Origin: Ideonella sp. WA131b
Lineage (GTDB): Bacteria; Pseudomonadota; Gammaproteobacteria; Burkholderiales; Burkholderiaceae_C
Direction: 5' to 3'
Assembly: GCA_023657425.1 (NCBI GenBank)
Contig: JAGTJW010000001.1
Span: 310,001 to 374,000 of the forward strand
DNA length: 64,000 nt
The position numbers and the translations under genes are program-made. This document shows, piece by piece, positions 1-64,000 of this stretch (the stretch's first letter is position 1; the number at the start of each line of letters is the position of its first letter). The notes beneath the pieces are model-generated. The model was not told the DNA's origin, did not search any database, and worked only from the letters and a program-made list of their open reading frames with translations.

Positions 1-1
1 C

Positions 2-70
2 GACCTGCTGCGCAGGGAAGCCGAGGTCTGGAGCCCGCTCGTGCGCCAACTGGGCCTGAAGACGGAATGA
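2..70 (+). CDS. 3' end of a TctC/Bug-type tripartite tricarboxylate transporter substrate-binding protein (partial)
   Basis: Only the last 22 codons are in the window. They read ...LLRREAEVWSPLVRQLGLKTE before TGA, which resembles the C-terminal helix of Bug/TctC periplasmic solute-binding proteins (acidic residue, aromatic, then a short helix ending in G-(L/I)-K/R). The stop overlaps the start of the next gene as ATGA, so the two are translationally coupled. If the call is right, the protein delivers a carboxylate to a TctAB permease and the downstream CoA-transferase and lyase metabolise it. The call rests on a short tail and on context. Confidence 0.5.
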   Translation, partial: DLLRREAEVWSPLVRQLGLKTE

Positions 71-1317
71 AGGCGGCACAAGAGCTGCCGGCAGCGCAGC
101 TGCAGCCGGGCGCATGTGGCCCGCTGCAGGGTGTGCGGGTGGTCGACCTGTCGCGCCTGGTGGCCGGCAACATGCTGACGCTGCAACTGGGGGACTTCGG
201 CGCCGATGTCATCAAGGTCGAGGCGGCCGGTTCCGGCGACACGCTGCGCGAGTGGCGCGAGTCGCATGCCGACTTCCCCGCAGGCTTTGACGGCTGGTGG
301 CGCACCTATGCCCGCAACAAGCGCAGCCTGGCGCTGGACCTGCGCAACGCCGAAGCCATGGCCTGGCTGCGCCGCCTGATCGACACCGCGCAGGTGCTGG
401 TGGAGAGCTTCCGCCCCGGCACGCTGGAGGCCATGGGTCTGGCGCCCGATGCGCTGGGGGTGTCCAACCCACGCCTGGTGGTGGTGCGGCTCTCAGGTTG
501 GGGCCAGACGGGCCCGTATCGCGAGCTGCCGGGCTTCGGCAGCCTGATCGAAGGCTTCAGCGGCTATGCCCACAAGCACCGCGGCGCCGATGGCACGCCC
601 CAACTGCCCAACCTGGCGATGGCCGACATGATCACGGGCCTGACCGGCGCCTTCGCGACCTTGGCCGCGCTGCGCGAAGTGGAGGTGCGCGGCGGCCGCG
701 GTCAGGTGCTCGACCTGTCGCTGCTGGAACCCATGCTCGCCATCATGGGCCCGGATGTCAGCGCCTTTGCGGCCACGGGGGTGGATGCCGAGCCCGGCCG
801 CAAGATTGCATCGCCGCGCGGCAGCTACCGCTGCAAGGACGGCCTGTGGGTGTCGATGAGCGGCTCCACCGACACCATGGCGCGACGCGTGTTCGAGGCC
901 ATCGGCCGCCCGGCGCTGATGGATGAGCCCCGCTTCAACACCAACGCCGCCCGACTGGCCCACGACCAGGAGCTGGACGCGATGGTCGCCGGTTTCATTG
1001 CCGGGCTTGACCAGGGCGAGTGCCTGGCGCTGTTCCGCCGCCACGGCGTGACGGTGGGCCCGATCTATGCGCCCCCGCAATTGCTGGCCGATGCCCACGT
1101 GGTCGAGCGCGGCGTCTACGTGCGCCTGGACAGCGGCGACGGCACCGAGCCCACGGTGATGCACCAGGTGACGCCGCGCCTGCAAGGCACGCCCGGCAGC
1201 ATCCGCCGCGCCGCGCCCGCACGCGGCCAGCACACCCACGAGCTGCTGGCCGAGCTGGGCGCCACGTCTGCCGAGCGCGAGGCGCTGCAGCGCCAAGGAG
1301 CGATCGAGTGCAGCTGA
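67..1317 (+). CDS. CaiB/BaiF family CoA-transferase (family III)
   Basis: This 416-aa cytoplasmic enzyme moves CoA between carboxylic acids. The N-terminal GVRVVDLSRLVAGN and FGADVIKVE segments, and RNKRSLALDLRN near residue 85, are standard for family III. Asp187 in the AMADMITGLTGA segment fits the catalytic Asp that forms the acyl-aspartyl intermediate. Length is normal for the family. The ATG start overlaps the upstream TctC stop (ATGA). The next gene starts inside this gene's end, with its ribosome-binding site in this coding sequence. Pairing a family III transferase with a CitE-like lyase suggests activation and cleavage of a branched or hydroxy dicarboxylate, such as an itaconate/citramalate-type substrate; the substrate is inference. 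Confidence 0.9.
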   Translation: MKAAQELPAAQLQPGACGPLQGVRVVDLSRLVAGNMLTLQLGDFGADVIKVEAAGSGDTLREWRESHADFPAGFDGWWRTYARNKRSLALDLRNAEAMAWLRRLIDTAQVLVESFRPGTLEAMGLAPDALGVSNPRLVVVRLSGWGQTGPYRELPGFGSLIEGFSGYAHKHRGADGTPQLPNLAMADMITGLTGAFATLAALREVEVRGGRGQVLDLSLLEPMLAIMGPDVSAFAATGVDAEPGRKIASPRGSYRCKDGLWVSMSGSTDTMARRVFEAIGRPALMDEPRFNTNAARLAHDQELDAMVAGFIAGLDQGECLALFRRHGVTVGPIYAPPQLLADAHVVERGVYVRLDSGDGTEPTVMHQVTPRLQGTPGSIRRAAPARGQHTHELLAELGATSAEREALQRQGAIECS

Positions 1318-2168
1318 AGTCCATCCGCTCGCTGCTGTTTCTGCCGGCCACCGCCGACCACCTGCTGGCCAAGGCCACCGAGCGGGGCGCCGATGCGCTG
1401 GTGGTGGACCTGGAAGACGCCATCCCCCCCGACCGCAAGGCCGAAGCCCGCCCGATGGCGCGCGCGGCGGTGGCGCAACTGGCGGCACGCGGCGCCCGGG
1501 TGGTGCTGCGCGTGAACAGCGAACCGGCCTTGTGGCAGCAAGACCTCCAGGGCATGCCGCTGCAGAGCCTGGCCGCCGTGATGTTGCCCAAGGTGGAGAC
1601 CGTCGCGCAGCTGGAAGCCTTTGCGCAAGCACTGGCCGCCCACGCAGCCGCGGGCGGCGAGCAGGGCCACGCGCCACCGCCGATCGCGGCTTTGCTGGAA
1701 ACGCCGCGTGGGGTGCTGGCGGCCGCTCAAGTCGCGGCCCACCCGGCGCTGTGCGCACTGGGCTTCGGCGCCGAGGACTACGCCGGTGCCCTGGGCGTGC
1801 CACCCGAGCCGGCTGCGCTGACCTGGCCTGCACAACAGGTGCTGACCTGCGCACACGCCCACGGCCTGGCCTGCTGGGGCCTGGCCGGCAGCATTGCGGT
1901 GGTGGATGACGTGGCGGGCTTCGAGCACACCGTGCGCGCCGGCCGCGCGATGGGCTTCACCGGTTCGGTCTGCATCCACCCGCGGCAGGTGCCCATCGTC
2001 AACCGCGGCTTCTCGCCCTCGGAGGCCGAGCGCACCTGGGCCGCGCGCGTCGTGGCCGCCGATGAAGCGGCACGCGCGGCGGGCCTGGGCGCGGTGCTGC
2101 TGGACGGCCGGATGATCGACCGGCCCATCGTTGAGCGTGCGCGCCGCTGGTTGGCATTCAACGAATGA
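1308..2168 (+). CDS. HpcH/HpaI aldolase / CitE-like (citrate lyase beta, malyl/citramalyl-CoA lyase) family protein
   Basis: This 286-aa TIM-barrel enzyme probably cleaves a 3-hydroxyacyl-CoA such as malyl-, methylmalyl- or citramalyl-CoA. SIRSLLFLPA at the N-terminus, ALVVDLEDAIPP near residue 30-40, LRVNS, and ALLETPRGV with its metal-binding Glu are CitE hallmarks. The C-terminal GFTGSVCIHPRQV is also typical. The start is GTG at 1308, because AAGGAG lies 7 nt upstream and the protein then begins exactly where the family does; the longer reading frame to 1020 is a shadow of the CoA-transferase. It overlaps that gene by 10 nt and the following hydrolase by 4 nt (ATGA). Confidence 0.9.
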   Translation: MQLKSIRSLLFLPATADHLLAKATERGADALVVDLEDAIPPDRKAEARPMARAAVAQLAARGARVVLRVNSEPALWQQDLQGMPLQSLAAVMLPKVETVAQLEAFAQALAAHAAAGGEQGHAPPPIAALLETPRGVLAAAQVAAHPALCALGFGAEDYAGALGVPPEPAALTWPAQQVLTCAHAHGLACWGLAGSIAVVDDVAGFEHTVRAGRAMGFTGSVCIHPRQVPIVNRGFSPSEAERTWAARVVAADEAARAAGLGAVLLDGRMIDRPIVERARRWLAFNE

Positions 2169-3400
2169 GCTCAGCGCTTGCGGCTGCAGGCCATTGGGTG
2201 ACCGTCTGGGCGGCGTCTGCACAAGGCGCCTACCCGGTGGGCTCCACGATCGCCCAGCCCGACTTGAGCAGGGCACTGCCAGACGCCACTCAAGGTCTGG
2301 TCAACCAGTCGTTTCGCATGGTGTTGCGGCCGGGCCTGTGGTCGGCGCGTTTCAGGCTGCGTCTGAGCAACCACTTTGGCGACCGACCGTTGCAGTTGCG
2401 CGGCATGAGCCTGGGTCTGCATCAGGGTGGCGGCGCTCTTGCGCCCGGCACCCGGGTCGAGTTGCCCGACCAGTCCCTGGCCGCCGGGGCGTGCGAATGG
2501 GTACCGGCCGTCGAGTGGACGGCGTTGCCGGCAACACCGCAACCGATGCTGGGCCGAAGCCTCGCCTTCAGTGCGTGGGTAGACGGTGCCAGCGGCCCGA
2601 TCACCTGGCACGCCAAGGCGATGGCCACTTCGTACCTGTCTGCGCCAGGCGACCGACGGGCTGCGGGTTCCGACAGCGAGCTGGGCTTCCCGTACACGAC
2701 CACGTCGACCTTCTTCGTCGACGCCCTGGACGCGTGGCTGCCGGCGGGTGTGCAGGCACTCGTCGCCTTGGGCGATTCGCTGACCGATGGCACCGCCACC
2801 ACCCTCAACGGCCACGACCGCTGGACCGACGTGCTGCAGCGCGAACTGTGGGGCGCGGGGCGCCAGGATGTGGCCGTCGTCAACGCCGGCATTGGCGGCA
2901 ACCAGGTGCGGGGTCCTGACGAAGCGGCAGGCCCCTGGCGCGGCGGCCCTGCGGCCATCGAGCGGCTGGAGCGCGACGTGCTGGCCCTGTCCGGCGTGGG
3001 CACCGTCTTCTGGCTGCAAGGGATCAACGATTTCAGCGACAACGGCCAGGCCGACGCCGTGACCGTGGCCCGGGCCATGGCCGGCGCCGTGAAGCACTTG
3101 CGAGCCAAGGGCCTGCGCGTCATTGGCGCGACACTGCCCAGCGCGCTGAACAGCACACGGCCCGGCCACGGCGGCGCACTGCAGGACAGCCGCCGGCAGG
3201 CCTTCAATGCCGAGGTGCGCCGGGGCGCGTTGTTCGATGAGTTCGCAGACCTGGACCGCGCACTGACCGACCCACACAGCGGTGCACTGCAGGCCGCGTT
3301 CAACGGCGACAGCACCACGGGCGAGCCAGGCGACGGCGTCCACCCCAACCGCGCGGGCCATGCCGCCATGGCCCGCTGCATCCTTGAAAGCTTGCGATGA
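2165..3400 (+). CDS. SGNH/GDSL-family hydrolase
   Basis: A 411-aa esterase/lipase-like protein. The catalytic block I ALGDSLTDG puts the nucleophile Ser near residue 205. Block II GIGGNQV, block III GINDFSD and block V GDGVHPNRAGH (catalytic Asp and His) all follow in order. The first 200 residues form a beta-rich accessory domain, as in two-domain SGNH hydrolases acting on acylated sugars or other esters. No convincing signal peptide is seen, although the N-terminus is mildly hydrophobic. The start overlaps the CitE stop (ATGA), so it belongs to the same operon. The substrate cannot be told from sequence. Confidence 0.87.
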   Translation: MSSALAAAGHWVTVWAASAQGAYPVGSTIAQPDLSRALPDATQGLVNQSFRMVLRPGLWSARFRLRLSNHFGDRPLQLRGMSLGLHQGGGALAPGTRVELPDQSLAAGACEWVPAVEWTALPATPQPMLGRSLAFSAWVDGASGPITWHAKAMATSYLSAPGDRRAAGSDSELGFPYTTTSTFFVDALDAWLPAGVQALVALGDSLTDGTATTLNGHDRWTDVLQRELWGAGRQDVAVVNAGIGGNQVRGPDEAAGPWRGGPAAIERLERDVLALSGVGTVFWLQGINDFSDNGQADAVTVARAMAGAVKHLRAKGLRVIGATLPSALNSTRPGHGGALQDSRRQAFNAEVRRGALFDEFADLDRALTDPHSGALQAAFNGDSTTGEPGDGVHPNRAGHAAMARCILESLR

Positions 3401-3842
3401 ACCCCCTTCCCAACCCATTCGACCCCCGTTTGCGCGACGACCTGGCGCCAACGAAAAAGCCCTGCTGCACTTCATGTCCGACTGCATGCATGGCCACGAC
3501 ATGGGCCTTGTCGACCGCTATGTGGCCGAGGACTACATCCAGCACACACCAGGCATCGGGCAAGGGCGCGATGGCTTGCGCCACTACCTGGAACAGGTGG
3601 CCTGGAAGCGCCCGGGCCGGCTGACATGGCGGCCTATCCATCTGTTCGCGTGCGGCGACTTTGTCATCCTGCACAAGCTCTTGCCGGCCACCGTGATCGC
3701 CGACTTCATGCGCTTCAACGCCCAGGGTCTGATGGCAGAGCATTGGGACGTGGTACAGCCCCTGCCGGAGCCTGACTACGATCCCATGCGGCTGTCTAGC
3801 GAGAACCTGTCCCGGTTCTCGGCGTTGTTCAAGATCACCTGA
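3397..3842 (+). CDS. NTF2-like / SnoaL-type protein with an apparent frameshift
   Basis: The recognisable part (3474-3842 and just upstream) reads ANEKALLHFMSD..., then VDRYVAEDYIQHTPGIGQG and EHWDVVQPLP, which is the SnoaL-like cone-fold family. It has no ATG at the expected place. The ATG at 3397 overlaps the hydrolase stop as ATGA, like the other junctions here, but it reads a different frame (MNPLPNPFDPRLRDDLAPTKK). The two frames join at a run of five A at 3454-3458, where one extra base would give a normal protein of about 148 residues. Either one A was lost (mutation or sequencing error), ribosomes slip there, or translation starts internally at 3474. Function is unknown. Confidence 0.6.
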
Positions 3843-3993
3843 AAGCCGCTTCCATCGGCGTGATGGCCTCCCCAGATTCGACAAGGGGAGCGGCGGAACG
3901 TCAGCTTCTGGACCAGGAGCGGGCGTTCGCTCCAACCCCGCCCGGGCTGAGCCCGACACCGCGCAAGTGTCTCCAGCCGTGCCCACCGCCTGA

Positions 3994-4725
3994 TCAACCC
4001 CGACGCAGCGCCCAGACCCCGGCGGCCAGCATCCAGACCGACAGCAGGCTCACCGCGGCGGCCACGGGAACGATGTCCGCTGCGCCGAACACAGGCAGCA
4101 GCAGGCCGGCGAGCAAGGCCGTGCTCGCCAGGCCCAGGCCCGCCAGCCAGCGCGGCATGCCGCCGCTGCGCAGCGCAGCCACACACAGCGTGCCCAGGGA
4201 CAGCGCCATGAACAAGGCCACGCCCAGCACCTCGCCGATGCCGCCGCCGTAGGTCGTCACCGCGGTGAAGACGAGCTCGATCTGGCCGCGCGTGCTCGGG
4301 TCGGCGGCCGCGTGGGCCGCGGCCAGCGCGGGCATCACCGTCAGCCAGCGCAGGATGCCGATGGCGCGCGCCAGGGCGGAGAGCGCGCCGAACGCCGCCA
4401 CGGTGGCCGCCACAGGGTGCTGCAGGCCGCCGAACACCTTGGCGGCCAGGCCGATCATCACCGGCGCCACCAGGATCGAATACAGCAGGTACACGCCATA
4501 GCCCAGCGTCACCATGCCAGCGTTGGCGTGGATCGCCGCGAGCTGCTCGGCGGCGGGCTTGTCCAACGAGGCCGGCCAGCCGATGGCTGCGCCCAGGATC
4601 ACCACCGGGGCGAACGACAGCAGCGCATCGGCGATGAGCAGGGCGCCCAGGCCGCGCGTGGCGCCCTTGGTGCTGGCGGAGGTTTCGAGAGGGCGGCGCT
4701 CGGCCGCGTGGACGGGGTTGGTCAT
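3994..4725 (-). CDS. DUF4386-family integral membrane protein
   Basis: A 243-aa protein with about six hydrophobic segments, the first two being GALLIADALLSFAPVVILGA and VTLGYGVYLLYSILVAPVMIGL. Layout and length fit the DUF4386 family of unknown function. ATG at 4725 is used because the longer frame upstream runs antisense through the next gene. It is followed, after about 150 bp without genes, by the convergent end of the first operon. The gene lies 74 bp downstream of the NAD(P)-binding protein on the same strand and may be co-transcribed with it under the divergent LysR regulator. Confidence 0.75.
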   Translation of the reverse strand: MTNPVHAAERRPLETSASTKGATRGLGALLIADALLSFAPVVILGAAIGWPASLDKPAAEQLAAIHANAGMVTLGYGVYLLYSILVAPVMIGLAAKVFGGLQHPVAATVAAFGALSALARAIGILRWLTVMPALAAAHAAADPSTRGQIELVFTAVTTYGGGIGEVLGVALFMALSLGTLCVAALRSGGMPRWLAGLGLASTALLAGLLLPVFGAADIVPVAAAVSLLSVWMLAAGVWALRRG

Positions 4726-4799
4726 GGCTGGACTCCGGTTGCGTTGGCCAGGGGTTTTGAAGGGGTGGGGTGCAGAGTGCGCCGTACGGGCGTGGTGGC

Positions 4800-5795
4800 T
4801 CAGCGCGCGGTGGCGCCGACCGGCACCGTGGGCGGCGCGGGCTGCAGTGCAACAAGTGCAGCGCGCAGCGCCAGGTCGATCGGGGTGGCTGCGGGCAACA
4901 ACAGGGTCTGCGGCGCGCTGCCGGCCAGGGCATGCGGCACGGTCCACAGGTAGGCCATCTCGGCCAGCTCGCGCCACATCGGCACCACCAGGCTGCCCAG
5001 GCGGATCACGCCCCACGGCATGCCGCCCTGCCTGAAGCCGCCGGGCGGGGCCAGGCCGAGCCCGGCCGCGGCGCGTTCGATGCCGGCGAGCAACTGCGCG
5101 CCGGTGAGCGTGTAACCGGCGAAGTGCAGGGTGGCGAAAGCCGGCAGGCCGTGCGTCTGTGCTGCGGCAACGAAGGCTCGGGCGAGGTCGGGAAGGTAGG
5201 CCCAGGCATGCGGCACGTCGAGCGGGCCAGGGTAGGCCAGCTTGCCCTGGGCCACCGACTTGGCAATGACCAGGTCGAACCAGCTGCCCGCACCGGAGCC
5301 GAAGAAGTCGCCCGCGCGCAGCACCGTGGCGCGCAGCGTGCCGGCGCCGCAGCGGCGCGCCATCTCGGCTTCGATGGCCACGCGGATGCGGCCTTTGCGG
5401 GTGTCGGCACGCTGCGGCGTGTCTTCGCACAGCAGCGCCGGCATCTGCGTGCCGAAGTTGTAGACGTTGCCCGGCAGCATGAAGCGCGCCCCCAGGCGCT
5501 GCGCCAAGTCCATGCCGGCGACGGCCATCGGCATCGCCTCCTGCGCCCAGCGGGTGTAGACCGGGTTCAGCGCGTAGACCACCACTTGCGCGCCAGCGGC
5601 CTGCGCGGCCAGCGCATCGGGCTCGTTCAGCTGGGCTTGCACCAGCCGCACGCCAGCAGGCATGCAGGCCGCGGCGTTGCGTCGCACCTGCGCCAGAACC
5701 TGCCAGCCAGCGGCGTCGAAAGCCTGCGCGGCGGCCAGGCCGAGGCGGCCGTTGGCGCCGAGGATGAGGACGCTAGGGCGTTGCGAGGTGTTCAT
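4800..5795 (-). CDS. NAD(P)-binding epimerase/reductase-like protein
   Basis: A 331-aa atypical short-chain dehydrogenase. The N-terminal VLILGANGRLG is a glycine-rich Rossmann motif for NAD(P), and the protein continues with LPGNVYNFG, as in NAD-dependent epimerase/dehydratase-like sugar or quinone reductases. The classical YxxxK pair is not obvious. ATG at 5795 is preferred: GGAG lies upstream at good spacing and the Rossmann strand starts eight residues in. It is divergent from the LysR gene across 98 bp, the usual arrangement of a LysR regulator and its target. Substrate unknown. Confidence 0.78.
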   Translation of the reverse strand: MNTSQRPSVLILGANGRLGLAAAQAFDAAGWQVLAQVRRNAAACMPAGVRLVQAQLNEPDALAAQAAGAQVVVYALNPVYTRWAQEAMPMAVAGMDLAQRLGARFMLPGNVYNFGTQMPALLCEDTPQRADTRKGRIRVAIEAEMARRCGAGTLRATVLRAGDFFGSGAGSWFDLVIAKSVAQGKLAYPGPLDVPHAWAYLPDLARAFVAAAQTHGLPAFATLHFAGYTLTGAQLLAGIERAAAGLGLAPPGGFRQGGMPWGVIRLGSLVVPMWRELAEMAYLWTVPHALAGSAPQTLLLPAATPIDLALRAALVALQPAPPTVPVGATAR

Positions 5796-5893
5796 GGGGG
5801 TTCTCCGGTGTGTGGAGTTCATGAACGCAACTCTGGACGCCCCTGACTTATTCGACAATCGCCGCAGACAGCAACACAGCTATACACCTTTGC

Positions 5894-6808
5894 ATGCCTG
5901 AAGACAACCTCGAAGGTTTCGACTGGTCGCTGGCCAAGAGCTTCCTGGCGGTGCTCGACGCCGGCAGCCTGATGGGTGCCGCACGCCGCCTGCAGGCGCA
6001 GCAGCCCACGCTGTCGCGGCACATCGCCGAACTCGAGGCGCAGCTCGGCGTGCCGCTGTTCGAGCGTACCGGCCGTGGCGTCACGCCCACGGCCGCGGCC
6101 TTGGCCATCGCCGACGCCGCGCGGCAGATGCAGGACGGCGCGGGCGCGCTCGCCCGCAGCCTGGCCAAGAGCCGCGACGCGACCACGGGCACCGTGCGTG
6201 TCACCACCAGCCAGGTCGCCGCCATCTGGATGCTGCCGCCGCTGCTGGCGCAGCTGCAGCAGGCCGAGCCGGGCATCGACATCGAGTTGGTGGCATCGAA
6301 CCAACTCACCAACCTGCTGCGCCGCGAAGCCGACATCGCCGTGCGCATGGTGCGACCGCAGCAGGGCTCGCTGGTCGCGCGCAAGCTGGCGGACATCCCG
6401 ATCGTTGCCGCCGCGCACGAGAGCTACCTGGCGCGCGCCGGCACGCCGCGCCGGCCCGAAGACCTTCTTGGCCACCGCCTGATCGGCTACGACCGCGATG
6501 AGACCATCGTGCGCGGCTTCGCGGGCATGGGCCTGGCGCTGGCGCGCGAGCGCTTTGCGTTGCGCACCGACGACCAGGTGGCCTACGGCCGGCTCGTCGC
6601 CGCCGGTGCAGGTATCGGCTTCGTGGCGCGCTACAACATCGACCACTGGCCCGGCGTGCTGCAGGTGCTGCCGCAACTGCCGATCCCGCCACTGCCCTGC
6701 TGGCTGGCGGTGCACCGAGAGATTCGCGGCAACCGGCTGGTGCGGCGGGTGTACGACTTTCTCGCCGAGGCCATCCCTGCGGCGGTGGCTGGCCCGACAG
6801 GCGGCTGA
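5894..6808 (+). CDS. LysR-family transcriptional regulator
   Basis: A 304-aa regulator. The N-terminal winged helix-turn-helix reads FDWSLAKSFLAVLDAGSLMGAARRLQAQQPTLSRHIAELEAQLGVPLFERTGRGVTPT, split here only by normal family variation. The rest is a LysR substrate-binding domain (VRVTTSQVAAIWMLPPLLAQL, DIAVRMVRP). It probably controls the divergent NAD(P)-binding gene and its DUF4386 neighbour from sites in 5796-5893. The inducer is unknown. Confidence 0.9.
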   Translation: MPEDNLEGFDWSLAKSFLAVLDAGSLMGAARRLQAQQPTLSRHIAELEAQLGVPLFERTGRGVTPTAAALAIADAARQMQDGAGALARSLAKSRDATTGTVRVTTSQVAAIWMLPPLLAQLQQAEPGIDIELVASNQLTNLLRREADIAVRMVRPQQGSLVARKLADIPIVAAAHESYLARAGTPRRPEDLLGHRLIGYDRDETIVRGFAGMGLALARERFALRTDDQVAYGRLVAAGAGIGFVARYNIDHWPGVLQVLPQLPIPPLPCWLAVHREIRGNRLVRRVYDFLAEAIPAAVAGPTGG

Positions 6809-6938
6809 GCGCGTTAGCCCCTGCCGCGCCGTGCTTGCCGTTCCTGCCACGCAGCGGGCTTGCGGCTCAAGTTAGGCGCCAAACGGCCGAAGCGACGTGG
6901 AGGCCCGCCCGCGGACGGACGGCGCAGACGGAGCACCG

Positions 6939-7559
6939 ATGGCAACGGAACTGCAGTGGACCTATGAACGAGACGAGTGCTGGGGCCCGGACGGCGAACC
7001 CCTGCTGAGTGCCCTGTTGCAGGGCGAGCAACTGCAGCTGAGGGTGCGCAACTCGCGCCGCTTCGGGGTGGAGGTGGTGGTCGGGGCGGCCGGCAGCGCC
7101 GACCTGCACGGCGGCACCGAAGGCCCCGTGCTCAAGGTGAGTTTCGACGACCGGGCGCTGCAGCCGCTGCCCGCACGGGTGCAGGACAGCCGGCGGCTGG
7201 CCTTCGTGGCCGACGTGCGCGGCATGGTGGCCGAGCTGAACTGCACCAACCGCCTGCGCCTGCACGCCCGGGCCGAGGGCGGCGGCGTGTGGCTGCAGCT
7301 GGACGCGACGATCGACGACCTTCGGCTGGACCGTCTGGTGGAACCGGACAGCCAGGTGCTGCTGGTCTATCCCCGGCCCGACCGCCCGGCTGCCGTGCGG
7401 CGTTCTGCGCAGGCCGTGCCTGCCCCCACGCACGCGGCTGCACCGCAGTCGGGCCCGTCGGCGGTGGCCGATCTGGTCAACGCCGTGGCGCCGCTGGCGG
7501 GCCTGGTCATCGGTGCCAAGCTCGGCCGGTCGATGTTCGGGCCTGGTCGCAGTGATTGA
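6939..7559 (+). CDS. Conserved hypothetical protein, first of an overlapping pair
   Basis: A 206-aa acidic protein of unknown function with no signal peptide. The N-terminal two thirds look beta-rich, and a Pro/Ala-rich stretch leads to a short hydrophobic C-terminal segment (LVNAVAPLAGLVIGAKLG). That segment could be a weak membrane anchor. ATG at 6939 follows GGAG by 5 nt; a GTG at 6897 is possible but lacks a ribosome-binding site. It overlaps the next gene by 8 nt, so the two are probably made together. Confidence 0.6.
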   Translation: MATELQWTYERDECWGPDGEPLLSALLQGEQLQLRVRNSRRFGVEVVVGAAGSADLHGGTEGPVLKVSFDDRALQPLPARVQDSRRLAFVADVRGMVAELNCTNRLRLHARAEGGGVWLQLDATIDDLRLDRLVEPDSQVLLVYPRPDRPAAVRRSAQAVPAPTHAAAPQSGPSAVADLVNAVAPLAGLVIGAKLGRSMFGPGRSD

Positions 7560-8850
7560 CGCGCCTGCCCGCGACGCCGGCCCGACGCAGGCACCGCCCT
7601 CGCCCGTGGATGTGCCCCCAGGCGAGCCCGCTGCCACGGTGCCGCACCCGTCGTTCGCCCAGTGGCGAGCCTTGGCGCGGCTGTGCCGCACGGCCGAGGC
7701 CGCCGAGCCCGGCATCGGCCGGCTGCTCAGGCCCCAGGCACCGCAGTGCGCGCAGGCCCTGCGCCGCGCCCGCGCCGCCTGGCGGCAGCGGCGCAGCGAT
7801 CCGCTGGCCACGAACCGGGCGCCGCCGTGGCGCGCCCTGGTGGCCCTGGCCGCGGCGGCGCAGGGCCTCGAACAGCGCTTGCGCGCCCGCCCGGCCGGCT
7901 TCTTTGCGCCGGCCGGCAGCGCCATCGGCCAGGGCCTGCTGCTGCAGATGCCGGTGATGAAGGCCTGGCTGCAGACGGGCTTCCAGCAGGCGGCGGCGGT
8001 GCCCCGCGACGCGCCCCGGGACGAGGCGCTGGCCCGGGCCGGCGAAGCGGTGGTGGGCCAGTGCCTGGTGCTGTGCGGCGCCGTGGACGGCTTCGAGCGG
8101 CGCAACCACCTGGTGCAGCTGCTCGGCGACCATGGGCACCGCGAGCCGCTGCTGCGCCTGGTGCGGCGCGCCGGCCGTGACTGGCTGCCCAAGGGCTGGG
8201 CCGAGCGCTGGGAGCAGATCACCGGTGTCGGCCAGGACAAGGCGGCCATCGAAGCCCTGCAGGCCGCGATGGCCCAGGCCGCGCCCGCGCTCGACCGCTG
8301 GGCGCAGCCGCCCACACCGCCCACACCGGCTGCACCATCACCCGCTCCGCTGGTGGCCGTGCCCGCTGCGGCATCCGGCGTGTCAGGGCGCTGGCCGGCT
8401 TCGGGTGCCGCCGGCATGCCCATGATCCTGCGGGCGCGGCACCTGCCCGGGCGCGTGCTGTGGGGGGCCGGTGCCGCGGCCGTGCTGGCGCTGGCCACCA
8501 GCCTGGTGCTGCATCTGCGTGCCGGCAACGGCGCCACCGATGCGTTGTGGGTGGTCTTCCACGAGGACGGCGGGAAGACGATGTCCATCGATCCGGAGAG
8601 CATCCGCCGCGACGGCCGCCAGCTCACCTACCGCGTGGGTGTGGTCTGGCTGCGCGAACGGCGGTCGTCGGTGGCCGTCTTCACCACCGATTGCGTCACC
8701 CGCGAGCGCCGGCTGGAGACCGTGCAGCACTACAGCGGCACCCGCTACGACACCGCCACGCGGTACGAGGTGCGGGGCACACCGGCCGGTGCCTGGCCGC
8801 CCACCGGGGTGGACGTGGCGCTGCTGCGGGCGGCCTGCGCGCAGCCTTGA
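7552..8850 (+). CDS. Membrane-anchored hypothetical protein with an Adhesin_E-like C-terminal domain
   Basis: A 432-aa protein in three parts. An Arg/Ala-rich helical N-terminal region of about 250 residues comes first. A Pro-rich linker and one membrane helix follow (VLWGAGAAAVLALATSLVLHL, near residue 300). The C-terminal domain begins DALWVVFHEDGGKTMSIDPE and contains TDCVTRERRL. This C-terminal pattern (ID-x-S-I-R-x-x-G, then a Cys and RR) resembles surface-adhesin E-type domains, but that assignment is tentative. The start is GTG at 7552, overlapping the previous gene. The helix in mid-protein implies a cytoplasmic N-terminus and a periplasmic C-terminus. No function can be assigned. Confidence 0.55.
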   Translation: MIDAPARDAGPTQAPPSPVDVPPGEPAATVPHPSFAQWRALARLCRTAEAAEPGIGRLLRPQAPQCAQALRRARAAWRQRRSDPLATNRAPPWRALVALAAAAQGLEQRLRARPAGFFAPAGSAIGQGLLLQMPVMKAWLQTGFQQAAAVPRDAPRDEALARAGEAVVGQCLVLCGAVDGFERRNHLVQLLGDHGHREPLLRLVRRAGRDWLPKGWAERWEQITGVGQDKAAIEALQAAMAQAAPALDRWAQPPTPPTPAAPSPAPLVAVPAAASGVSGRWPASGAAGMPMILRARHLPGRVLWGAGAAAVLALATSLVLHLRAGNGATDALWVVFHEDGGKTMSIDPESIRRDGRQLTYRVGVVWLRERRSSVAVFTTDCVTRERRLETVQHYSGTRYDTATRYEVRGTPAGAWPPTGVDVALLRAACAQP

Positions 8851-8925
8851 CGCGCCGGCAGGCCGGCGCCGCTGGCCCGGGGCAGCCGCTTTGCCAACAT
8901 GCCGCCGCGTGCAACGCGGCAGTGC

Positions 8926-10723
8926 CTACCTGGGCTGGAACTCCGACACGCCCATGCGCCACAGCATGAAGGACCAAATGTCCACGGTCTGTTGCTGCTG
9001 CTGCGCACGGCTGGCCCCGCCACCGTGACCCAGCTGGTAGTCCAGCCGCATCAGCACGGGGCCGCCGGTGCTGGCCGTGGCCAGGCGGTTGGCGTACTTG
9101 GTGCTCTGCCACACCGACACGCGCGTGTCGTTGACACCGTGCACCAGCATCACGGCCGGGTAGCGCGTGCCCGGCTTGATGTGGTGGTAGGCCGCCATGG
9201 CCAGCAGGGCGCGGAACCCGGCCTCGTCCTTCACGCTGCCGAACTCTGGAATGTTGGCCAGCCCATTGGGGTCGAGTTCCGTGCGCACCATGTCCATCAC
9301 CGGCACGCTGGGCACGGCTGCGGCGAAGAGGTCGGGCCGTTCGTTGAGGGCCATGCCCACGAAGATGCCGCCGGCACTGCCACCGAAGATGGCCAGGCGG
9401 CTGGGCGATGTGAACTTCTGCGCCACCAGCCACTGCGCCACGTCGATGCCGTCGCGCCAGGTGTTGGGCTTGTTGGCCTTCTGACCCGCCTGGTGCCATT
9501 CGGTGCCAAACGCGCCACCGCCGCGCACGTGGGCGTAGGCGTACACGCCACCGCGTTCCAGCCAGGCCAGCAAGCGTGGGTTGAAGCCCGGGTTCTCGGT
9601 GATGCCGTAGGAGCCGTAGCCGAACAGGACGGTCGGGTTGCTGCCATCCAGCACCAGATCGCGCCGGCTGATGATGGACACCGGCACCTGGGTGCCGTCG
9701 CGCGCCGTCACCATCACTTCGCGCACCTGCACGTTGTCGGGCGCGTCGAAGGCGCCCGGCCGCACCAGCGCCAGCGGCCTGGGGGCCGCGCCTGGCGTGT
9801 AGGCAAAGCGCTGTGTGGCGCGCGTCCAGCCGGCCACGCTGAACAGCAGGCCGTCCTGCGCCGGATCGGCGTTCAGCACGCCGACCGAGCCCTCGAAGGG
9901 CAGCGGCACCGGCTGCGGCTGCGGGCTGGCATGGGGCAGCCGCATCAGCTGCATGACCGGGCCCCGGCGCTTGACCACGTAAGCCGCATCGCGTGCGCCG
10001 GCCACGCCCACCAGCACCTCGTCACTGGCGGGCAGCAACACCTCGGCACGCGACAGGTCGGGCGCATTCACGGGCATGCGCAGCAGGCGGTGGCGCGGCG
10101 CGCCTTGGGCCGACATGGCGTAGATCCAACCGCCGGCCACCGCGAAGTCGCGCACCTGGTCGGCGGCGTCGAACACCTTGCGCCACTGCGCGCGACCTTC
10201 GGTAGCCGCCTTCAGATCGCCCAGGTAAAGCACCCGGTTGCGGTCCACGCCCAGCGACACCGACAGCGCCGCCAGCCCGGTGCCGGGAATTTCTGACACC
10301 GTGCCGCTGGCAAACAGCGGCAGCTTGAGATCGGCATTGCGCAGCGGGCTGAACACCGGCTGTGCCTGGCGCGAGGCCAGCGAGAAGAAGTGCGTGCTGC
10401 GGTCGCCGAACTTCTCGGTGTCGGGCAGCGTGGTGTAGCCCTCGCGCAGGCGGCTGAAGAAAAAGCCGCTGCCGTCACGCAGCCACACCGGGCTGCCAAA
10501 GCGGATGCGGTCGATCGGCGGCGCCACGTCTTGCCCCGTCGCCACGTCCATCAGGTGCAGTTCGCCGATCTCGCTGCCGCCCACCTGCAGGGTGTAGGCC
10601 AACATGCGGCCGTCGTGCGAGGGGGCGTAGTCCAGGATGGCCAGCGGCTGGCCGGCGCGTTTGCCGCGTGCCTCGGCATCCACCAGCACACGGTCGGGGC
10701 CTTCCGCGCCTTCGCGCATCACC
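8926..10723 (-). pseudogene. 3' part of an S9A prolyl-oligopeptidase-family lipoprotein gene split by an insertion sequence
   Basis: About 600 codons encode the rest of the beta-propeller and the alpha/beta-hydrolase domain. The catalytic Ser lies in FGGSAGG, the Asp region in GVNDTRVS, and the His in LGHGGGAS near the end. The 5' part is at 12635-13041. Removing the element and one copy of the 6-bp target duplication joins the codons as ...FKLVMREGAEGPDR. This gives one uninterrupted 732-aa frame (407 + 1,792 = 2,199 nt, 733 codons), a normal length for the family. As it stands the enzyme cannot be made from its own start; a downstream fragment would lack the signal peptide. Confidence 0.93.
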
Positions 10724-12634
10724 CCCGAGTTCGACACCAAAAGCCGAGTTCGAGCGATTTTCTCGCCCCGGCGCCAATGTAATCAACAAGTTAGCGCTGC
10801 AGCGCCAGTTTTTCTGTAGTGGCACGGTATGAATGCGGGTGTGTTGGCATGCAACAGGGAGGTAGCTACACTCTCGCCATGTTCATCAAGCTCACCCGGT
10901 CCGGCGAACGCACCTACGCGCAACTGGTCGAGTCGTTCCGCGATGAACACGGCAAGCCGCGCCAGCGCACGGTAGCCACTCTGGGCCGCATCGACGAGCG
11001 CGGCGGTCAGGTCGACTCGCTTCTGGATGGCCTGTTGCGAGCCAAGGGGCGCCCAGTTGCCACGGGCGGCGACCTCCAGGTGCGCTTCGAGTCGGCCCTG
11101 TGCCTGGGCGATGTCTGGGCCCTCGATGCGCTGTGGCATGAGCTGGGCTTCAATGCCCTGGGGGCGGTGTTCCGGCGCGCCCGCTTCACCACCGCCGTCG
11201 AGCAGGCGATCCGGGTGATGGCCTTCAACCGGCTTAGCGATCCGGAGTCCAAGCTGGGTGTGCTGCGCTGGCTGCAGACGGTGAGCATGCCGGGCATCGA
11301 CGTGGCCAAGCTGAGCCACCAGCATCTGCTGCGCAGCATGGATGCGCTGATGGACCACCAGCAGGCCGTGGATGACTGCGTGGCGCAGCTGCTGCGGCCG
11401 CTCATCGACGAAGACCTCTCGGTGGTCTTCTACGACCTGACGACCATCCGCGCCGAGGGCCACAGCCAGCAAGACGGCGACGTGCGGCACTTCGGCATGT
11501 CCAAGGAAGGCGTCATCGCCCGCCAGTTCATGCTGGGCGTGGTGCAGACGGCCGACGGTATGCCGATCTACCACGAGGTCTTCGACGGCAATACGGCCGA
11601 GGCGCCGACGCTGGAGCCCACGCTCAAGAAGGTGCTGGCGCGCTACCCGCACATCCGCCGCCTGGTCGTGGTGGCCGACCGCGGGCTGCTCTCGCTGGAC
11701 AACATCGAGGCGCTGACCAAGCTCCACGTGGCGGGGGATCGGCCACTGGAATTCATCCTGGCGGTGCCAGGGCGGCGCTATGGGGAGTTCGTCGATCTCT
11801 TGGCGCCGATGAGTGCACGCATGGCCCAGGCCACCGACGAAGTCGTCGAGGAGGCGCAGTGGCAGGGCCACCGACTGGTGGTCGCCCACAACCCCGTGCG
11901 TGCGACGGAGCAGACCCAGGAGCGGCTGGCGAGGATCCACGCATTGGAAGAGCGCGCAGCGCAATGGGCCAGCAAGCTCGATGCGCAGGACGCCGGCCAG
12001 GTACACCGCGGCCGCAAGCTCTCGGATTCCGGCGCCAAGGCGCGTTTGTTCCACGAGGTCAGCGACGCGCATCTGGCGCGCATCATCCGGGTCGATCTGA
12101 AGTCCGACCTGTTCGCCTACGAGATCGACGATGCCGCGCTGGCCCGGGCGCAGCTAATGGACGGCAAGCTGATGCTGATCACCAATGTCCGCGACATGAC
12201 CGCGAACGAGGTGGTGCGCCGCTACAAGTCGCTGGCCGACATCGAACGCGGCTTCAAGGTGCTGAAGTCGGAGATCGAGATCGCGCCGGTCTTCCACCGG
12301 CTGCCCGAGCGCATCAGGGCCCATGCGAGCATCTGCTTCATGGCCTTGATCCTGTACCGCGTGATGCGCCAGCGCCTGAAGCTCGCCGGCAGCGAGTTGT
12401 CGCCGGAGGCAGCCTTGGCGGACTTGCGTCGCATCCAGCGGCACACGGTCACCATTGACCGCAGCGCCCCTATCCACGGCGTCTCCACCGTTCAACCACG
12501 CCAGGCCGCAGCCCTGGCCGCGCTCAACGTCAAGAAGCCGACCATCGACGCCCAGATGCCGCTGCTGTAGTGGCATTTTCCAAGGCCTGGCCTATATGGA
12601 TCAAGCACTTACAGCGGTTAGTGTCGAACTCGGG
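10724..12634 (+). mobile_element. Complete IS1634-type insertion sequence (IS4 superfamily), 1,911 bp
   Basis: The termini are a perfect 14-bp inverted repeat, CCCGAGTTCGACAC at 10724-10737 and its complement at 12621-12634. They are flanked by a 6-bp direct repeat ATCACC at 10718-10723 and 12635-12640, the target duplication. One intact transposase gene fills the element. Perfect ends, an identical duplication and an intact gene point to a recent insertion. It disrupts a prolyl-oligopeptidase-family lipoprotein gene on the opposite strand. Confidence 0.95.
10879..12570 (+). CDS. IS1634-family DDE transposase
   Basis: A 563-aa transposase. The catalytic triad can be placed at Asp186 (SVVFYDLTT), Asp267 (VVVADRGLL) and Glu456 in the YKSLADIERGFKVLK block, which is the Y-(2)-R-(3)-E-(6)-K signature of IS4-superfamily enzymes. 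The start MFIKLTRSGERTYAQLVES matches how these proteins begin, so ATG 10879 is preferred over the longer frame from 10819. The frame is intact, so the element may be active. Confidence 0.93.
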   Translation: MFIKLTRSGERTYAQLVESFRDEHGKPRQRTVATLGRIDERGGQVDSLLDGLLRAKGRPVATGGDLQVRFESALCLGDVWALDALWHELGFNALGAVFRRARFTTAVEQAIRVMAFNRLSDPESKLGVLRWLQTVSMPGIDVAKLSHQHLLRSMDALMDHQQAVDDCVAQLLRPLIDEDLSVVFYDLTTIRAEGHSQQDGDVRHFGMSKEGVIARQFMLGVVQTADGMPIYHEVFDGNTAEAPTLEPTLKKVLARYPHIRRLVVVADRGLLSLDNIEALTKLHVAGDRPLEFILAVPGRRYGEFVDLLAPMSARMAQATDEVVEEAQWQGHRLVVAHNPVRATEQTQERLARIHALEERAAQWASKLDAQDAGQVHRGRKLSDSGAKARLFHEVSDAHLARIIRVDLKSDLFAYEIDDAALARAQLMDGKLMLITNVRDMTANEVVRRYKSLADIERGFKVLKSEIEIAPVFHRLPERIRAHASICFMALILYRVMRQRLKLAGSELSPEAALADLRRIQRHTVTIDRSAPIHGVSTVQPRQAAALAALNVKKPTIDAQMPLL

Positions 12635-13041
12635 ATCACCAGCTTGAACTGGTTCTCGCCGGGGTCGCGCCGCGTGAAGAACAGGCGGCCGTTGTCGGTG
12701 CGACGCACCGCACTCAGCTGGCCGGGTGCCGCGGCATCGATGGCACGCACGCGCTCCAGCAGCGCGCCGCGGCCCGGCAGCTGCGCCAGGATCTGCTCGC
12801 TGGCTGTGGCCTGGCCCTTCATCCATTCGGCCACCACGGGGTCGTTCACGTTCTCGGTGTAGCGCCAGGGATCGTCCACCCGAACGCCAAAGAAGGTGTC
12901 GGTCTGCGGCCGCGGCGGCAGCGGGCCTGGCAGGTTCACCCCAGCGATGGTGCGTGGGCCGGCCGGGGGTGCCTGTGTGGCGCAAGCAGCCAGCAGGCTG
13001 GCCACGCAAAGCACAGAGCTGGCGAGTACGAGTCGTTGCAT
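12635..13041 (-). pseudogene. 5' part of the split prolyl-oligopeptidase-family lipoprotein gene
   Basis: The first 135 codons start at ATG 13041 with MQRLVLASSVLCVASLLAACATQ, a lipoprotein signal whose lipobox LAAC places the lipidated Cys at about residue 22. Then come DTFFGVRVDDPWRYTEN and VVAEWMKGQ, typical of the S9A N-terminus, and FFTRRDPGENQFKLV of the first propeller blade. The frame is cut by the insertion sequence at 12634. The original product would be an exported, lipid-anchored peptidase. Confidence 0.93.
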
Positions 13042-13252
13042 GGGGTGCGGCAGCGTGATGACAGATGACGAACCGAATGTAAGCCCGAGAACCCGGCATC
13101 GACCACGCGCTGTGGCTTCCGCTGCGGTACCTTGAGGTGCGGCCGGCGACATGGTGCGCCTGGTGCCGGTGGCAGCGCTGAACGCCGGGCCCAAGGACGG
13201 CTTCCTCACGAGGAACGCTTCGGCATCCCCGGAAACTGTCCAGGATCTCGCC

Positions 13253-13624
13253 ATGAGTCCCCAAACCAAGAGTTTCGCCTTGCCCGAGTCGATGCGGAAG
13301 TGCATCGACAACCGGGTCGCCACTGGCAACCACGGCAACACCAGCGAGCACATCCGCGACTTGGTGCGCCGGGATCAGGAAGAGCAGGCCAAGAAGCCGC
13401 TTCGGGATCTCATCGAAGAAGGGCTGGCATCCGGGCCGGGCCGTCGTCGCAGCAAGGCGGACGGGAAGGAACTGCTGGCGATCGCTCGCGGCAAGATCGA
13501 TCGAAGCCGGCGGTTCTGCGCCCGCGGACGCTCGGAAAGCTCCTCGCTGTTCCAGGGCTTCGGACCTGGCGGGTCTCGAAGTCTCCGCTGCTCTGGTGCC
13601 TTTTCGAAATCAGGGAGTACCTGA
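13253..13624 (+). CDS. ParD-like antitoxin with an aberrant C-terminal tail
   Basis: The first roughly 80 residues are a ribbon-helix-helix ParD antitoxin: MSPQTKSFALPESMRKCIDN, GNHGNTSEHIRDLVRRDQE, LRDLIEEGLASGPG. ParD proteins normally end soon after this point and overlap the toxin gene. Here the frame runs on for about 40 residues of low-complexity sequence, and the toxin survives only as a fragment in another frame. The antitoxin fold may still form, but the module looks dead. ATG 13253 is chosen because it matches the family start; the longer frame to 13151 is not supported. Confidence 0.6.
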   Translation: MSPQTKSFALPESMRKCIDNRVATGNHGNTSEHIRDLVRRDQEEQAKKPLRDLIEEGLASGPGRRRSKADGKELLAIARGKIDRSRRFCARGRSESSSLFQGFGPGGSRSLRCSGAFSKSGST

Positions 13625-13694
13625 TGTGGTCCGGCTGCTGGGCGAGCGGCAGGACATCGTCGCGATCTTGGGCGTCGAGTTCGCTTCGAACTGA
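13560..13694 (+). pseudogene. ParE-like toxin C-terminal remnant
   Basis: In the frame ending at TGA 13692-13694 the sequence reads SDLAGLEVSAALVPF..., then VPDVVRLLGERQDIVAILG. This resembles the last strands of RelE/ParE toxins (DLxGLR..., then (I/V)xVVRVLHGxRDIxAIL). The N-terminal half is missing and there is no start codon, so the toxin is broken. Its place immediately after a ParD-like gene supports the reading. Confidence 0.5.
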
Positions 13695-13801
13695 CATCAC
13701 GGGTCGACGACAACCAGCCGCTCTGACCATTGGGTTCCAGACGAAACGACGAGGAGCCCTTCGACTTCGCGGAGTGCTTTTTCGGGCGAAGCCGAATAGA
13801 G

Positions 13802-14602
13802 CTATTGCGATCCCCGCTGGATTGGAGACTCAGACTGCTCTGCCTCGGGTCGCTTAAGCACCATGACAATCAGCGCATCGTTGGTCAGCGAAGTGTCTGA
13901 TAACGGCGGGAAGATTCGGTCTCCACTCCGGCTCAGTCGGACGGGCGTAGCCTTGTTGTTGTCTATCAGTGTCGCCGACTGAGCCGGTTGCCTCAGTCGA
14001 AAGCTATTCACGATCTTGGGGGACTCGCAAACGCCGCCTGCTGCTGCAAAAGCTGCTCTCACTGCGAGTGACACGTCCGCGCGTTCCATGGCCCATGTTG
14101 CTTCGCACGAAGCACGCAGGTCCCCCAGTCGCAACCTGTCAGGAGCAAGATTTCGCGTCCGAACCACCGCTCGGATGAGTATCTGGGTTGCCTTTTGGTT
14201 CGTCGTGATGACCGCTGTCTCTGGATTACTGATCGTGAGTTCAGGGATCAGGAATCTGTCTTCACTGGTCAGCGGTATCGAAATGGACTCATCTTCAACA
14301 GCCAAAGACAGGCGGGTAGGTGGAAGCCCCTTGGCCAGCTGAATGACCTCAAAGAACAAGTCGGCGTTGGGGGCCTTGTCGCTATGCTGGGCAAACGCTC
14401 GCTTTGCCAAAAGTAACCTTGCGTAGCTGAGGCTGTAAGCTGACCTGATTCCTTGAATGATCACGGTCTCGGGTGCGGCAGCATTCTCAATTGAAGGCGA
14501 GGGTGCAGATGCAGCAGAGCCAGCGGCCTGTGTCTCGCCATAAGCGGGTTGCATAAGTGACGACAGCAGTGCCGCAGCCATGAGTTTTGTCGCTACTCTC
14601 AT
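13802..14602 (-). CDS. Exported hypothetical protein
   Basis: A 266-aa protein of unknown function. MRVATKLMAAALLSSLMQPAYGETQ is a clear Sec signal with probable cleavage after AYG. The mature part has no recognised domain; it includes one Cys pair (LRASCEAT and GGVCESP) and ends in a polar tail. Base composition is visibly more AT-rich than the neighbouring genes, which suggests transfer. It is followed on the same side by nothing but the ParDE relic and preceded by a lipoprotein gene of similar composition, probably as one transcript. Confidence 0.65.
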   Translation of the reverse strand: MRVATKLMAAALLSSLMQPAYGETQAAGSAASAPSPSIENAAAPETVIIQGIRSAYSLSYARLLLAKRAFAQHSDKAPNADLFFEVIQLAKGLPPTRLSLAVEDESISIPLTSEDRFLIPELTISNPETAVITTNQKATQILIRAVVRTRNLAPDRLRLGDLRASCEATWAMERADVSLAVRAAFAAAGGVCESPKIVNSFRLRQPAQSATLIDNNKATPVRLSRSGDRIFPPLSDTSLTNDALIVMVLKRPEAEQSESPIQRGSQ

Positions 14603-14691
14603 GATCACGCAAAAGAGGCCGCGAGCCGCCACAAGCCTGCCCGGTTAGGCCGATCACGCGGCTGGGCGGGTGGCGTCACGGATTCGGGTTG

Positions 14692-15057
14692 CTAGTTGAG
14701 CGTCACACCCATGCCTGCCGTGTTCTTGCTGCGGGTGACCACGTTCGAACCGGGTCCGATCGTTGTGTTGGTGTTGCAGAAATCCGTCTTGGAAACCTTG
14801 TAGGTTGCACAGACCGGCTGAGGTTCTTGCAGCGTGGCAATCAGCAGATGGCCGCCCTTCGGAACCTCATACACGGTCTCGAAGTCTTGGCCGACGAGAA
14901 AGAAGCAGGTGCCACTTGAGGAGTCTTGGCACTTCAACTCAACGTGGTCGGGACGGTCACTGGGAGAAACCTTGGACACGACTGAGTCAAGGCAACCACT
15001 GAGCAGCACGGTCGTGAACATCAGTGACATCGCAGGAAGTCTTTGGCCTGGTTTCAT
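14692..15057 (-). CDS. Small lipoprotein of unknown function
   Basis: A 121-aa protein starting MKPGQRLPAMSLMFTTVLLSGCLDS. The LLSGC lipobox puts the lipidated Cys at residue 22. The mature part is rich in Ser/Thr and has three further pairs of Cys-containing segments (LKCQDSSSGTCFF, PVCATYK, DFCNTNT), so it may be disulfide-bonded. No family is recognised. It lies 89 bp upstream of the exported protein gene on the same strand and shares its lower GC. Confidence 0.65.
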   Translation of the reverse strand: MKPGQRLPAMSLMFTTVLLSGCLDSVVSKVSPSDRPDHVELKCQDSSSGTCFFLVGQDFETVYEVPKGGHLLIATLQEPQPVCATYKVSKTDFCNTNTTIGPGSNVVTRSKNTAGMGVTLN

Positions 15058-15527
15058 GATGTGGAGATTGCTGTTGATGTGAGCGTGAGCACGCTGCGTC
15101 TACCGATGGCTTGGCTGGTAAGCCTAACGATCAAGAGGGAATTCCCTGTCCCGATCCAGCCTCAGTGCAGCGAGCGGCAACGAGTGGCACGTTGGGGATG
15201 TGACTCTCATCAACTCACGCGGAAGGGGTCGTCAGGGCCATCGTATTCGTTGGGGTTGATCTCGCCAAGAACGTTTTCGCGGTGCACGGGGTGAACGTGC
15301 CGGTCTGCGGGCTGGCACCGCCGCCGCCGAGCCCAGGCGACGGCTGCGTCCACGTCGGCCTCGGTCAGGTTCAGCTCCGCCAGCATGCGGCCTTGTGGCA
15401 CCGGGCAGCGTGCGTCAGCCCGCGCCTCGTGCAGCCCGTCGGCCGGGACGACGTTCTGTCGCCACAGGGCCCGTGGGCCGATGCGCTGCGGCTACATTCC
15501 GGCGGCCCTGCGGGGAGGAGCTTTCTC
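15058..15527. other. Gene-poor interval with a transposase fragment
   Basis: This 470-bp stretch lies between the lipoprotein gene and macA. It contains an IS110 fragment (15228-15299). A minus-strand open frame (15210-15401) reads QGRMLAELNLTEADVDAAVAW; I could not assign it and it has no good start. The last 30 bp carry the macA ribosome-binding site. I see no other structure. Confidence 0.5.
15228..15299 (+). pseudogene. IS110-family transposase N-terminal fragment
   Basis: In one frame the sequence reads VVRAIVFVGVDLAKNVFAVHG, the start of the RuvC-like (DEDD) domain of IS110 transposases, with the first catalytic Asp in VGVDLAK. After about 24 codons the similarity ends. No start codon, no second domain and no element ends are visible. 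It is an old scar just upstream of the efflux operon. Confidence 0.6.
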
Positions 15528-16763
15528 TTGACCTTCACACCGAACACCAGGCCCCCCACCCCAGCCGGCTGGCTGCGCCAGCGCTGGCAGCGCCACCCGC
15601 GGCTGCGCTGGCTGGCCGCCTTGCTGCTGGCCGGCGCAGGCTTTGCCGGCTGGCGCCTTCTGAACCCACCCGCACCCCCACCCCCGCCGCCCACGGGCCT
15701 GGTGCAGCGGGCCGACATCACCCAGCTCGTGCAGGCCGCCGGCGTGCTGAAGGCCAAGACCCGGGTGGACGTGGGCGCCCAGGTCAGCGGCCAGATCCAG
15801 ACCCTGCACGTGCAGCTGGGCCAGCGGGTGAAGAAGGGCGAACTGCTGGTGAGCCTGGACCCCGAGCTGGCGCGCAGCGACGTGGCACGCGCCGAGGCCG
15901 CGCTGCTGCAGCAGAAGGCGCTGATCGACTCCCGCCAGGTCGACCTGGGCACCGCCGGCCGCGAACGCGAGCGCCAGCGCCGGTTGCTGGCCGGCGACGC
16001 CACCGCGGCGCTGGAGGCCGAGCGCGCCGAGAGCGAGTACGCCAAGCTCGAAGCCGAGTTGCGCGGCCAGGCCGCCGTGCTCAGCCGCCTGCAGGCTGAT
16101 CTGGCCCAGGCTCAGCTCCGCCTGGGCTACACGCGCATCACCGCGCCGATGGACGGCACCGTGGTCAGTCTGCCGGTGCAGGTGGGGCAGACGGTGATTG
16201 CGGTGCAGATCACCCCCGTGATGCTGACGCTGGCCGACCTGGACACCATCACCGTGCACACCAAGGTGCCCGAGGCCGACATCCAGAGCATCCGCGTTGG
16301 CCAGGTGGCGCGCTTTTCCACGCTCGCTGGCGAAGGCCAGCGCTACGAAGGCCGGCTGCGCGTGATCCAGCCCGTGCCGGAGCGCTCGGGCAATGCCGTC
16401 TTCTACAACGTGCTGTTCGAGGTGGACAACCGTGAACGCCAGCTCTACTCAGACATGACGGTGCAGGTGGACGTGGAAACCGGCAGCGTGAAGAACGCGC
16501 TGGCCATGCCCATGGTGGCCCTGGGCGACCGCGGCAAGGACGGCCGCTTCCGCGTGATGGTGCTCGAGCCCGGAAAGACCGAGAAGGACCGGCGCCAGGT
16601 GGCCCGCTTCGTGCGCACCGGCCTGCAGGACGGCGCCCGTGTGCAGGTGCTGGATGGGCTGAAGGAGGGCGAGACCGTGGTCACCGCGCCGCCCACGGAG
16701 GCCCAGGCCGCAGCGGCTGATGCCGCCTCGGCCGCCTCGGCCGCCGCCAGCAGCCCGCGCTGA
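15528..16763 (+). CDS. macA: MacA-like periplasmic adaptor of an ABC-type tripartite efflux pump
   Basis: A 411-aa membrane-fusion protein linking an inner-membrane ABC exporter to an outer-membrane channel. An N-terminal anchor helix (WLAALLLAGAGFAGWRLL) comes first. Next are the first lipoyl half (VDVGAQVSGQIQTLHVQLGQRVKKGELLVSLD), a long coiled hairpin rich in Ala/Glu/Arg, and the second lipoyl half (YTRITAPMDGTVVSL). A beta-barrel and membrane-proximal domain follow. The start is TTG at 15528, 7 nt after a strong GGAGGAG; no ATG or GTG near it gives the right N-terminus. macB follows after 13 bp. Confidence 0.88.
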   Translation: MTFTPNTRPPTPAGWLRQRWQRHPRLRWLAALLLAGAGFAGWRLLNPPAPPPPPPTGLVQRADITQLVQAAGVLKAKTRVDVGAQVSGQIQTLHVQLGQRVKKGELLVSLDPELARSDVARAEAALLQQKALIDSRQVDLGTAGRERERQRRLLAGDATAALEAERAESEYAKLEAELRGQAAVLSRLQADLAQAQLRLGYTRITAPMDGTVVSLPVQVGQTVIAVQITPVMLTLADLDTITVHTKVPEADIQSIRVGQVARFSTLAGEGQRYEGRLRVIQPVPERSGNAVFYNVLFEVDNRERQLYSDMTVQVDVETGSVKNALAMPMVALGDRGKDGRFRVMVLEPGKTEKDRRQVARFVRTGLQDGARVQVLDGLKEGETVVTAPPTEAQAAAADAASAASAAASSPR

Positions 16764-16776
16764 GAGCGAGCCGCGG

Positions 16777-18789
16777 ATGGCGCTGATCGAACTGCACGGC
16801 GTGAGCCGGCGTTACGCGCTGGGCGAGATCGAGGTGCGCGCGCTCGACGGCATCACGCTGGCCATCGAGGCCGGCGAGTTCGTGGCCATCATGGGCCAGT
16901 CGGGTTCGGGCAAGAGCACGCTGATGAACGTGTTGGGTTGTCTGGACAACCCCACCGAGGGCCGCTTCCTCATCGACGGGCAAGACGCCGGCCAGCTGGG
17001 CCCCGACGAACTCGCCGCCCTTCGCCGCGAACGTTTCGGCTTCATCTTCCAGCGCTACCACCTGCTGCCCCACCTGGACGCGCGCGGCAATGCCGCCCTG
17101 CCGGCGGTGTATGCCGGCGTGGGCGCCGGCCCCCGCGCTGCACGCGCGCAGGCGCTGCTGGAGCGCCTGGGCCTGGGCGAGCGGCTGCACCACAAGCCCA
17201 ACGAGCTCTCGGGCGGCCAGCAGCAACGCGTGTCCATCGCGCGGGCGCTGATGAACGGCGGGCAGATCATCCTGGCCGACGAGCCCACCGGCGCGCTCGA
17301 TTCCGCCAGCGGCGCCGAGATGCTGCGGCTGCTGAAAGAGCTGAACGCGGCCGGCCACACCATCATCCTTGTCACGCACGATCCCACGGTGGCCGCGCAC
17401 GCGCAGCGCATCATCGAGCTGCGTGACGGCCATGTGGTCAAGGACGACGGCACGCCGGCCGGCCACCCTGCGCCCGGGCAGCGGCCCGCGTCGGCCACGC
17501 CGGCAGAGCCCGCCCCGCCACCCACGCCCGGCGGCTGGCTGCGCCGGCTGCAGGTGCAATGGCGCGAGGCCCTGGCCACGGCCTGGCTGTCGCTGCAGGG
17601 CAACCGGCTGCGCACCTTCCTGTCGATGCTGGGCATCAGCATCGGCATTGCCTCGGTGGTGAGCATCGTGGCGCTGACGAGCGCGGCACGCACCACCTTC
17701 GAAGGCGAGTTCCAGGGCGTGATGAGCGGCAAGATCTGGGTCTGGGTCGGCAACAACAGCCTGCCGCCCGGCGCCCAACCGCCCGCGTTCCGGCTGAGCG
17801 AGCTGGACGCGCTGCGCAGCCTGCCCGGCGTGGCCAGCGTCCAGGGCGAAAGGCAGCTCAACGCGCAACTGCGCCAGGGCGCGCGCGACAGCCGCCTGCA
17901 GGTGCGCGGCGCCGACAGCGACACGCTCATCGAACGCAAGCTGAAGGTGGACAACGGCCGCTTCTTCAGCCCCTACGAGCTGAGTGTGGGCGCGCAGGTG
18001 GTGGTGCTGGACGAACAGTCGCGCCAGGCGCTGTTCAAGGCCAGCGAGTCACCGATCGGCAAGACCGTGCTCATCAGCAGCAGCGGGCTGGAGGGCAGCG
18101 GTGACAGCGCCATGCCGCCTGCGCCGCTGCCCTTCACCGTGATCGGCACCGTGAAGGCCGACTCGCAGCTGGGCTTCGACTTCGGCAACGGCAGGGCCTA
18201 TGTGCCCGAGCGCACCTTCATCCAGCGCCTGGATGCCCGACCCTCGGTAGACGCTTTCAGCGTGCAGATGGACTTCACGCAGCCGCCCGACGAGGTGCTG
18301 CGCCACATCAAGCACCGCCTGGTGGCGCTGCGCGGCGCCGAGAACTTCTCCAGCTGGAGCGGCGACAGCGAGTTCCGCAAGATGCAGAACTTCAGCGCCG
18401 GTTTCGCCGCGCTGTTTGCCGGCGTGGGCGCCATTGCGCTGCTGGTGGGCGGCGTGGGGGTGATGAACATCATGCTGGTGTCGGTGAGCGAGCGCACGCG
18501 CGAGATCGGCATCCGCATGGCGGTGGGGGCACGCCAGGGCGATGTGCGGCTGCAGTTCCTGATCGAAGCGGTGGTGCTGTGCTGCCTGGGCGGGCTGGTG
18601 GGCGTGGCCTTCAGCTGGCTGGGCGCACAGGCCTTGAACGCGGCTCAAGACAAGCTGTTCGTCAGCGTGAGCTGGGCCGCGCTGGGCGTGGCCTTTGCCG
18701 TCAGCAGCGCGGTGGGCCTGGTCTTCGGCACCGTGCCGGCGCGCCGCGCCGCCGCGCTGAGCCCGGTGGATGCGCTGGCGCGCGAATGA
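16777..18789 (+). CDS. macB: MacB-like ABC exporter (ATPase-permease)
   Basis: A 670-aa type VII ABC transporter. The ATPase domain is N-terminal: Walker A GQSGSGKST near residue 42, signature LSGGQQQ, Walker B IILADEPTGALDS. A linker is followed by four membrane helices, the first near RTFLSMLGISIGIASVVSIV and the last three at the C-terminus, with a large periplasmic domain between. It should drive export of a macrolide, peptide, siderophore or lipid-like substrate from the periplasm through MacA and the outer-membrane partner encoded next. The substrate cannot be predicted. Its stop precedes or overlaps the next start. Confidence 0.92.
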   Translation: MALIELHGVSRRYALGEIEVRALDGITLAIEAGEFVAIMGQSGSGKSTLMNVLGCLDNPTEGRFLIDGQDAGQLGPDELAALRRERFGFIFQRYHLLPHLDARGNAALPAVYAGVGAGPRAARAQALLERLGLGERLHHKPNELSGGQQQRVSIARALMNGGQIILADEPTGALDSASGAEMLRLLKELNAAGHTIILVTHDPTVAAHAQRIIELRDGHVVKDDGTPAGHPAPGQRPASATPAEPAPPPTPGGWLRRLQVQWREALATAWLSLQGNRLRTFLSMLGISIGIASVVSIVALTSAARTTFEGEFQGVMSGKIWVWVGNNSLPPGAQPPAFRLSELDALRSLPGVASVQGERQLNAQLRQGARDSRLQVRGADSDTLIERKLKVDNGRFFSPYELSVGAQVVVLDEQSRQALFKASESPIGKTVLISSSGLEGSGDSAMPPAPLPFTVIGTVKADSQLGFDFGNGRAYVPERTFIQRLDARPSVDAFSVQMDFTQPPDEVLRHIKHRLVALRGAENFSSWSGDSEFRKMQNFSAGFAALFAGVGAIALLVGGVGVMNIMLVSVSERTREIGIRMAVGARQGDVRLQFLIEAVVLCCLGGLVGVAFSWLGAQALNAAQDKLFVSVSWAALGVAFAVSSAVGLVFGTVPARRAAALSPVDALARE

Positions 18790-18803
18790 GCACAGGAGAG
18801 CTG

Positions 18804-20234
18804 GTGAGCACCTCCCCACACCCCCACACCGCGCCCCGGCGGGCACGCATGGCCGGCCTGTTCGGCGCCCTGGCCGCCATCGTGGCCGCCGGCCTGAGCG
18901 GCTGCGCCCTCACCGGGCCGGCCCCGATGGCCGCCCCGACCGCCGCGCCCCTGCCTGCCCGCTGGCAGGCCGAGCCGGCGGCCCCAGACCACGCAGCCCT
19001 GCCCGCCGCTCTGGGCGACGAGGCCCTGCGGGCCGACCCCGAGTTGCAGGCCCTGCTGGAGCGTGCCGAAGCCGCCAACCGCGATCTCGTGCAGGCGGCG
19101 CTGCGCATCGAACAGGCGCGCACGCAGGCGGGGCTGAGCGAACTGCGCCTCACCCCCAGCGCGGGGTTGAACCGGGGCGCCAACCGCGCGCTGGATCCAC
19201 CCGGCCCCCTGCCTGCCACCACCACCCGCAGCGTCGGCGCCAGCCTGGGCGTGGGCTACGAGCTCGACCTCTGGGGCCGACTGGCCGCCCTGCGCGGTGC
19301 CGATGCCGCGCAGCTGCGCGCCGCCGAAACCGACCAGCGCGCCGCGCGCCTGCTGCTGCGCCAGCGTGTGGCCGAAAGCTACTGGCAGCTGGCCGCCGCG
19401 CGCGAACAGGGCGCGCTGGCGCAGCAGCAGCTGCAGATCAACCGCGAGCTGCTGGCGGCCACCCGGCTGCGCGTGCAAGAGGGCAAGCTGCTGCCCATCG
19501 AGATCGACCGCGCTGCGGCCACGCTGCAGCAGGCCGAAGTGCGCCTGGCCGACCTGCAGGCCGATGGAGCGCAGCAGCGCCTGCAGCTGGCGCTGCTGCT
19601 GGACGAGCCACCCCCCGGGCCGCCGCTGCTGCGGCCGCGGCTGCCCGGCGCCGTGCCCGCCCCGTGGCGCATCGGCGCCAACCCGGCCACGGTGCTGGAA
19701 CGCCGCCCCGATGTGCAGCGGGCCCGCGCGCAGGTCGACGCCGCGCTGGCCCGCAGCCAGGCCGCCGAAGCGCAGCGCTACCCGGCCCTGAGCTTCAGCG
19801 CCAGCCTGGGCACCGGCGGCAGCGCCGTGCGTGACTGGTTCAGCAACCCCGTGGCGGCGCTGGCCGGCAACCTGGTGGTGCCGCTCATCGACTGGCGCCG
19901 GCTCGACCTGCAGCGCGACGCCGCGCGCACCGAGCTGGAGCTGGCCGCGCTGAGCCTGCGCGAGACGGTGGCGCGGGCGCTGGTGGAAATCGAAGCCGCG
20001 CTCATCGACGGCCAGCGCCTGCAGCAGCAGCTGGACGCCAACGGCACACGGCTGCGCGAGGCACAGGCGGCCGAACGCGTGGCTGCGCTGCGGCTGGAAG
20101 TGGGTGCCATCGCGCGCGCCGATTTCCTGCAGGCCCAGAACGCGCGGCTGGAAGCCGAACAAGGCCGGCTGCAGCTGCAGCTTCGCGCCTGGCTGAACCG
20201 CGCGCAGCTGGCCCGCGCGCTGGCCCTGGGTTGA
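18804..20234 (+). CDS. NodT/TolC-type outer-membrane efflux lipoprotein
   Basis: A 476-aa outer-membrane factor completing the MacAB pump. The signal is GLFGALAAIVAAGLSGC, with a lipobox LSGC. Two OEP repeats follow: the first has LVQAALRIEQARTQAGLSELRL and GYELDLWGRL, the second has RRPDVQRARAQVDAALARSQAAEAQRYPAL. GTG 18804 is chosen because AGGAG lies 5 nt upstream; an ATG at 18786 overlapping the macB stop (ATGA) is the alternative and adds six residues. Third gene of the operon. Confidence 0.87.
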   Translation: MSTSPHPHTAPRRARMAGLFGALAAIVAAGLSGCALTGPAPMAAPTAAPLPARWQAEPAAPDHAALPAALGDEALRADPELQALLERAEAANRDLVQAALRIEQARTQAGLSELRLTPSAGLNRGANRALDPPGPLPATTTRSVGASLGVGYELDLWGRLAALRGADAAQLRAAETDQRAARLLLRQRVAESYWQLAAAREQGALAQQQLQINRELLAATRLRVQEGKLLPIEIDRAAATLQQAEVRLADLQADGAQQRLQLALLLDEPPPGPPLLRPRLPGAVPAPWRIGANPATVLERRPDVQRARAQVDAALARSQAAEAQRYPALSFSASLGTGGSAVRDWFSNPVAALAGNLVVPLIDWRRLDLQRDAARTELELAALSLRETVARALVEIEAALIDGQRLQQQLDANGTRLREAQAAERVAALRLEVGAIARADFLQAQNARLEAEQGRLQLQLRAWLNRAQLARALALG

Positions 20235-20384
20235 GCACGAAACCGGGCCCGGCCCTGCTGCCGCCCACGCGCCTGGCCGGCTCCCGCCCTTTGCGGGCGT
20301 TCGCAAGCGCCGGCCATCCGGCCATCCGGCGATCGGCCTGCCGTGTCGCGTCGCTGACCCGTCTTTCTCAGTTTGCCCCTGACA

Positions 20385-20790
20385 CCACTGCCAAGTTCTT
20401 GATTGGACTCGCGGCCATCGGTGGTGGGCAGTTGCACGCCGACCATCTGCATGGTCTTGAACTTGGCCAGCACCTCGCGGGGTGTGGTGCCACCGGCCAG
20501 CGCCCGCAGCTTGGCCTTCGGGGTGACCTGCAGGCAGCATGCCAGGAAGGCCACGAAGATGTGGGCCTCGATGCGCGGCTCGGTCTTGTGGAAGGTCGGC
20601 CGGATGGCCCAGTCGTGCTTGATCTCCTTGAAGGCCTGCTCGACCTCGGTGAGCTGGATGTAGAACGTCCACAGCGCATCGGGCGCATGCGCCGTGAGCT
20701 TGGTTCGCAGCAGGTAGCGGCCTTCTGGTCTGCGCACCTGGCGCAGTTTCTGGAGATCCAGGCTGAATGGCGTTTTCTCGCTGGGGAATG
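20385..20790 (-). pseudogene. C-terminal remnant of an IS4-superfamily transposase
   Basis: On the minus strand the frame reads FSLDLQKLRQVRRPEGRYLL, then DALWTFYIQLTEVEQAFKEIKHDW, HIFVAFLACCLQVT and LPTTDGRE. This is the last part of an IS1634/IS4-type transposase, including the YxxLxEVExxFKxxK region with the catalytic Glu. There is no N-terminal half and no start, and after LPTTDGRE the sequence becomes unrelated. It is a different lineage from the complete element at 10.7 kb. It lies between the efflux operon and the convergent histidine kinase gene. The remaining parts of 20235-20869 show nothing else. Confidence 0.75.
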
Positions 20791-20869
20791 CAGACGGACT
20801 TTGTTGTTGAGGCCGCGGGCCCGCAGCGCGCCTTGAGCGCCGGGCCGTGGCGCCGCACTTGGGCCGCGC

Positions 20870-22273
20870 TCAGGCCGCAGGCAACCGCAGCACGGCGCGC
20901 AGGCCGCCGCCCGGCGCGGGCTCCAGCGCGAGCCCGCCGCCGTACAGGCCGGCGAGCTCTTGAACGATGGCCAGCCCCAGGCCACTGCCGGGCACGGATT
21001 CGTCCAGCCGCGTGCCGCGTGCCAGCGCCGCCTCGCGCCGCTCGGGGGCGATGCCGGGGCCGTCGTCGTCCACCACCAGGCGCAGCCAGTGCCCCTCGGC
21101 CGTGGCACCGAGCCGCACGGTCTGCCGGGCCCACTTGCAGGCGTTGTCGACGAGGTTGCCGAGCATCTCCTGCAGGTCCTGCAGCTCGCCGCCGAAGTGC
21201 AGGCCCGGGGCGATGCCGTCGGCGCGCAGATCGAGCCCACGCCCGGCGTGCACGCGCTGCATCGCGCGCAGCAGGCCCTCGGCGGCCTCGCTCACCGAGG
21301 CGCGCACGCCTGGCCGGCCCTGCGTGCCGGCGGCGCGGGCCCGCTTGAGGTGCCAGTCCACCTGGCGTTGCGCCACCGCCACCTGCTCGCCCACCAGCGC
21401 GGCCAGCGCGGCCAGCGCGGCGGCGTCGGCACCCGGGCGGCGGGCCACCGCGGCGGCCTGGGCCAGCGCGGACAGCGGCGTCTTGATGGCATGGGCCAGA
21501 TTGCCGGCCTGCGTGCGCGCACGCACCACGAGATCGTCGTTGCGGTCGAGCACGCGGTTGAAACCGTCCACCAGCGGCTGCACCTCGGCCGGCACGGCGC
21601 CGTCCAGGCGCGCGCTGCGGCCCTCGTGCAGCGCCAACAGCCCGCGCTGCAGCGCGCGCAGCGGGGCCAGGCCGACGGCCACCTGGGCCCAGGCTGCCAG
21701 CGCCAGCAGCACGCCCAGCGCGCCCAGCGACAGCATCAGCTGGCCGTCGAAGCGTTGCCGTGCGGCCTGCGTCTGGGCCCGATCGGCGGCCACGATCAGC
21801 CGCCAGGGTGACGACGGTGCCGCAGCGTCCAGCGCCACCGTGCGCTCCAGCGCGAGCAGCCGCGCGCCGTCGGGTCCAGGCAGCGTGTGGCGGTGCAGCT
21901 CGCCGTCGGCCAGCGCGTCGTCGGGCAGCGCCAACACGGCGTCCCACAGCGAGCGCGAGCGCAGCACGCCGCGCTGCACCACGCGGCCCTCGCTGCGGTC
22001 CACCCGGTCGACCTGCCAGTACAGGCCCGAATAGGGCTGCATCCAGCGCGGGTCGCTGAGCCTGGGGGCGTCGATCTGCGGCCGGCCCTGCGGGTCCACG
22101 GCCAGCTGCGCGGTGAGCTGGTCGAGCTGCGCCGTGAGCCCCTGGGCGAACTGCCGCGTCACCTGCTCGTCGAACAGCCGCGACAGCATCACGCCCGCCA
22201 GCCCCAGCGCCAAGGCCAGCGCCGCCACAGTGGCCAGCATCAGCCGCAGGTGCAGCGAACGGCGCCAGCGCAT
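20870..22273 (-). CDS. Sensor histidine kinase (PhoQ/QseC-like, OmpR-type pair)
   Basis: A 467-aa inner-membrane kinase. The N-terminal helix LMLATVAALALALGLAGVML and a second helix near residues 180-200 (LSLGALGVLLALAAWAQVAVG) flank a periplasmic sensor of about 145 residues. A HAMP-like linker leads to phospho-acceptor His261 in LAHAIKTPLSAL. The N box is NLVDNACKWA, G1 is DDDGPGI and G2 GSGLGLAI. It is the last gene of a PepSY - regulator - kinase operon and is 5 nt from the regulator stop. The neighbouring cytochrome operon and the PepSY gene are likely targets; the stimulus is unknown. Confidence 0.9.
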   Translation of the reverse strand: MRWRRSLHLRLMLATVAALALALGLAGVMLSRLFDEQVTRQFAQGLTAQLDQLTAQLAVDPQGRPQIDAPRLSDPRWMQPYSGLYWQVDRVDRSEGRVVQRGVLRSRSLWDAVLALPDDALADGELHRHTLPGPDGARLLALERTVALDAAAPSSPWRLIVAADRAQTQAARQRFDGQLMLSLGALGVLLALAAWAQVAVGLAPLRALQRGLLALHEGRSARLDGAVPAEVQPLVDGFNRVLDRNDDLVVRARTQAGNLAHAIKTPLSALAQAAAVARRPGADAAALAALAALVGEQVAVAQRQVDWHLKRARAAGTQGRPGVRASVSEAAEGLLRAMQRVHAGRGLDLRADGIAPGLHFGGELQDLQEMLGNLVDNACKWARQTVRLGATAEGHWLRLVVDDDGPGIAPERREAALARGTRLDESVPGSGLGLAIVQELAGLYGGGLALEPAPGGGLRAVLRLPAA

Positions 22274-22278
22274 GCCGT

Positions 22279-22950
22279 TCAAGGCGCCGCCGCCGGCGCG
22301 CCGAGCCGGTAGCCCAGACCGCGCACCGTCTCGATGCTGTCGGGCGGCAGCTTGCGCCGCAAGCGCCCGACGAAGACCTCGATGGTGTTGCTGTCGCGGT
22401 CGAAGTCCTGGGCGTACAGGTGCTCGGTGAGCTCGCTGCGCGACACCACCGAGCCGGGCCGGTGCATCAGGTAGGCGAGCAGGCGGAACTCGTGCGCCGT
22501 CAGCACCACGGGCTGGCCGTTCACGCTGACGCGGCCGCTGCGCGTGTCCAGCTGCAGCGCGCCGTGCTGCAGCAGCGGCGAGGCCAGGCCCTGGGCGCGG
22601 CGGATGAGCGCGCGCACCCGGGCCAGCAGTTCTTCGTGGTGGAAGGGCTTGGTCAGGTAGTCGTCGGCGCCGGCATCGATGCCGTTGACCTTCTCGTGCC
22701 AGCCGTCGCGCGCCGTGAGGATGAGCACCGGCATCGTGCGCCCGGCCTCGCGCCAGCGCCGCAGCACACTCAGACCGTCGATCTGCGGCAGGCCGAGGTC
22801 CAGCACCACGGCATCGAAAGGCTCGTGCAGGCCCAGGTGCAGCGCGTCGCGGCCGTTGTCGGCCACGTCCACCGCATAGCCAGCCTCGGCCAGGCCCTCG
22901 CGCAGCGGCTCGCGCAGCGCGGGTTCGTCTTCCACCAGCAGCAGCCTCAT
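22279..22950 (-). CDS. OmpR-family response regulator
   Basis: A 223-aa regulator. The receiver domain has acidic residues 8-9 (VEDE), phospho-acceptor Asp51 (VVLDLGLP) and the conserved Lys in YLTKPF. The DNA-binding winged helix ends NTIEVFVGRLRRKLPPDSIETVRGLGYRL. It belongs to the PmrA/QseB/TctD-like branch, which binds direct repeats on an 11-bp period. Such repeats occur in the intergenic region just upstream of its operon (23345-23394), so autoregulation is likely. The start overlaps the PepSY stop by 4 nt (ATGA). Confidence 0.92.
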   Translation of the reverse strand: MRLLLVEDEPALREPLREGLAEAGYAVDVADNGRDALHLGLHEPFDAVVLDLGLPQIDGLSVLRRWREAGRTMPVLILTARDGWHEKVNGIDAGADDYLTKPFHHEELLARVRALIRRAQGLASPLLQHGALQLDTRSGRVSVNGQPVVLTAHEFRLLAYLMHRPGSVVSRSELTEHLYAQDFDRDSNTIEVFVGRLRRKLPPDSIETVRGLGYRLGAPAAAP

Positions 22951-23321
22951 GGCGACGCCGGGGGCGGCTCGGGCGGGGCGCCGGTCTCCCGCCCGCGTGC
23001 CTTGAGCACGGCACCCGTGGCCGCGTCGAGCTCCAGCTTCAGCAGCCGGCCGCCGGGCTGCAGGAGCTTCAGCTCGTAGACCCAGCGGCCGTCATCGTGT
23101 TCAAGCTCGACCTCCAGCACACGGCCCGGGTGGCTGCGCTGCAGGCGCTGCAAGAGCGTGGCCAGCGGCAGCACCTGGCCCGACTGCACGGCCGCGCGGG
23201 CGCGCTCGTGGTCGAGCCGATCGTCGCCAGCGTGGGCCGGCACGGCTGCCAACAGCAGCCCGGCGGCCACGACGACGCCACGCCGCAGCGGCCCAAGGGA
23301 GTGGAAGACGCGCAAGTGCAC
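22947..23321 (-). CDS. Exported PepSY-domain protein
   Basis: About 124 aa. GVVVAAGLLLAAVPAHAGDD is a Sec signal cleaved after AHA. The mature part has one PepSY domain (GQVLPLATLLQRLQRSHPGRVLEVELEHDDGRWVYELKLL, DAATGAVLKARG). PepSY proteins next to two-component genes are thought to influence the periplasmic sensor. The start is uncertain: GTG 23321 or 23324, with no strong ribosome-binding site; the longer frame would run through the predicted regulatory repeats. First gene of the PepSY - regulator - kinase operon. Confidence 0.75.
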   Translation of the reverse strand: MHLRVFHSLGPLRRGVVVAAGLLLAAVPAHAGDDRLDHERARAAVQSGQVLPLATLLQRLQRSHPGRVLEVELEHDDGRWVYELKLLQPGGRLLKLELDAATGAVLKARGRETGAPPEPPPASP

Positions 23322-23344
23322 CACCCGATTGTCGACACCGGAAT

Positions 23345-23394
23345 CTGAACGCGCCCTGAACGCCGCCTTCACCGCCGGTTCAGGCCGGGTTCGA
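23345..23394. promoter_or_regulatory. Two back-to-back pairs of 11-bp-period hexamers (predicted OmpR-family regulator sites)
   Basis: CTGAAC at 23345-23350 and 23356-23361 form a pair with an 11-bp period that reads GTTCAG-N5-GTTCAG toward the PepSY operon. GTTCAG at 23378-23383 and GTTCGA at 23389-23394 form a second pair reading toward the cytochrome operon. Direct hexamers separated by 5 bp are the known architecture of PmrA/QseB-type boxes. The same arrangement recurs at 27621-27670. Confidence 0.6.
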
Positions 23395-23430
23395 AGAATG
23401 AGCCTCATCGATACCGCCCGAGACCCCACC

Positions 23431-23829
23431 ATGCGCACCCACCCCCAGCCCGTCTTGATCCTGGCCCTGCTGTGGGCGAGCCTGCCGGCCTGGGCCGGCG
23501 ACACCACGCCCGCCCAGCAGCTGGAGCGCTTCAGTGCCGCAGCCGGCGCGCCGGGCCAGCCCGAACCCGGCCGCGTGTTCTTCGGCAGCCGGCACGGCGG
23601 CGAGTGGTCCTGCGCCTCGTGCCATCACGCACCGCCCACGCGGCCGGGTCAGCACGCGGGCACCGGCAAGACCTTGGAGCCGCTGGCGCCGTCCTTCAAC
23701 CCGCGCGCCTTCACCGACAGCGCCAAGGTCGACAAGTGGTTGCGCCGCAACTGCAAGGACGTGCTGCAGCGCGAATGCAGCGCCCGCGAGAAGGCCGACG
23801 TGATGGCTTACCTGACGAGCCTGCAATGA
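23431..23829 (+). CDS. DUF1924-family c-type cytochrome
   Basis: A 132-aa exported mono-haem protein. MRTHPQPVLILALLWASLPAWAGD is a signal peptide cleaved after AWA. One haem-binding CxxCH (WSCASCHHAPP) is near residue 65, and the C-terminal YLTSLQ is typical of DUF1924. ATG 23431 gives the correct signal peptide; an ATG at 23398 in the same frame is less likely. It heads a three-gene operon with a dihaem cytochrome and a cytochrome b, probably an electron path from membrane quinol to periplasmic acceptors. It is probably under the divergent two-component system. Confidence 0.85.
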   Translation: MRTHPQPVLILALLWASLPAWAGDTTPAQQLERFSAAAGAPGQPEPGRVFFGSRHGGEWSCASCHHAPPTRPGQHAGTGKTLEPLAPSFNPRAFTDSAKVDKWLRRNCKDVLQRECSAREKADVMAYLTSLQ

Positions 23830-24353
23830 GCACGCAAGCGAGCAAGTCCACCATGAACATCCCCCTCGTCGCCGCCACGCTGAGCCTGCTGGCCCTGGCC
23901 GCGCCCCGCGCCCTGGCCGACAGCCCGCTGATGCCACTGCGCGTGCCAGCGGCCTACTCGCAGGAGTGCGGCGCCTGCCACACGGCCTACCCGCCCGCGC
24001 TGCTGCCGGCGCGCTCGTGGCAGCGGCTGATGAGCGGGCTCGGGCAGCACTACGGCAGCGACGCCACGCTCGACCCCAAGACCCTGGCCGATCTCTGCGG
24101 CTGGCTGCAGCAGCACGCCGGCACCGCAAGGCGCGTGGCCGAAGAGCCGCCGCAAGACCGCATCACGCGCTCGGCCTGGTTCGAGCGCCAGCACCGCAAG
24201 GTCGACCCCGCGGTCTGGAAACTCCCCAGCGTCAAGAGCGCCGCGCAGTGCGCGGCCTGCCACGGCGGTGCCGGGCAGGGCCGCTTTGGCGACGACGAAC
24301 TGATCACCCCCGCCGGCCTGAGCCAGCGCCAACGCCGCGCCTGGGCCGACTGA
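23826..24353 (+). CDS. Dihaem cytochrome c (DHC family)
   Basis: A 175-aa exported protein with two CxxCH sites, ECGACHTAYPP and CAACHGGAGQG. A signal peptide (LVAATLSLLALAAPRALAD) precedes them. The AYPP after the first site and GDDELITPAG near the end fit the small dihaem cytochrome family found beside cytochrome b561 genes. ATG 23826 overlaps the DUF1924 stop (ATGA); ATG 23853 (MNIPLVAAT) would also give a good signal peptide. Confidence 0.87.
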   Translation: MSTQASKSTMNIPLVAATLSLLALAAPRALADSPLMPLRVPAAYSQECGACHTAYPPALLPARSWQRLMSGLGQHYGSDATLDPKTLADLCGWLQQHAGTARRVAEEPPQDRITRSAWFERQHRKVDPAVWKLPSVKSAAQCAACHGGAGQGRFGDDELITPAGLSQRQRRAWAD

Positions 24354-24374
24354 CCGCCTGTGAAGGACACCCCC

Positions 24375-25172
24375 ATGAGCACAACCACCGTTCCCGCCAG
24401 CCCCGACCGCCCCGCGGGCACGCCGCCCGGCGCGCGCGCAGCACACACCGGCAGCCGCCGCATCGTCGACGCGCCCACGCGCCTGGCCCACGCGCTGATC
24501 GCGCTCAGCTTCCTCGGCGCCTACCTCAGCGCCGAAGGCGAGCGCTGGCGGGCGCTGCACGTCACGCTGGGTTATGTGCTCGCGGGCGCGCTGGCCTTTC
24601 GTCTGGTCTACGGGCTCGTGGGCCCGCGACAGGCCCGCGTGGCGATGTGGTTCCGCAAGCTGGCGGCCGCGCCGTCCTGGCTGCGCGGCACGGCCCGGGC
24701 GCTGCGCGGGGCGCAGCCCGATGCCGTGGCCTGGCACCAAGGCCAGAACCTGCTGATGGCCGCCATGATCGCGGCACTGCCGCTGCTGTTGCTGCCGCTG
24801 CTGCTGAGCGGCCTGGCACCCCATCTCGACTGGGTGACGGGCGGCCTGGCCGATGCGCTGTCGGAGCTGCACGAGGCGCTCGGCGAGGGCCTGCTCGTGC
24901 TGGCGGGGGCCCACGTCGGCCTGATCGCGGTCTTGAGCCTGCTGCGGCGCCAGAACCAGGCCCGGCCCATGCTTGACGGCCGCGTGCCCGGAAACGGCCC
25001 GGACCTCGCGAAGCGCAACCACGGCTGGCTCGCCGCGCTGCTGCTGGCCGCCGCGCTCGGCTTCATGGCCTGGCAGTGGCAGACGACACCCGGCGGTCTG
25101 CTGCCCTCAGGTGGGGCGGCTGGAGCCTCCAGCTTCAGCGGGCAGCGCGGGCTCGGCGCCGACGACGACTGA
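24375..25172 (+). CDS. Cytochrome b561-type membrane protein
   Basis: A 265-aa protein with four to five membrane helices of the prokaryotic b561 / Ni-Fe hydrogenase b-type cytochrome fold: RLAHALIALSFLGAYLS, HVTLGYVLAGALAFRLVYGLVGP, a central long helix, and EGLLVLAGAHVGLIAVLSLL. Axial His candidates are in LAHAL, ALHVTLG and the later HEALGEG and GAHVG. ATG 24375 is preferred over GTG 24360 because AAGGA lies upstream at proper distance. It likely reduces the two small cytochromes encoded before it. A convergent gene begins 62 bp further on. Confidence 0.85.
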   Translation: MSTTTVPASPDRPAGTPPGARAAHTGSRRIVDAPTRLAHALIALSFLGAYLSAEGERWRALHVTLGYVLAGALAFRLVYGLVGPRQARVAMWFRKLAAAPSWLRGTARALRGAQPDAVAWHQGQNLLMAAMIAALPLLLLPLLLSGLAPHLDWVTGGLADALSELHEALGEGLLVLAGAHVGLIAVLSLLRRQNQARPMLDGRVPGNGPDLAKRNHGWLAALLLAAALGFMAWQWQTTPGGLLPSGGAAGASSFSGQRGLGADDD

Positions 25173-25234
25173 ACAGGCGCTGCCAGGGCCCTGGGCCGCC
25201 CCGGCGCGGGCGCGGTTCATGTCGACACAGGCTC

Positions 25235-25624
25235 TCAGGCCACCAGCCGCCCGACGATCACCGTGGCCCACGCCGCCGCCGCCAGCAGCAGCGCCCCCAT
25301 CACCGCGGCGCTGCCCAGGTCCTTGGCGCGGCCCAGGCGCTCGCGCTCGCCCAGCGAGATCTCGTCGGCCAGCGCCTCGAGCGCCGAGTTCAGCAACTCG
25401 ACGATCCACACCAGAACCACGCTGGCCGCCAGCAACAGCGCCTCTTGCGCGCTGCGGCCCACCCAGGGCGCGGCCAGCAGCAGCGGCAGCCCGAGCAGCA
25501 GCTCCTGCCGGAACGCCGCCTCGTGGCGCACGGCGGCCCGCAGGCCGCGCCACGAGTAGCCCGCGGCCCGGGTGATGCGGCCCAGGCCGCCACGGCTCTT
25601 GAACGGGCTGTGTTCGGCGCTCAC
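25235..25624 (-). CDS. dgkA: Diacylglycerol kinase (prokaryotic DgkA)
   Basis: A 129-aa inner-membrane kinase that recycles diacylglycerol to phosphatidic acid. Three membrane helices are visible, and the active-site block is IVELLNSALEALADEISLGERERLGRAKDLGSAAV split across helix 2, with the catalytic Glu in NSALEALAD. The gene overlaps the histidine kinase by 4 nt (ATGA) and is the last gene of the regulator - kinase - dgkA operon. This fits lipid A phosphoethanolamine transfer, which releases diacylglycerol from phosphatidylethanolamine. Confidence 0.92.
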   Translation of the reverse strand: MSAEHSPFKSRGGLGRITRAAGYSWRGLRAAVRHEAAFRQELLLGLPLLLAAPWVGRSAQEALLLAASVVLVWIVELLNSALEALADEISLGERERLGRAKDLGSAAVMGALLLAAAAWATVIVGRLVA

Positions 25625-26895
25625 GGCAGGCCCAGCTCCAGATCGGCGGCAAAGCCGCTGGCCACCGCCGGCAGCACCAGGCGCCCGCCGTGCGCGCGGG
25701 CCACGCGGTCGGCCAGCATCAGGCCCAGTCCGCCAGTGTCGGCGTAGCGTGCCTCGGCCAGCGCCTGGGCGAGCTCGTCGCGGCGCTCGGGCGCAACGCC
25801 GCGGCCGTCGTCACGCACCTGCAGCACCCTGCCGCCGCCGGCCACGGACAGTTGCACCTCGCGCGCGCCGTGACGCTGCGCGTTGTCCAGCAGGTTCAGC
25901 AGCGCAGCGGCCAGCAGGTCGGCGTCGGCATCGATCAGGCCACCGGGCTCGGCCCGCACCGCCAGCGCAAACGGCGGCAGGCGCCGCACCAAGTCATCCA
26001 GGGGCACGGCGGCACGCTGCAGGGCGGCCTGGCCGTCGGCGCTGCGGAACAGGCCCAGCAAGGCCGCCACCACGTGCTGCAGCCGTGCCGCCGCGCCGCG
26101 CACACGCACCAGCCGCTCGGCCAGCTCGGGCGGCGCCATCCGGGCCGCCACGGCGAGCTGCGCATCGATGCCGGCCAGCGGCGTGCGCAGCGCATGCGCG
26201 GCGTGGGCGGCGAAGGCCTGCTCGCTGGCCAGGCGCTGGGCCAGGCGGCCGGCCAGGTCTTCGAGCGCCCGGTGCACGGGGACGAGCTCGGCGCGCTCAG
26301 GCTCGCCCAGGGCGGCGGTGCGGCCATCCGGCACCGGCCATCCGGCCAGCCGCTGAGACAGCTGCTGGAGCGGCTGCAACTCCTGCCGCACCCGCGCGCG
26401 CAGCCAGAACTGCCCCAGCAGGCCCACGGCCAGTGCCGCCAGCACGGCGCCCAGCGCCACCTCGGCGCGCGCCTCGTTGCGTTCGTCGCGCGTCTGCGCG
26501 GCGTAAACCACGCGGCCGTCGCGGGCGGCGGCCAGGCCAAAGACGCGCCAGCCGGGCGCGTCGGCATAACCCATCTTCGGCGCGCCGTGCCAGGCGGCCT
26601 CGGGTGCGCGCGCCGAGCGTCGCAGCACACGCCCGTCAGCGGCCACGAGCTGCCACGCAAAGTGTTCGACCGCCACGCTCCCGCTGGGCAGCGCCACCTC
26701 CTCGTCGTGTTCGGCCATCAGGGCCGCCATCAGCTCGGCCGACGCCCGCAGCGCCTCGTCGAGCAGCTCATCGACCTCGTGCGCCGCGGCCAGCCACACC
26801 GCCAGCCCCACGGCCATGCCCCAGGCCAGCGCCCAGCCGAGCACGGCGCGGGCCAGCCGGGTGGCGATCGACGGGGGCAATGGCAGCGCTGGCAT
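25621..26895 (-). CDS. Sensor histidine kinase (PmrB/QseC-like)
   Basis: A 424-aa membrane kinase. The first helix is near residues 15-37 (RAVLGWALAWGMAVGLAVWLAA) and the second near 147-167, with a periplasmic domain of about 110 residues between. Phospho-acceptor His234 lies in AAHAAHALRTPLAG. The ATPase domain has NLLDNAQRHGA, DDGRGV and GLGLMLAD. It pairs with the regulator encoded 6 nt upstream and overlaps dgkA downstream. Position opposite an eptA-like gene supports a PmrB-like role in envelope modification; that is inference from context. Confidence 0.88.
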   Translation of the reverse strand: MPALPLPPSIATRLARAVLGWALAWGMAVGLAVWLAAAHEVDELLDEALRASAELMAALMAEHDEEVALPSGSVAVEHFAWQLVAADGRVLRRSARAPEAAWHGAPKMGYADAPGWRVFGLAAARDGRVVYAAQTRDERNEARAEVALGAVLAALAVGLLGQFWLRARVRQELQPLQQLSQRLAGWPVPDGRTAALGEPERAELVPVHRALEDLAGRLAQRLASEQAFAAHAAHALRTPLAGIDAQLAVAARMAPPELAERLVRVRGAAARLQHVVAALLGLFRSADGQAALQRAAVPLDDLVRRLPPFALAVRAEPGGLIDADADLLAAALLNLLDNAQRHGAREVQLSVAGGGRVLQVRDDGRGVAPERRDELAQALAEARYADTGGLGLMLADRVARAHGGRLVLPAVASGFAADLELGLP

Positions 26896-26901
26896 CGCGG
26901 C

Positions 26902-27564
26902 TCAGGGCCTGGCGACGCGGTAGCCCAGGCCGCGCACGGTCTCGATCAGTTCGCGGCCGAGCTTGCGCCGCAGCGCCGAGACGTGCACCTCCAGCGCGTT
27001 GCTCGCCAGCTCCGACTCGAAGCCCAGCACCAGCTTCTCGAGCTCGGTCTTCGGGACGAGGCGGCCGGCGCGCAGCACCAGCGCCTCCAGCACCGCCCAC
27101 TCGCGGGCGGTGAGGTCCACGCGCGTGCCGCCCAGCACGGCCGCGTGCGCCTGCAGGTCCAGCGTCACATCCTGCCACTGCCACAGCGCGGTGGCGGCGC
27201 CGCCGCTGCGGCGGGCCACGGCGCGCAGCCGGGCCGCCAGCTCCTCGGGTGCGAAGGGCTTGATGAGGTAATCGTCGGCGCCTGCGTCCAGGCCCTCGAT
27301 GCGGTGCGTCAGCCGGTCGCGCGCCGTGAGCATGAGTGCCGGTGTGCGGTCGCCGCGGCTGCGTCGGCCGCGCAGCCAATCCATGCCCGAGCCGTCGGGC
27401 AGCTGCCAGTCCACCAGCAGCGCGTCGAAGGGCTCGCCGGCCATGGCCAGCGTGTCCTGCAGGCAGCGGCACCACTCGACGACATGCCCGTCGGCCGCGA
27501 GCCAGTCGCGCAGGCCCTCGCCGAGCAAGGGGTCGTCTTCGAGCAGCAGGAGTCTCATCGCCAT
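26902..27564 (-). CDS. OmpR-family response regulator (PmrA-like)
   Basis: A 220-aa regulator. The receiver has LEDD near residues 8-11, phospho-acceptor Asp52 (LLVDWQLPDGSG) and YLIKPF. The DNA-binding domain ends ALEVHVSALRRKLGRELIETVRGLGYRV. The C-terminal recognition region is very like that of the other regulator in this window, so the two may read related sites. It faces the phosphoethanolamine transferase gene across a region with four predicted half-sites (27621-27670). Confidence 0.9.
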   Translation of the reverse strand: MAMRLLLLEDDPLLGEGLRDWLAADGHVVEWCRCLQDTLAMAGEPFDALLVDWQLPDGSGMDWLRGRRSRGDRTPALMLTARDRLTHRIEGLDAGADDYLIKPFAPEELAARLRAVARRSGGAATALWQWQDVTLDLQAHAAVLGGTRVDLTAREWAVLEALVLRAGRLVPKTELEKLVLGFESELASNALEVHVSALRRKLGRELIETVRGLGYRVARP

Positions 27565-27620
27565 CCGTGTTTCGCGCGGACGCTACCACCGCGCACCGCC
27601 GCCGAGCCTGCCGCCCCGCG

Positions 27621-27670
27621 CTGAAGCCCTGCTGAAGGCCCTGCAGGGGCCGGGTTCAGGCTGGCTTCAG
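27621..27670. promoter_or_regulatory. Two back-to-back pairs of TTCAG hexamers (predicted PmrA-like boxes)
   Basis: CTGAAG at 27621-27626 and 27632-27637 (reading CTTCAG-N5-CTTCAG toward the regulator operon) lie back to back with GTTCAG at 27654-27659 and CTTCAG at 27665-27670 (reading toward the transferase gene). Each pair has an 11-bp period. The classical PmrA box is a repeated YTTAAK with 5 bp between; here TTAA is replaced by TTCA. The forward pair ends 22 bp before the ATG, close to where a -35 region would lie. Confidence 0.65.
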
Positions 27671-27692
27671 CGCCCCAGTGGCCAATCGCGCC

Positions 27693-29387
27693 ATGAGCCC
27701 GAACCCCGCCTTGAAGCCGGAGCGCTTCGTGATCCGAGCCAGCGTCGAGCAGCTGGTGCTGGCGGCGTCGCTGTTCTGGCTGCTCGCCGGCAACCGGGGC
27801 TTTCTGGCGGCGGCGCTGCACGGCCGGCCTCTGCTGTCGGCGTCGGCGGCCGGCCTGGCGCTGGCACTGGTGGCGCTGCACGCGCTGATGCTGGGCCTGG
27901 TGGCGCAGCGCCACACCATCAAGCCGCTGCTGGCGCTGCTGACGCTGGCGACCGCGCTGTCTGCCTGGTACGACAGCCGCTACGGGGTCGTGCTCGACCC
28001 CTCGATGGTGCGCAACGTTCTGCGCACCGACTTCGCCGAGGCCTCGGAGCTGGTCGGCGCGTCGCTGCTGCTGCACCTGGTGCTGTATGCGGTGCTGCCG
28101 GTGGCCCTGCTGTGGCGCGTGGAGCTGCTGCCGCGCCGCAGTTGGCGCCACGCGCTGGGGGCGCGGGCGCTGCTGCTGCTGGGCTCGGCGGCCGTGCTGG
28201 TGGGCGCCGTGCTGGCCAGCTATCAGCCGCTGTCGGCGCTGATGCGCAACGACCGCTCTCTGCGCTACCGCATCGCACCGGCCAATCTGCTGTGGTCCTC
28301 GGGCGCGGTGATGGCGGCTGACTTGAAGGGCGCCGCCAGACCGCGCGTGCCCATCGGCCTGGACGCCCGCCCCGGGCCGGCAGCCGCCGCACGCCAGCGG
28401 CCACTGGTGCTGTTGATGGTGGTGGGCGAGACCGCACGCGCCGCCAGCTGGGGCCTGAGCCGAGGCCCAGGCGCCGATGGCCGCGACACGACACCACGCC
28501 TGCGCACGCTGCCGGTCCTGGACTTCGGCGCCGTGCAGGCCTGCGGCACCCACACCGAGGTCAGCGTGCCCTGCCTGTTTGCGCCCGTGGGCCGGCGCGA
28601 CTACGACGAGGGTCGCATCCGCGGCCAGGAGTCGCTGCTGCACCTGCTGGCGCGCGCGGGCGTGGCGGTGCACTGGCGCGACAACCAGAGCGGCTGCAAG
28701 GGCGTCTGCGACGGGCTGCCCGGCGACCAGGCCAGCGCTGCCACGGCGCCAGGCCTGTGCGAGGGCGACCGCTGCCTCGACGAGGCGCTGTTCGCGGACC
28801 TCGACGCACGGCTGCAGCGCCTGGCCGGCAGCGGCGGCGGCACGCAGCTGTGGGTGCTGCACATGCTGGGCAACCACGGGCCGGCCTACTTCAGGCGCCA
28901 CCCGGCGGCCTTCACGGCCTACACGCCCGAGTGCCGCGACGAGGACCTGAGCCGGTGCACGCCCGAGAGCATCATCAACGCCTACGACAACGCGCTGCGC
29001 TACACCGACGACATGCTGGCGCGTGCCATCGAACGGCTGAGCGCGCATGCGGGCAAGGTCGATTCGGCGCTGCTGTACGTGTCCGACCACGGCGAGTCGC
29101 TGGGCGAGCACGGGCTGTACCTGCACGGCCTGCCCTACGCCATCGCCCCCGACGTGCAGAAGCAGGTGCCGATGCTGTTCTGGGCCTCGGCCGGGTTCGA
29201 ACGTGGCGCGGGCCTCGATGCCGGCTGCATCGACGGGCCGCTGCGCACCCGCGCTCGGGCCCACGGTGTGGCCCACGATCACGTCTTCCACACGGTGCTG
29301 GGGCTGCTCGACGTGCGGACGGCCCTGCACGAGCCATCGCTGGACCTGGTGGCGGGGTGCCGTGGTGGCAACCCGGCTCCGCCATGA
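27693..29387 (+). CDS. EptA/MCR-like lipid A phosphoethanolamine transferase
   Basis: A 564-aa inner-membrane enzyme with five N-terminal helices and a periplasmic sulfatase-like domain. Zn ligand Glu246 lies in MVVGETARA. The phospho-acceptor Thr288 is in ACGTHTEVSVPC, flanked by the Cys284/Cys294 pair. Asp465-His466 lie in YVSDHGESLGEHG. Full set of catalytic residues, normal length. It should add phosphoethanolamine to lipid A and lower susceptibility to cationic peptides such as polymyxin. ATG 27693 follows predicted regulator sites; GTG 27678 is less likely. The PAP2 gene overlaps its stop (ATGA). Confidence 0.92.
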   Translation: MSPNPALKPERFVIRASVEQLVLAASLFWLLAGNRGFLAAALHGRPLLSASAAGLALALVALHALMLGLVAQRHTIKPLLALLTLATALSAWYDSRYGVVLDPSMVRNVLRTDFAEASELVGASLLLHLVLYAVLPVALLWRVELLPRRSWRHALGARALLLLGSAAVLVGAVLASYQPLSALMRNDRSLRYRIAPANLLWSSGAVMAADLKGAARPRVPIGLDARPGPAAAARQRPLVLLMVVGETARAASWGLSRGPGADGRDTTPRLRTLPVLDFGAVQACGTHTEVSVPCLFAPVGRRDYDEGRIRGQESLLHLLARAGVAVHWRDNQSGCKGVCDGLPGDQASAATAPGLCEGDRCLDEALFADLDARLQRLAGSGGGTQLWVLHMLGNHGPAYFRRHPAAFTAYTPECRDEDLSRCTPESIINAYDNALRYTDDMLARAIERLSAHAGKVDSALLYVSDHGESLGEHGLYLHGLPYAIAPDVQKQVPMLFWASAGFERGAGLDAGCIDGPLRTRARAHGVAHDHVFHTVLGLLDVRTALHEPSLDLVAGCRGGNPAPP

Positions 29388-30316
29388 GCCCGCCCGGCCG
29401 TCCGAAGGGCGAATCCCGCAGTGCGAAGCACGAAGGGTCTCCAATTCGCCCGCCCGGCCGTCCGAAGGGCGAATCCCGCAGTGCGAAGCACGAAGGGTCT
29501 CCAATTCGCCCGCCCGGCCGTCCGAAGGGCGAATCCCGCAGTGCCAAGCACAAGGGGTCCCCGGTGAACGCGGCCGACCGAATCCGCGGTCGCGACCTGC
29601 TCTGGCTTGGGCTCGCGCTGCTGGCGCTGCTGGCCTGGGAGGCCGGCGGCGGTGACCTTGCGCTCAGCGCCTGGGCTGGCGGCCGCGCCGGCTTTCCGCT
29701 GCGCGAGCCGGGCAGCTGGGCCAGCGGGCTGCACGAGGCGGGGCGCTGGCTGAGTGGTTTGGCCCTCGGTGCACTGCTGCTGGACGCGGCCTGGCCGCAG
29801 CCGCCCTGGCGCAATCCGCATGGTGCAGGCGACCTGACGGCGCGTCGAGGGGTCGCTCTGGCCACGGTGGCCACGCTGCTGGCCGTGCCGGCACTGAAGC
29901 GCGTCAGCCAGACCAGCTGCCCCTGGGACGTGGTCGACTTCGGCGGCCGGGTGCCCTGGGTGTCGCATTGGGCCTGGACGGTGTTCGACGGCGGGCCCGG
30001 TCACTGCTTTCCCTCGGGGCATGCCGTCGCGGCCTTTGCCTTCTATGTGCCGGCGCTGGCCTGGCGGCGGTCGCACCCGCGTGCGGCGGTCGCGGCCTTT
30101 GCCGCTGCCAGCCTGGGCGGCGCCGTGTTCGGCGCCACGCAGCTGCTGCGCGGCGCCCACTATCTCAGTCATGTGCTGTGGTCGGCGTGGCTGTGCGCCG
30201 CCGTGGCCGTGGGCGTGAGCGCCTTTGTGGCGCGAGCCACGTCTTCAGGTGGGCTTCAGCCCCGGGGTTTGTCATCCCGGCCGCCGCCTGGATCGCCGTA
30301 CGATCGTGGCGCCTGA
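29384..30316 (+). CDS. PAP2-family membrane phosphatase with a repeat-derived N-terminal extension
   Basis: The protein from ATG 29384 is 310 aa. Residues 1-60 are three copies of PPGRPKGESRSAKHEGSPIR (the third altered), encoded by 60-bp tandem repeats. The real enzyme probably starts at GTG 29564 (VNAADRIRGRD), preceded by AGGGG. It has five to six helices and phosphatase motifs: KRVSQTSCPW, PSGHAVAAF with the catalytic His, and RGAHYLSHVLWS. Such phosphatases often accompany eptA genes and act on undecaprenyl or lipid phosphates. The ATG overlaps the eptA stop; which start is used decides whether the repeats are translated. Confidence 0.83.
   Translation: MSPPGRPKGESRSAKHEGSPIRPPGRPKGESRSAKHEGSPIRPPGRPKGESRSAKHKGSPVNAADRIRGRDLLWLGLALLALLAWEAGGGDLALSAWAGGRAGFPLREPGSWASGLHEAGRWLSGLALGALLLDAAWPQPPWRNPHGAGDLTARRGVALATVATLLAVPALKRVSQTSCPWDVVDFGGRVPWVSHWAWTVFDGGPGHCFPSGHAVAAFAFYVPALAWRRSHPRAAVAAFAAASLGGAVFGATQLLRGAHYLSHVLWSAWLCAAVAVGVSAFVARATSSGGLQPRGLSSRPPPGSPYDRGA
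29391..29562 (+). repeat. 60-bp tandem repeat, 2 perfect copies plus a diverged third
   Basis: Units at 29391-29450 and 29451-29510 are identical. The third (29511-29562) agrees for about the first 33 bp, then diverges before the probable GTG start of the PAP2 gene. Each unit is 20 codons and stays open in frame. The unit contains CCGTCCGAAGGGCGAATCCC and GAAGCACGAAGGGTCTCC. It seems to have grown by duplication of sequence at the eptA/PAP2 junction. Confidence 0.9.
30243..30259 (+). promoter_or_regulatory. CTTCAG direct-repeat pair upstream of the HiPIP gene (predicted regulator site)
   Basis: CTTCAG at 30243-30248 and 30254-30259, 5 bp apart, repeats the motif found at 23.3 and 27.6 kb. 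It lies inside the last codons of the PAP2 gene and ends 86 bp before the HiPIP ATG, with the same orientation. Confidence 0.5.
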
Positions 30317-30345
30317 ACATTGTCGCCCCCTGTCAGGAGCACCCC

Positions 30346-30654
30346 ATGAGCACCCGCCGCCAGTTCGTTCAATGGATCCCCGTCGCCGCCTGCGGCATGG
30401 CCACGGTGCCCGCAGCCCGGGCACAGACCAGCCTGGTGGACGAGAAAGGCCCGCAAGCGTCCGCGCTGGGCTACGTGGCCGACGCCACCAAGGCCGACAA
30501 GGCCAAGTACAAGCAATACGCCGCCGGCCAGGCTTGCGCGAACTGCGCGCTGTACCAGGGCAAGCCCGCCGACGCCGCGGCGACCTGCCCGCTGTTTGCC
30601 GGCAAGCAGGTCGCTGCCAAGGGCTGGTGCAGCGCCTACGCCAAGAAGGGGTGA
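30346..30654 (+). CDS. High-potential iron-sulfur protein (HiPIP)
   Basis: A 102-aa periplasmic 4Fe-4S electron carrier. MSTRRQFVQWIPVAACGMATVPAARAQT is a twin-arginine signal cleaved after ARA. Four ligands are in the exact family spacing, Cys64-x2-Cys67-x13-Cys81-x13-Cys95 (QACANCALYQG, TCPLF, GWCSAYAKKG). CAGGAG lies 6 nt before the ATG. In Rubrivivax and related purple bacteria HiPIP carries electrons from the bc1 complex to the reaction centre; in non-phototrophs it serves oxidases. Next gene overlaps the stop (GTGA). Confidence 0.95.
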   Translation: MSTRRQFVQWIPVAACGMATVPAARAQTSLVDEKGPQASALGYVADATKADKAKYKQYAAGQACANCALYQGKPADAAATCPLFAGKQVAAKGWCSAYAKKG

Positions 30655-31214
30655 GAGCCGGCGCCGGGGCCAGCCTGCGCCGGGTGAGCAGGCTCGACGA
30701 CACGCTCATCGAGGGCCTGGCCGCGCTCACCGTCGACTGCGTCGACGGCGGTGCCTCGATCGGCTTCATGCACCCCTTGTCGCCGGCCCAGGCGCGCTCC
30801 TTCTGGCAGCGCGTGGCCGCCGGCCTGCTCAGCGGTGAACGCGCGCTGCTCGTGGCCGAAGACGGCGCCGGCGTCGTCGGTACGGTGCAGTTGATCGTCG
30901 GCCAGCCCGACAACCAAGCGCACCGCGCCGACCTCGCCAAGCTGCAGGTGCACCGCCGCGCACGCCACCGCGGCCTGGGCGAGGACTTGATGCGCGCCGC
31001 CGAGGCCCTGGCATCCGACTGCGGCAAGACGCTGCTGGTGCTGGACACCGTTACCGGCAGCGACGCCGACCGCCTCTACACCCGCCTGGGCTGGCAGCGC
31101 GTGGGCGAGATCCCCGACTACGCGCTCTGGCCGCATGGCGGCCCCTGCCCGACGACGATCTTCTACAAGCGCGTGGTCGGGACGGGCGCGCCGCTCGGGC
31201 GGTCCGGCACATAG
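30651..31214 (+). CDS. GNAT-family N-acetyltransferase
   Basis: A 187-aa cytoplasmic acetyltransferase. The GNAT core is clear: VVGTVQLIV (strand 4 region), AKLQVHRRARHRGLGEDLMRAAE (motif A, acetyl-CoA pyrophosphate loop RHRGLG), then LVLDTVTGSDADRLYTRLGWQRVGEIPDYAL. The start is GTG 30651, overlapping the HiPIP stop. The substrate is unknown; similar proteins are often annotated as antibiotic or small-amine acetyltransferases without proof. It ends near a hairpin shared with the convergent bciA gene. Confidence 0.85.
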   Translation: MRAGAGASLRRVSRLDDTLIEGLAALTVDCVDGGASIGFMHPLSPAQARSFWQRVAAGLLSGERALLVAEDGAGVVGTVQLIVGQPDNQAHRADLAKLQVHRRARHRGLGEDLMRAAEALASDCGKTLLVLDTVTGSDADRLYTRLGWQRVGEIPDYALWPHGGPCPTTIFYKRVVGTGAPLGRSGT

Positions 31215-31218
31215 GTGC

Positions 31219-31240
31219 GCGCTGGGAGAACACCCAGCGC
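31219..31240. terminator. Perfect 8-bp stem-loop between convergent genes
   Basis: Arms GCGCTGGG and CCCAGCGC enclose a 6-nt loop (AGAACA). It lies between the GNAT stop (31214) and the bciA stop (31249). There is no T tract on either side, so it may be a weak bidirectional terminator or a 3'-end stabiliser. Confidence 0.55.
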
Positions 31241-31248
31241 TCCGACAG

Positions 31249-32223
31249 CTAAAACACAGCGTGCTCGCGGCGCTGATCGCCGACCTCACCGCGCAGCAGC
31301 GCCGCGCAGTGGTCTTCGAGCCGGTCGCGGCCATGTTCGGGCGTGGCGTGGGCATCGTAGACGCCGCGCGCGGCGTCCCAGACCAGCATCGACTCGGTGG
31401 CGTAGTAGCGGCCGATGCGCGCCAGCTCGGCCTTGGTGCGCAGCGGCGGCCACACCCGGCCGGCCAGCGCCAGGGCCCGAGCGATGCCGTCGAGCAGCTT
31501 CACGGGCACCTGCCTCACGCGCACGTCGCGGCCGAGCAGGCGCGACAGCATCGCCACCTGATCCAGCGGCGCGATCGCCGGGCCCGGGCCGCCGATGGGA
31601 AGCACGCGGTCGTGGCGCGCCGGCTCGTCGATGCAGCCGGCCAGGTAGTCGGCCAGGTCGCGGTCGCTGATGGGCTTGCAGGCGGTGAGCCGGCCATCGC
31701 CGAACACCAGGAAGGGCTTGCCGGCCCGCACGCGCGCCACCTGGCCCGACAGCGACTTGAAGAAGGCCGTGGGCCGCACGATGCTGAAGCGCAGCCCCGA
31801 GGCCCGCAGCTCGGCCTCGAAGGCGAGCTTGGCCTGCTGGAAGGCCAGCCTGGGCTTTTGCACACACAGCGCCGACAGCAGCACCACGTGCTGCACGCCG
31901 TGCTCGCGCACGGCACCGAGCGCCTGGCTGTGCGCGCGGTGGTCCACGGCCCAGGCGTCGGCCGGCTCGCCGGTGCGCGAGGCCAGACACGACAGCCAGA
32001 CATCGAAGCGCTCGCCGCGCAGGCCGTCGCGCGCCAGGGCGGCGGCATCCAGCACGTCGGCCTCGCGCACGCTGCAGCTGCTGGCCCACGCGGCGCGCGG
32101 CGCGCTGCCGGGCCGCACGATCGCCACGACCTCGTGGCCGCGCTGGCACAGCGCCTGCACCGTGGCGCGGCCGATGGTGCCGGTGGCGCCGGTGACCAGC
32201 ACGCGCGTCGGCACGACACTCAC
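31249..32223 (-). CDS. bciA: Divinyl (proto)chlorophyllide 8-vinyl reductase, BciA type
   Basis: A 324-aa atypical short-chain reductase that reduces the C8 vinyl group of a divinyl chlorophyllide with NADPH in bacteriochlorophyll synthesis. The Rossmann motif is RVLVTGATGTIGRAT. Family blocks are WLSCLASRTGEPADAWAVD, SALCVQKPRLAFQQAKLAFE, IVRPTAFFKSLSGQ, LTACKPISDRDLADY and KAELARIGRYYATESMLV. These are close to BciA of green sulfur bacteria and purple betaproteobacteria. GTG 32223 overlaps the upstream dehydrogenase stop (GTGA). Its presence outside a visible photosynthesis cluster is notable, though bciA is often unlinked. Confidence 0.87.
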   Translation of the reverse strand: MSVVPTRVLVTGATGTIGRATVQALCQRGHEVVAIVRPGSAPRAAWASSCSVREADVLDAAALARDGLRGERFDVWLSCLASRTGEPADAWAVDHRAHSQALGAVREHGVQHVVLLSALCVQKPRLAFQQAKLAFEAELRASGLRFSIVRPTAFFKSLSGQVARVRAGKPFLVFGDGRLTACKPISDRDLADYLAGCIDEPARHDRVLPIGGPGPAIAPLDQVAMLSRLLGRDVRVRQVPVKLLDGIARALALAGRVWPPLRTKAELARIGRYYATESMLVWDAARGVYDAHATPEHGRDRLEDHCAALLRGEVGDQRREHAVF

Positions 32224-33224
32224 ACCACGCGCTCCACCGACACCGCGTGCCGCGGCCGGCCCTCGGCCTCGAAGGCGTCGAGGTTGTCGATCGTGGTGTG
32301 GGCGATGGCGGCCAGGGCCTCTTCGGTGAAGAAGCCCTGGTGGCCGGTGATGACGACGTTCGGGAAGGTCAGCAGCCGCGCGAAGACATCGTCGCGCAGC
32401 ACCTCGGCGCTGAGGTCGCGGAAGAACAGGTCGCCTTCTTCCTCGTAGACGTCCAGGCCCAGGCTGCCGAGCTGGCCGGACTTCAGCGCCCGGATCACGG
32501 CGCGCGTGTCGACCACGCCGCCGCGGCTGGTGTTGACAAGCATCGCGCCGCGCTTCATCTGCGCCAGCGCCCTGGCGTCGATCAGGTGCTGCGTCTCGGG
32601 GGTGAGCGGGCAGTGCAGGCTGACGATGTCACTGGCCGCCAGCAGCTCGGGCAGCGGCACGTAGCGCGCGCCCAAAGCCAGGCAGGCCGGCTCCTGGACC
32701 GGTGCGTGGGCCAGCAGGGTGCAGCCGAAGCCGGCCATGATGCGCGCGAAGGCGCTGCCGATCTGCCCGGTGCCCACCACGCCCACGGTGCGGCCCACGA
32801 GGTCGAAGCCGAGCAGGCCGTCGAGCGCGAAGTTGCCCTCGCGCACGCGGGCATAGGCCTTGTGGATCTTGCGGTTGAGCGTGAGCACCAGCGCCACCGT
32901 GTGCTCGGCCACGGCGTGCGGCGAGTAGGCCGGCACGCGCCCGACGGCGATGCCCAGCTCGGCCGCTGCGGCGAGATCGACATGGTTGAAGCCGGCCGAG
33001 CGCAGCACCACCAGGCGCACGCCGCGGCCGTGCAGCCGCTTCAGCACCTCGGCGTCGAGGCAATCGTTGACGAAGGCACACACGGCGTCGGCCTGTCCTG
33101 CCGCGGCCACGGTGGCGGGCTCGAGGCGCGCCTCCAGGAAGGCCAGCCGGTGGCGGCCGGCGGCGTTGGCGCGCTCCAGGAAGTCGCGGTCGTAGCGGCG
33201 GGTGCTGTAGACGGCAAGGTGCAT
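32220..33224 (-). CDS. D-2-hydroxyacid dehydrogenase (D-lactate dehydrogenase LdhA-like)
   Basis: A 334-aa NAD-dependent oxidoreductase reducing a 2-oxoacid such as pyruvate. The start MHLAVYSTRRYDRDFLERAN is typical of the LdhA branch. The Rossmann motif is VGVVGTGQIGSAFARI. Catalytic Arg lies in MLVNTSRGGVVDT, Glu in LDVYEEEGDLFF and His in NVVITGHQGFFTEEAL. ATG 33224 matches the family start. Overlap with bciA suggests co-transcription, though the functions are not linked in an obvious way. Confidence 0.9.
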   Translation of the reverse strand: MHLAVYSTRRYDRDFLERANAAGRHRLAFLEARLEPATVAAAGQADAVCAFVNDCLDAEVLKRLHGRGVRLVVLRSAGFNHVDLAAAAELGIAVGRVPAYSPHAVAEHTVALVLTLNRKIHKAYARVREGNFALDGLLGFDLVGRTVGVVGTGQIGSAFARIMAGFGCTLLAHAPVQEPACLALGARYVPLPELLAASDIVSLHCPLTPETQHLIDARALAQMKRGAMLVNTSRGGVVDTRAVIRALKSGQLGSLGLDVYEEEGDLFFRDLSAEVLRDDVFARLLTFPNVVITGHQGFFTEEALAAIAHTTIDNLDAFEAEGRPRHAVSVERVV

Positions 33225-33327
33225 CGGTGGCTCGGTGAGGGCGGACAAGCAGCCCGCACCGTAGCACGCCTTCGTCACGCGACCGCATCCGGGCGCGCCA
33301 CGGGCGGGGCGCGGCCCTCACGGGCTC

Positions 33328-34401
33328 TCAGGGCCGGACCAAGCCCTGCGCCAGCAGCGAGCGCGCGCAGTCCAGGATGCTGTCCTCCTCGGCGCGCGTC
33401 TTCCAGCCCAGCACCGCGAGCGTGTGCGCCGCGCTGTGGTGGCGCACCGAGCCCAGCTCGCTGGCGGCGGCGCGCGCCACGGCGCTGAAGGGCGCCGCGA
33501 GCCGCATCACCCAGTCGGGCAGCGTGCGCGTGGGCACACGGCCGGCGCGCGGCCCCAGGCCGGCCCGCAGCACCGCCGCCACCTCGGCCAGCTTGAAAAA
33601 GCGGCCCGAGGCGATGAAGCGCTCGCCGGCCAGGCCCGGCGCAGTGAGCGCACGCTCGTGCAGCTCGGCCACGTCGCGCACGTCGACGATGCCGAAGCCG
33701 ATGTCGGGGCAGGCGCGCACCCGGCCGTCGAGCAGCATCTTCACCAGCACCACCGAGGCCGAGTAGTCGCCGCTCCACACCGGCCCGAGCACCACCGAGG
33801 GATTGATGGTGCACAGCTCCAGGCCGCCGCCCTCGGCCGCGACCCAGTCGCGCGCGGCGCGCTCGGCGATCGTCTTGCTCAGGATGTAGGGCGTGAGACC
33901 GGGCCGCGTGGTGTCGGTCCAGTCGGCCTCGGTGCACCGGTGCTCGCCGCGGCCGCGGCCGTAGGCGATGGCCGCGACCGACGAGGTCATCACCACGCGC
34001 CGGGCGCCGGCATCGCGGGCGGCGCGCAGCAGGCGCAGCGCGCCGTCACGCGCCGGCACGACCAGCTCGTCGGCGTGCCGCGGCACGCCGCGCGGCAGCG
34101 GTGACGCAAGGTGGGCCACCTGCGCGCAGCCGGCAGCGGCCTCGGCCCAGCCGGCGTCGGACGTGAGGTCGGCCTCGAAGACGCGCAGCCGCTCGCCGCC
34201 GTCGCCACCCTGGGCCGCCAACAGCGCGCGCAGCGGCGCCTCGCGCTCGCGTCGGCGCACGGTGGTGTGCACGGTGAGGCCGGCATCGAGCAGACGGCGG
34301 ATCAGGAAGCCGGCGATATAGCCGCTGCCACCGGTGACCAGCACGCGCCGGCCGGGCTCGGAGCCACCGGGGGAGCGCCGTGGGTCGTCCAGATTCCTCA
34401 T
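33328..34401 (-). CDS. NAD-dependent epimerase/dehydratase family protein (dihydroflavonol-4-reductase-like)
   Basis: A 357-aa extended SDR. The cofactor motif is RRVLVTGGSGYIAGFLIRRLL. TSSVAAIAYG carries the catalytic Ser region and ILSKTIAERAARD is the YxxxK region, with Ile-Leu before Ser-Lys; the Tyr of PYILSK fits the catalytic pattern. INPSVVLGPVW is typical of cinnamoyl-CoA / dihydroflavonol reductase-like enzymes. The substrate is not predictable; bacterial members act on aldehydes and ketones. The start at 34401 lies 9 bp from a copy of the dispersed repeat at 34410. Confidence 0.82.
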   Translation of the reverse strand: MRNLDDPRRSPGGSEPGRRVLVTGGSGYIAGFLIRRLLDAGLTVHTTVRRREREAPLRALLAAQGGDGGERLRVFEADLTSDAGWAEAAAGCAQVAHLASPLPRGVPRHADELVVPARDGALRLLRAARDAGARRVVMTSSVAAIAYGRGRGEHRCTEADWTDTTRPGLTPYILSKTIAERAARDWVAAEGGGLELCTINPSVVLGPVWSGDYSASVVLVKMLLDGRVRACPDIGFGIVDVRDVAELHERALTAPGLAGERFIASGRFFKLAEVAAVLRAGLGPRAGRVPTRTLPDWVMRLAAPFSAVARAAASELGSVRHHSAAHTLAVLGWKTRAEEDSILDCARSLLAQGLVRP

Positions 34402-34409
34402 CGGGCCAT

Positions 34410-34456
34410 CCTAGGAGCGTGGGCGGCAGAAATCCAGCCCCGCGCCGGGGCGGCCA
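34410..34456 (+). repeat. Solo copy of the end of the 37.7-kb inverted-repeat element
   Basis: These 47 bp are identical to 37655-37701, the left end of the inverted-repeat element. Both start CCTAGGAGCGTGGGCGG and run on through the GC-rich CGCGCCGGGG segment. No right end follows at the expected distance. The copy lies in the divergent intergenic region between the reductase gene and katG. Confidence 0.85.
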
Positions 34457-34496
34457 TAGCCAGGATCTTCTGGCCCCGAGGGCACCAGGTTCCTAG

Positions 34497-36758
<2,262 letters not shown>

Positions 36759-36781
36759 AGGGGCCTAGCCCTTGAAGGGGC

Positions 36782-36880
36782 CTACAGCCAGGTCCACAAC
36801 TGGCGCAGCCAGCCGGGGGCCTGAAAGCGGGACGGGCGGTAGTGCTGCCGCAGGCTGCGGCGGGGGGTGGTTGCGGGCAT
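36782..36880 (-). CDS. 32-codon ORF behind a LexA box
   Basis: The predicted peptide begins MPATTPRRSLRQHYRPSR and ends APGWLRQLWTWL. It is very basic in the first half, with a Trp-rich amphipathic end. CAGGAG lies 6 nt upstream of the ATG, as good as any ribosome-binding site in this window. A LexA-type operator is 21 bp upstream of the start. No other frame in 36759-36967 is better. The peptide is not recognised; its shape would allow membrane contact. It is convergent with katG. Confidence 0.55.
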   Translation of the reverse strand: MPATTPRRSLRQHYRPSRFQAPGWLRQLWTWL

Positions 36881-36901
36881 GGCGGGCTCCTGATGCGGGT
36901 A

Positions 36902-36917
36902 CTGTATGCCCATACAG
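36902..36917 (-). promoter_or_regulatory. LexA (SOS) box
   Basis: CTGT-N8-ACAG, within the perfect-arm palindrome ACTGTATG-CC-CATACAGT (36901-36918), matches the beta/gammaproteobacterial LexA operator. It stands immediately upstream of the 32-codon ORF on the minus strand. On the plus strand there is no gene to control for over 10 kb, so the small ORF is the only candidate target. Confidence 0.75.
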
Positions 36918-36967
36918 TCCTGGGCGCAAGGCTTGGAGCGTGGGCGGCATCCCGGCCGCCCGCGCGC

Positions 36968-37315
36968 TCAAGTCAGGAGATCGTCCGCGTCGTCCAGCAG
37001 ACCGGCCAGCAAGGCACCGCTGGCCAGGTCGCCCGTCACGAGCAGGGCCTCGCGCGCGCCGAAGCCGGGGCGTGCCGATGCGGGGGCGGCTGCGCCCGCC
37101 GCGGCGGGCTGAGGCGCCAGCGGGCTGTCGGTGCGGTCGACGGCGCCGCTGCGTTGCGCGGCCAGCCAGCGCGCCAGCAGCAGCTCCACGGCGTCGGCCC
37201 GCGACGACGCCAGCAGCCGCGCGGCGCGGCGCAGCTCGGGATCGTCGGCGGGCGCGGGCGCCCTCAACAGGGCACGCACTTGCGCCCACAGCCGGTCGGC
37301 GTCCAGGCGGTCCAT
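36968..37315 (-). CDS. Hypothetical protein
   Basis: A 115-aa, Ala/Leu-rich, acidic, mostly helical protein: MDRLDADRLWAQVRALLRA..., DDPELRRAARLLASSRADAVELLLARWL, and a C-terminal LLVTGDLASGALLAGLLDDADDLL. No signal peptide or known domain. It starts 7 bp after the stop of the 59-codon Cys-rich gene and probably forms an operon with it. A function is not suggested by the context. Confidence 0.55.
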   Translation of the reverse strand: MDRLDADRLWAQVRALLRAPAPADDPELRRAARLLASSRADAVELLLARWLAAQRSGAVDRTDSPLAPQPAAAGAAAPASARPGFGAREALLVTGDLASGALLAGLLDDADDLLT

Positions 37316-37322
37316 GGTGCTT

Positions 37323-37502
37323 TCAGGCGTGCGCGTCGGCGCCGGGGGCCGGGCTCGCCTCGCCCTCGGGCGTGGCGTCGGCGCACGGCATCAGCAGCGG
37401 CGCCGCCATCTTGTCGCCATCCCACTGCTGGCCGCACCAGCAGCGCCCTTCGGCATCGATGATGCAGGTGCCGCTGCCGCAGCAGCGAGGGTCGTCGTTC
37501 AT
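37323..37502 (-). CDS. Small Cys-rich protein
   Basis: A 59-aa protein with six Cys in the first half: DPRCCGSGTCIIDAEGRCWCGQQW. The CC-x3-C ... CWC pattern suggests a metal site or iron-sulfur-like knuckle, and the second half is a polar Ala/Pro tail with one more Cys. ATG 37502 has GGGAGCTC upstream. It overlaps nothing and lies just upstream of the hypothetical gene ending at 36968. Identity is unknown. Confidence 0.55.
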   Translation of the reverse strand: MNDDPRCCGSGTCIIDAEGRCWCGQQWDGDKMAAPLLMPCADATPEGEASPAPGADAHA

Positions 37503-37654
37503 GGTGAGCTCCCGGTGAACTGCCCCGGATTCTGGCCACGGCCGATGCCCTTGTCGCTGCAGGGGGACGGGCGGCTGGGGGCGTGGGGCCGGTCGCCGTG
37601 GCGCCCGCCGCTGCCGTGGCGGCCCAAGGCGCTTGCTGGCTTTCAGCGGGCCGC

Positions 37655-37931
37655 CCTAGGAGCGTGGGCGGCAGAAATCCAGCCCCGCGCCGGGGCGGCC
37701 AAAGCCACTGGCGTAGGCGCGTCGCGCAGCGCGGGCTCTACGCCCGCGCCAGCGGCGCAACACCCGCCAGCGGCTTTGGCCGCCCCGGCCCTTCGGGTTG
37801 GGCCGATTTCGGGGCCCTTGCGGCGTTGCCACGCTGGCCCGGGCGTATAGCCCGGGCTGCGCGCGGCGCCTGGCCTGGGCCCCGAAGTCGGCCCAACGCG
37901 GGGCAGGATTTCTGCCGCCCACGCTCCTAGG
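37655..37931. mobile_element. 277-bp inverted-repeat element (MITE-like or REP-type)
   Basis: The left end (37655-37680) and right end (37906-37931) are a perfect 26-bp inverted repeat starting CCTAGGAGCGTGGGCGG. The interior is about 225 bp, very GC-rich and without a convincing gene. The 47-bp left end has a solo copy at 34410-34456, and a 15-bp core (GGAGCGTGGGCGGCA) occurs at 36935-36949. The right end touches the hsdR stop codon (37932). No target duplication is clear. The rest of 37503-37654 shows nothing. Confidence 0.7.
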
Positions 37932-40900
37932 CTAGGCTGTCGGCGGCGCAGGCGGCCTCGCACTCGCCAGCCGGAACACCATGTCACCCACGAAGCGCTT
38001 GAAGTCGTCGTTCTCGACGAACTGTTTGTAGAACTGCGTGTAGTCCTTGATCGAGCCCTGCGCCGCCTTGGCCAGCGCCTGGTCGTGCGCCAGCCGGGCC
38101 GTGTGCGGCGTGTTCTGCAGGGCGTTCTGGAACGCCGCGTCCGCCGCCACCTTGGGCGCGATGTCGTCGCGGATGTGCCGCAGGATGCGATCCGCGTCGC
38201 TGAACGTGGTGCCGAACTGCTCGTTGAATCGCTTCAGGATCACGCTCAGCGGGTCCAGTTCGGGCTCGGCCTTCTTGCCGCCGCCTTCGATGGGCAACGG
38301 CTCGATCTCGGCTTCCTGGTCGGCCAGCATCAACGATGCCACCGCGCGCTTCTCCACACGGTAGCTGTCCATGTCGATGCTCTCCAGGATCCCCTTGGCC
38401 AGATCCTCGTCCTTGGGCGCCGGCAGCTTGGGCGTCAGCAGGTCCAGGAAGATGGCCAGGCGTTCCCAGTCGGCCTTGTTGTAGGGCAGCACCGACGAGA
38501 GGAAGGCATACGAGCGGCAGAAGGCCTTGGCCTTGCCCTTGAAGTCCACTTGCCCGTCTTCGTCCAGCCGCTCCAGGTACACGGCCACGCAGGCGTCGAG
38601 CACCGGGTCGATGTGGTCGCGCTCGGCGCCGGCCAGGAAGTCGGCCACCAGCTGCTGCAGCTGTTCGGGCGTGTAAACCTGCACGGCATCGAGGTCGCGC
38701 TTCAGGTCGTTGAGCTTGTTCGGGTCGGCCTCGTCGGCCAGCAGCGTGGCGCGGTAGTAGTCCTGAAAGGCCAGCAGCACCGCTTCCTGGTTGTCCTGGA
38801 AGTCCAGCACGAAGCAGTCGCGCTTTTGCGGATGCGCGCGGTTCAGGCGCGACAGCGTCTGCACCGCCTTGATGCCCGCCAGCGCCTTGTCCACGTACAT
38901 GGTGTGCAGCAGCGGCTCGTCGTAGCCGGTCTGGAACTTGTCGGCGCAGATCAGGAAGCGGTACGGGTCGTCCTGGATGCGGTCGGCGATGTCCCTGCTC
39001 GGAAAGCCGTTGAGCGTGGCCTCGCTGACTTTGCGCCCGTCGAACTCGGGCTCCCCCGAAAACGCCACGATGGCCCGGTGCGGGCTCTTGCGTTCGGCCA
39101 GATACGCCTGGAAGGCGTGGAAGTACTGGATCGCCCGCTCGATGCTGCCGGTGACCACCATCGCCCGCGCCTGGCCGCCGATCTTGCCCGGCGCCAGCAC
39201 CTGCTCGTGGAAGTGGTCCACCATGATCTCGGCCTTCAGCCGGATGGCGTGGTCATGGCTTTCCACGTAGTGCCGCAGCTTCTTCTTCGCGCGCTTGCTG
39301 TCGAATTCCGGGTCGTCCTCGGTCTTCTTCACCAGCTTGTAGTAGCTCTCCACCGGCGTGTAGTGCTTCAGCACGTCGAGGATGAAGCCCTCCTGCACCG
39401 CCTGCTTCATGGTGTAGCTGTGGAAGGGCCGGTGACCCACCTTGCCTTCGGCGTCGGGCGGCAGCGCCTCGCCGAACATCTGCAGCGTCTTGTTCTTGGG
39501 CGTGGCGGTGAAGGCGAAGTAGCTGGCGTGGGCCATGAGCTTTCGGCTGGCCATGCGCGCTTCCAGCGCGGCGTTCACCAGGTCTTCCGGGTCGGCGCCG
39601 TCGTCGTGCTCGGCCGGGGCGTCTGCGGCTGACAGCGCCTGGCTCATCGCCGCCGAGGTCTTGCCGCCCTGGCTGGAGTGCGCCTCGTCGATGACGATGG
39701 CAAAGCGCTTGCCCGGTTCGGTGCCGATCTCGTCCAGGATGAACGGGAACTTCTGCACCGTGCTGACGATGATCTTGCGCCCCTGCTCGATGAAGCGCCG
39801 CAGGTCGCCCGAACGCGTGGCATGGCCTACCGTGGCACCCACCTGCATGAACTGCTTGATGGTGGCCTGGATCTGGTCGTCGAGGATGCGCCGGTCCGTC
39901 ACGACGATGACGGAATCGAACACGTCGTGCCCGTCGCGCTGCACGCCGATCAACTGGTGCGACAACCAGGCGATGGAATTGCTCTTGCCGCTGCCGGCCG
40001 AGTGCTGGATGAGGTAGCGCCGCCCGGCGCCGTGGGCCTGCACGTCGGCCAGCGCGCGGCGCACCACCTGCAGCTGGTGCCAGCGCGGCCAGACTTGACG
40101 GCGCTTCTTGCGGCCGGTACGCGGGTCTTTCTCTTCGACGATCTGTGCGTAGTGCTCCAGGATGTCGGTCAGCCCGGCGGGCGTGAGCACGGCCTTCCAC
40201 AGGTAGTCGGTCTTCAGGCCATGTGGGTTGGGCGGGTTGCCGGCGCCGTCGTTCCACCCTTGGTTGAAGGGCAAAAACCACGAGGCCTTGCCCAGCAGGT
40301 GCGTGCACATGCGCACCTCGGCGTCGTCCACCGCGAAGTGCACGGCGCAGCGGCCGAACTCGAACAGGCGTTCGCGCGGGTCGCGGTCGCGCTTGTACTG
40401 CTCGATGGCGTCGGCGACCGTCTGCTTGGTGAGGCTGTTCTTCAGCTCGAAGGTGGCCAGCGGCAGGCCGTTGATGAAGAGAACCAGGTCCAGCGCGCGG
40501 CGCGTTTCGTCGCTGCTGTAGGCCAGCTGGCGCGTGACGGAAAAGCGGTTGGCCGCATGCAGCGCTGCCGCCTTGGCGTTGCCGATTGATGCCGTGCCGT
40601 AGAACAGCGTGAAGTGCAGCGGGCCGTGGTCTAGACCAAAGCGCAGCACGTCGATGACACCGCGCTTGCCCACCTCGGCCGACAGGCGCGACAGGAACTT
40701 CAGGCGCTGGATGTCGTTGCTGCTGCCGCCGCCGGGCGCGAAGCCCAGCTTGGCGAACTCGGCCGGTTGGGTGGCGTGCAGGAAGGTGAAGAGTTGCGAC
40801 GCGTCCAGCGCATGGGCGCGGTCGTAGCTCTTGGGGCTGCCGGCATACCAGCCGGTGCCGGCGGGCTGCGGGGCGGGTTCACCAGCGAGGTTCGGCGCCA

Positions 40901-40976
40901 CGTCCAGACCATCGCTGCCGGTCATGTGGCGGACGATCAGGGTTTCGAGGGCTTTCTCGCTGGTGTCGGTGGTCAT
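37932..40976 (-). CDS. hsdR: Type I restriction endonuclease, R (motor/nuclease) subunit
   Basis: A 1,014-aa subunit that translocates and cuts DNA in the HsdR2M2S complex. The nuclease core is Asp163 ... Glu177-x-Lys179 (LDLVLFINGLPLATFELKN). The SF2 helicase has Walker A HSAGSGKS at 325-332, DEAH at 430-433, FTATP, and a later motor domain with QTGYDEPLL and SRLNRAHP. Length normal, frame intact. The original hsdS-hsdR junction has been displaced: this gene now starts 146 bp after the AlbA_2-type gene, and a copy of its first 84 bp lies at hsdS. Confidence 0.95.
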   Translation of the reverse strand: MTTDTSEKALETLIVRHMTGSDGLDVAPNLAGEPAPQPAGTGWYAGSPKSYDRAHALDASQLFTFLHATQPAEFAKLGFAPGGGSSNDIQRLKFLSRLSAEVGKRGVIDVLRFGLDHGPLHFTLFYGTASIGNAKAAALHAANRFSVTRQLAYSSDETRRALDLVLFINGLPLATFELKNSLTKQTVADAIEQYKRDRDPRERLFEFGRCAVHFAVDDAEVRMCTHLLGKASWFLPFNQGWNDGAGNPPNPHGLKTDYLWKAVLTPAGLTDILEHYAQIVEEKDPRTGRKKRRQVWPRWHQLQVVRRALADVQAHGAGRRYLIQHSAGSGKSNSIAWLSHQLIGVQRDGHDVFDSVIVVTDRRILDDQIQATIKQFMQVGATVGHATRSGDLRRFIEQGRKIIVSTVQKFPFILDEIGTEPGKRFAIVIDEAHSSQGGKTSAAMSQALSAADAPAEHDDGADPEDLVNAALEARMASRKLMAHASYFAFTATPKNKTLQMFGEALPPDAEGKVGHRPFHSYTMKQAVQEGFILDVLKHYTPVESYYKLVKKTEDDPEFDSKRAKKKLRHYVESHDHAIRLKAEIMVDHFHEQVLAPGKIGGQARAMVVTGSIERAIQYFHAFQAYLAERKSPHRAIVAFSGEPEFDGRKVSEATLNGFPSRDIADRIQDDPYRFLICADKFQTGYDEPLLHTMYVDKALAGIKAVQTLSRLNRAHPQKRDCFVLDFQDNQEAVLLAFQDYYRATLLADEADPNKLNDLKRDLDAVQVYTPEQLQQLVADFLAGAERDHIDPVLDACVAVYLERLDEDGQVDFKGKAKAFCRSYAFLSSVLPYNKADWERLAIFLDLLTPKLPAPKDEDLAKGILESIDMDSYRVEKRAVASLMLADQEAEIEPLPIEGGGKKAEPELDPLSVILKRFNEQFGTTFSDADRILRHIRDDIAPKVAADAAFQNALQNTPHTARLAHDQALAKAAQGSIKDYTQFYKQFVENDDFKRFVGDMVFRLASARPPAPPTA

Positions 40977-40977
40977 G
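40894..40977 (-). repeat. 84-bp direct repeat, copy in the hsdR 5' end
   Basis: This contains the hsdR start and its first 27 codons. It differs at one position from 42836-42919. The two copies flank the AlbA_2-type gene, 1,858 bp apart. Confidence 0.93.
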
Positions 40978-41122
40978 ACGGCGACGTCCTGTGCGGGATT
41001 GTCTTTGCTAGGAGCTTTGCTAAGTCATGCTTCACCGCACCGGCGAGCAAAGGCGTAAAGCATTGATTTGTATGGGATTTCGTCGGACTTGCCGGTGCGG
41101 CGCCTGGCTGAACCCTGCTGGA

Positions 41123-42802
41123 TCAGCCCGGGGCGGATTGCGGTTGAGCAATCACCCAACGAGGTTCGGCCCGGCTGCCTTGGTTGGCAATGTGGCCCGC
41201 CCGGCGCAATTCCTGCAGCAGGTTGTGCACCTTGCGGCGCTTCTGCTCGGCCGTCATGCGGTCGGGCAGCTTGGACAGCAGTAGTTCGTCGACCTCCCGC
41301 CGCCCGACCGGGCCGTGTTCCTGGACGAGTGCCAGGATCAAGTCCACGTAGTAGCGCTTGTTGAATCCGCGTTCGCGGATGTGCCGGGCCGCGTCGCCCG
41401 TGGCCTTGGCCACCGCGGCTGCAACCATGGTGTTCGGGTAGCGCCCCTCCACCAGCCCTGCCTGCCGCAATCGCTGGTGCTCGGCATGCGTGATGCGCTG
41501 GCGCTTTTGCACACAGTCGAGCAGGATCACCTGGCCCAAGCTCAGCCCCGGCTGTTCCATCAGCAGCCGCGTGTAGCGTTCATCCAGGATACGACCCGAG
41601 ACGCTCACGGTCACCTCACCCGGCGCGCCCAGCTCGTAGTCGGGCAGAGGAAAGGAACGACGGCGCTGGGTCTCGAACATGCGCTTGATGCCGCCGCCCT
41701 GGGTGTCAATCATGTTCAGTTCCACCATCGCGTCGGCCAGGAAGGGATTGCGGTACAGCAGTTGCGGCGCGTCCTGCTCGATCACGGTCTGCACCGTGCC
41801 GGGCAGGAAGCTTCCGGCGTTGGAGACGCGCACCCGATCCGGGAACTCCACCACCGTGATGCGCGCCTGCCGCCGGTAGTCCTGGTGCGCGATGCTGTTG
41901 TGCAGCGCCTCGCGCAGCACCCAGGGGTCGTACTGCGTCATCTCCTGCGGAAACAGCGTGCCGCTGGGCAGCGCCCGCACCATCAGGTTGCGCAGCCGTT
42001 TCAGCAGCCGGTCCCCGGCCAACAGCAGCGGTGGGCCGATGTGCTCGTAGTCCAGTTCGTGGTTGTCGGCACCCTTCAGGATCCACGACAGCTTGGCGAC
42101 GGCCGGGGCGAGCAAGGTTGCGGCTTCCGGCCGGCCCAGCAGCAGCACGGCGGCATGCGTGACCGCACCCTGGCGCAGCACGCGGGCCTTGTTCAGGAAG
42201 GTCTGATCGTCCCACTGCGCCAGTGCGGCGGCCTGCAACGGGTGCTTGACGAGGAACTGCTCGCGCGCTTTCGCGATGGCCTCGGGCTCCAGGTCGGCCA
42301 GCGTGGCACCGCGGCACGCTTGGGCCGACCAGTCGTCGCCGCGGCTCCAAAGCGCACGCTCCTTCTCCGGGTGGCGATGCAACTCGGTCTTGCTGGTGCC
42401 GGCGCGGCACCATGCCTTGCCGGCAAAGGCCACCGGCCGGTCGCGCGCGGGTGCAACGGACAGCAGCACCACGCGCCCGTCCGGGTGCGACACCATCTGC
42501 ACCGCGATGCCCGGGTTGGGTTGCAGCAGAGCGCCCAGCCAGGGCAGCAGATCCTGGTTACCCTTGGCCTTGGTGGCATAGGCGTCAAAGTCGGTGCCCA
42601 GCACGGCGTGCGTGGCGTTGTCGATGCCGAAGACCAGATGGCCCTGCGGCTGCTGGCACAGCGCGGCCTCGTTGGCCAGCGCGGACAGGTACTCACCGAT
42701 CTCCTGCGGATCGGCATGGTTGCGCTTGAACTCCAGCCACTCGGTTTCAGTGGGCAGGCCGCGCAAGCGGTCAACGAGGGCGATGAGGTCAGACGCGTTC
42801 AC
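41123..42802 (-). CDS. AlbA_2 (Schlafen-type) / HATPase_c_4 protein inserted in the hsd operon
   Basis: A 559-aa protein. The N-terminal AlbA_2 domain (ETEWLEFKRNHADPQEIGEYLSALAN, GHLVFGIDN) is followed by a GHKL-like block (WVLREALHNSIAHQDYRR, DRVRVSNAGSF, FLADAMVELNMIDTQGGGIKRMF). The C-terminal part has winged-helix stretches (GPVGRREVDELLLSKLPD, KVHNLLQELRRAGHI). Such proteins occur as accessory genes of type I restriction loci and in defence islands. Start GTG 42802 overlaps, as GTGA, the stop of a 39-codon ORF made from a duplicate of the hsdR start. Function unproven. Confidence 0.83.
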   Translation of the reverse strand: MNASDLIALVDRLRGLPTETEWLEFKRNHADPQEIGEYLSALANEAALCQQPQGHLVFGIDNATHAVLGTDFDAYATKAKGNQDLLPWLGALLQPNPGIAVQMVSHPDGRVVLLSVAPARDRPVAFAGKAWCRAGTSKTELHRHPEKERALWSRGDDWSAQACRGATLADLEPEAIAKAREQFLVKHPLQAAALAQWDDQTFLNKARVLRQGAVTHAAVLLLGRPEAATLLAPAVAKLSWILKGADNHELDYEHIGPPLLLAGDRLLKRLRNLMVRALPSGTLFPQEMTQYDPWVLREALHNSIAHQDYRRQARITVVEFPDRVRVSNAGSFLPGTVQTVIEQDAPQLLYRNPFLADAMVELNMIDTQGGGIKRMFETQRRRSFPLPDYELGAPGEVTVSVSGRILDERYTRLLMEQPGLSLGQVILLDCVQKRQRITHAEHQRLRQAGLVEGRYPNTMVAAAVAKATGDAARHIRERGFNKRYYVDLILALVQEHGPVGRREVDELLLSKLPDRMTAEQKRRKVHNLLQELRRAGHIANQGSRAEPRWVIAQPQSAPG

Positions 42803-42918
42803 GGGCTGCGTAGGCGACAAAGGCGGGCATGGAGCGGCGCCACGTCCAGACCATCGCGGCCGGTCATGTGGCGGACGATCAGGGTTTCGAGGGCTTTCTC
42901 GCTGGTGTCGGTGGTCAT
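42799..42918 (-). pseudogene. Truncated duplicate of the hsdR 5' end (39-codon leader ORF)
   Basis: The ORF starts at ATG 42918, which overlaps the hsdS stop (ATGA), and repeats hsdR codons 1-27 (MTTDTSEKALETLIVRHMTG) with one change. It then runs 12 further codons to a stop that overlaps the GTG of the AlbA_2 gene by 4 nt. It thus bridges hsdS and the inserted gene by translational coupling. The intact hsdR lies beyond. Confidence 0.85.
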
Positions 42919-42919
42919 G
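42836..42919 (-). repeat. 84-bp direct repeat, copy at the hsdS 3' end
   Basis: The partner is at 40894-40977 (83 of 84 identical). This copy holds the ancestral-looking hsdS/hsdR junction, with the ATG overlapping the hsdS stop. Confidence 0.93.
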
Positions 42920-44306
42920 GCAGCGCGTCCTCCTCGTGAGCGTGTTCCGCTTCAGCGCCAAGGTCTGCAGAGATGTCGAGCGCGTACGACGACGCATCGT
43001 CGGGCAGCGTGATGGAGGCTTCGCGCACATCCAACTGTCCAGTCACCACGTCAGCGACAAGTCGGTTGCGGTACTCCCGAAGCATCTCTATGTCGTGGTT
43101 GAGTCGACGCAGGCGGCTGTCGAGCCCAGTGGTTTTCTCCTTGACGAAGTTCGCAATCCTCTGCTGCTCGCCCAATGGAGGAACTGGTAAACCCATCGAT
43201 CCGATGCGTTCGACGTTGAGATTGCCCTGCGTATTGACCGGAGCGTCGCGAAGCAGTTCAGCCTTCATGCAAACGAAGACCAAGTAGAGGTAGTCACGAT
43301 CGACGACTCGTTCCGTTGGAAAGAATCCGACGATCGAATCGGGGAAGCAGCTGTCAAACCCAAGTACTGCCACGTCGCCAATGTTGGCCGCGATCGTCAT
43401 TGCCAGCGTGCCGCGGGGGAAGAGCTTGCTGACGGCGAGCCCTCTCTCGTTGAGCGTCTGCGTGTAGCTCGTAATGAACTTGGACGCCTGCGCTACGGCG
43501 CCAGTCTGGATGAATGGATAGGCGCCGTTGTAGAGGGACGGGTCGTTGCGTGGTCTGTGTGAGAACTTGCCGCGCGCGATTCTGGCGATTTGCTTGACGC
43601 GCCGTACATCCCAGTTAACCGGGATGTCGCCAACCCAATGGATTCCTGTGGACTTGTGCTGACCCGCCCCGCTTACTCCCTTTGTTACCGCCCGAAGAAT
43701 GATCGCCTGCTTCTGTTCGTTGAGCAGCGCGATCACCTTGCGCTTGGCCCTGATCGCCCGCTCCAGTCGGCCGTTCGCCCAGTCCAGGAAGCGCGCGATG
43801 GCTTCTTGCTCTTCAGCGGGTGGCAACGGCAAGTAGCTGCGGCTCAAACGCTCATAGTCGATGTTCTGGCCTTCGCGTATGCCCGTCACGTTCAAGCCAA
43901 GGCTGCTGATGAACGGCGCCGACTTCAATAGCCAAGCAAAGTACCGGGGCCGCCCATCTGGTACCGGTTGAAGGACCGTGTAGGCAGGGCTGATGATGCC
44001 GCGGGCGTGACTGATTTCAATGCCACCCTGGAAAGACCGGAGGCTGATGACGAAGTCACCCTTTTCGACCAGCTTGAGCAGGTGGAAGTCCTTGCTGGCA
44101 GTGACGGTTCGTACGCCGTAGTCAGTCTTCGCTACGACGCCCTGCGATTGCGTGGCGGCCAGTAGGGGTTCGTTGGGGAACCCCTTCTGAACGCGCTCTC
44201 TGAACAGAAACTTCATCCGGCGCTGTGCCCAGTGCGAGGGCAGCAAGGGCCACCAAGGTTGGCCCGAGTCCGAGTAAGCCTCATACGGCTTCAGGGCATC
44301 AATCAT
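42915..44306 (-). CDS. hsdS: Type I restriction-modification specificity subunit S
   Basis: A 463-aa DNA-recognition subunit with two target-recognition domains and two conserved helical spacers. The first spacer is YLPLPPAEEQEAIARFLDWANGRLERAIRAKRKVIALLNEQKQAII, the second LPVPPLGEQQRIANFVKEKTTGLDSRL. The second domain follows GIHWVGDIPVNWDVRRVKQIA. GC is visibly lower than in hsdM and hsdR, as is usual for exchanged specificity domains. It overlaps the PDDEXK gene by 8 nt at its start and the hsdR duplicate by 4 nt at its stop. Confidence 0.93.
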   Translation of the reverse strand: MIDALKPYEAYSDSGQPWWPLLPSHWAQRRMKFLFRERVQKGFPNEPLLAATQSQGVVAKTDYGVRTVTASKDFHLLKLVEKGDFVISLRSFQGGIEISHARGIISPAYTVLQPVPDGRPRYFAWLLKSAPFISSLGLNVTGIREGQNIDYERLSRSYLPLPPAEEQEAIARFLDWANGRLERAIRAKRKVIALLNEQKQAIILRAVTKGVSGAGQHKSTGIHWVGDIPVNWDVRRVKQIARIARGKFSHRPRNDPSLYNGAYPFIQTGAVAQASKFITSYTQTLNERGLAVSKLFPRGTLAMTIAANIGDVAVLGFDSCFPDSIVGFFPTERVVDRDYLYLVFVCMKAELLRDAPVNTQGNLNVERIGSMGLPVPPLGEQQRIANFVKEKTTGLDSRLRRLNHDIEMLREYRNRLVADVVTGQLDVREASITLPDDASSYALDISADLGAEAEHAHEEDALP

Positions 44307-45432
44307 GGCTAGCTCGCTTCTTGGAGCTCGCGCGGCCTGTTCGTTGTTTCACATCGGCCGGCGCGCTCAAGGCCCAGAACTCCTGCAACTTGGCTGCCAG
44401 CAGCCGCTTGTCGGGCAGCTGCGTCACATACTGCGCCACCGCCGCCGGGCTGAGCGTGCGGCTCAGCGCGTACTCCACCACCTCGTCGTCCTTGCTGGCG
44501 CACAGCAGCAAGCCGATGGCCGGGTTCTCGTGCGGCTTCTTCACGTCGCGGTCCAGCGCCTCCAGGTAGAAGTTCAGTTGCCCCAGGTGCGCGGGCTCGA
44601 AGCGGTCCACCTTCAGCTCGATGGCCACCAGGCAGTTCAGGCCGCGGTGGAAGAACAGCAGGTCCAGCGCGAAGTCGCGGCCACCCACCTGCAGCGGGAA
44701 TTCGCTGCCCACGAAGCAGAAGTCGCGGCCCAGCTCCACCAGAAAGCGGCGCAGCTGCTCCAGCAGGCCGCGGTGCAGGTCGGCCTCGCTGTGGCTGCCG
44801 GGCAGGTTCAGGAACTCGACGGCATACGCGTCCTTGAACACGGCCTCGGCTGCGGCGCCGTGCACTTGTGTCAGCGCTACTGACACTTTTGCCGGCGCCA
44901 GCACCGCCTGCTCGAAGGCGCCCAGGCGCAGCTGGCGTTCCAGCTCACGCTTGCTCCAGCGCTCGCGCACCGCCAAGGCCAGGTAGAACGCCCGCTCCTC
45001 GGCGCTGTGGGTCTGCGTCAGGACGATGAGGTTGTGGGTCCAAGGCAGTTGTGTCACCAGTGGTGTCACTATTTCCTGCCCCTGGTAGGTTTCGTAAAAC
45101 TGGCGCATCCGGAACAGGTTGCGCCGCGTGAAGCCACGCTGCCCCGGCAGCACCCGGGCCAGGTGCTGCGCCAGGCTGTCCACCACGCCCTCGCCCCACT
45201 CGGCCGCCGCCAGCTTGGCGCTGATGTGGGCGCCGATCTGCCAGTACAGGCCCACCAGTTCGGTGTTGACGGCCTGGTAGGCGCGCTGCCGTGCCTGCTG
45301 GATGAGGCCGACGACTTCTGCGAAATCGGCCTCCAGCGGCACCTTGGGCACGGCCTCCGGCGCGGCCTTGCGCGAAGCCTGGGGCGCCGCCTTCCGGACC
45401 ACGGGTGCAGCCGCTGCCTTGCGCGCGCTCAT
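44299..45432 (-). CDS. YhcG/DUF1016-family PDDEXK nuclease domain protein
   Basis: A 377-aa protein with two domains. DUF1016_N reads FAEVVGLIQQARQRAYQAVNTELVGLYWQIGAHIS and FTRRNLFRMRQFYETY. The C-terminal PDDEXK domain has FALDLLFFHRGLNCLVAIELKVDRFEPAHLGQLNFYLEALD (catalytic Asp, then Glu-x-Lys), ending with NPAIGLLLCASKDDEVVEYAL. An Ala/Lys/Pro-rich N-terminal tail of about 33 residues is extra. Genes of this family recur inside type I restriction operons and are suspected nucleases of defence or recombination; their role is not settled. Both ends overlap neighbours. Confidence 0.9.
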   Translation of the reverse strand: MSARKAAAAPVVRKAAPQASRKAAPEAVPKVPLEADFAEVVGLIQQARQRAYQAVNTELVGLYWQIGAHISAKLAAAEWGEGVVDSLAQHLARVLPGQRGFTRRNLFRMRQFYETYQGQEIVTPLVTQLPWTHNLIVLTQTHSAEERAFYLALAVRERWSKRELERQLRLGAFEQAVLAPAKVSVALTQVHGAAAEAVFKDAYAVEFLNLPGSHSEADLHRGLLEQLRRFLVELGRDFCFVGSEFPLQVGGRDFALDLLFFHRGLNCLVAIELKVDRFEPAHLGQLNFYLEALDRDVKKPHENPAIGLLLCASKDDEVVEYALSRTLSPAAVAQYVTQLPDKRLLAAKLQEFWALSAPADVKQRTGRASSKKRASHD

Positions 45433-47732
45433 GTGGCGGTGCCTTGCACGAGCAGGCCGTCGAGCAGGCCTTCGGCCTCGCGCTCGATGGCCAGGATGTC
45501 GGCGCTGATCTCGGCGAGTGTGCGCAGCGGCTTGGGGCGGTAGAAATGCCGCGTGAAGCTGATCTCGTAGCCCACTTTGGTGGCGTCGGCCTTCACCCAG
45601 GCGTCGCGCGTGTAGGGCAGCACCTCGCGGCGGATGAAGGCGTCGACGCCGCCTTCTTCCAGCAGCGGCACCTGCTCGGTGTCGCGCAACTCGGGGTCCG
45701 GCTCGTACTCCACGAGGGCGGGCTTGCCGTTCACTGGGGCCTCGAACAGGCCGTGCAGCGGGTCGGCCTTGGTCTTGCCCGGCTTGTGAACCTTGGCGAT
45801 GACCGGGGCGGCCGAGTCCACGCGCCAGCTCACGGCCTTCAGGATGAGCCTCAGCTCGGGCGCGGGCAGCCGCAGGCCGGCCTGCTGCAGGGCGGCGTCC
45901 ACGCGCTCGCGGAACAGGTTGTGGTCTTCGAACACGGTTTCGCCCAATTGCTCGCGCAACTGCAAGGCCGCCTCCACCAAACGCGCGTCGCGGGCCCAGG
46001 TGGTGGGATCGGCCAGCTTCTTGCGCTTCTTCTCGGGCAGGCCCTTGCGCGGGGTGGCGTCGTCATCGTCGCCGTCGTCATCGTCGGCGCCCCACTCAGC
46101 CAGGCGCTGCTCCAGCTTGTGGCCGACGAAGGCATGCGGGTTGGTGAGCGCGTCGCCGAACTCGTCGTACAGCGCGGCGCGGATGTCCTCGTCGCCCGAG
46201 GCGAAGCGCAGCGTCTCGATGGCCTGCAGGCGCAGCTGGCTGTGCAGGCGCAGCGGGCGCTCCACCGTCACCTTCCAGTAGCCGAAGGCCTCGTTCGGGA
46301 AGATCTTGGACTCCGGCGTCTCGGCAAAGTCGGCAAAGGTGCGGAGGATGCGGTCGGTGTCCTCGGCCGAGAGCTCGCAGTTCTTCTTGCCCAGGTTCTT
46401 GCGCAGCGACTTGAACCACTGCGTGGCGTCGATCAGCTGCACGCGGCCCTGGCGGTGCGCCGGCTTGCGGTTGCTCAGCACCCACACGTAGGTGGCGATG
46501 CCGGTGTTGTAGAACAGGTTCAGCGGCAACGCGACGACGGCCTCGAGCCAGTCGTTCTCGATGATCCAGCGGCGGATGTTGCTCTCGCCCTGGCCGGCGT
46601 CGCCGGTGAACAGCGACGAACCGTTGTGCACCTCGGCGATGCGGCTGCCCAAGGCGCTCTTGCCGTTCATCTTGCTGGCCATGTTGGCCAGGAACAGCAT
46701 CTGCCCGTCGCTGGAGCGGGTCACGAGCGACAGCTCCTCGCCGCGGTTCATGACCTTGAAGCGCGGGTCGCGCATGCCGTCCTTGCCGCCCAGCGCTTCG
46801 AGGTCCTTCTTCCAGCTCTTGCCGTAGGGCGGGTTGGCGAGCATGAAGTCGAAGCTCTGCGCCGGGAAGGCATCGTGCGCCAGCGTGGACCACTCGGCAC
46901 CGCCCACGATGTGCTCGGCGGACTCGCCCTCGCCCTTGAGCAGCATGTCGGACTTGCAGACGGCATAGGTCTCGGGGTTGATCTCCTGGCCGTACAGCAG
47001 CGCCTTCACGGGCTGGCCGCGGGCTTCAGCGATCTGCGTCAGCGTTTCCTCGGCCACCGTGAGCATGCCGCCAGTGCCGCAGGCGCAGTCGTAGAGCAGG
47101 TAGGTGCCGGCCTTGATGCGGTCTTCGATGGGCTCGAACACCAGGCGCGCCATCAGGCGCACGGCGTCGCGGGGTGTCCAGTGCTCGCCGGCTTCTTCGT
47201 TGTTCTCTTCGTTGAAGCGCCGCACCAGCTCTTCGAACACCGTGCCCATGGCGTGGTTGTCGATGCCGGCGGGCGAGAGGTCGATGTCGCGGTCAAGGAA
47301 CTTGGCGATCAGGGTGCCCAGCGAATCGGACTTCGAGAGCGTGGGCAGCTGGTTGCGGAACTTGAAGTTGTCCAGGATGCCCTGTACGTTGTCGGAGAAG
47401 CCGTTGAGGTAGTCCTCGAAGTCGGCCAGCAGTTGCTGCTGGCTGCCGCGCGATTTCAGGTCGCGCAGCGTGAACTTCGAGGTGTTGTAGAACGCCTGGC
47501 CGGCGGCGTCGCACAGGGCCGCACGCTGCTCGGTGATCTGGGCATCGTCCAACAAGCGCTTGGTGTCCAGCACCTGCGCCTTGGTGGGCTCCAGCACGGC
47601 GTCGAGCCGGCGGATGACGCACATGGGCAGGATGACATCGGGGTACTTGCCGCGCTTGAAGAGGTCACGCAGCACGTCGTCGGCGATGCCCCAGATGAAG
47701 CTGACGATGCGGTTGTGGGTAGCCTGGTCCAT
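45429..47732 (-). CDS. hsdM: Type I restriction-modification N6-adenine methyltransferase, M subunit
   Basis: A 767-aa methyltransferase. The helical N-terminal domain (NRIVSFIWGIADDVLRDLFKRGKY) is followed by SAM motif I DCACGTGG at 215-222 and catalytic motif IV NPPY at 300-303 (FMLANPPYGKSW). GEHWTPRDAVRLM matches the HsdM family. An extended C-terminal region of some 250 residues contains an acidic stretch and ends ISADILAIEREAEGLLDGLLV, a coiled segment for subunit contact. First gene of the operon; ATG 47732. A terminator-like hairpin of ftsZ lies 42 bp upstream. Confidence 0.94.
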   Translation of the reverse strand: MDQATHNRIVSFIWGIADDVLRDLFKRGKYPDVILPMCVIRRLDAVLEPTKAQVLDTKRLLDDAQITEQRAALCDAAGQAFYNTSKFTLRDLKSRGSQQQLLADFEDYLNGFSDNVQGILDNFKFRNQLPTLSKSDSLGTLIAKFLDRDIDLSPAGIDNHAMGTVFEELVRRFNEENNEEAGEHWTPRDAVRLMARLVFEPIEDRIKAGTYLLYDCACGTGGMLTVAEETLTQIAEARGQPVKALLYGQEINPETYAVCKSDMLLKGEGESAEHIVGGAEWSTLAHDAFPAQSFDFMLANPPYGKSWKKDLEALGGKDGMRDPRFKVMNRGEELSLVTRSSDGQMLFLANMASKMNGKSALGSRIAEVHNGSSLFTGDAGQGESNIRRWIIENDWLEAVVALPLNLFYNTGIATYVWVLSNRKPAHRQGRVQLIDATQWFKSLRKNLGKKNCELSAEDTDRILRTFADFAETPESKIFPNEAFGYWKVTVERPLRLHSQLRLQAIETLRFASGDEDIRAALYDEFGDALTNPHAFVGHKLEQRLAEWGADDDDGDDDDATPRKGLPEKKRKKLADPTTWARDARLVEAALQLREQLGETVFEDHNLFRERVDAALQQAGLRLPAPELRLILKAVSWRVDSAAPVIAKVHKPGKTKADPLHGLFEAPVNGKPALVEYEPDPELRDTEQVPLLEEGGVDAFIRREVLPYTRDAWVKADATKVGYEISFTRHFYRPKPLRTLAEISADILAIEREAEGLLDGLLVQGTAT

Positions 47733-47773
47733 GTGCCGATTGTTGCGTCTCCAGTGAACGCGGCCAACGACAA

Positions 47774-47791
47774 GGGGCGCCGAAGCGCCCC
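47774..47791 (-). terminator. Hairpin after ftsZ
   Basis: Arms GGGGCGC and GCGCCCC with a TTCG tetraloop on the minus strand, followed by TTGTCGTTGG. It lies 24 bp after the ftsZ stop and before hsdM, so it probably ends the dcw transcript. Confidence 0.7.
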
Positions 47792-47814
47792 CGTGTAGGC
47801 AAGGTTTGGTCGGC

Positions 47815-49104
47815 TCAGTCCGCCTGCTTGCGCAGGAACGCCGGAATCTCGATCTCGTCCATCCCGTTGCTGGCCAGCGCGTCCACCTTGGCCGCCGCGT
47901 GCGTGCGGTTGGTGCGCCACACGCTGGGGGTGTTCAGGCCCTCGTAGCCTTGCGCGGCCTGCACGCCGCCCAGGCCCGACGCCCCGGCGCTCAGCGTGGT
48001 TGCAGCCGGCGTGGCAGCGCTCAACGGGGCGTTCACCGCCGGCAGGTTGTCGGTGCCGGTGCGCGGCAGGGCCTGCGGCGGGTGGTGCGGAGCCTGCTGC
48101 GGCGACTGCACCAGCGTCATCGGCGGCGGCGTCTGCACGCCGCGCGCCTTGGCGCTGGACAAGCCCGTGGCGATCACCGTCACGCGCAGCTGGTCGCCCA
48201 GGCTCTCGTCGTAGGCGGTGCCGAAGATCACGTGCGCGTCATCCGCCGCGTAACGCTTGATGGCGTTCATCGCGTTGCGGCTCTCGGCCAGCTTGAAGGT
48301 GGCCTTGCTCGCCGCGATCAGCACCAGCACGCCGCGTGCACCGCTCAGATCGATGCCCTCCAGCAGCGGGCAGGCCACGGCCGCCTCGGCCGCCTTGGTG
48401 GCGCGGTCCGGGCCGCCGGCCACGGCCGTGCCCATCATGGCCTTGCCGGGCTCGCTCATCACCGTCTTCACGTCCTCGAAGTCCACGTTCACGAGGCCGG
48501 GGATGTGGATGATGTCGCTGATGCCGCCCACCGCGTTCTTCAGCACGTCGTTGGCGTGCGCGAAGGCCTGCTCCTGCGTCACGTCTTCGCCCATCACCTG
48601 GAGCAGCTTCTCGTTGAGCACGACGATGAGGCTGTCGACGTTGGCCTCGAGCTCGGCCACGCCATCGTCGGCCTGCATGCAGCGGCGCTTGCCTTCAAAG
48701 TCGAAGGGCTTGGTGACCACGCCCACGGTGAGGATGCCCATCTCCTTGGCCACGCGCGCGATCACCGGCGCCGCGCCGGTGCCGGTGCCGCCGCCCATGC
48801 CGGCGGTGATGAACAGCATGTGCGCGCCGCTGATGGCGTCCTTGATGCGGTCGGTGGCCTCTTCGGCCGAGACCCGCCCCATCTCGGGCTTGCTGCCCGC
48901 GCCCAGGCCCGTCTTGCCCAGCTGCACCAGCATGCCGGCGTTGCTGCGCTGCAGGGCCTGCGCGTCGGTGTTGGCGCAGATGAACTCCACGCCCTGCACG
49001 CCCTGGGAAATCATGTGCTCGACGGCGTTCCCGCCGCCGCCGCCGACGCCGATGACCTTGATCTGGGTGCCTTGTTCGAACTCGTCGATCATTTCGATGG
49101 GCAT
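47815..49104 (-). CDS. ftsZ: Cell division GTPase FtsZ
   Basis: A 429-aa tubulin homologue forming the division ring. The nucleotide motif GGGTGTG is at 104-110 (AGMGGGTGTGAAPVIA), preceded by IKVIGVGGGGGNAVEHMI, and the T7 loop NVDFEDVKTVM is present. A variable linker of about 100 residues ends in the conserved FtsA/ZipA-binding peptide EIEIPAFLRKQAD. Last gene of the cluster; a repeat hairpin separates it from ftsA. Confidence 0.98.
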   Translation of the reverse strand: MPIEMIDEFEQGTQIKVIGVGGGGGNAVEHMISQGVQGVEFICANTDAQALQRSNAGMLVQLGKTGLGAGSKPEMGRVSAEEATDRIKDAISGAHMLFITAGMGGGTGTGAAPVIARVAKEMGILTVGVVTKPFDFEGKRRCMQADDGVAELEANVDSLIVVLNEKLLQVMGEDVTQEQAFAHANDVLKNAVGGISDIIHIPGLVNVDFEDVKTVMSEPGKAMMGTAVAGGPDRATKAAEAAVACPLLEGIDLSGARGVLVLIAASKATFKLAESRNAMNAIKRYAADDAHVIFGTAYDESLGDQLRVTVIATGLSSAKARGVQTPPPMTLVQSPQQAPHHPPQALPRTGTDNLPAVNAPLSAATPAATTLSAGASGLGGVQAAQGYEGLNTPSVWRTNRTHAAAKVDALASNGMDEIEIPAFLRKQAD

Positions 49105-49192
49105 GGGAGCCTCCTGGTGAAAGTAGCAGTTGCCGGGTTGTGGAACGGAATGCGGGCTTCTTGGGGTGACCTGGCGCCTTCAAGCCACCGCC

Positions 49193-49273
49193 GTTCGGGC
49201 TGAGCCTGGTCTTCCGATCGCCCTGAGCCTGTCGAAGGGAGCCCTGGCAGGCACTTCGACAAGCTCAGTGCGA
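49193..49273. repeat. Dispersed repeat forming a stem-loop between ftsA and ftsZ
   Basis: CTGAGCCTGTCGAAG (49223-49237) and CTTCGACAAGCTCAG (49254-49268) pair over about 15 bp with one mismatch. The outer bases TCGC/GCGA extend the stem. A degenerate third copy starts at 49193. The motif is the same as in the array at 55031-55515. The rest of 49105-49316 shows nothing else; ftsZ promoters may lie here. Confidence 0.8.
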
Positions 49274-49316
49274 ACGGAGGTGGTGTCGCACGCGCGATCA
49301 ACATCGAGCCCTCTTT

Positions 49317-50546
49317 TCAGAAATTGCCGAGAAACCAGTCCTTGGCGCGGCCGACCAGGTTTTTCACCGAGCCGGCTTGTGCCGCCGCCTTGTGCCCGCG
49401 CGTGCGCGCCACGCGGGCTTCTTCGAGCAGCCCCATCACGGTGGCGCTGCGCGGGCTGGCCACCATGTCGGCCAGCGTGCCGCCGTACAGCGGCAAACCC
49501 TTGCGCACAGGCTTCAGGAAGATGTCTTCGCCCAGCTCCACCATGCCCGGCATCACCGCGCTGCCGCCGGTGATGACGATGCCGCTGGACAACAGCTCCT
49601 CGTAGCCGCTTTCGCGGATGACCTGGTGCACGAGGCTGAAGATCTCCTCCACGCGCGGCTCGATCACGCCGGCCAGCGCCTGCTTGTTGAGCATGCGCGG
49701 CGCGCGGTCGCCCAGGCCGGGCACCTCGACCATCGCCGACGGGTCGGCCAGCAGCTGCTTGGCCACGCCGTGCTCGAGCTTGATCTCTTCGGCATCCTTG
49801 GTGGGCGTGCGCAGCGCCATCGCGATGTCGCTGGTGATGAGGTCGCCGGCAATCGGGATGACGGCGGTGTGGCGCACGCTGCCGTCGGTGTAGATCTGCA
49901 CGTCGGTGGTGCCGGCGCCGATGTCGACCACGGCCACACCGAGCTGCCTCTCGTCGTCGGTCAGCACGGCGCTGGCGCTGGCGCTGGGGTTGAGCACGAG
50001 GCGCTCGACCTCCAGCCCGCAGCGGCGCACGCACTTGAGGATGTTCTCGGCGGCGCTGCCGGCCCCGGTGACGATGTGCACCTTGACCTCCAGGCGCGAG
50101 CCGCTCATGCCGATGGGCTCCTTGACCTCGTGCCCGTCGATGACGAACTCCTGCGGCTCCACCAGCAGCAGCCGCTGGTCGTTGGGGATGTTGATGGCCT
50201 TGGCCGTCTCGACCACGCGCGCCACGTCGGTGGGCGTGACCTCGCGGTTGTCCCGCACGATCACCATGCCGGTGCTGTTGAGGCCGCGGATGTGGCTGCC
50301 GGTGATGCCGGTGTAGACGCTCGTGATCTTGCAGGCGGCCATCATCTCGGCCTCTTTGAGCGCCTGCTGGATGCTGGCCACGGTGGCGTCGATGTTGACG
50401 ACGACGCCGCGCTTGAGGCCATGCGTGGGTGCCACGCCCAGGCCGGCCAGGCGCAGCTCGCCGTCGACCACTTCGGCGGCCACCACCATCACCTTGGCGG
50501 TGCCGATGTCCAGACCGAACACCATGTCCTTGTAGTCCTTGGCCAT
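49317..50546 (-). CDS. ftsA: Cell division protein FtsA
   Basis: A 409-aa actin-like protein tethering FtsZ to the membrane. MVFGLDIGTAKVMVVAAEV is the phosphate-1 motif. The 1C/SHS2 region has SVYTGITGSHIRGLNSTGMVIV. VAVVDIGAGTTDVQIY and GIVITGGSAVMPGM are the later ATP-binding motifs. The C-terminal amphipathic membrane helix ends KNLVGRAKDWFLGNF. The start is 19 bp after the ftsQ stop. Confidence 0.98.
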   Translation of the reverse strand: MAKDYKDMVFGLDIGTAKVMVVAAEVVDGELRLAGLGVAPTHGLKRGVVVNIDATVASIQQALKEAEMMAACKITSVYTGITGSHIRGLNSTGMVIVRDNREVTPTDVARVVETAKAINIPNDQRLLLVEPQEFVIDGHEVKEPIGMSGSRLEVKVHIVTGAGSAAENILKCVRRCGLEVERLVLNPSASASAVLTDDERQLGVAVVDIGAGTTDVQIYTDGSVRHTAVIPIAGDLITSDIAMALRTPTKDAEEIKLEHGVAKQLLADPSAMVEVPGLGDRAPRMLNKQALAGVIEPRVEEIFSLVHQVIRESGYEELLSSGIVITGGSAVMPGMVELGEDIFLKPVRKGLPLYGGTLADMVASPRSATVMGLLEEARVARTRGHKAAAQAGSVKNLVGRAKDWFLGNF

Positions 50547-50565
50547 GCGTGTGTTCCTCGTGTTG

Positions 50566-51414
50566 TCAGTTCGTCGCGCCGGCCGGTGTGGCGGCGGCGC
50601 TGGGGGTGGTGGTCACGCCGCGCAGCCGCATGGCGTAGCCGTTGGCGTGGCGCAGGTCGGCGTGCAGCATGGGGGCGCGCCACTTGGCGTTGGCTGCGGC
50701 GAAGGTGCGCGCGAAGCGTTCGGTGCGCGCCACCACCTCGTCTTCGCTGCCGCGGCCGAGCTCCATGGTCGCGCCGCTGTCGAAGCCGGCGCGCCACGAG
50801 CCGCGGCCCGACAGGTGCAGCGCGCTCAGCCGCAGGTCCAGCGGCTCGAGCAGGGGCTGCAGCCGCTGCAGCAGGGCCAGCACCTCGGCGGCGCGGTCTT
50901 CCGGGCCGCCGAGCACGGGCAGGGCCTCGTCCTCGACGTCGCCGACGTTGGCATCGAACACCTCGCCGTGGCTGTTGACCAGGCGGCCGGTGTCGGCGGC
51001 GGACAGCAGCTCCTCGCCCGCCCACAGCGCCACCGCACGGTGCTCTTCGAGCCGCACCGCCAGCCGGTCGGGCCACACCCGGCGCACCACGGCGCGGCGC
51101 ACCCAGGGCACGCCCTCGAAGGCGGCTCGGCTCTGCTGCAGGTCGACGCTGAAGAAATTGCCGGCCAGCCGCGGCGCGGCGTTGGCGCGGATGGTGGGCA
51201 GGCTGTTGCGTGCCAGGTCGCCGTCGAGCTGGATGGCGCGGATCGGGAACCAAGGGCTGCGCATCAGCCAGGCCCAGGCGGCCAGGCCGGCGCCGGCCGC
51301 GGCCAGCACGAACACCGCGCTGGCCACGGCGTTCATCAGGCGCACGTCGGCCGGCAGCGGCGCGGCGGCGCGCGCGGGGGCAGCGGGCTGTGCGGGGCGG
51401 CGGAGCGTGGTCAT
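50566..51414 (-). CDS. ftsQ: Cell division protein FtsQ
   Basis: A 282-aa bitopic inner-membrane divisome protein. An N-terminal Pro/Ala tail precedes one helix ([24 protein letters not shown]), then a POTRA domain (FPIRAIQLDGDLARNSLPTIRAN) and the beta domain (FEGVPWVRRAVVRRVWPDRLAVRLEEHRAVALW, split here only by normal spacing). Length normal. It starts 22 bp after ddl. Confidence 0.95.
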   Translation of the reverse strand: MTTLRRPAQPAAPARAAAPLPADVRLMNAVASAVFVLAAAGAGLAAWAWLMRSPWFPIRAIQLDGDLARNSLPTIRANAAPRLAGNFFSVDLQQSRAAFEGVPWVRRAVVRRVWPDRLAVRLEEHRAVALWAGEELLSAADTGRLVNSHGEVFDANVGDVEDEALPVLGGPEDRAAEVLALLQRLQPLLEPLDLRLSALHLSGRGSWRAGFDSGATMELGRGSEDEVVARTERFARTFAAANAKWRAPMLHADLRHANGYAMRLRGVTTTPSAAATPAGATN

Positions 51415-51436
51415 GGCGGGGCGTCGTGTGCAGGCT

Positions 51437-52435
51437 TCAGTCGCGCGCGCTGTCCAGCGTGGCCTGGGCCAGCAGCAGCAGGCACAGGCGCTCGTAGGAG
51501 ATGCCGGCCTGGCGGGCGGACATCGGCACCAGCGAATGGCTGGTCATGCCGGGGCTGGTGTTCATCTCGAGCAGGAAGATCTTGCGGTCGTTGTTCGTCG
51601 GATCCGTGCGCAGCATCAGGTCAGCCCGGCCCCAGCCGCGGCAGCCCAGGGCGCGGTAGGCGGCCAGCGTCAGGCGCTGCACCTCGGCCTCTTCTTCCGG
51701 CGGCAGGCCGCTCGGGCAGTGGTAGCCGGTGTCGTCGGAGAAGTACTTGTGCTCGTAGTCGTAGTTGCCACCCGGTGCGGCGATCCGCACCACCGGCAGC
51801 GCGCGCGCCGACTCGCCCGCGCCCAGCACCGGGCAGGTGAGCTCGATGCCGCGCACAAACTCCTCGCAGAGCACGTCGGGGTCGTACTGCGCGGCCAGCT
51901 TCACGGCCTCCTGCATCTGCGAATAGCCCTCGACCTTGCTGATGCCGATGGAGCTGCCCTCGCGCGGCGGCTTCACGATCAGCGGCAGGCCCAAAGCGTC
52001 GGGCACGGTGATCACGTGCTCGCGCGCCAGGCGGCCCGGCTGCAGCAGCACCCAGCGCGGGGTCGGCAGGCCCTCGGCCAGCCAGACGCGCTTGGTCATG
52101 GTCTTGTCCATGGCGATGGCGCTGGCCATCACGCCGCTGCCGGTGTAGGGCAGGCGCAGCAGCTCGAGCGCGCCCTGCAGCGAGCCGTCTTCGCCGCCGC
52201 GGCCGTGCAGGGCGATGAACACGCGGGCAAAGCCCCCGTCCTTCAGCGCCTGCAGCGGCCGCTCGGCAGGGTCGAAGGCGTGCGCGTCCACGCCCTGGCT
52301 GTGCAGCGCGGCGAGCACGCCGGAGCCGCTCATGAGGCTCACCTCGCGCTCGGCGCTGGTGCCGCCCATGAGGACGGCCACCTTGCCCATCGCCGCGGGT
52401 TCGATGGCCGTATCGATGTCGAAGGCTGCGCTCAT
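51437..52435 (-). CDS. ddl: D-alanine--D-alanine ligase
   Basis: A 332-aa ATP-grasp enzyme joining two D-Ala for peptidoglycan. [19 protein letters not shown] and [21 protein letters not shown] form the N-terminal part. [19 protein letters not shown] and [19 protein letters not shown] hold ATP, metal and substrate residues. DdlB-type by its place in the cluster. Its start overlaps the murC stop (ATGA). Confidence 0.97.
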
Positions 52436-53844
52436 GCAGCACCTCCCGGCGACACGGTGTCCGACAGCGCCTGCAGCATCTTCGGCAGCGTGCCGATGGA
52501 GCCGGCGCCCATGCCCAGCAGCACGTCGCCGTCCTGCAGCGCGGCGTGCAGCGCGGCGGGCAGCTCCGCGAGCTGCGGCACGAAGTGCGCGCCGGGCACG
52601 TCAGCAGCCAGGCTGGCGCCATCGGCGCCGGCTATGGGGGCTTCGCCGGCCGGGTAGACCTCGGTCAGCCACACCGCGTCGGCCCCTCGCAGCACGGCGG
52701 CAAAGCCGGCAAAGCAGTCGCGGGTGCGTGTGTAACGGTGCGGCTGGAAGGCCAACACCAGGCGCCGGCCCGGGTAGGCCCCGCGCGCGGCGGCGATGAC
52801 GGCAGCCAGCTCGGCGGGATGGTGGCCGTAGTCGTCGACCAGCAGGTAGCGGCCACCGCCGGCCGCGCGCAGCGGGCCGGCCTTGGCGAAGCGGCGGCCC
52901 ACGCCAGCAAAGGCCGCGAAGGCACGCGCCGCGGCAGCGTCGGGCAGGTTCAGCGTGCGCGCCACCGCCAGCGCCGCGAGCGCATTGCGCACGTTGTGCT
53001 CGCCAGCCAGGTTGAGCGTCACGGCCAGGTCATCGAAGCCGGCCTGGCGCGCGACGAAACGCATGCGGCCGCCTTCGAGCGAGGCCACGTCCACGGCGCG
53101 CAGGTCCGCGCCCTCGCCCAGACCGTAGGTGGTGACGTAGCGCTCCAGGCGCGGCAGCACCGCCTGCACACCGGGGTCGTCGGCGCAGACCATGACACGG
53201 CCGTAGAAGGGCAGGCGCGCCACGAACTGCACGAAGGCCTCGTGCAGCCGCGCCAGCTCGTGGCCGTAGGTCTCCATGTGGTCGGCGTCGATGTTGGTCA
53301 CCACCGCCAGCACCGGGCTCAGCGCCAGGAAGCTGGCGTCGCTCTCGTCGGCCTCGGCCACGAGCAGATCGCCCGCGCCGAGCCGTGCGCCCTGCCCCCG
53401 CTGCCCGCCCAGGCCCTGGAGCTCGCCGCCGATGACGAAGCTGGGGTCGGTGCCGGCCTCGGTCAGCACGCTGGCCACCAGCGAGGTGGTGGTCGTCTTG
53501 CCATGCGTGCCGGCGATGGCGATGCCCTGCTTGTGGCGCATCAGCTCGGCCAACAGCGCGGCACGCGCGACGATGGGGATGCGCGCCGCGCGCGCTGCCA
53601 CCACCTCGGGATTGCCGGGCTTCACCGCCGTGCTGGTGACGAGGGCCTGCGCGCCGGCCACGTGCGCGGCATCGTGGCCGATGTGCACGCGCACGCCCAG
53701 CCGCGCCAGGCGCTCGGTGCTGGCACTGGCCTGCAGGTCGGAGCCGCTGACGGTGTAGCCCAGGCCGGCCATGATCTCGGCCAGCGGGCTCATGCCCGAG
53801 CCGCCCACGCCGACGAAGTGGATGTGGTGCACGGCGTGGTTCAT
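52432..53844 (-). CDS. murC: UDP-N-acetylmuramate--L-alanine ligase
   Basis: A 470-aa Mur ligase adding L-Ala to UDP-MurNAc. The N-terminal [21 protein letters not shown] binds UDP, the ATP P-loop is [11 protein letters not shown], and EADESDASF and [11 protein letters not shown] are catalytic segments. ATG 53844 overlaps, as ATGA, the stop of a 28-codon ORF that is itself a partial copy of the murC start. Confidence 0.97.
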
Positions 53845-53927
53845 GCGGCAGCCTCCGCACGCAGGGGCCGCTTCGTCGGCACCGGCCCGGTCGCGACGAA
53901 GTGGATGGGGTGCACGGCGTGGTTCAT
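53841..53927 (-). CDS. 28-codon leader ORF made from a duplicated murC start
   Basis: The ORF starts at ATG 53927, overlapping the murG stop (ATGA), and ends at 53841, overlapping the murC ATG (ATGA). Its first 12 codons read [12 protein letters not shown], against [12 protein letters not shown] of MurC, and at DNA level about 34 bp are almost identical to 53811-53844. The remaining codons ([16 protein letters not shown]) are unrelated. It may be only a translational bridge; a stable product seems unlikely. Confidence 0.6.
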
Positions 53928-55006
53928 GCCTGGGCCTTCTTCACCAGCGCCTCGATCTCGTCGGCCACGCGCGCCGCCGCATGCGGGCGGGCCTGGGCGC
54001 GGGCCTTGGTGGCCATTGCCTGCAGCGTGTCGCGGTCGAGCTTGTCCAGCTCGGCGGCCAGCCGCCCGGCCGTGAGCTCCGCCTGCGGCAGGTGCACGGC
54101 GCCGCCCTGCGCGGCCAGCCACTGTGCGTTGTCGCGCTGGTGCGCGGTGGTGCTCACCACCAGGGGCACCAGGATGGCCGGCACGCCCGCGGCGCAGAGT
54201 TCGCTCACCGTGATGGCGCCGGCCCGGCAGACCATCAGGTCGCAGGCGGCCAGCTGCGCGGGCATGTCGTCGATGAAGGCGCGCACGTCGGCGGCGATGC
54301 CGTGGCCGGCGTAGGCGGCGCTCACGGCGGCCTGGTCGGCAGCCCCGGTCTGGTGCAGCACCTGCGGCCGGGCCTGCGCGGGCAGCTTGGCGATCGCCTC
54401 GGGCAGCGTGCGGTTGAGCACCTGCGCGCCCAGGCTGCCGCCCACCACCAGCAGCTTCAGCGGCCCGCTGCGGCCGGCCAGGCGCTCGGCGGGCGCGGGG
54501 ATGGCCTCGATCTCGGCACGCACCGGGTTGCCGGTGACGACGCCGATCTTCGTGCCGCGCGCGGCCTCACCGTCGAAGCCGAAGGCCACGCGGTCGGCCA
54601 CGGGCAGGAGGCCCCGGCTGGACAGCAGCAGCGCGGCGTCGGCGTTCACCAGCAACAGCGGCTGGCCGAGCCAGCTCGCCATCAGGCCGCCCGGAAAGCA
54701 CACGTAGCCGCCCATGCCGAGCACCGCGTCGGCGGCGCGGCGCTTCAGGATCGCGCGGCAGTCCCACAGGGCCTTGAGCAGCCGCAGGCCGCCGGTGGCG
54801 GTGTGCAGCAGGCCCTTGCCGCGCAGGCCGCTGAAGGTGATGGTGTCCAACTCAAGGCCGCTTGGCGGCACGAGCTTGTTCTCCATGCCGTGCGAGGTGC
54901 CCAGCCACGACACCGTCCAGCCGCGGCGCTGCATCTCGCGCGCCACCGCCAGCCCCGGCATGATGTGCCCGCCGGTGCCGGCGGCCATGACCACGAGGTG
55001 AGCCAT
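53924..55006 (-). CDS. murG: UDP-GlcNAc--MurNAc-pentapeptide-undecaprenyl GlcNAc transferase
   Basis: A 360-aa GT-B glycosyltransferase making lipid [19 protein letters not shown] and [14 protein letters not shown] form the membrane and acceptor side; [14 protein letters not shown] and [24 protein letters not shown] bind UDP-GlcNAc. ATG 55006 is chosen for the family start and for AAGGAGG 9 nt upstream. The open frame extends far upstream only because the repeat array is open in all frames. Unlike its neighbours it is separated from the upstream gene (ftsW) by over 500 bp. Confidence 0.96.
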
Positions 55007-55030
55007 CAGGCGTGGCCTCCTTGGCGGGCA

Positions 55031-55515
55031 CCGTTCGCGCTGAGCTCGTTGAGGCGCAGCTCCGCGCCTCCGTTCGCGCTGAGCTTGTCGAAGCGCGGGC
55101 CCACACCTCCGTTCGCGCTGAGCTTGTCGAAGCGCGGGCCCACACCTCCGTTCGCGCTGAGCCTGTCGAAGCGCAGGCCCACACCTCCGTTCGCGCTGAG
55201 CTTGTCGAAGCGCGGGCCCACACCTCCGTTCGAGCTGAGCTTGTCGAAGCGCAGGCCCACACCTCCGTTCGCGCTGAGCTTGTCGAAGCGCGGGCCCACA
55301 CCTCCGTTCGCGCTGAGCTTGTCGAAGCGCCGTGTGCGCACCGTGGGCTTCGACAAGCTCAGCCCGAACGGAGAAGCAGGCTTCGACAAGCTCAGCCCGA
55401 ACGGGGTAGTCAAGGCCGGCTTCGACAAGCTCAGCCCGAACGGAGAAGCAGGCTTGGACAAGCTCAGCCCGAACGGGGTCGTCAAGGCAGGCTTGGACAA
55501 GCTCAGCCCGAACGG
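55031..55515. repeat. Array of 8 direct and 5 inverted copies of a dispersed repeat between ftsW and murG
   Basis: Eight units of 39 bp start at 55031, 55070, 55109, 55148, 55187, 55226, 55265 and 55304, each opening CCGTTCGCGCTGAGCTTGTC (minor changes). Five inverted units begin at 55348, 55381, 55420, 55453 and 55492 with CTTCGACAAGCTCAGCCCGA, spaced alternately 33 and 39 bp. Direct and inverted units share a 24-bp core with one mismatch, so the transcript could fold into very long hairpins. The array is open in several frames (for example [13 protein letters not shown] repeated), but this is not evidence of a protein. The remainder of 55007-55553 holds only the murG ribosome-binding site. 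Confidence 0.95.
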
Positions 55516-55553
55516 AGGGGTGTGCAGGCGCAGCGGCGCGATCCACCGGCCAC

Positions 55554-56834
55554 TCATGCGCGGCCTCCGCGCATGAGGGCCCGATTCTCGATGTCCACCC
55601 GCAGCACCATCGCCAGCGCCACCGCGTTCATGAGGATCGCGCTGCCGCCGTAGCTCATCAGCGGCAGCGTCAGGCCCTTGGTGGGCAGCACGCCGAGGTT
55701 CACGCCCATGTTGATGAAGGCCTGGAAGCCGATCCAGATGCCGATGCCCTGACACAGGAGCCCGGCGAACACGCGGTCCAGCGCGATGGCCTGGCGGCCG
55801 ATGCCGACGATGCGCCGCGTGAGCCAGAAGAACGCGCCGATGACCACGGCCACGCCGACGAAGCCCAGCTCCTCGCCGATGACGGCGAGCAGGAAGTCGG
55901 TGTGCGCCTCGGGCAGGTAATGCAGCTTCTCGACGCTGGCGCCCAGGCCCTGGCCGAAGATCTCGCCCCGGCCCAGGGCGATGAGCGAGTGCGTGAGCTG
56001 GTAACCCTTGCCCTGTGCGTACTTCGGGTTCCAGGGGTCCAGGTAGGCCAGGATGCGCTCGCGCCGCAGGTCGTCGAAGGCCAGGAACAGGCCCAGCACG
56101 ATCAGCATCACCAGCGCAATGAGGAAGAACATGCGCGCGTTCACCCCGCCCAGGAACAGGATGCCCATCGCGATGGTGGCGATGACGATGAAGGCGCCCA
56201 TGTCGGGTTGGCGCAGCAGCAGCGCGCCCACGAAGGCCACCGCCACCGCCATGGGGGTGACGGCGCGCCAGAAGTTCTCGCGCACGTCCATCCGCCGCAC
56301 CATGTAGCTGGCGGCATACAGCGCGATCGCCAGCTTGGCCAGTTCGCTGGGCTGGAAGTTCATGAAGCCCAGCGGGATCCAGCGCCGCGCGTTGTTCACC
56401 ACCTTGCCGATGAAGGGCAGCAGCACCGCCACCAGAAGCACCAACGCGACGAGGAACACCCACGACGCGTTCTTCTCCCAGAACGACATCGGCAGCTGCA
56501 CCGTCAGCAGCGCGGCCACAAACGCCACGCCGATGGCGATGAGGTGCTTCTGCAGGAAAAAGCCCTGCGTGATGCCCGCAAAGCGCGGGTTGTCGGCCAA
56601 CGCGATGCTGGCCGAATACACCATCACCAGGCCGAAGGCGACGAGCGCAGCCACCACCGTGACGAGTTGGGTGTCGAAGGCGCTCAGGCGCACGGCGCGT
56701 GTGCCGGCCACGTCGACCTGCGCGCGCACCGGCAGCGGGCCGGCCGTGCCCGCGCCGCCGCGGGCAAGAAGCCGCAGCCGCAGCTGCGTCCACAACTGCG
56801 ACATCCGGCCCTGCAGCGTGGCAGCGGCACTCAT
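55554..56834 (-). CDS. ftsW: Peptidoglycan glycosyltransferase FtsW (SEDS family)
   Basis: A 426-aa protein with ten membrane helices that polymerises septal lipid II with FtsI. SEDS blocks include [54 protein letters not shown] and [38 protein letters not shown] near the end. The start overlaps the murD stop (ATGA). The array follows its stop. Confidence 0.96.
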
Positions 56835-58429
56835 GCGATGGCCCCGCGCTCAGCCGCCAGCGCCTGCACCGCGGCGCCGAAGACCTCGGCGCGGTGGGCG
56901 TAGTTGCGGAACATGTCCAGGCTGGCGCAGGCCGGGCTCAGCAGCACGGCGTCGCCCGGCTGCGCCTGCGCAAAGCACCAGGGCACCGCCTGCTCCAGCG
57001 AGCCGAAGCGCTGCAGGGGCAGGCCGCTGGCCTGGCCGTGGATCACGGCCTCGATGGCCGCCGCGTCGCGGCCGATGGTGGCCACGGCGCGCGCGTGGCG
57101 CTGCAGCGGGCCGGCCAAAGGTGCGAAGTCCTGGCCCTTGCCGTCGCCGCCGAGGATGACGACCAGGCGCGCCGGCGCGAGGTCGGCGCCCAGGCCTTGG
57201 AGCGCGGCCACGGTGGCGCCGACGTTGGTGCCCTTGCTGTCGTCGTAGGCGTCGGCCTCGCCCCCGTCCACCGGCACCCGCGCCACGAACTGCACCCGGT
57301 GCGGCTCGCCCGCGTACTCGCGCAGCCCATGCAACATGGGCGCCAGCGGGCAGCCGATGGCGGTGGCCAGCGCCAGCGCCGCCAGCGCGTTGGCGGCATT
57401 GTGGCGGCCGCGCACGCGCAGCGCGTCGGCCGGCATCAGGCGCTGCAGGTGGATCTCGGGCTCCTCGCCCTTCTTGAGCTTCACGCCCTCTTCCTGCGGC
57501 AGCGCGCGCACCAGCCAGGCCATGCCGTTTTCGACGATGAGGCCGAAGTCGCCCGGCGCACGCGGGGCATCGAGGCCGAAGCGCACCGCCGCTCGCTCGG
57601 GCGTCTTGGGCTTGCCCTTCTGCGGGCCCTTCTCGTGCAGCTCCGGGCGTGGCAGCAGGGCCTCAACGGCCGTGTCGTCGCGGTTGATCACGCAAGTGGC
57701 CCGCGTGCCGAAGATGCGCGCCTTCGCTCCGGCGTAGGCGGCCATCGTGCCGTGCCAGTCGAGGTGGTCCTGCGTGAGGTTGAGGATGACGGCCGCATCG
57801 GGCTCGAAGCCCCACGCAGCCCGTGACACGCCGCTGCCACCGCCCTCCAACTGGAAGCTGGAGAGCTCGAGCACCCAGACCTCGGGCAGCGGGGTCTCGG
57901 GGTCGGCCTCGTGCGCCTGCAGCCGCTCGGCGAGCGTGTCCATCAGCGCCGGGCCGATGTTGCCGGCCATGGCCACGGCCTTGCCGGCGCGCGCCACCAG
58001 CAGCGCCGTCATGGCGGTGGTGGTGGTCTTGCCGTTGGTGCCGGTGATGGCCAGCACGCGCGGCGCATAGCCGCGTGCGGCCTTCAGGTCGGCCAGCGCG
58101 CGGGCGTAGAGGTCGAGCTCGCCCATCACCGCGATGCCGGTGGCGCGGGCCTCGGCCAGCAGCGGCGCGATGCGCTCGTCGGCCGGGGCCAGGCCCGGGC
58201 TCTTGAGCACCAGCTGGCAGCCCTCCAGCAATGTGGTGTCGAGCGCACCGTGGCGCAGTGCCACGCCGGGATGCTCGTGCGCCAGCGCCTCGGCACCCGG
58301 CGGGTGCTCGCGCGAGTCCCACACCGTCACGGCCGCGCCGTGCCGCGCGCACCAGCGCGCCATGGCCAGGCCGCTGGTGCCCAGGCCGAGCACCAGGACG
58401 GAGGTGTGGTTCAGCCAGTCCATCGTCAT
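56831..58429 (-). CDS. murD: UDP-N-acetylmuramoylalanine--D-glutamate ligase
   Basis: A 532-aa Mur ligase adding D-Glu. [17 protein letters not shown] binds UDP; the P-loop is [26 protein letters not shown] and [11 protein letters not shown] are conserved. It is longer than the roughly 450 residues of E. coli owing to inserts (for example [18 protein letters not shown]), as in other Burkholderiales. ATG 58429 shares its A with the mraY stop (TGATG); ATG 58423 is an alternative. Confidence 0.96.
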
Positions 58430-59610
58430 CAGCGGAGCTTCAGGCTGGCCAGCCCCACCAGGCACAGCAGCATCGTGATGATCCAGAAGCGCACCACCAC
58501 CTGCGTCTCGGCCCAGCCCTTCTTCTCGAAGTGGTGGTGCAGCGGCGCCATCAGGAACACGCGCCGTCCGACGCCGTAGCGCCGCCTCGTGTACTTGAAC
58601 CAGGCCACCTGGATCATCACGGAGAGGGCCTCCGCCACGAAGATGCCGCCCATGATGCCGAGCACGATCTCCTGGCGCGTGATGACGGCGATGGTGCCCA
58701 GGGCGCCGCCGAGCGCCAGCGCGCCGACATCGCCCATGAACACCTGCGCCGGGTTGGCGTTGAACCACAGGAAGGCCAGCCCCGCACCGGCCATCGCGGC
58801 GCAGAACACCAGCAGCTCGCCGGCGCCTGGGATGTGCGGGAACAGCAGGTAACGCGAGAAGTCCGCGCGGCCCACCACGTACGCGAACACCCCGAGAGCG
58901 CTGCCCACCAGCACCACCGGCATGATGGCCAGGCCGTCCAGCCCGTCGGTGAAGTTGACGGCGTTGCTGGCGCCGACGATGACGAACCAGCTCAGGGCAA
59001 TGAAGCCGAACACGCCCAGCGGGTAGCTGATGCTCTTGAAGAAGGGCACCATCAGGTCGGCCCGCGGCGGCAGCTCGGTCGAGAAGCCGCTTCCCACCCA
59101 GCTCAGAAACAACTCCAGCACGCGCAGGTTGCTCGTCTCGGCCACGCTGAAGGCCAGGTACAGCGCGGCCACCAGGCCGATCAGGCTTTGCCAGAAGAAC
59201 TTCTCGCGGCTGCGCATGCCCTCGGGATCTTTGTGCACGACCTTGCGGTAGTCGTCCACCCAGCCGATGGCGCCAAAACCGAAGGTGACCAGCATCACCA
59301 CCCAGACGAAGCGGTTGCTCCAGTCGAACCACAGCAGCGTGCTCACGCCGATGCCGATGAGCACGAGCACGCCGCCCATCGTCGGCGTGCCGCGCTTGCC
59401 CAGGTGGGCCTGCACGCCGTACGCGCGGATGGGCTGGCCGATCTTCATCGCGGTGAGCTTGCGGATCACCCAGGGCCCGAAGGCCAGGCCGATGAGCAGC
59501 GCCGTCATCGCCGCCAGCACGGCGCGGAAGGTGAGGAACTGGAACACGCGCAGGAAGCCCAGATCCTCGGGGTACAGCGCCAGCAGCCATTGCGTCAGGC
59601 TCAAGAGCAC
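58429..59610 (-). CDS. mraY: Phospho-N-acetylmuramoyl-pentapeptide transferase
   Basis: A 393-aa membrane enzyme making lipid I, with about ten helices. [24 protein letters not shown] (catalytic Asp pair), [14 protein letters not shown] and [14 protein letters not shown] are family blocks. The start is GTG 59610 ([33 protein letters not shown] split by normal family spacing), which overlaps the murF stop by 10 nt. The longer frame upstream is a shadow of murF. Confidence 0.95.
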
Positions 59611-61019
59611 GGCGCGTCTCCCCAGGCGGCGCGCAGGGCCTGCACCACCCGCTCCATCTTCATGAACCGCGAGCCCTTGACCAGCACCGAGCGCACGGGG
59701 GCTGCCGCGCCCTGACCGGGGCTGCCGTCCTGCAGGGCCGCCACCAGCTCGGCCGTACCCGCGAAGTGGCGGTGCGCCCCCGCCCGCGCGCACAGCGGGC
59801 CGGCCGCCCAGAAGGCTTCGATGCCACGCTCGTGCGCGCGCCGGCCCACCTCGGCGTGGAAGCGCGGGCCTTCGTCGCCGACCTCGGCCATGTCGCCCAG
59901 GATCAGCCAGCGCGGCCCCGGCAGGCCGGCCAACACCTCGATGGCCGCGAGCACCGAGTCGGGGTTGGCGTTGTAGCTGTCGTCGACCAGCGTCACCGGG
60001 CCAGCCGGCGACACCAGCCGGTGCAGTTGCGAACGCCCGGCCACCGGGCGGAAGGCTGCGAGCCCGGCCTGCACCGCGGCGAGCCTCTCGCCCGCGGCCA
60101 GTGCACAGGCGGCGGCGGCAGCGGCGTTGCGCAGGTTGTGCGTGCCGGGCGCGTGCAGACTGAGCGTCACGGTGCCGGCGGGCGTGGCCAGCTCGAGCGC
60201 CCAGGCTGCGGCCGCGGTGTCCCAGGTGCCGGTGGCCACCACGTCGGCGCCGCTGCCTTCACCGCCGAAGCTCAGCACGCGCCGGGCCCCGGCGCGCTGG
60301 CGCCAGCGCGCCGTGAACACGTCGTCGGCCGGAATCACCGCCGTGCCACCGGCCGGCAGCGCGTCGATGACGGCGCCGTTTTCGTCGGCCACGGCCTCGA
60401 CGCTCTTCATGAACTCCAGGTGCTCGCGCTGCGCGTTGTTCACCAGCGCCACCGTGGGCTGCGCCAGCGAGGCCAGCAGCGCGATCTCGCCCGCGTGGTT
60501 CATGCCCAGCTCCACCACGGCGGCGCGGTGCCCGTGCTCGTCGTCCTGGCGCAACCGCAGCAGCGTCAGGGGCACGCCGATGTGGTTGTTCAGATTGCCT
60601 TCGGTGGCCAGCATGCCCGGCCCGTGGGCGGCACGCAGGATGGCCGCCACCATCTGCGTGACGGTGGTCTTGCCGTTGCTGCCCGTCACCGCCACCAAGG
60701 GCAGGTGGAGACGATGCCGCCAGCCCTGCGCCAGCTGCTGCAGGGCGGCCAGCGTGTCGGCCACGTGGAGCCCCGGCAGGCCGCCGGGGCTGGCCGGGCC
60801 CAGCGCATCGGCCCGGCTGGCCAGCACGGCCACGGCGCCGCTCGCCTTGGCCTGGGCGATGAAGTCGTGGCCGTCGAAGCGTTCGCCGCGCAGCGCCACG
60901 AACAGGTCGCCCGGGTTGATCGTGCGCGTGTCGGTGTGCACCCGCGCAAAGCCCCGCTCGGCCGGGCCGACCACCGTGCTGCCCGGCAGCAGCGCCTGGG
61001 CCTGGGCCAGCGTCATCAT
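59601..61019 (-). CDS. murF: UDP-N-acetylmuramoyl-tripeptide--D-alanyl-D-alanine ligase
   Basis: A 472-aa Mur ligase adding D-Ala-D-Ala. The N-terminal domain has [25 protein letters not shown], the P-loop is [18 protein letters not shown], followed by [10 protein letters not shown], and [19 protein letters not shown] is the C-terminal signature. ATG 61019 overlaps the murE stop (ATGA). Confidence 0.97.
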
Positions 61020-62509
61020 GCGCGGGTCCTCCGGGCGGCCAGCGCGGCCTGCACCTCGTCGGCGTCGGAGTAGGGGTGGGCGATGCCCGCGATGACCTGC
61101 GTCGTCTCGTGGCCTTTGCCGGCCACCAGCACCACGTCACCCGGTGCTGCCTCGCGCAGCGCACGCGCGACGGCCTGACGGCGGTCGACCACGCCCTCGG
61201 CCTCGCCCGAGGCACCGGCCAGCACCTGCGCGACGATGGCGGCCGGGTCCTCGCTGCGCGGGTTGTCGCTGGTCACGATCACACGGTCGGCCCGCTGCGT
61301 GGCGACGGCGCCCATGCGCGGACGCTTGGTGGCGTCGCGGTCGCCGCCGCAGCCGAACACGCACACCAGCCGGCCGCCGCGGGCGCGGGCCATCGGCCGC
61401 AGCGTGGCCAGCACCTGCTCCAGCGCGTCGGGCGTGTGGGCGTAGTCGACGACGGCCTCGACGTCGTCGCCCTCGGCCGAGATGCGCTGCAGCCGCCCGG
61501 GAACCGGCGTCACCGCGCCCAGTGCAGCCACCGCCTCGGCCAGCGGCACGCCCACGGCACGCAGGCCACCCAGCACGACCAGCAGGTTGCTGGCGTTGAA
61601 CTCCCCCACCACCGCGGTGGTGAGCGTCTGCCGGGCGCTGCCTTCGGTGACCTCGAACACCAGCCCGTCGGGCCCGTACTGGCGGGCCCCGGCCACCAGC
61701 CTCGCGGGGCCGTGGAGCGAGACGGTCCACACGTCGAGGCCGCTGCCGCTCAGTTCAGCCGCCAGCCTGGCGCCGAAGGCGTCGTCGACGTTCACCACCG
61801 CGGCCTTCAGGCCCGGCCAGTCGAACAGGCGGCGCTTGGCGGCGCCGTAGGCCGCCATCGTGCCGTGGTAGTCGAGATGGTCTTGCGTGAGGTTGGTGAA
61901 CAGGGCGATGTCGATGGCGCAGCCGTCGAGCCGGTGTTCCACGAGGCCGATCGACGAGGCCTCCAGCGCGCAGGCCGTGAGCCCGTCGCGCACGAAGCGG
62001 GCCAGCGTGGCGTGCAGTGTCAGGGTGTCGGGCGTCGTCAGGCCGGTGGCCTGCAGCTGCCCCGGCCCGCGCCGCGACGGCGGCTCACCCACGCCCAGCG
62101 TGCCCACCACGCCGGCCGGCCGGCCCAGGGCCGAGAGGGCCTGCGCCGTCCACCACGCGGTGCTCGTCTTGCCGTTGGTGCCGGTGGTGGCGACCACTGT
62201 GAGCCGCTCCGATGGCCGGCCGAAGACGTCGTGCGCCACCGCGCCCGCGGCCGCCTTCAGCCCTGGCAGCGAGGCCAGGCGCACGTCGGCGCCCAGGCCG
62301 AAGGCCGCGACGCCGTCGGCCTCCACCAGACAGGCAGCGGCACCGGCAGCCAGCGCCGCCGGCACGAAGCCGCGCGCATCGACGACCCGCCCCGGCCCCG
62401 CCACGAAGCCGTCCCCCGGCCGCACCCGTCGGCTGTCGGCAACCAGCGTGCCGCGCACGCGCTCGCGCAGCCAGTCGGCCGCCTGCGCCGGGGTGTGCAG
62501 CGCCTGCAC
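61016..62509 (-). CDS. murE: UDP-N-acetylmuramoyl-tripeptide synthetase (meso-diaminopimelate adding)
   Basis: A 497-aa Mur ligase. VADSRRVRPGDGFVAGPG in the N-terminal domain, P-loop TTGTNGKTSTAWW, EASSIGLVEHRLDG and LTQDHLDYHGTM in the centre. TSDNPRSEDP contains the DNPR motif that selects meso-diaminopimelate. The start is GTG 62509, 8 nt after AGGAG and overlapping the ftsI stop (TAGTG). No ATG gives a proper N-terminus; the reading frame continues upstream only as an ftsI shadow. Confidence 0.96.
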   Translation of the reverse strand: MQALHTPAQAADWLRERVRGTLVADSRRVRPGDGFVAGPGRVVDARGFVPAALAAGAAACLVEADGVAAFGLGADVRLASLPGLKAAAGAVAHDVFGRPSERLTVVATTGTNGKTSTAWWTAQALSALGRPAGVVGTLGVGEPPSRRGPGQLQATGLTTPDTLTLHATLARFVRDGLTACALEASSIGLVEHRLDGCAIDIALFTNLTQDHLDYHGTMAAYGAAKRRLFDWPGLKAAVVNVDDAFGARLAAELSGSGLDVWTVSLHGPARLVAGARQYGPDGLVFEVTEGSARQTLTTAVVGEFNASNLLVVLGGLRAVGVPLAEAVAALGAVTPVPGRLQRISAEGDDVEAVVDYAHTPDALEQVLATLRPMARARGGRLVCVFGCGGDRDATKRPRMGAVATQRADRVIVTSDNPRSEDPAAIVAQVLAGASGEAEGVVDRRQAVARALREAAPGDVVLVAGKGHETTQVIAGIAHPYSDADEVQAALAARRTRA

Positions 62510-64000
62510 TAAAAGCTCTCCTGCGCGGCCGGCTCGACCTTGGTGGCGATCTGCGCCTTGACGTCGAGGTCGGGCGCCACGTTCATGCCGCGCAGCGTCT
62601 GCGCCACGATCTGACTGAACACCGGCGCGGCAATCTCGCCCCCGTAGTACACGCCCTTGCCCGGCTCGTCGACCATGACCGCCACCACGATGCGCGGCTC
62701 GCTCACCGGCGCCAGCCCGACGAAGAACGAGCGGTACTTGCTGGTGCTGTAGGTCTTGCCCTCGAGCTTGCGTGCGGTGCCCGTCTTGCCGCCCACCGAG
62801 TAACCCAGCGCCTGCGCCTTGGGCGCGGTGCCGCCGGGGCCCGCGGCCAGACGCAACATCTCGCGCACGGCGCGCGCAGTCTCGGGGCTGATCACGCGCT
62901 GGCCGGCGACAGCCGGCGCAGCGCCTTGGGCATCCTGGCGCTGGCCGGCGACCGCCGGCGCAGCGCCCTCCTCGCGCTTGAGCATGCTCACCGGCAGCAG
63001 CTGCCCGTCGCTGGCGAACACCGTGTAGGCCCGCGCGATCTGGAACAGGCTGGCCGACAGGCCGTAGCCGTAGCTCATCGTGGCCTTCTCGATCTCGCGC
63101 CAGCCCTGGTAGGGGCGCAGCCGGCCCGTGACGGCACCCGGGAAGTCGATCTGCGGTCGCTGCCCCAGTCCGATGGCCGTGTACAGCGCGTGCATCTCGC
63201 GCGAGGGCATCGGCAGCGCCATCTTCACGGTGCCGACGTTGCTGCTCTTCTGGATGACCTCGGCCACGCTGAGCACGCCGTGCGGGCGGGCGTCGTTGAT
63301 GCGGCGGCCGCCGACGATGATGTGCCCCGGCGCGGTCTCGATGCGTGTCTCGGGCCGCCAGGGTCCACGCTCCAGCGCCAGCGCGGCGATGAAGGGCTTC
63401 ATCGTCGAGCCGGGCTCGAACACGTCGGTCAATGCGGCGTTGCGCAGCCTCTCGCGGCGCATGGTGGCGCGCTGCGCGGGGTCGTAGCTCGGGTAGTTGG
63501 CCAGTGCCAGCACCTCGCCGGTCTTGACGTCGAGGACCACCACGCTGCCCCGCTGCGCGCGGTGCTCGATCACCGCCTCCCGCAGCCGCTGCCAGGCGAA
63601 GAACTGGACCTTGCTGTCGATGGCGAGCTGCACGTCCTCGCCGTGTCGTGGATCGGCCTGTTCGCCGATGTCCTCGACCACACGGCCGAAGCGGTCGCGC
63701 ACCACCGTGCGCTGGCCGGCACGGCCCGACAGGCGACCGTCGAAGGCCAGCTCGACGCCATCGATGCCCGCGCCCTGCAGGCCCTGTCCGACGAGCTGGG
63801 TGAAGCCCACCACGTGCGCGGCCGACTCGCCCTCGGGCCAGCGGCGCTGGAAGTCCGGCACCTGGTGCAGGCCCTTGAGCTGCAGCGCCCGCAGGGCCTG
63901 CCACTGCTCGTCGGTGGCGTGGCGCTTGAGCAGCACCGTGCCGGTGGCGCCGTCGAGCCGGTCCTGGAGCTCGGCGTAGGGCATTTTCAGCGCCGCGGCC
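62509..64000 (-). CDS. ftsI: Peptidoglycan transpeptidase FtsI (PBP3), N-terminus outside the window
   Basis: The C-terminal roughly 497 residues of the septal class B penicillin-binding protein. The N-terminal dimerisation part has FQRRWPEGESAAHVVGF and GIDGVELAFDGRLSGRAG. Catalytic motifs are STMK in FEPGSTMKPF, SSN in IQKSSNVGTVKM and KTG in GGKTGTARK. Between SSN and KTG lies an in-frame duplication: two 30-bp copies, 42 bp apart, encode AAPAVAGQR twice. The 5' end lies beyond 64000. The murE start overlaps its stop. Confidence 0.96.
   Translation of the reverse strand, partial: AAALKMPYAELQDRLDGATGTVLLKRHATDEQWQALRALQLKGLHQVPDFQRRWPEGESAAHVVGFTQLVGQGLQGAGIDGVELAFDGRLSGRAGQRTVVRDRFGRVVEDIGEQADPRHGEDVQLAIDSKVQFFAWQRLREAVIEHRAQRGSVVVLDVKTGEVLALANYPSYDPAQRATMRRERLRNAALTDVFEPGSTMKPFIAALALERGPWRPETRIETAPGHIIVGGRRINDARPHGVLSVAEVIQKSSNVGTVKMALPMPSREMHALYTAIGLGQRPQIDFPGAVTGRLRPYQGWREIEKATMSYGYGLSASLFQIARAYTVFASDGQLLPVSMLKREEGAAPAVAGQRQDAQGAAPAVAGQRVISPETARAVREMLRLAAGPGGTAPKAQALGYSVGGKTGTARKLEGKTYSTSKYRSFFVGLAPVSEPRIVVAVMVDEPGKGVYYGGEIAAPVFSQIVAQTLRGMNVAPDLDVKAQIATKVEPAAQESF
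62896..62967 (-). repeat. In-frame 42-bp-period duplication inside ftsI
   Basis: Copies at 62896-62925 and 62938-62967 differ by one base. They encode GAAPAVAGQR twice, between the SSN and KTG motifs, where family members vary in length. It probably forms a surface loop. Confidence 0.85.

Follow-up and report, generated by a model that had tools for sequence, protein, structure and literature searches.

A 32-codon ORF headed by a LexA-type operator lies on the minus strand of the window (the whole 64-kb stretch of Ideonella sp. WA131b DNA that was analysed). It stands alone between a convergent gene ending at 36758, which we take to be katG, and a 115-aa ORF on its own strand, the stop of which falls at 36968; given this layout of neighbours, the peptide gene is the only one that the operator could sensibly serve. 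The features of the locus are the following:

36751..36784, no strand: two tandem 17-nt copies of GCCCTTGAAGGGGCCTA, each containing a small palindrome, which span the ends of the peptide gene and katG
36782..36880, minus strand: 32-codon ORF MPATTPRRSLRQHYRPSRFQAPGWLRQLWTWL plus stop, supported by the ORF call, conservation and selection
36785..36817, minus strand: conserved C-terminal segment P-x-W-L-x-x-x-W-x-W-L (residues 22-32), its P, W, W and W invariant in 49 members
36887..36891, minus strand: ribosome-binding site AGGAG, 6 nt before the ATG, read from the sequence
36901..36906, minus strand: predicted -10 element TACAGT (operator right half plus T), read from the sequence and from aligned promoters
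36902..36917, minus strand: LexA-type operator CTGTATGCCCATACAG, with perfect palindromic half-sites CTGTAT-N4-ATACAG, kept in relatives
36924..36929, minus strand: predicted -35 element TTGCGC, 17 nt upstream of TACAGT, read from the sequence and from TTG in aligned promoters

The original prediction, made from sequence alone, had claimed a near-perfect LexA box, and this held: the operator at 36902-36917 shows 0 mismatches to CTGTATNNNNATACAG and is the sole site within 2 mismatches across the window, where 0.14 such sites are expected by chance. Equally upheld were the claims that the 32-codon ORF is the only gene that this box can control, that a strong ribosome-binding site precedes it at the right distance, and that the encoded peptide is basic with a Trp-rich end (charge +6, no acidic residues, C-terminal end PGWLRQLWTWL). 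The operator ends 21 nt before the peptide ATG and overlaps a predicted promoter of the form TTGCGC-17-TACAGT, a site not called in a generic promoter scan of the window. The ATG occupies 36880-36878, the final sense codon ends at 36785 and the stop lies at 36784-36782. An alternative 43-aa reading would begin at an ATG at 36913; the 32-codon start is preferred because the start codon of the longer form falls within the operator and ahead of the predicted transcription start. Likewise, a Shine-Dalgarno sequence precedes the matching 32-codon start in most of the relatives' loci compared.

The peptide model is of limited confidence (mean pLDDT 72, pTM 0.24), and its sole structured part is a predicted C-terminal helix (residues 23-31, pLDDT ~84) of moderate amphipathicity (moment 0.50 in the window peptide). 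Basic character is common to the peptide family, with a median charge of +5 and 25 of 75 peptides free of acidic residues. No stretch capable of spanning a membrane was found in these 75 peptides, the highest 17-residue Kyte-Doolittle mean being 0.55.

Repeats also occur around the locus. No terminator was called at the tandem GCCCTTGAAGGGGCCTA copies. A MITE-like 43-nt inverted repeat, with 91% complementary arms separated by 191 nt, occupies 37655-37931; the end of one arm recurs exactly at 34413-34434, on the far side of katG, and an 18-nt partial copy lies at 36932-36949, just upstream of the peptide promoter.

Conservation of the peptide and its operator

An initial search found the peptide in 15 of 61 genomes, and a profile search found it in 53 of 81 genomes of the genus. 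In the family sample the profile matched 80 of 399 genomes, or 77 once 3 false genomes were removed; about 20 candidates were scored per genome in the family samples, so the family counts are lower bounds. The rejected entries (G092, G109, G086 and G285:C45, the removal of which costs these 3 genomes) are not peptide-like and have no box within 3 mismatches. Peptide-bearing relatives include Rubrivivax, Azohydromonas, Rhizobacter, Piscinibacter, Ideonella, Inhella and Methylibium. Within the order sample (399 genomes) 10 genomes matched, two of them being family members (the window's own genome and G151); the other 8 partial matches were taken for chance, a judgement that does not rest on their inspection, and nothing convincing was seen outside the family. 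As 28 of the 81 genus genomes and most family genomes gave no match, the latter under counts that are lower bounds, the gene is dispensable or replaceable.

Members are 26-35 residues long and share the core motif R-x-x-Y-x-P...P-x-W-L-x-x-x-W-x-W-[FL]-stop. In 49 members the R, Y, P, P, W, W and W are invariant, and among 54 more divergent members the R and second P remain invariant, while Y, P and the three W are each kept in at least 90%. This retention of single residues up to the extreme C terminus suggests a specific docking partner, an inference from the pattern alone. Three genus members (L185, L187 and L193) have FWLLF at the C terminus in place of W-x-W-[FL] and nevertheless keep boxes with 0 mismatches, and the last Trp is therefore replaceable.

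The ORF is under purifying selection in its true frame only. Across 23 disjoint pairs, pN/pS was 0.32 in the true frame vs 0.96 and 2.23 in the shifted frames, and over all 498 pairs it was 0.48 vs 0.93 and 1.50 (65 of the 82 loci could be placed in a fixed frame for this test). No internal stops appeared in the profile-search rows for the genus (81 genomes) or the family (399 genomes); a row from G299 does contain a stop, but it is a partial, non-peptide match.

The operator is retained together with the ORF. In the 130 nt that precede the start codon, 65 of 82 non-redundant loci with aligned peptides carry a box of 2 or fewer mismatches vs 4 of 2632 control windows drawn from the same loci; with 3 mismatches allowed, the counts are 76 of 82 vs 13 of 2632. 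These loci are related and do not represent 82 independent events. A further set consisted of peptides absent from every alignment (15 candidates fetched, 11 peptide-like, some close to aligned members, such as that of G063, which differs from one by two residues): the box stays within 3 mismatches for 10 of the 11 and has 4 for the remaining one, at 37 to 58 nt before the match. When 78 promoters were aligned on the box, TACAGT, i.e., the right half-site plus T, occupied the -10 position in 61, and TTG lay 17 nt upstream of it in 48. In 21 of the 78 a second box (at most 4 mismatches) starts exactly 18 nt upstream, with a weaker pile of 10 at 13 nt. It is thus shown that a conserved ORF, selected as protein, is accompanied by a LexA-type operator held in place over a promoter whose -10 element lies in a half-site.

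Six of the 82 loci lack a box at the cutoff of three mismatches. Two of these carry a common variant, CTGATNTTTTGTACAG, with four mismatches, and in two others (L040 and L139) a second gene is interposed between the box or promoter region and the peptide. At L040/L074 a box is present further upstream; at L139 there is none in the stretch read, although its sister copies L140 and L141 do have one. No box was found at L049/L087, which shares the second-gene-first order of L040 and L139, nor at L159, the sister of which (L160) has one.

Among the features expected of an SOS regulon member, three are present, namely a box over the promoter, retention of the box with the gene, and boxes at the cognate lexA and recA; a fourth, induction by DNA damage, is inferred. 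In the window's genome a pair of boxes 18 nt apart stands at lexA and a single box at recA, every one of them with two mismatches, so the peptide box is nearer to the palindrome than any of these. In E. coli, LexA boxes close to the consensus are associated with tight repression and strong induction (PMC8145889).

As for the remainder of the original prediction, the suggested Burkholderiales search for the ORF together with its box was run, and both were found to be kept together across the genus and family. Stops in relatives that keep the operator would have counted against the proposal, and none were seen (the 28 match-less genus genomes fall outside this check). An undescribed SOS-regulated micropeptide is accordingly supported by joint retention and purifying selection, its induction by damage being inferred. 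The proposed membrane-active or division-inhibiting character stays a suggestion from the peptide's shape, and no transmembrane-capable stretch occurs in the 75 peptides; function remains an inference.

A second small gene beside the peptide

Through the exception loci another small ORF came to light, here termed the partner, of ~60-80 residues and with the consensus MNAPLLPEVL...LPLAxxGVxRxVWxSRFGxMLIEVxxGxVxVNGxxVEP. Of the 81 genus genomes 27 have a match to it, as do 40 of the 399 in the family sample; without weak rows (those above E 1e-7: G496 and G481:C112 in the genus; G268, G424, G341 and G410 in the family) the counts are 26 and 36. Counting as adjacent those genes on the same strand within 600 nt, the partner adjoins the peptide in 18 genus genomes, always with the peptide first, and forms 19 adjacent pairs in 16 family genomes, with the peptide first in 12 and the partner first in 7. 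Co-occurrence is strong in both samples (p = 4e-4 in the genus and 3e-13 in the family; Fisher, relatedness uncorrected). Both genes also occur alone: at least 29 of the 53 peptide-bearing genus genomes gave no partner match, the window's own genome gave none although all 36 of its candidates were scored, and in 10 family genomes the partner occurs without a peptide match. Solo partners carry boxes of their own at 19 of 20 scored loci vs 0 of 620 control windows; 24 loci were given, of which 4 without a motif findable by the script were left out, and several solo rows that had no locus lie outside this count. From the conserved boxes and the co-occurrence we infer two small SOS-associated families that frequently occur together. 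An all-vs-all ORF comparison of 83 loci listed no other neighbour group common to more than 5 or 6 loci.

The partner is predicted to fold as a three-stranded sheet (core pLDDT ~90). Its fold found no PDB match with E below 0.001, a search for a solved relative gave none (best E 0.07), and neither Pfam nor NCBIfam gave a family for the two proteins scanned. In the order sample it was matched in 0 of 110 genomes, which is uninformative without any positive. Seven partner matches contain an internal stop (G002, G015, G021, G311, G433, G375:C13:25172 and G387); at least in G002 the stop falls beyond the natural end, and the others could be decayed copies. A solo-partner subgroup (L198, L207, L235, L244, L245, L250 and L252) has a different, RVTSIHELR-like end, and its boxes are mostly CTGGATGNNNGTACAG. 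Two partner-first copies (L087, 3186-4319; L288, 1031-1837) lie near an ORF beginning MCYSA, which we take to be SRAP/YedK-like. L288 also has an integrase-like ORF, and the L087 and L288 copies seem, by inference, to be located on genomic islands. Genome G126 has three such copies.

Neither gene could be assigned to a known family or to a phage or plasmid. No Pfam family (PF03846 included) was found for four peptides at E up to 10, and no match to a family model, PDB entry, phage, plasmid or viral contig reached significance. By tblastn, no match was found for the peptide in plasmids (two queries) or phages (one query), nor for the partner in plasmids (one protein), and nothing was confirmed in viral contigs for either profile. 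A phage or plasmid origin was set aside for lack of matches, the phage collection having been searched with the peptide only and plasmids with both. Several weak rows were left unused. Two of three peptides hit PHROG 30075 (E 0.058 and 0.011), and 4 of 54 hit the eukaryotic binding region PF14475 of Pfam (best E 0.006), beside two single-member rows; on the partner side, one protein hit PF22421 (E 0.29) and PHROG gave five rows (best E 0.06). Such a peptide was not found in the open-access literature searched, a scope that leaves out most subscription papers. LexA-controlled small effectors are a known kind, and it is likely that this family and its partner are new.

Possible roles of the peptide

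That the ORF is a LexA-controlled protein gene is very likely, in the absence of expression or induction data, and the peptide appears to found a new small-protein family in Burkholderiaceae (in the broad GTDB sense), its repression by LexA being inferred. We lean, with no great margin, toward a division or growth checkpoint effector that acts through a protein target, a function that is inferred without phenotype data. LexA bound at the operator would block RNA polymerase, and DNA damage, through RecA-driven cleavage of LexA, would release an mRNA with a very short leader (~14 nt), translated from the strong Shine-Dalgarno. The R..Y.P...P.W...W.W motif and the amphipathic C-terminal helix may then dock on a single protein target, either cytoplasmic or at the membrane surface; the docked peptide would restrain division or growth during DNA repair, a job done elsewhere by SulA or SidA. 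The partner, often in the same operon, would probably modulate or assist the peptide, which in the window's genome would act without it.

This reading is taken as the most likely because small LexA-controlled division inhibitors such as SidA are known, no SulA was found in 37 genomes, and the peptides have no membrane-spanning segment. In its favour stand conservation, frame-specific selection, operator retention, the promoter inside the operator, the lexA and recA boxes, the docking-like residues, the lack of SulA and a partner under the same type of box; against it stand the missing expression, induction and phenotype data, the lack of a transmembrane helix, unlike SidA, and the many match-less genomes, which show the gene to be dispensable or replaceable. 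SidA of Caulobacter crescentus is a 29-aa, LexA-controlled inner-membrane protein that acts on FtsW/FtsN and stops division (PMC4211646); the peptides resemble it in LexA control and approximate length but have no single transmembrane helix. SulA (PF03846) is an SOS-induced division inhibitor, the role proposed here, and is a much larger protein. None of the 37 genus genomes searched matched PF03846; this is weak evidence, since many bacteria lack this Pfam family. The division role is an inference that does not rest on any comparison with known division inhibitors at the sequence or interaction level.

Two main rivals remain, both unlikely. In the first, the SOS-induced basic, Trp-rich peptide would disturb or insert in the inner membrane, lower the proton motive force and slow the cell, as does TisB of E. 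coli, which is likewise short, at 29 aa, and controlled through a strong LexA box (PMC8145889). Small size, charge, an amphipathic Trp-rich C-terminal helix and this shared LexA control speak for it. However, TisB is hydrophobic, with a structured leader and control by the IstR-1 RNA, whereas the window peptide is basic and does not meet the description of a hydrophobic membrane peptide; its leader, predicted at ~14 nt, would be too short to hold a structured 5' UTR like that of tisB, the Rfam rows near the gene are all sub-threshold and give no antitoxin RNA family, and the conservation of single residues exceeds what a general amphipathic pattern needs. In the second, the peptide would be a DinI-like modulator that binds part of the SOS machinery (RecA, LexA, a translesion polymerase or the sliding clamp) and does not stop division. 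SOS control, the docking-like motif, the association with a second small SOS-associated gene and the fact that solo copies work without a fixed neighbour favour this view; against it, searches of Pfam and NCBIfam revealed no resemblance to any known SOS modulator. The window peptide's end, QLWTWL, slightly resembles a clamp-binding motif, but its Gln is not conserved.

A protein toxin-antitoxin pair, formed by peptide and partner under LexA control, is very unlikely: adjacency and strong co-occurrence support it, but both genes occur alone and are not in fixed pairing, their order varies, and a lone toxin would not persist so widely. A chance ORF, with the operator serving a non-coding RNA or nothing, has in its favour only that short ORFs are common in GC-rich DNA (53 of at least 25 aa in 6 kb), and it is all but excluded, being rejected on operator retention against controls and on frame-specific purifying selection, with the unbroken frames in genus and family, the residues invariant up to the stop codon and the matching Shine-Dalgarno also counting against it.

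Returning to the checkpoint effector, a bolder form of this reading is possible, in which peptide and partner constitute an undescribed two-part SOS checkpoint module of Burkholderiaceae that does SulA's work by a different mechanism. The soluble Trp-motif peptide would hit a divisome or growth target, the co-induced small beta-sheet partner would tune or deliver it, and lineages such as the window's would have lost the partner and kept the peptide. How the genus, with no SulA match in those 37 genomes, halts division under DNA damage is an open question, for which two small families with conserved LexA-type boxes, and no Pfam or NCBIfam model in the members scanned, offer a short, testable list of candidate effectors. 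The peptide is shorter than many gene callers accept, and so is probably unannotated.

Predicted LexA-regulated hypothetical genes of beta-proteobacteria, hypA and hypB, have been described (PMC3323433). They share LexA regulation and bacterial class with the peptide and partner, although the species there are Burkholderia, Ralstonia, Cupriavidus and Variovorax; either might conceivably be the partner gene, the relevant text giving no sequence or locus tag. Elsewhere in the window's genome, a perfect CTGTATGAACATACAG box (G000:C1:295056-295071, L016) lies upstream of a long ORF that we take to be an MmeI-type restriction-modification enzyme, and a CTGTACGGATGAACAG box (G000:C2:985291-985306, L024) lies at the start of an ORF that we take to be an integron integrase, a class of enzymes whose SOS control is the subject of PMC3108266; both sites are outside the window.
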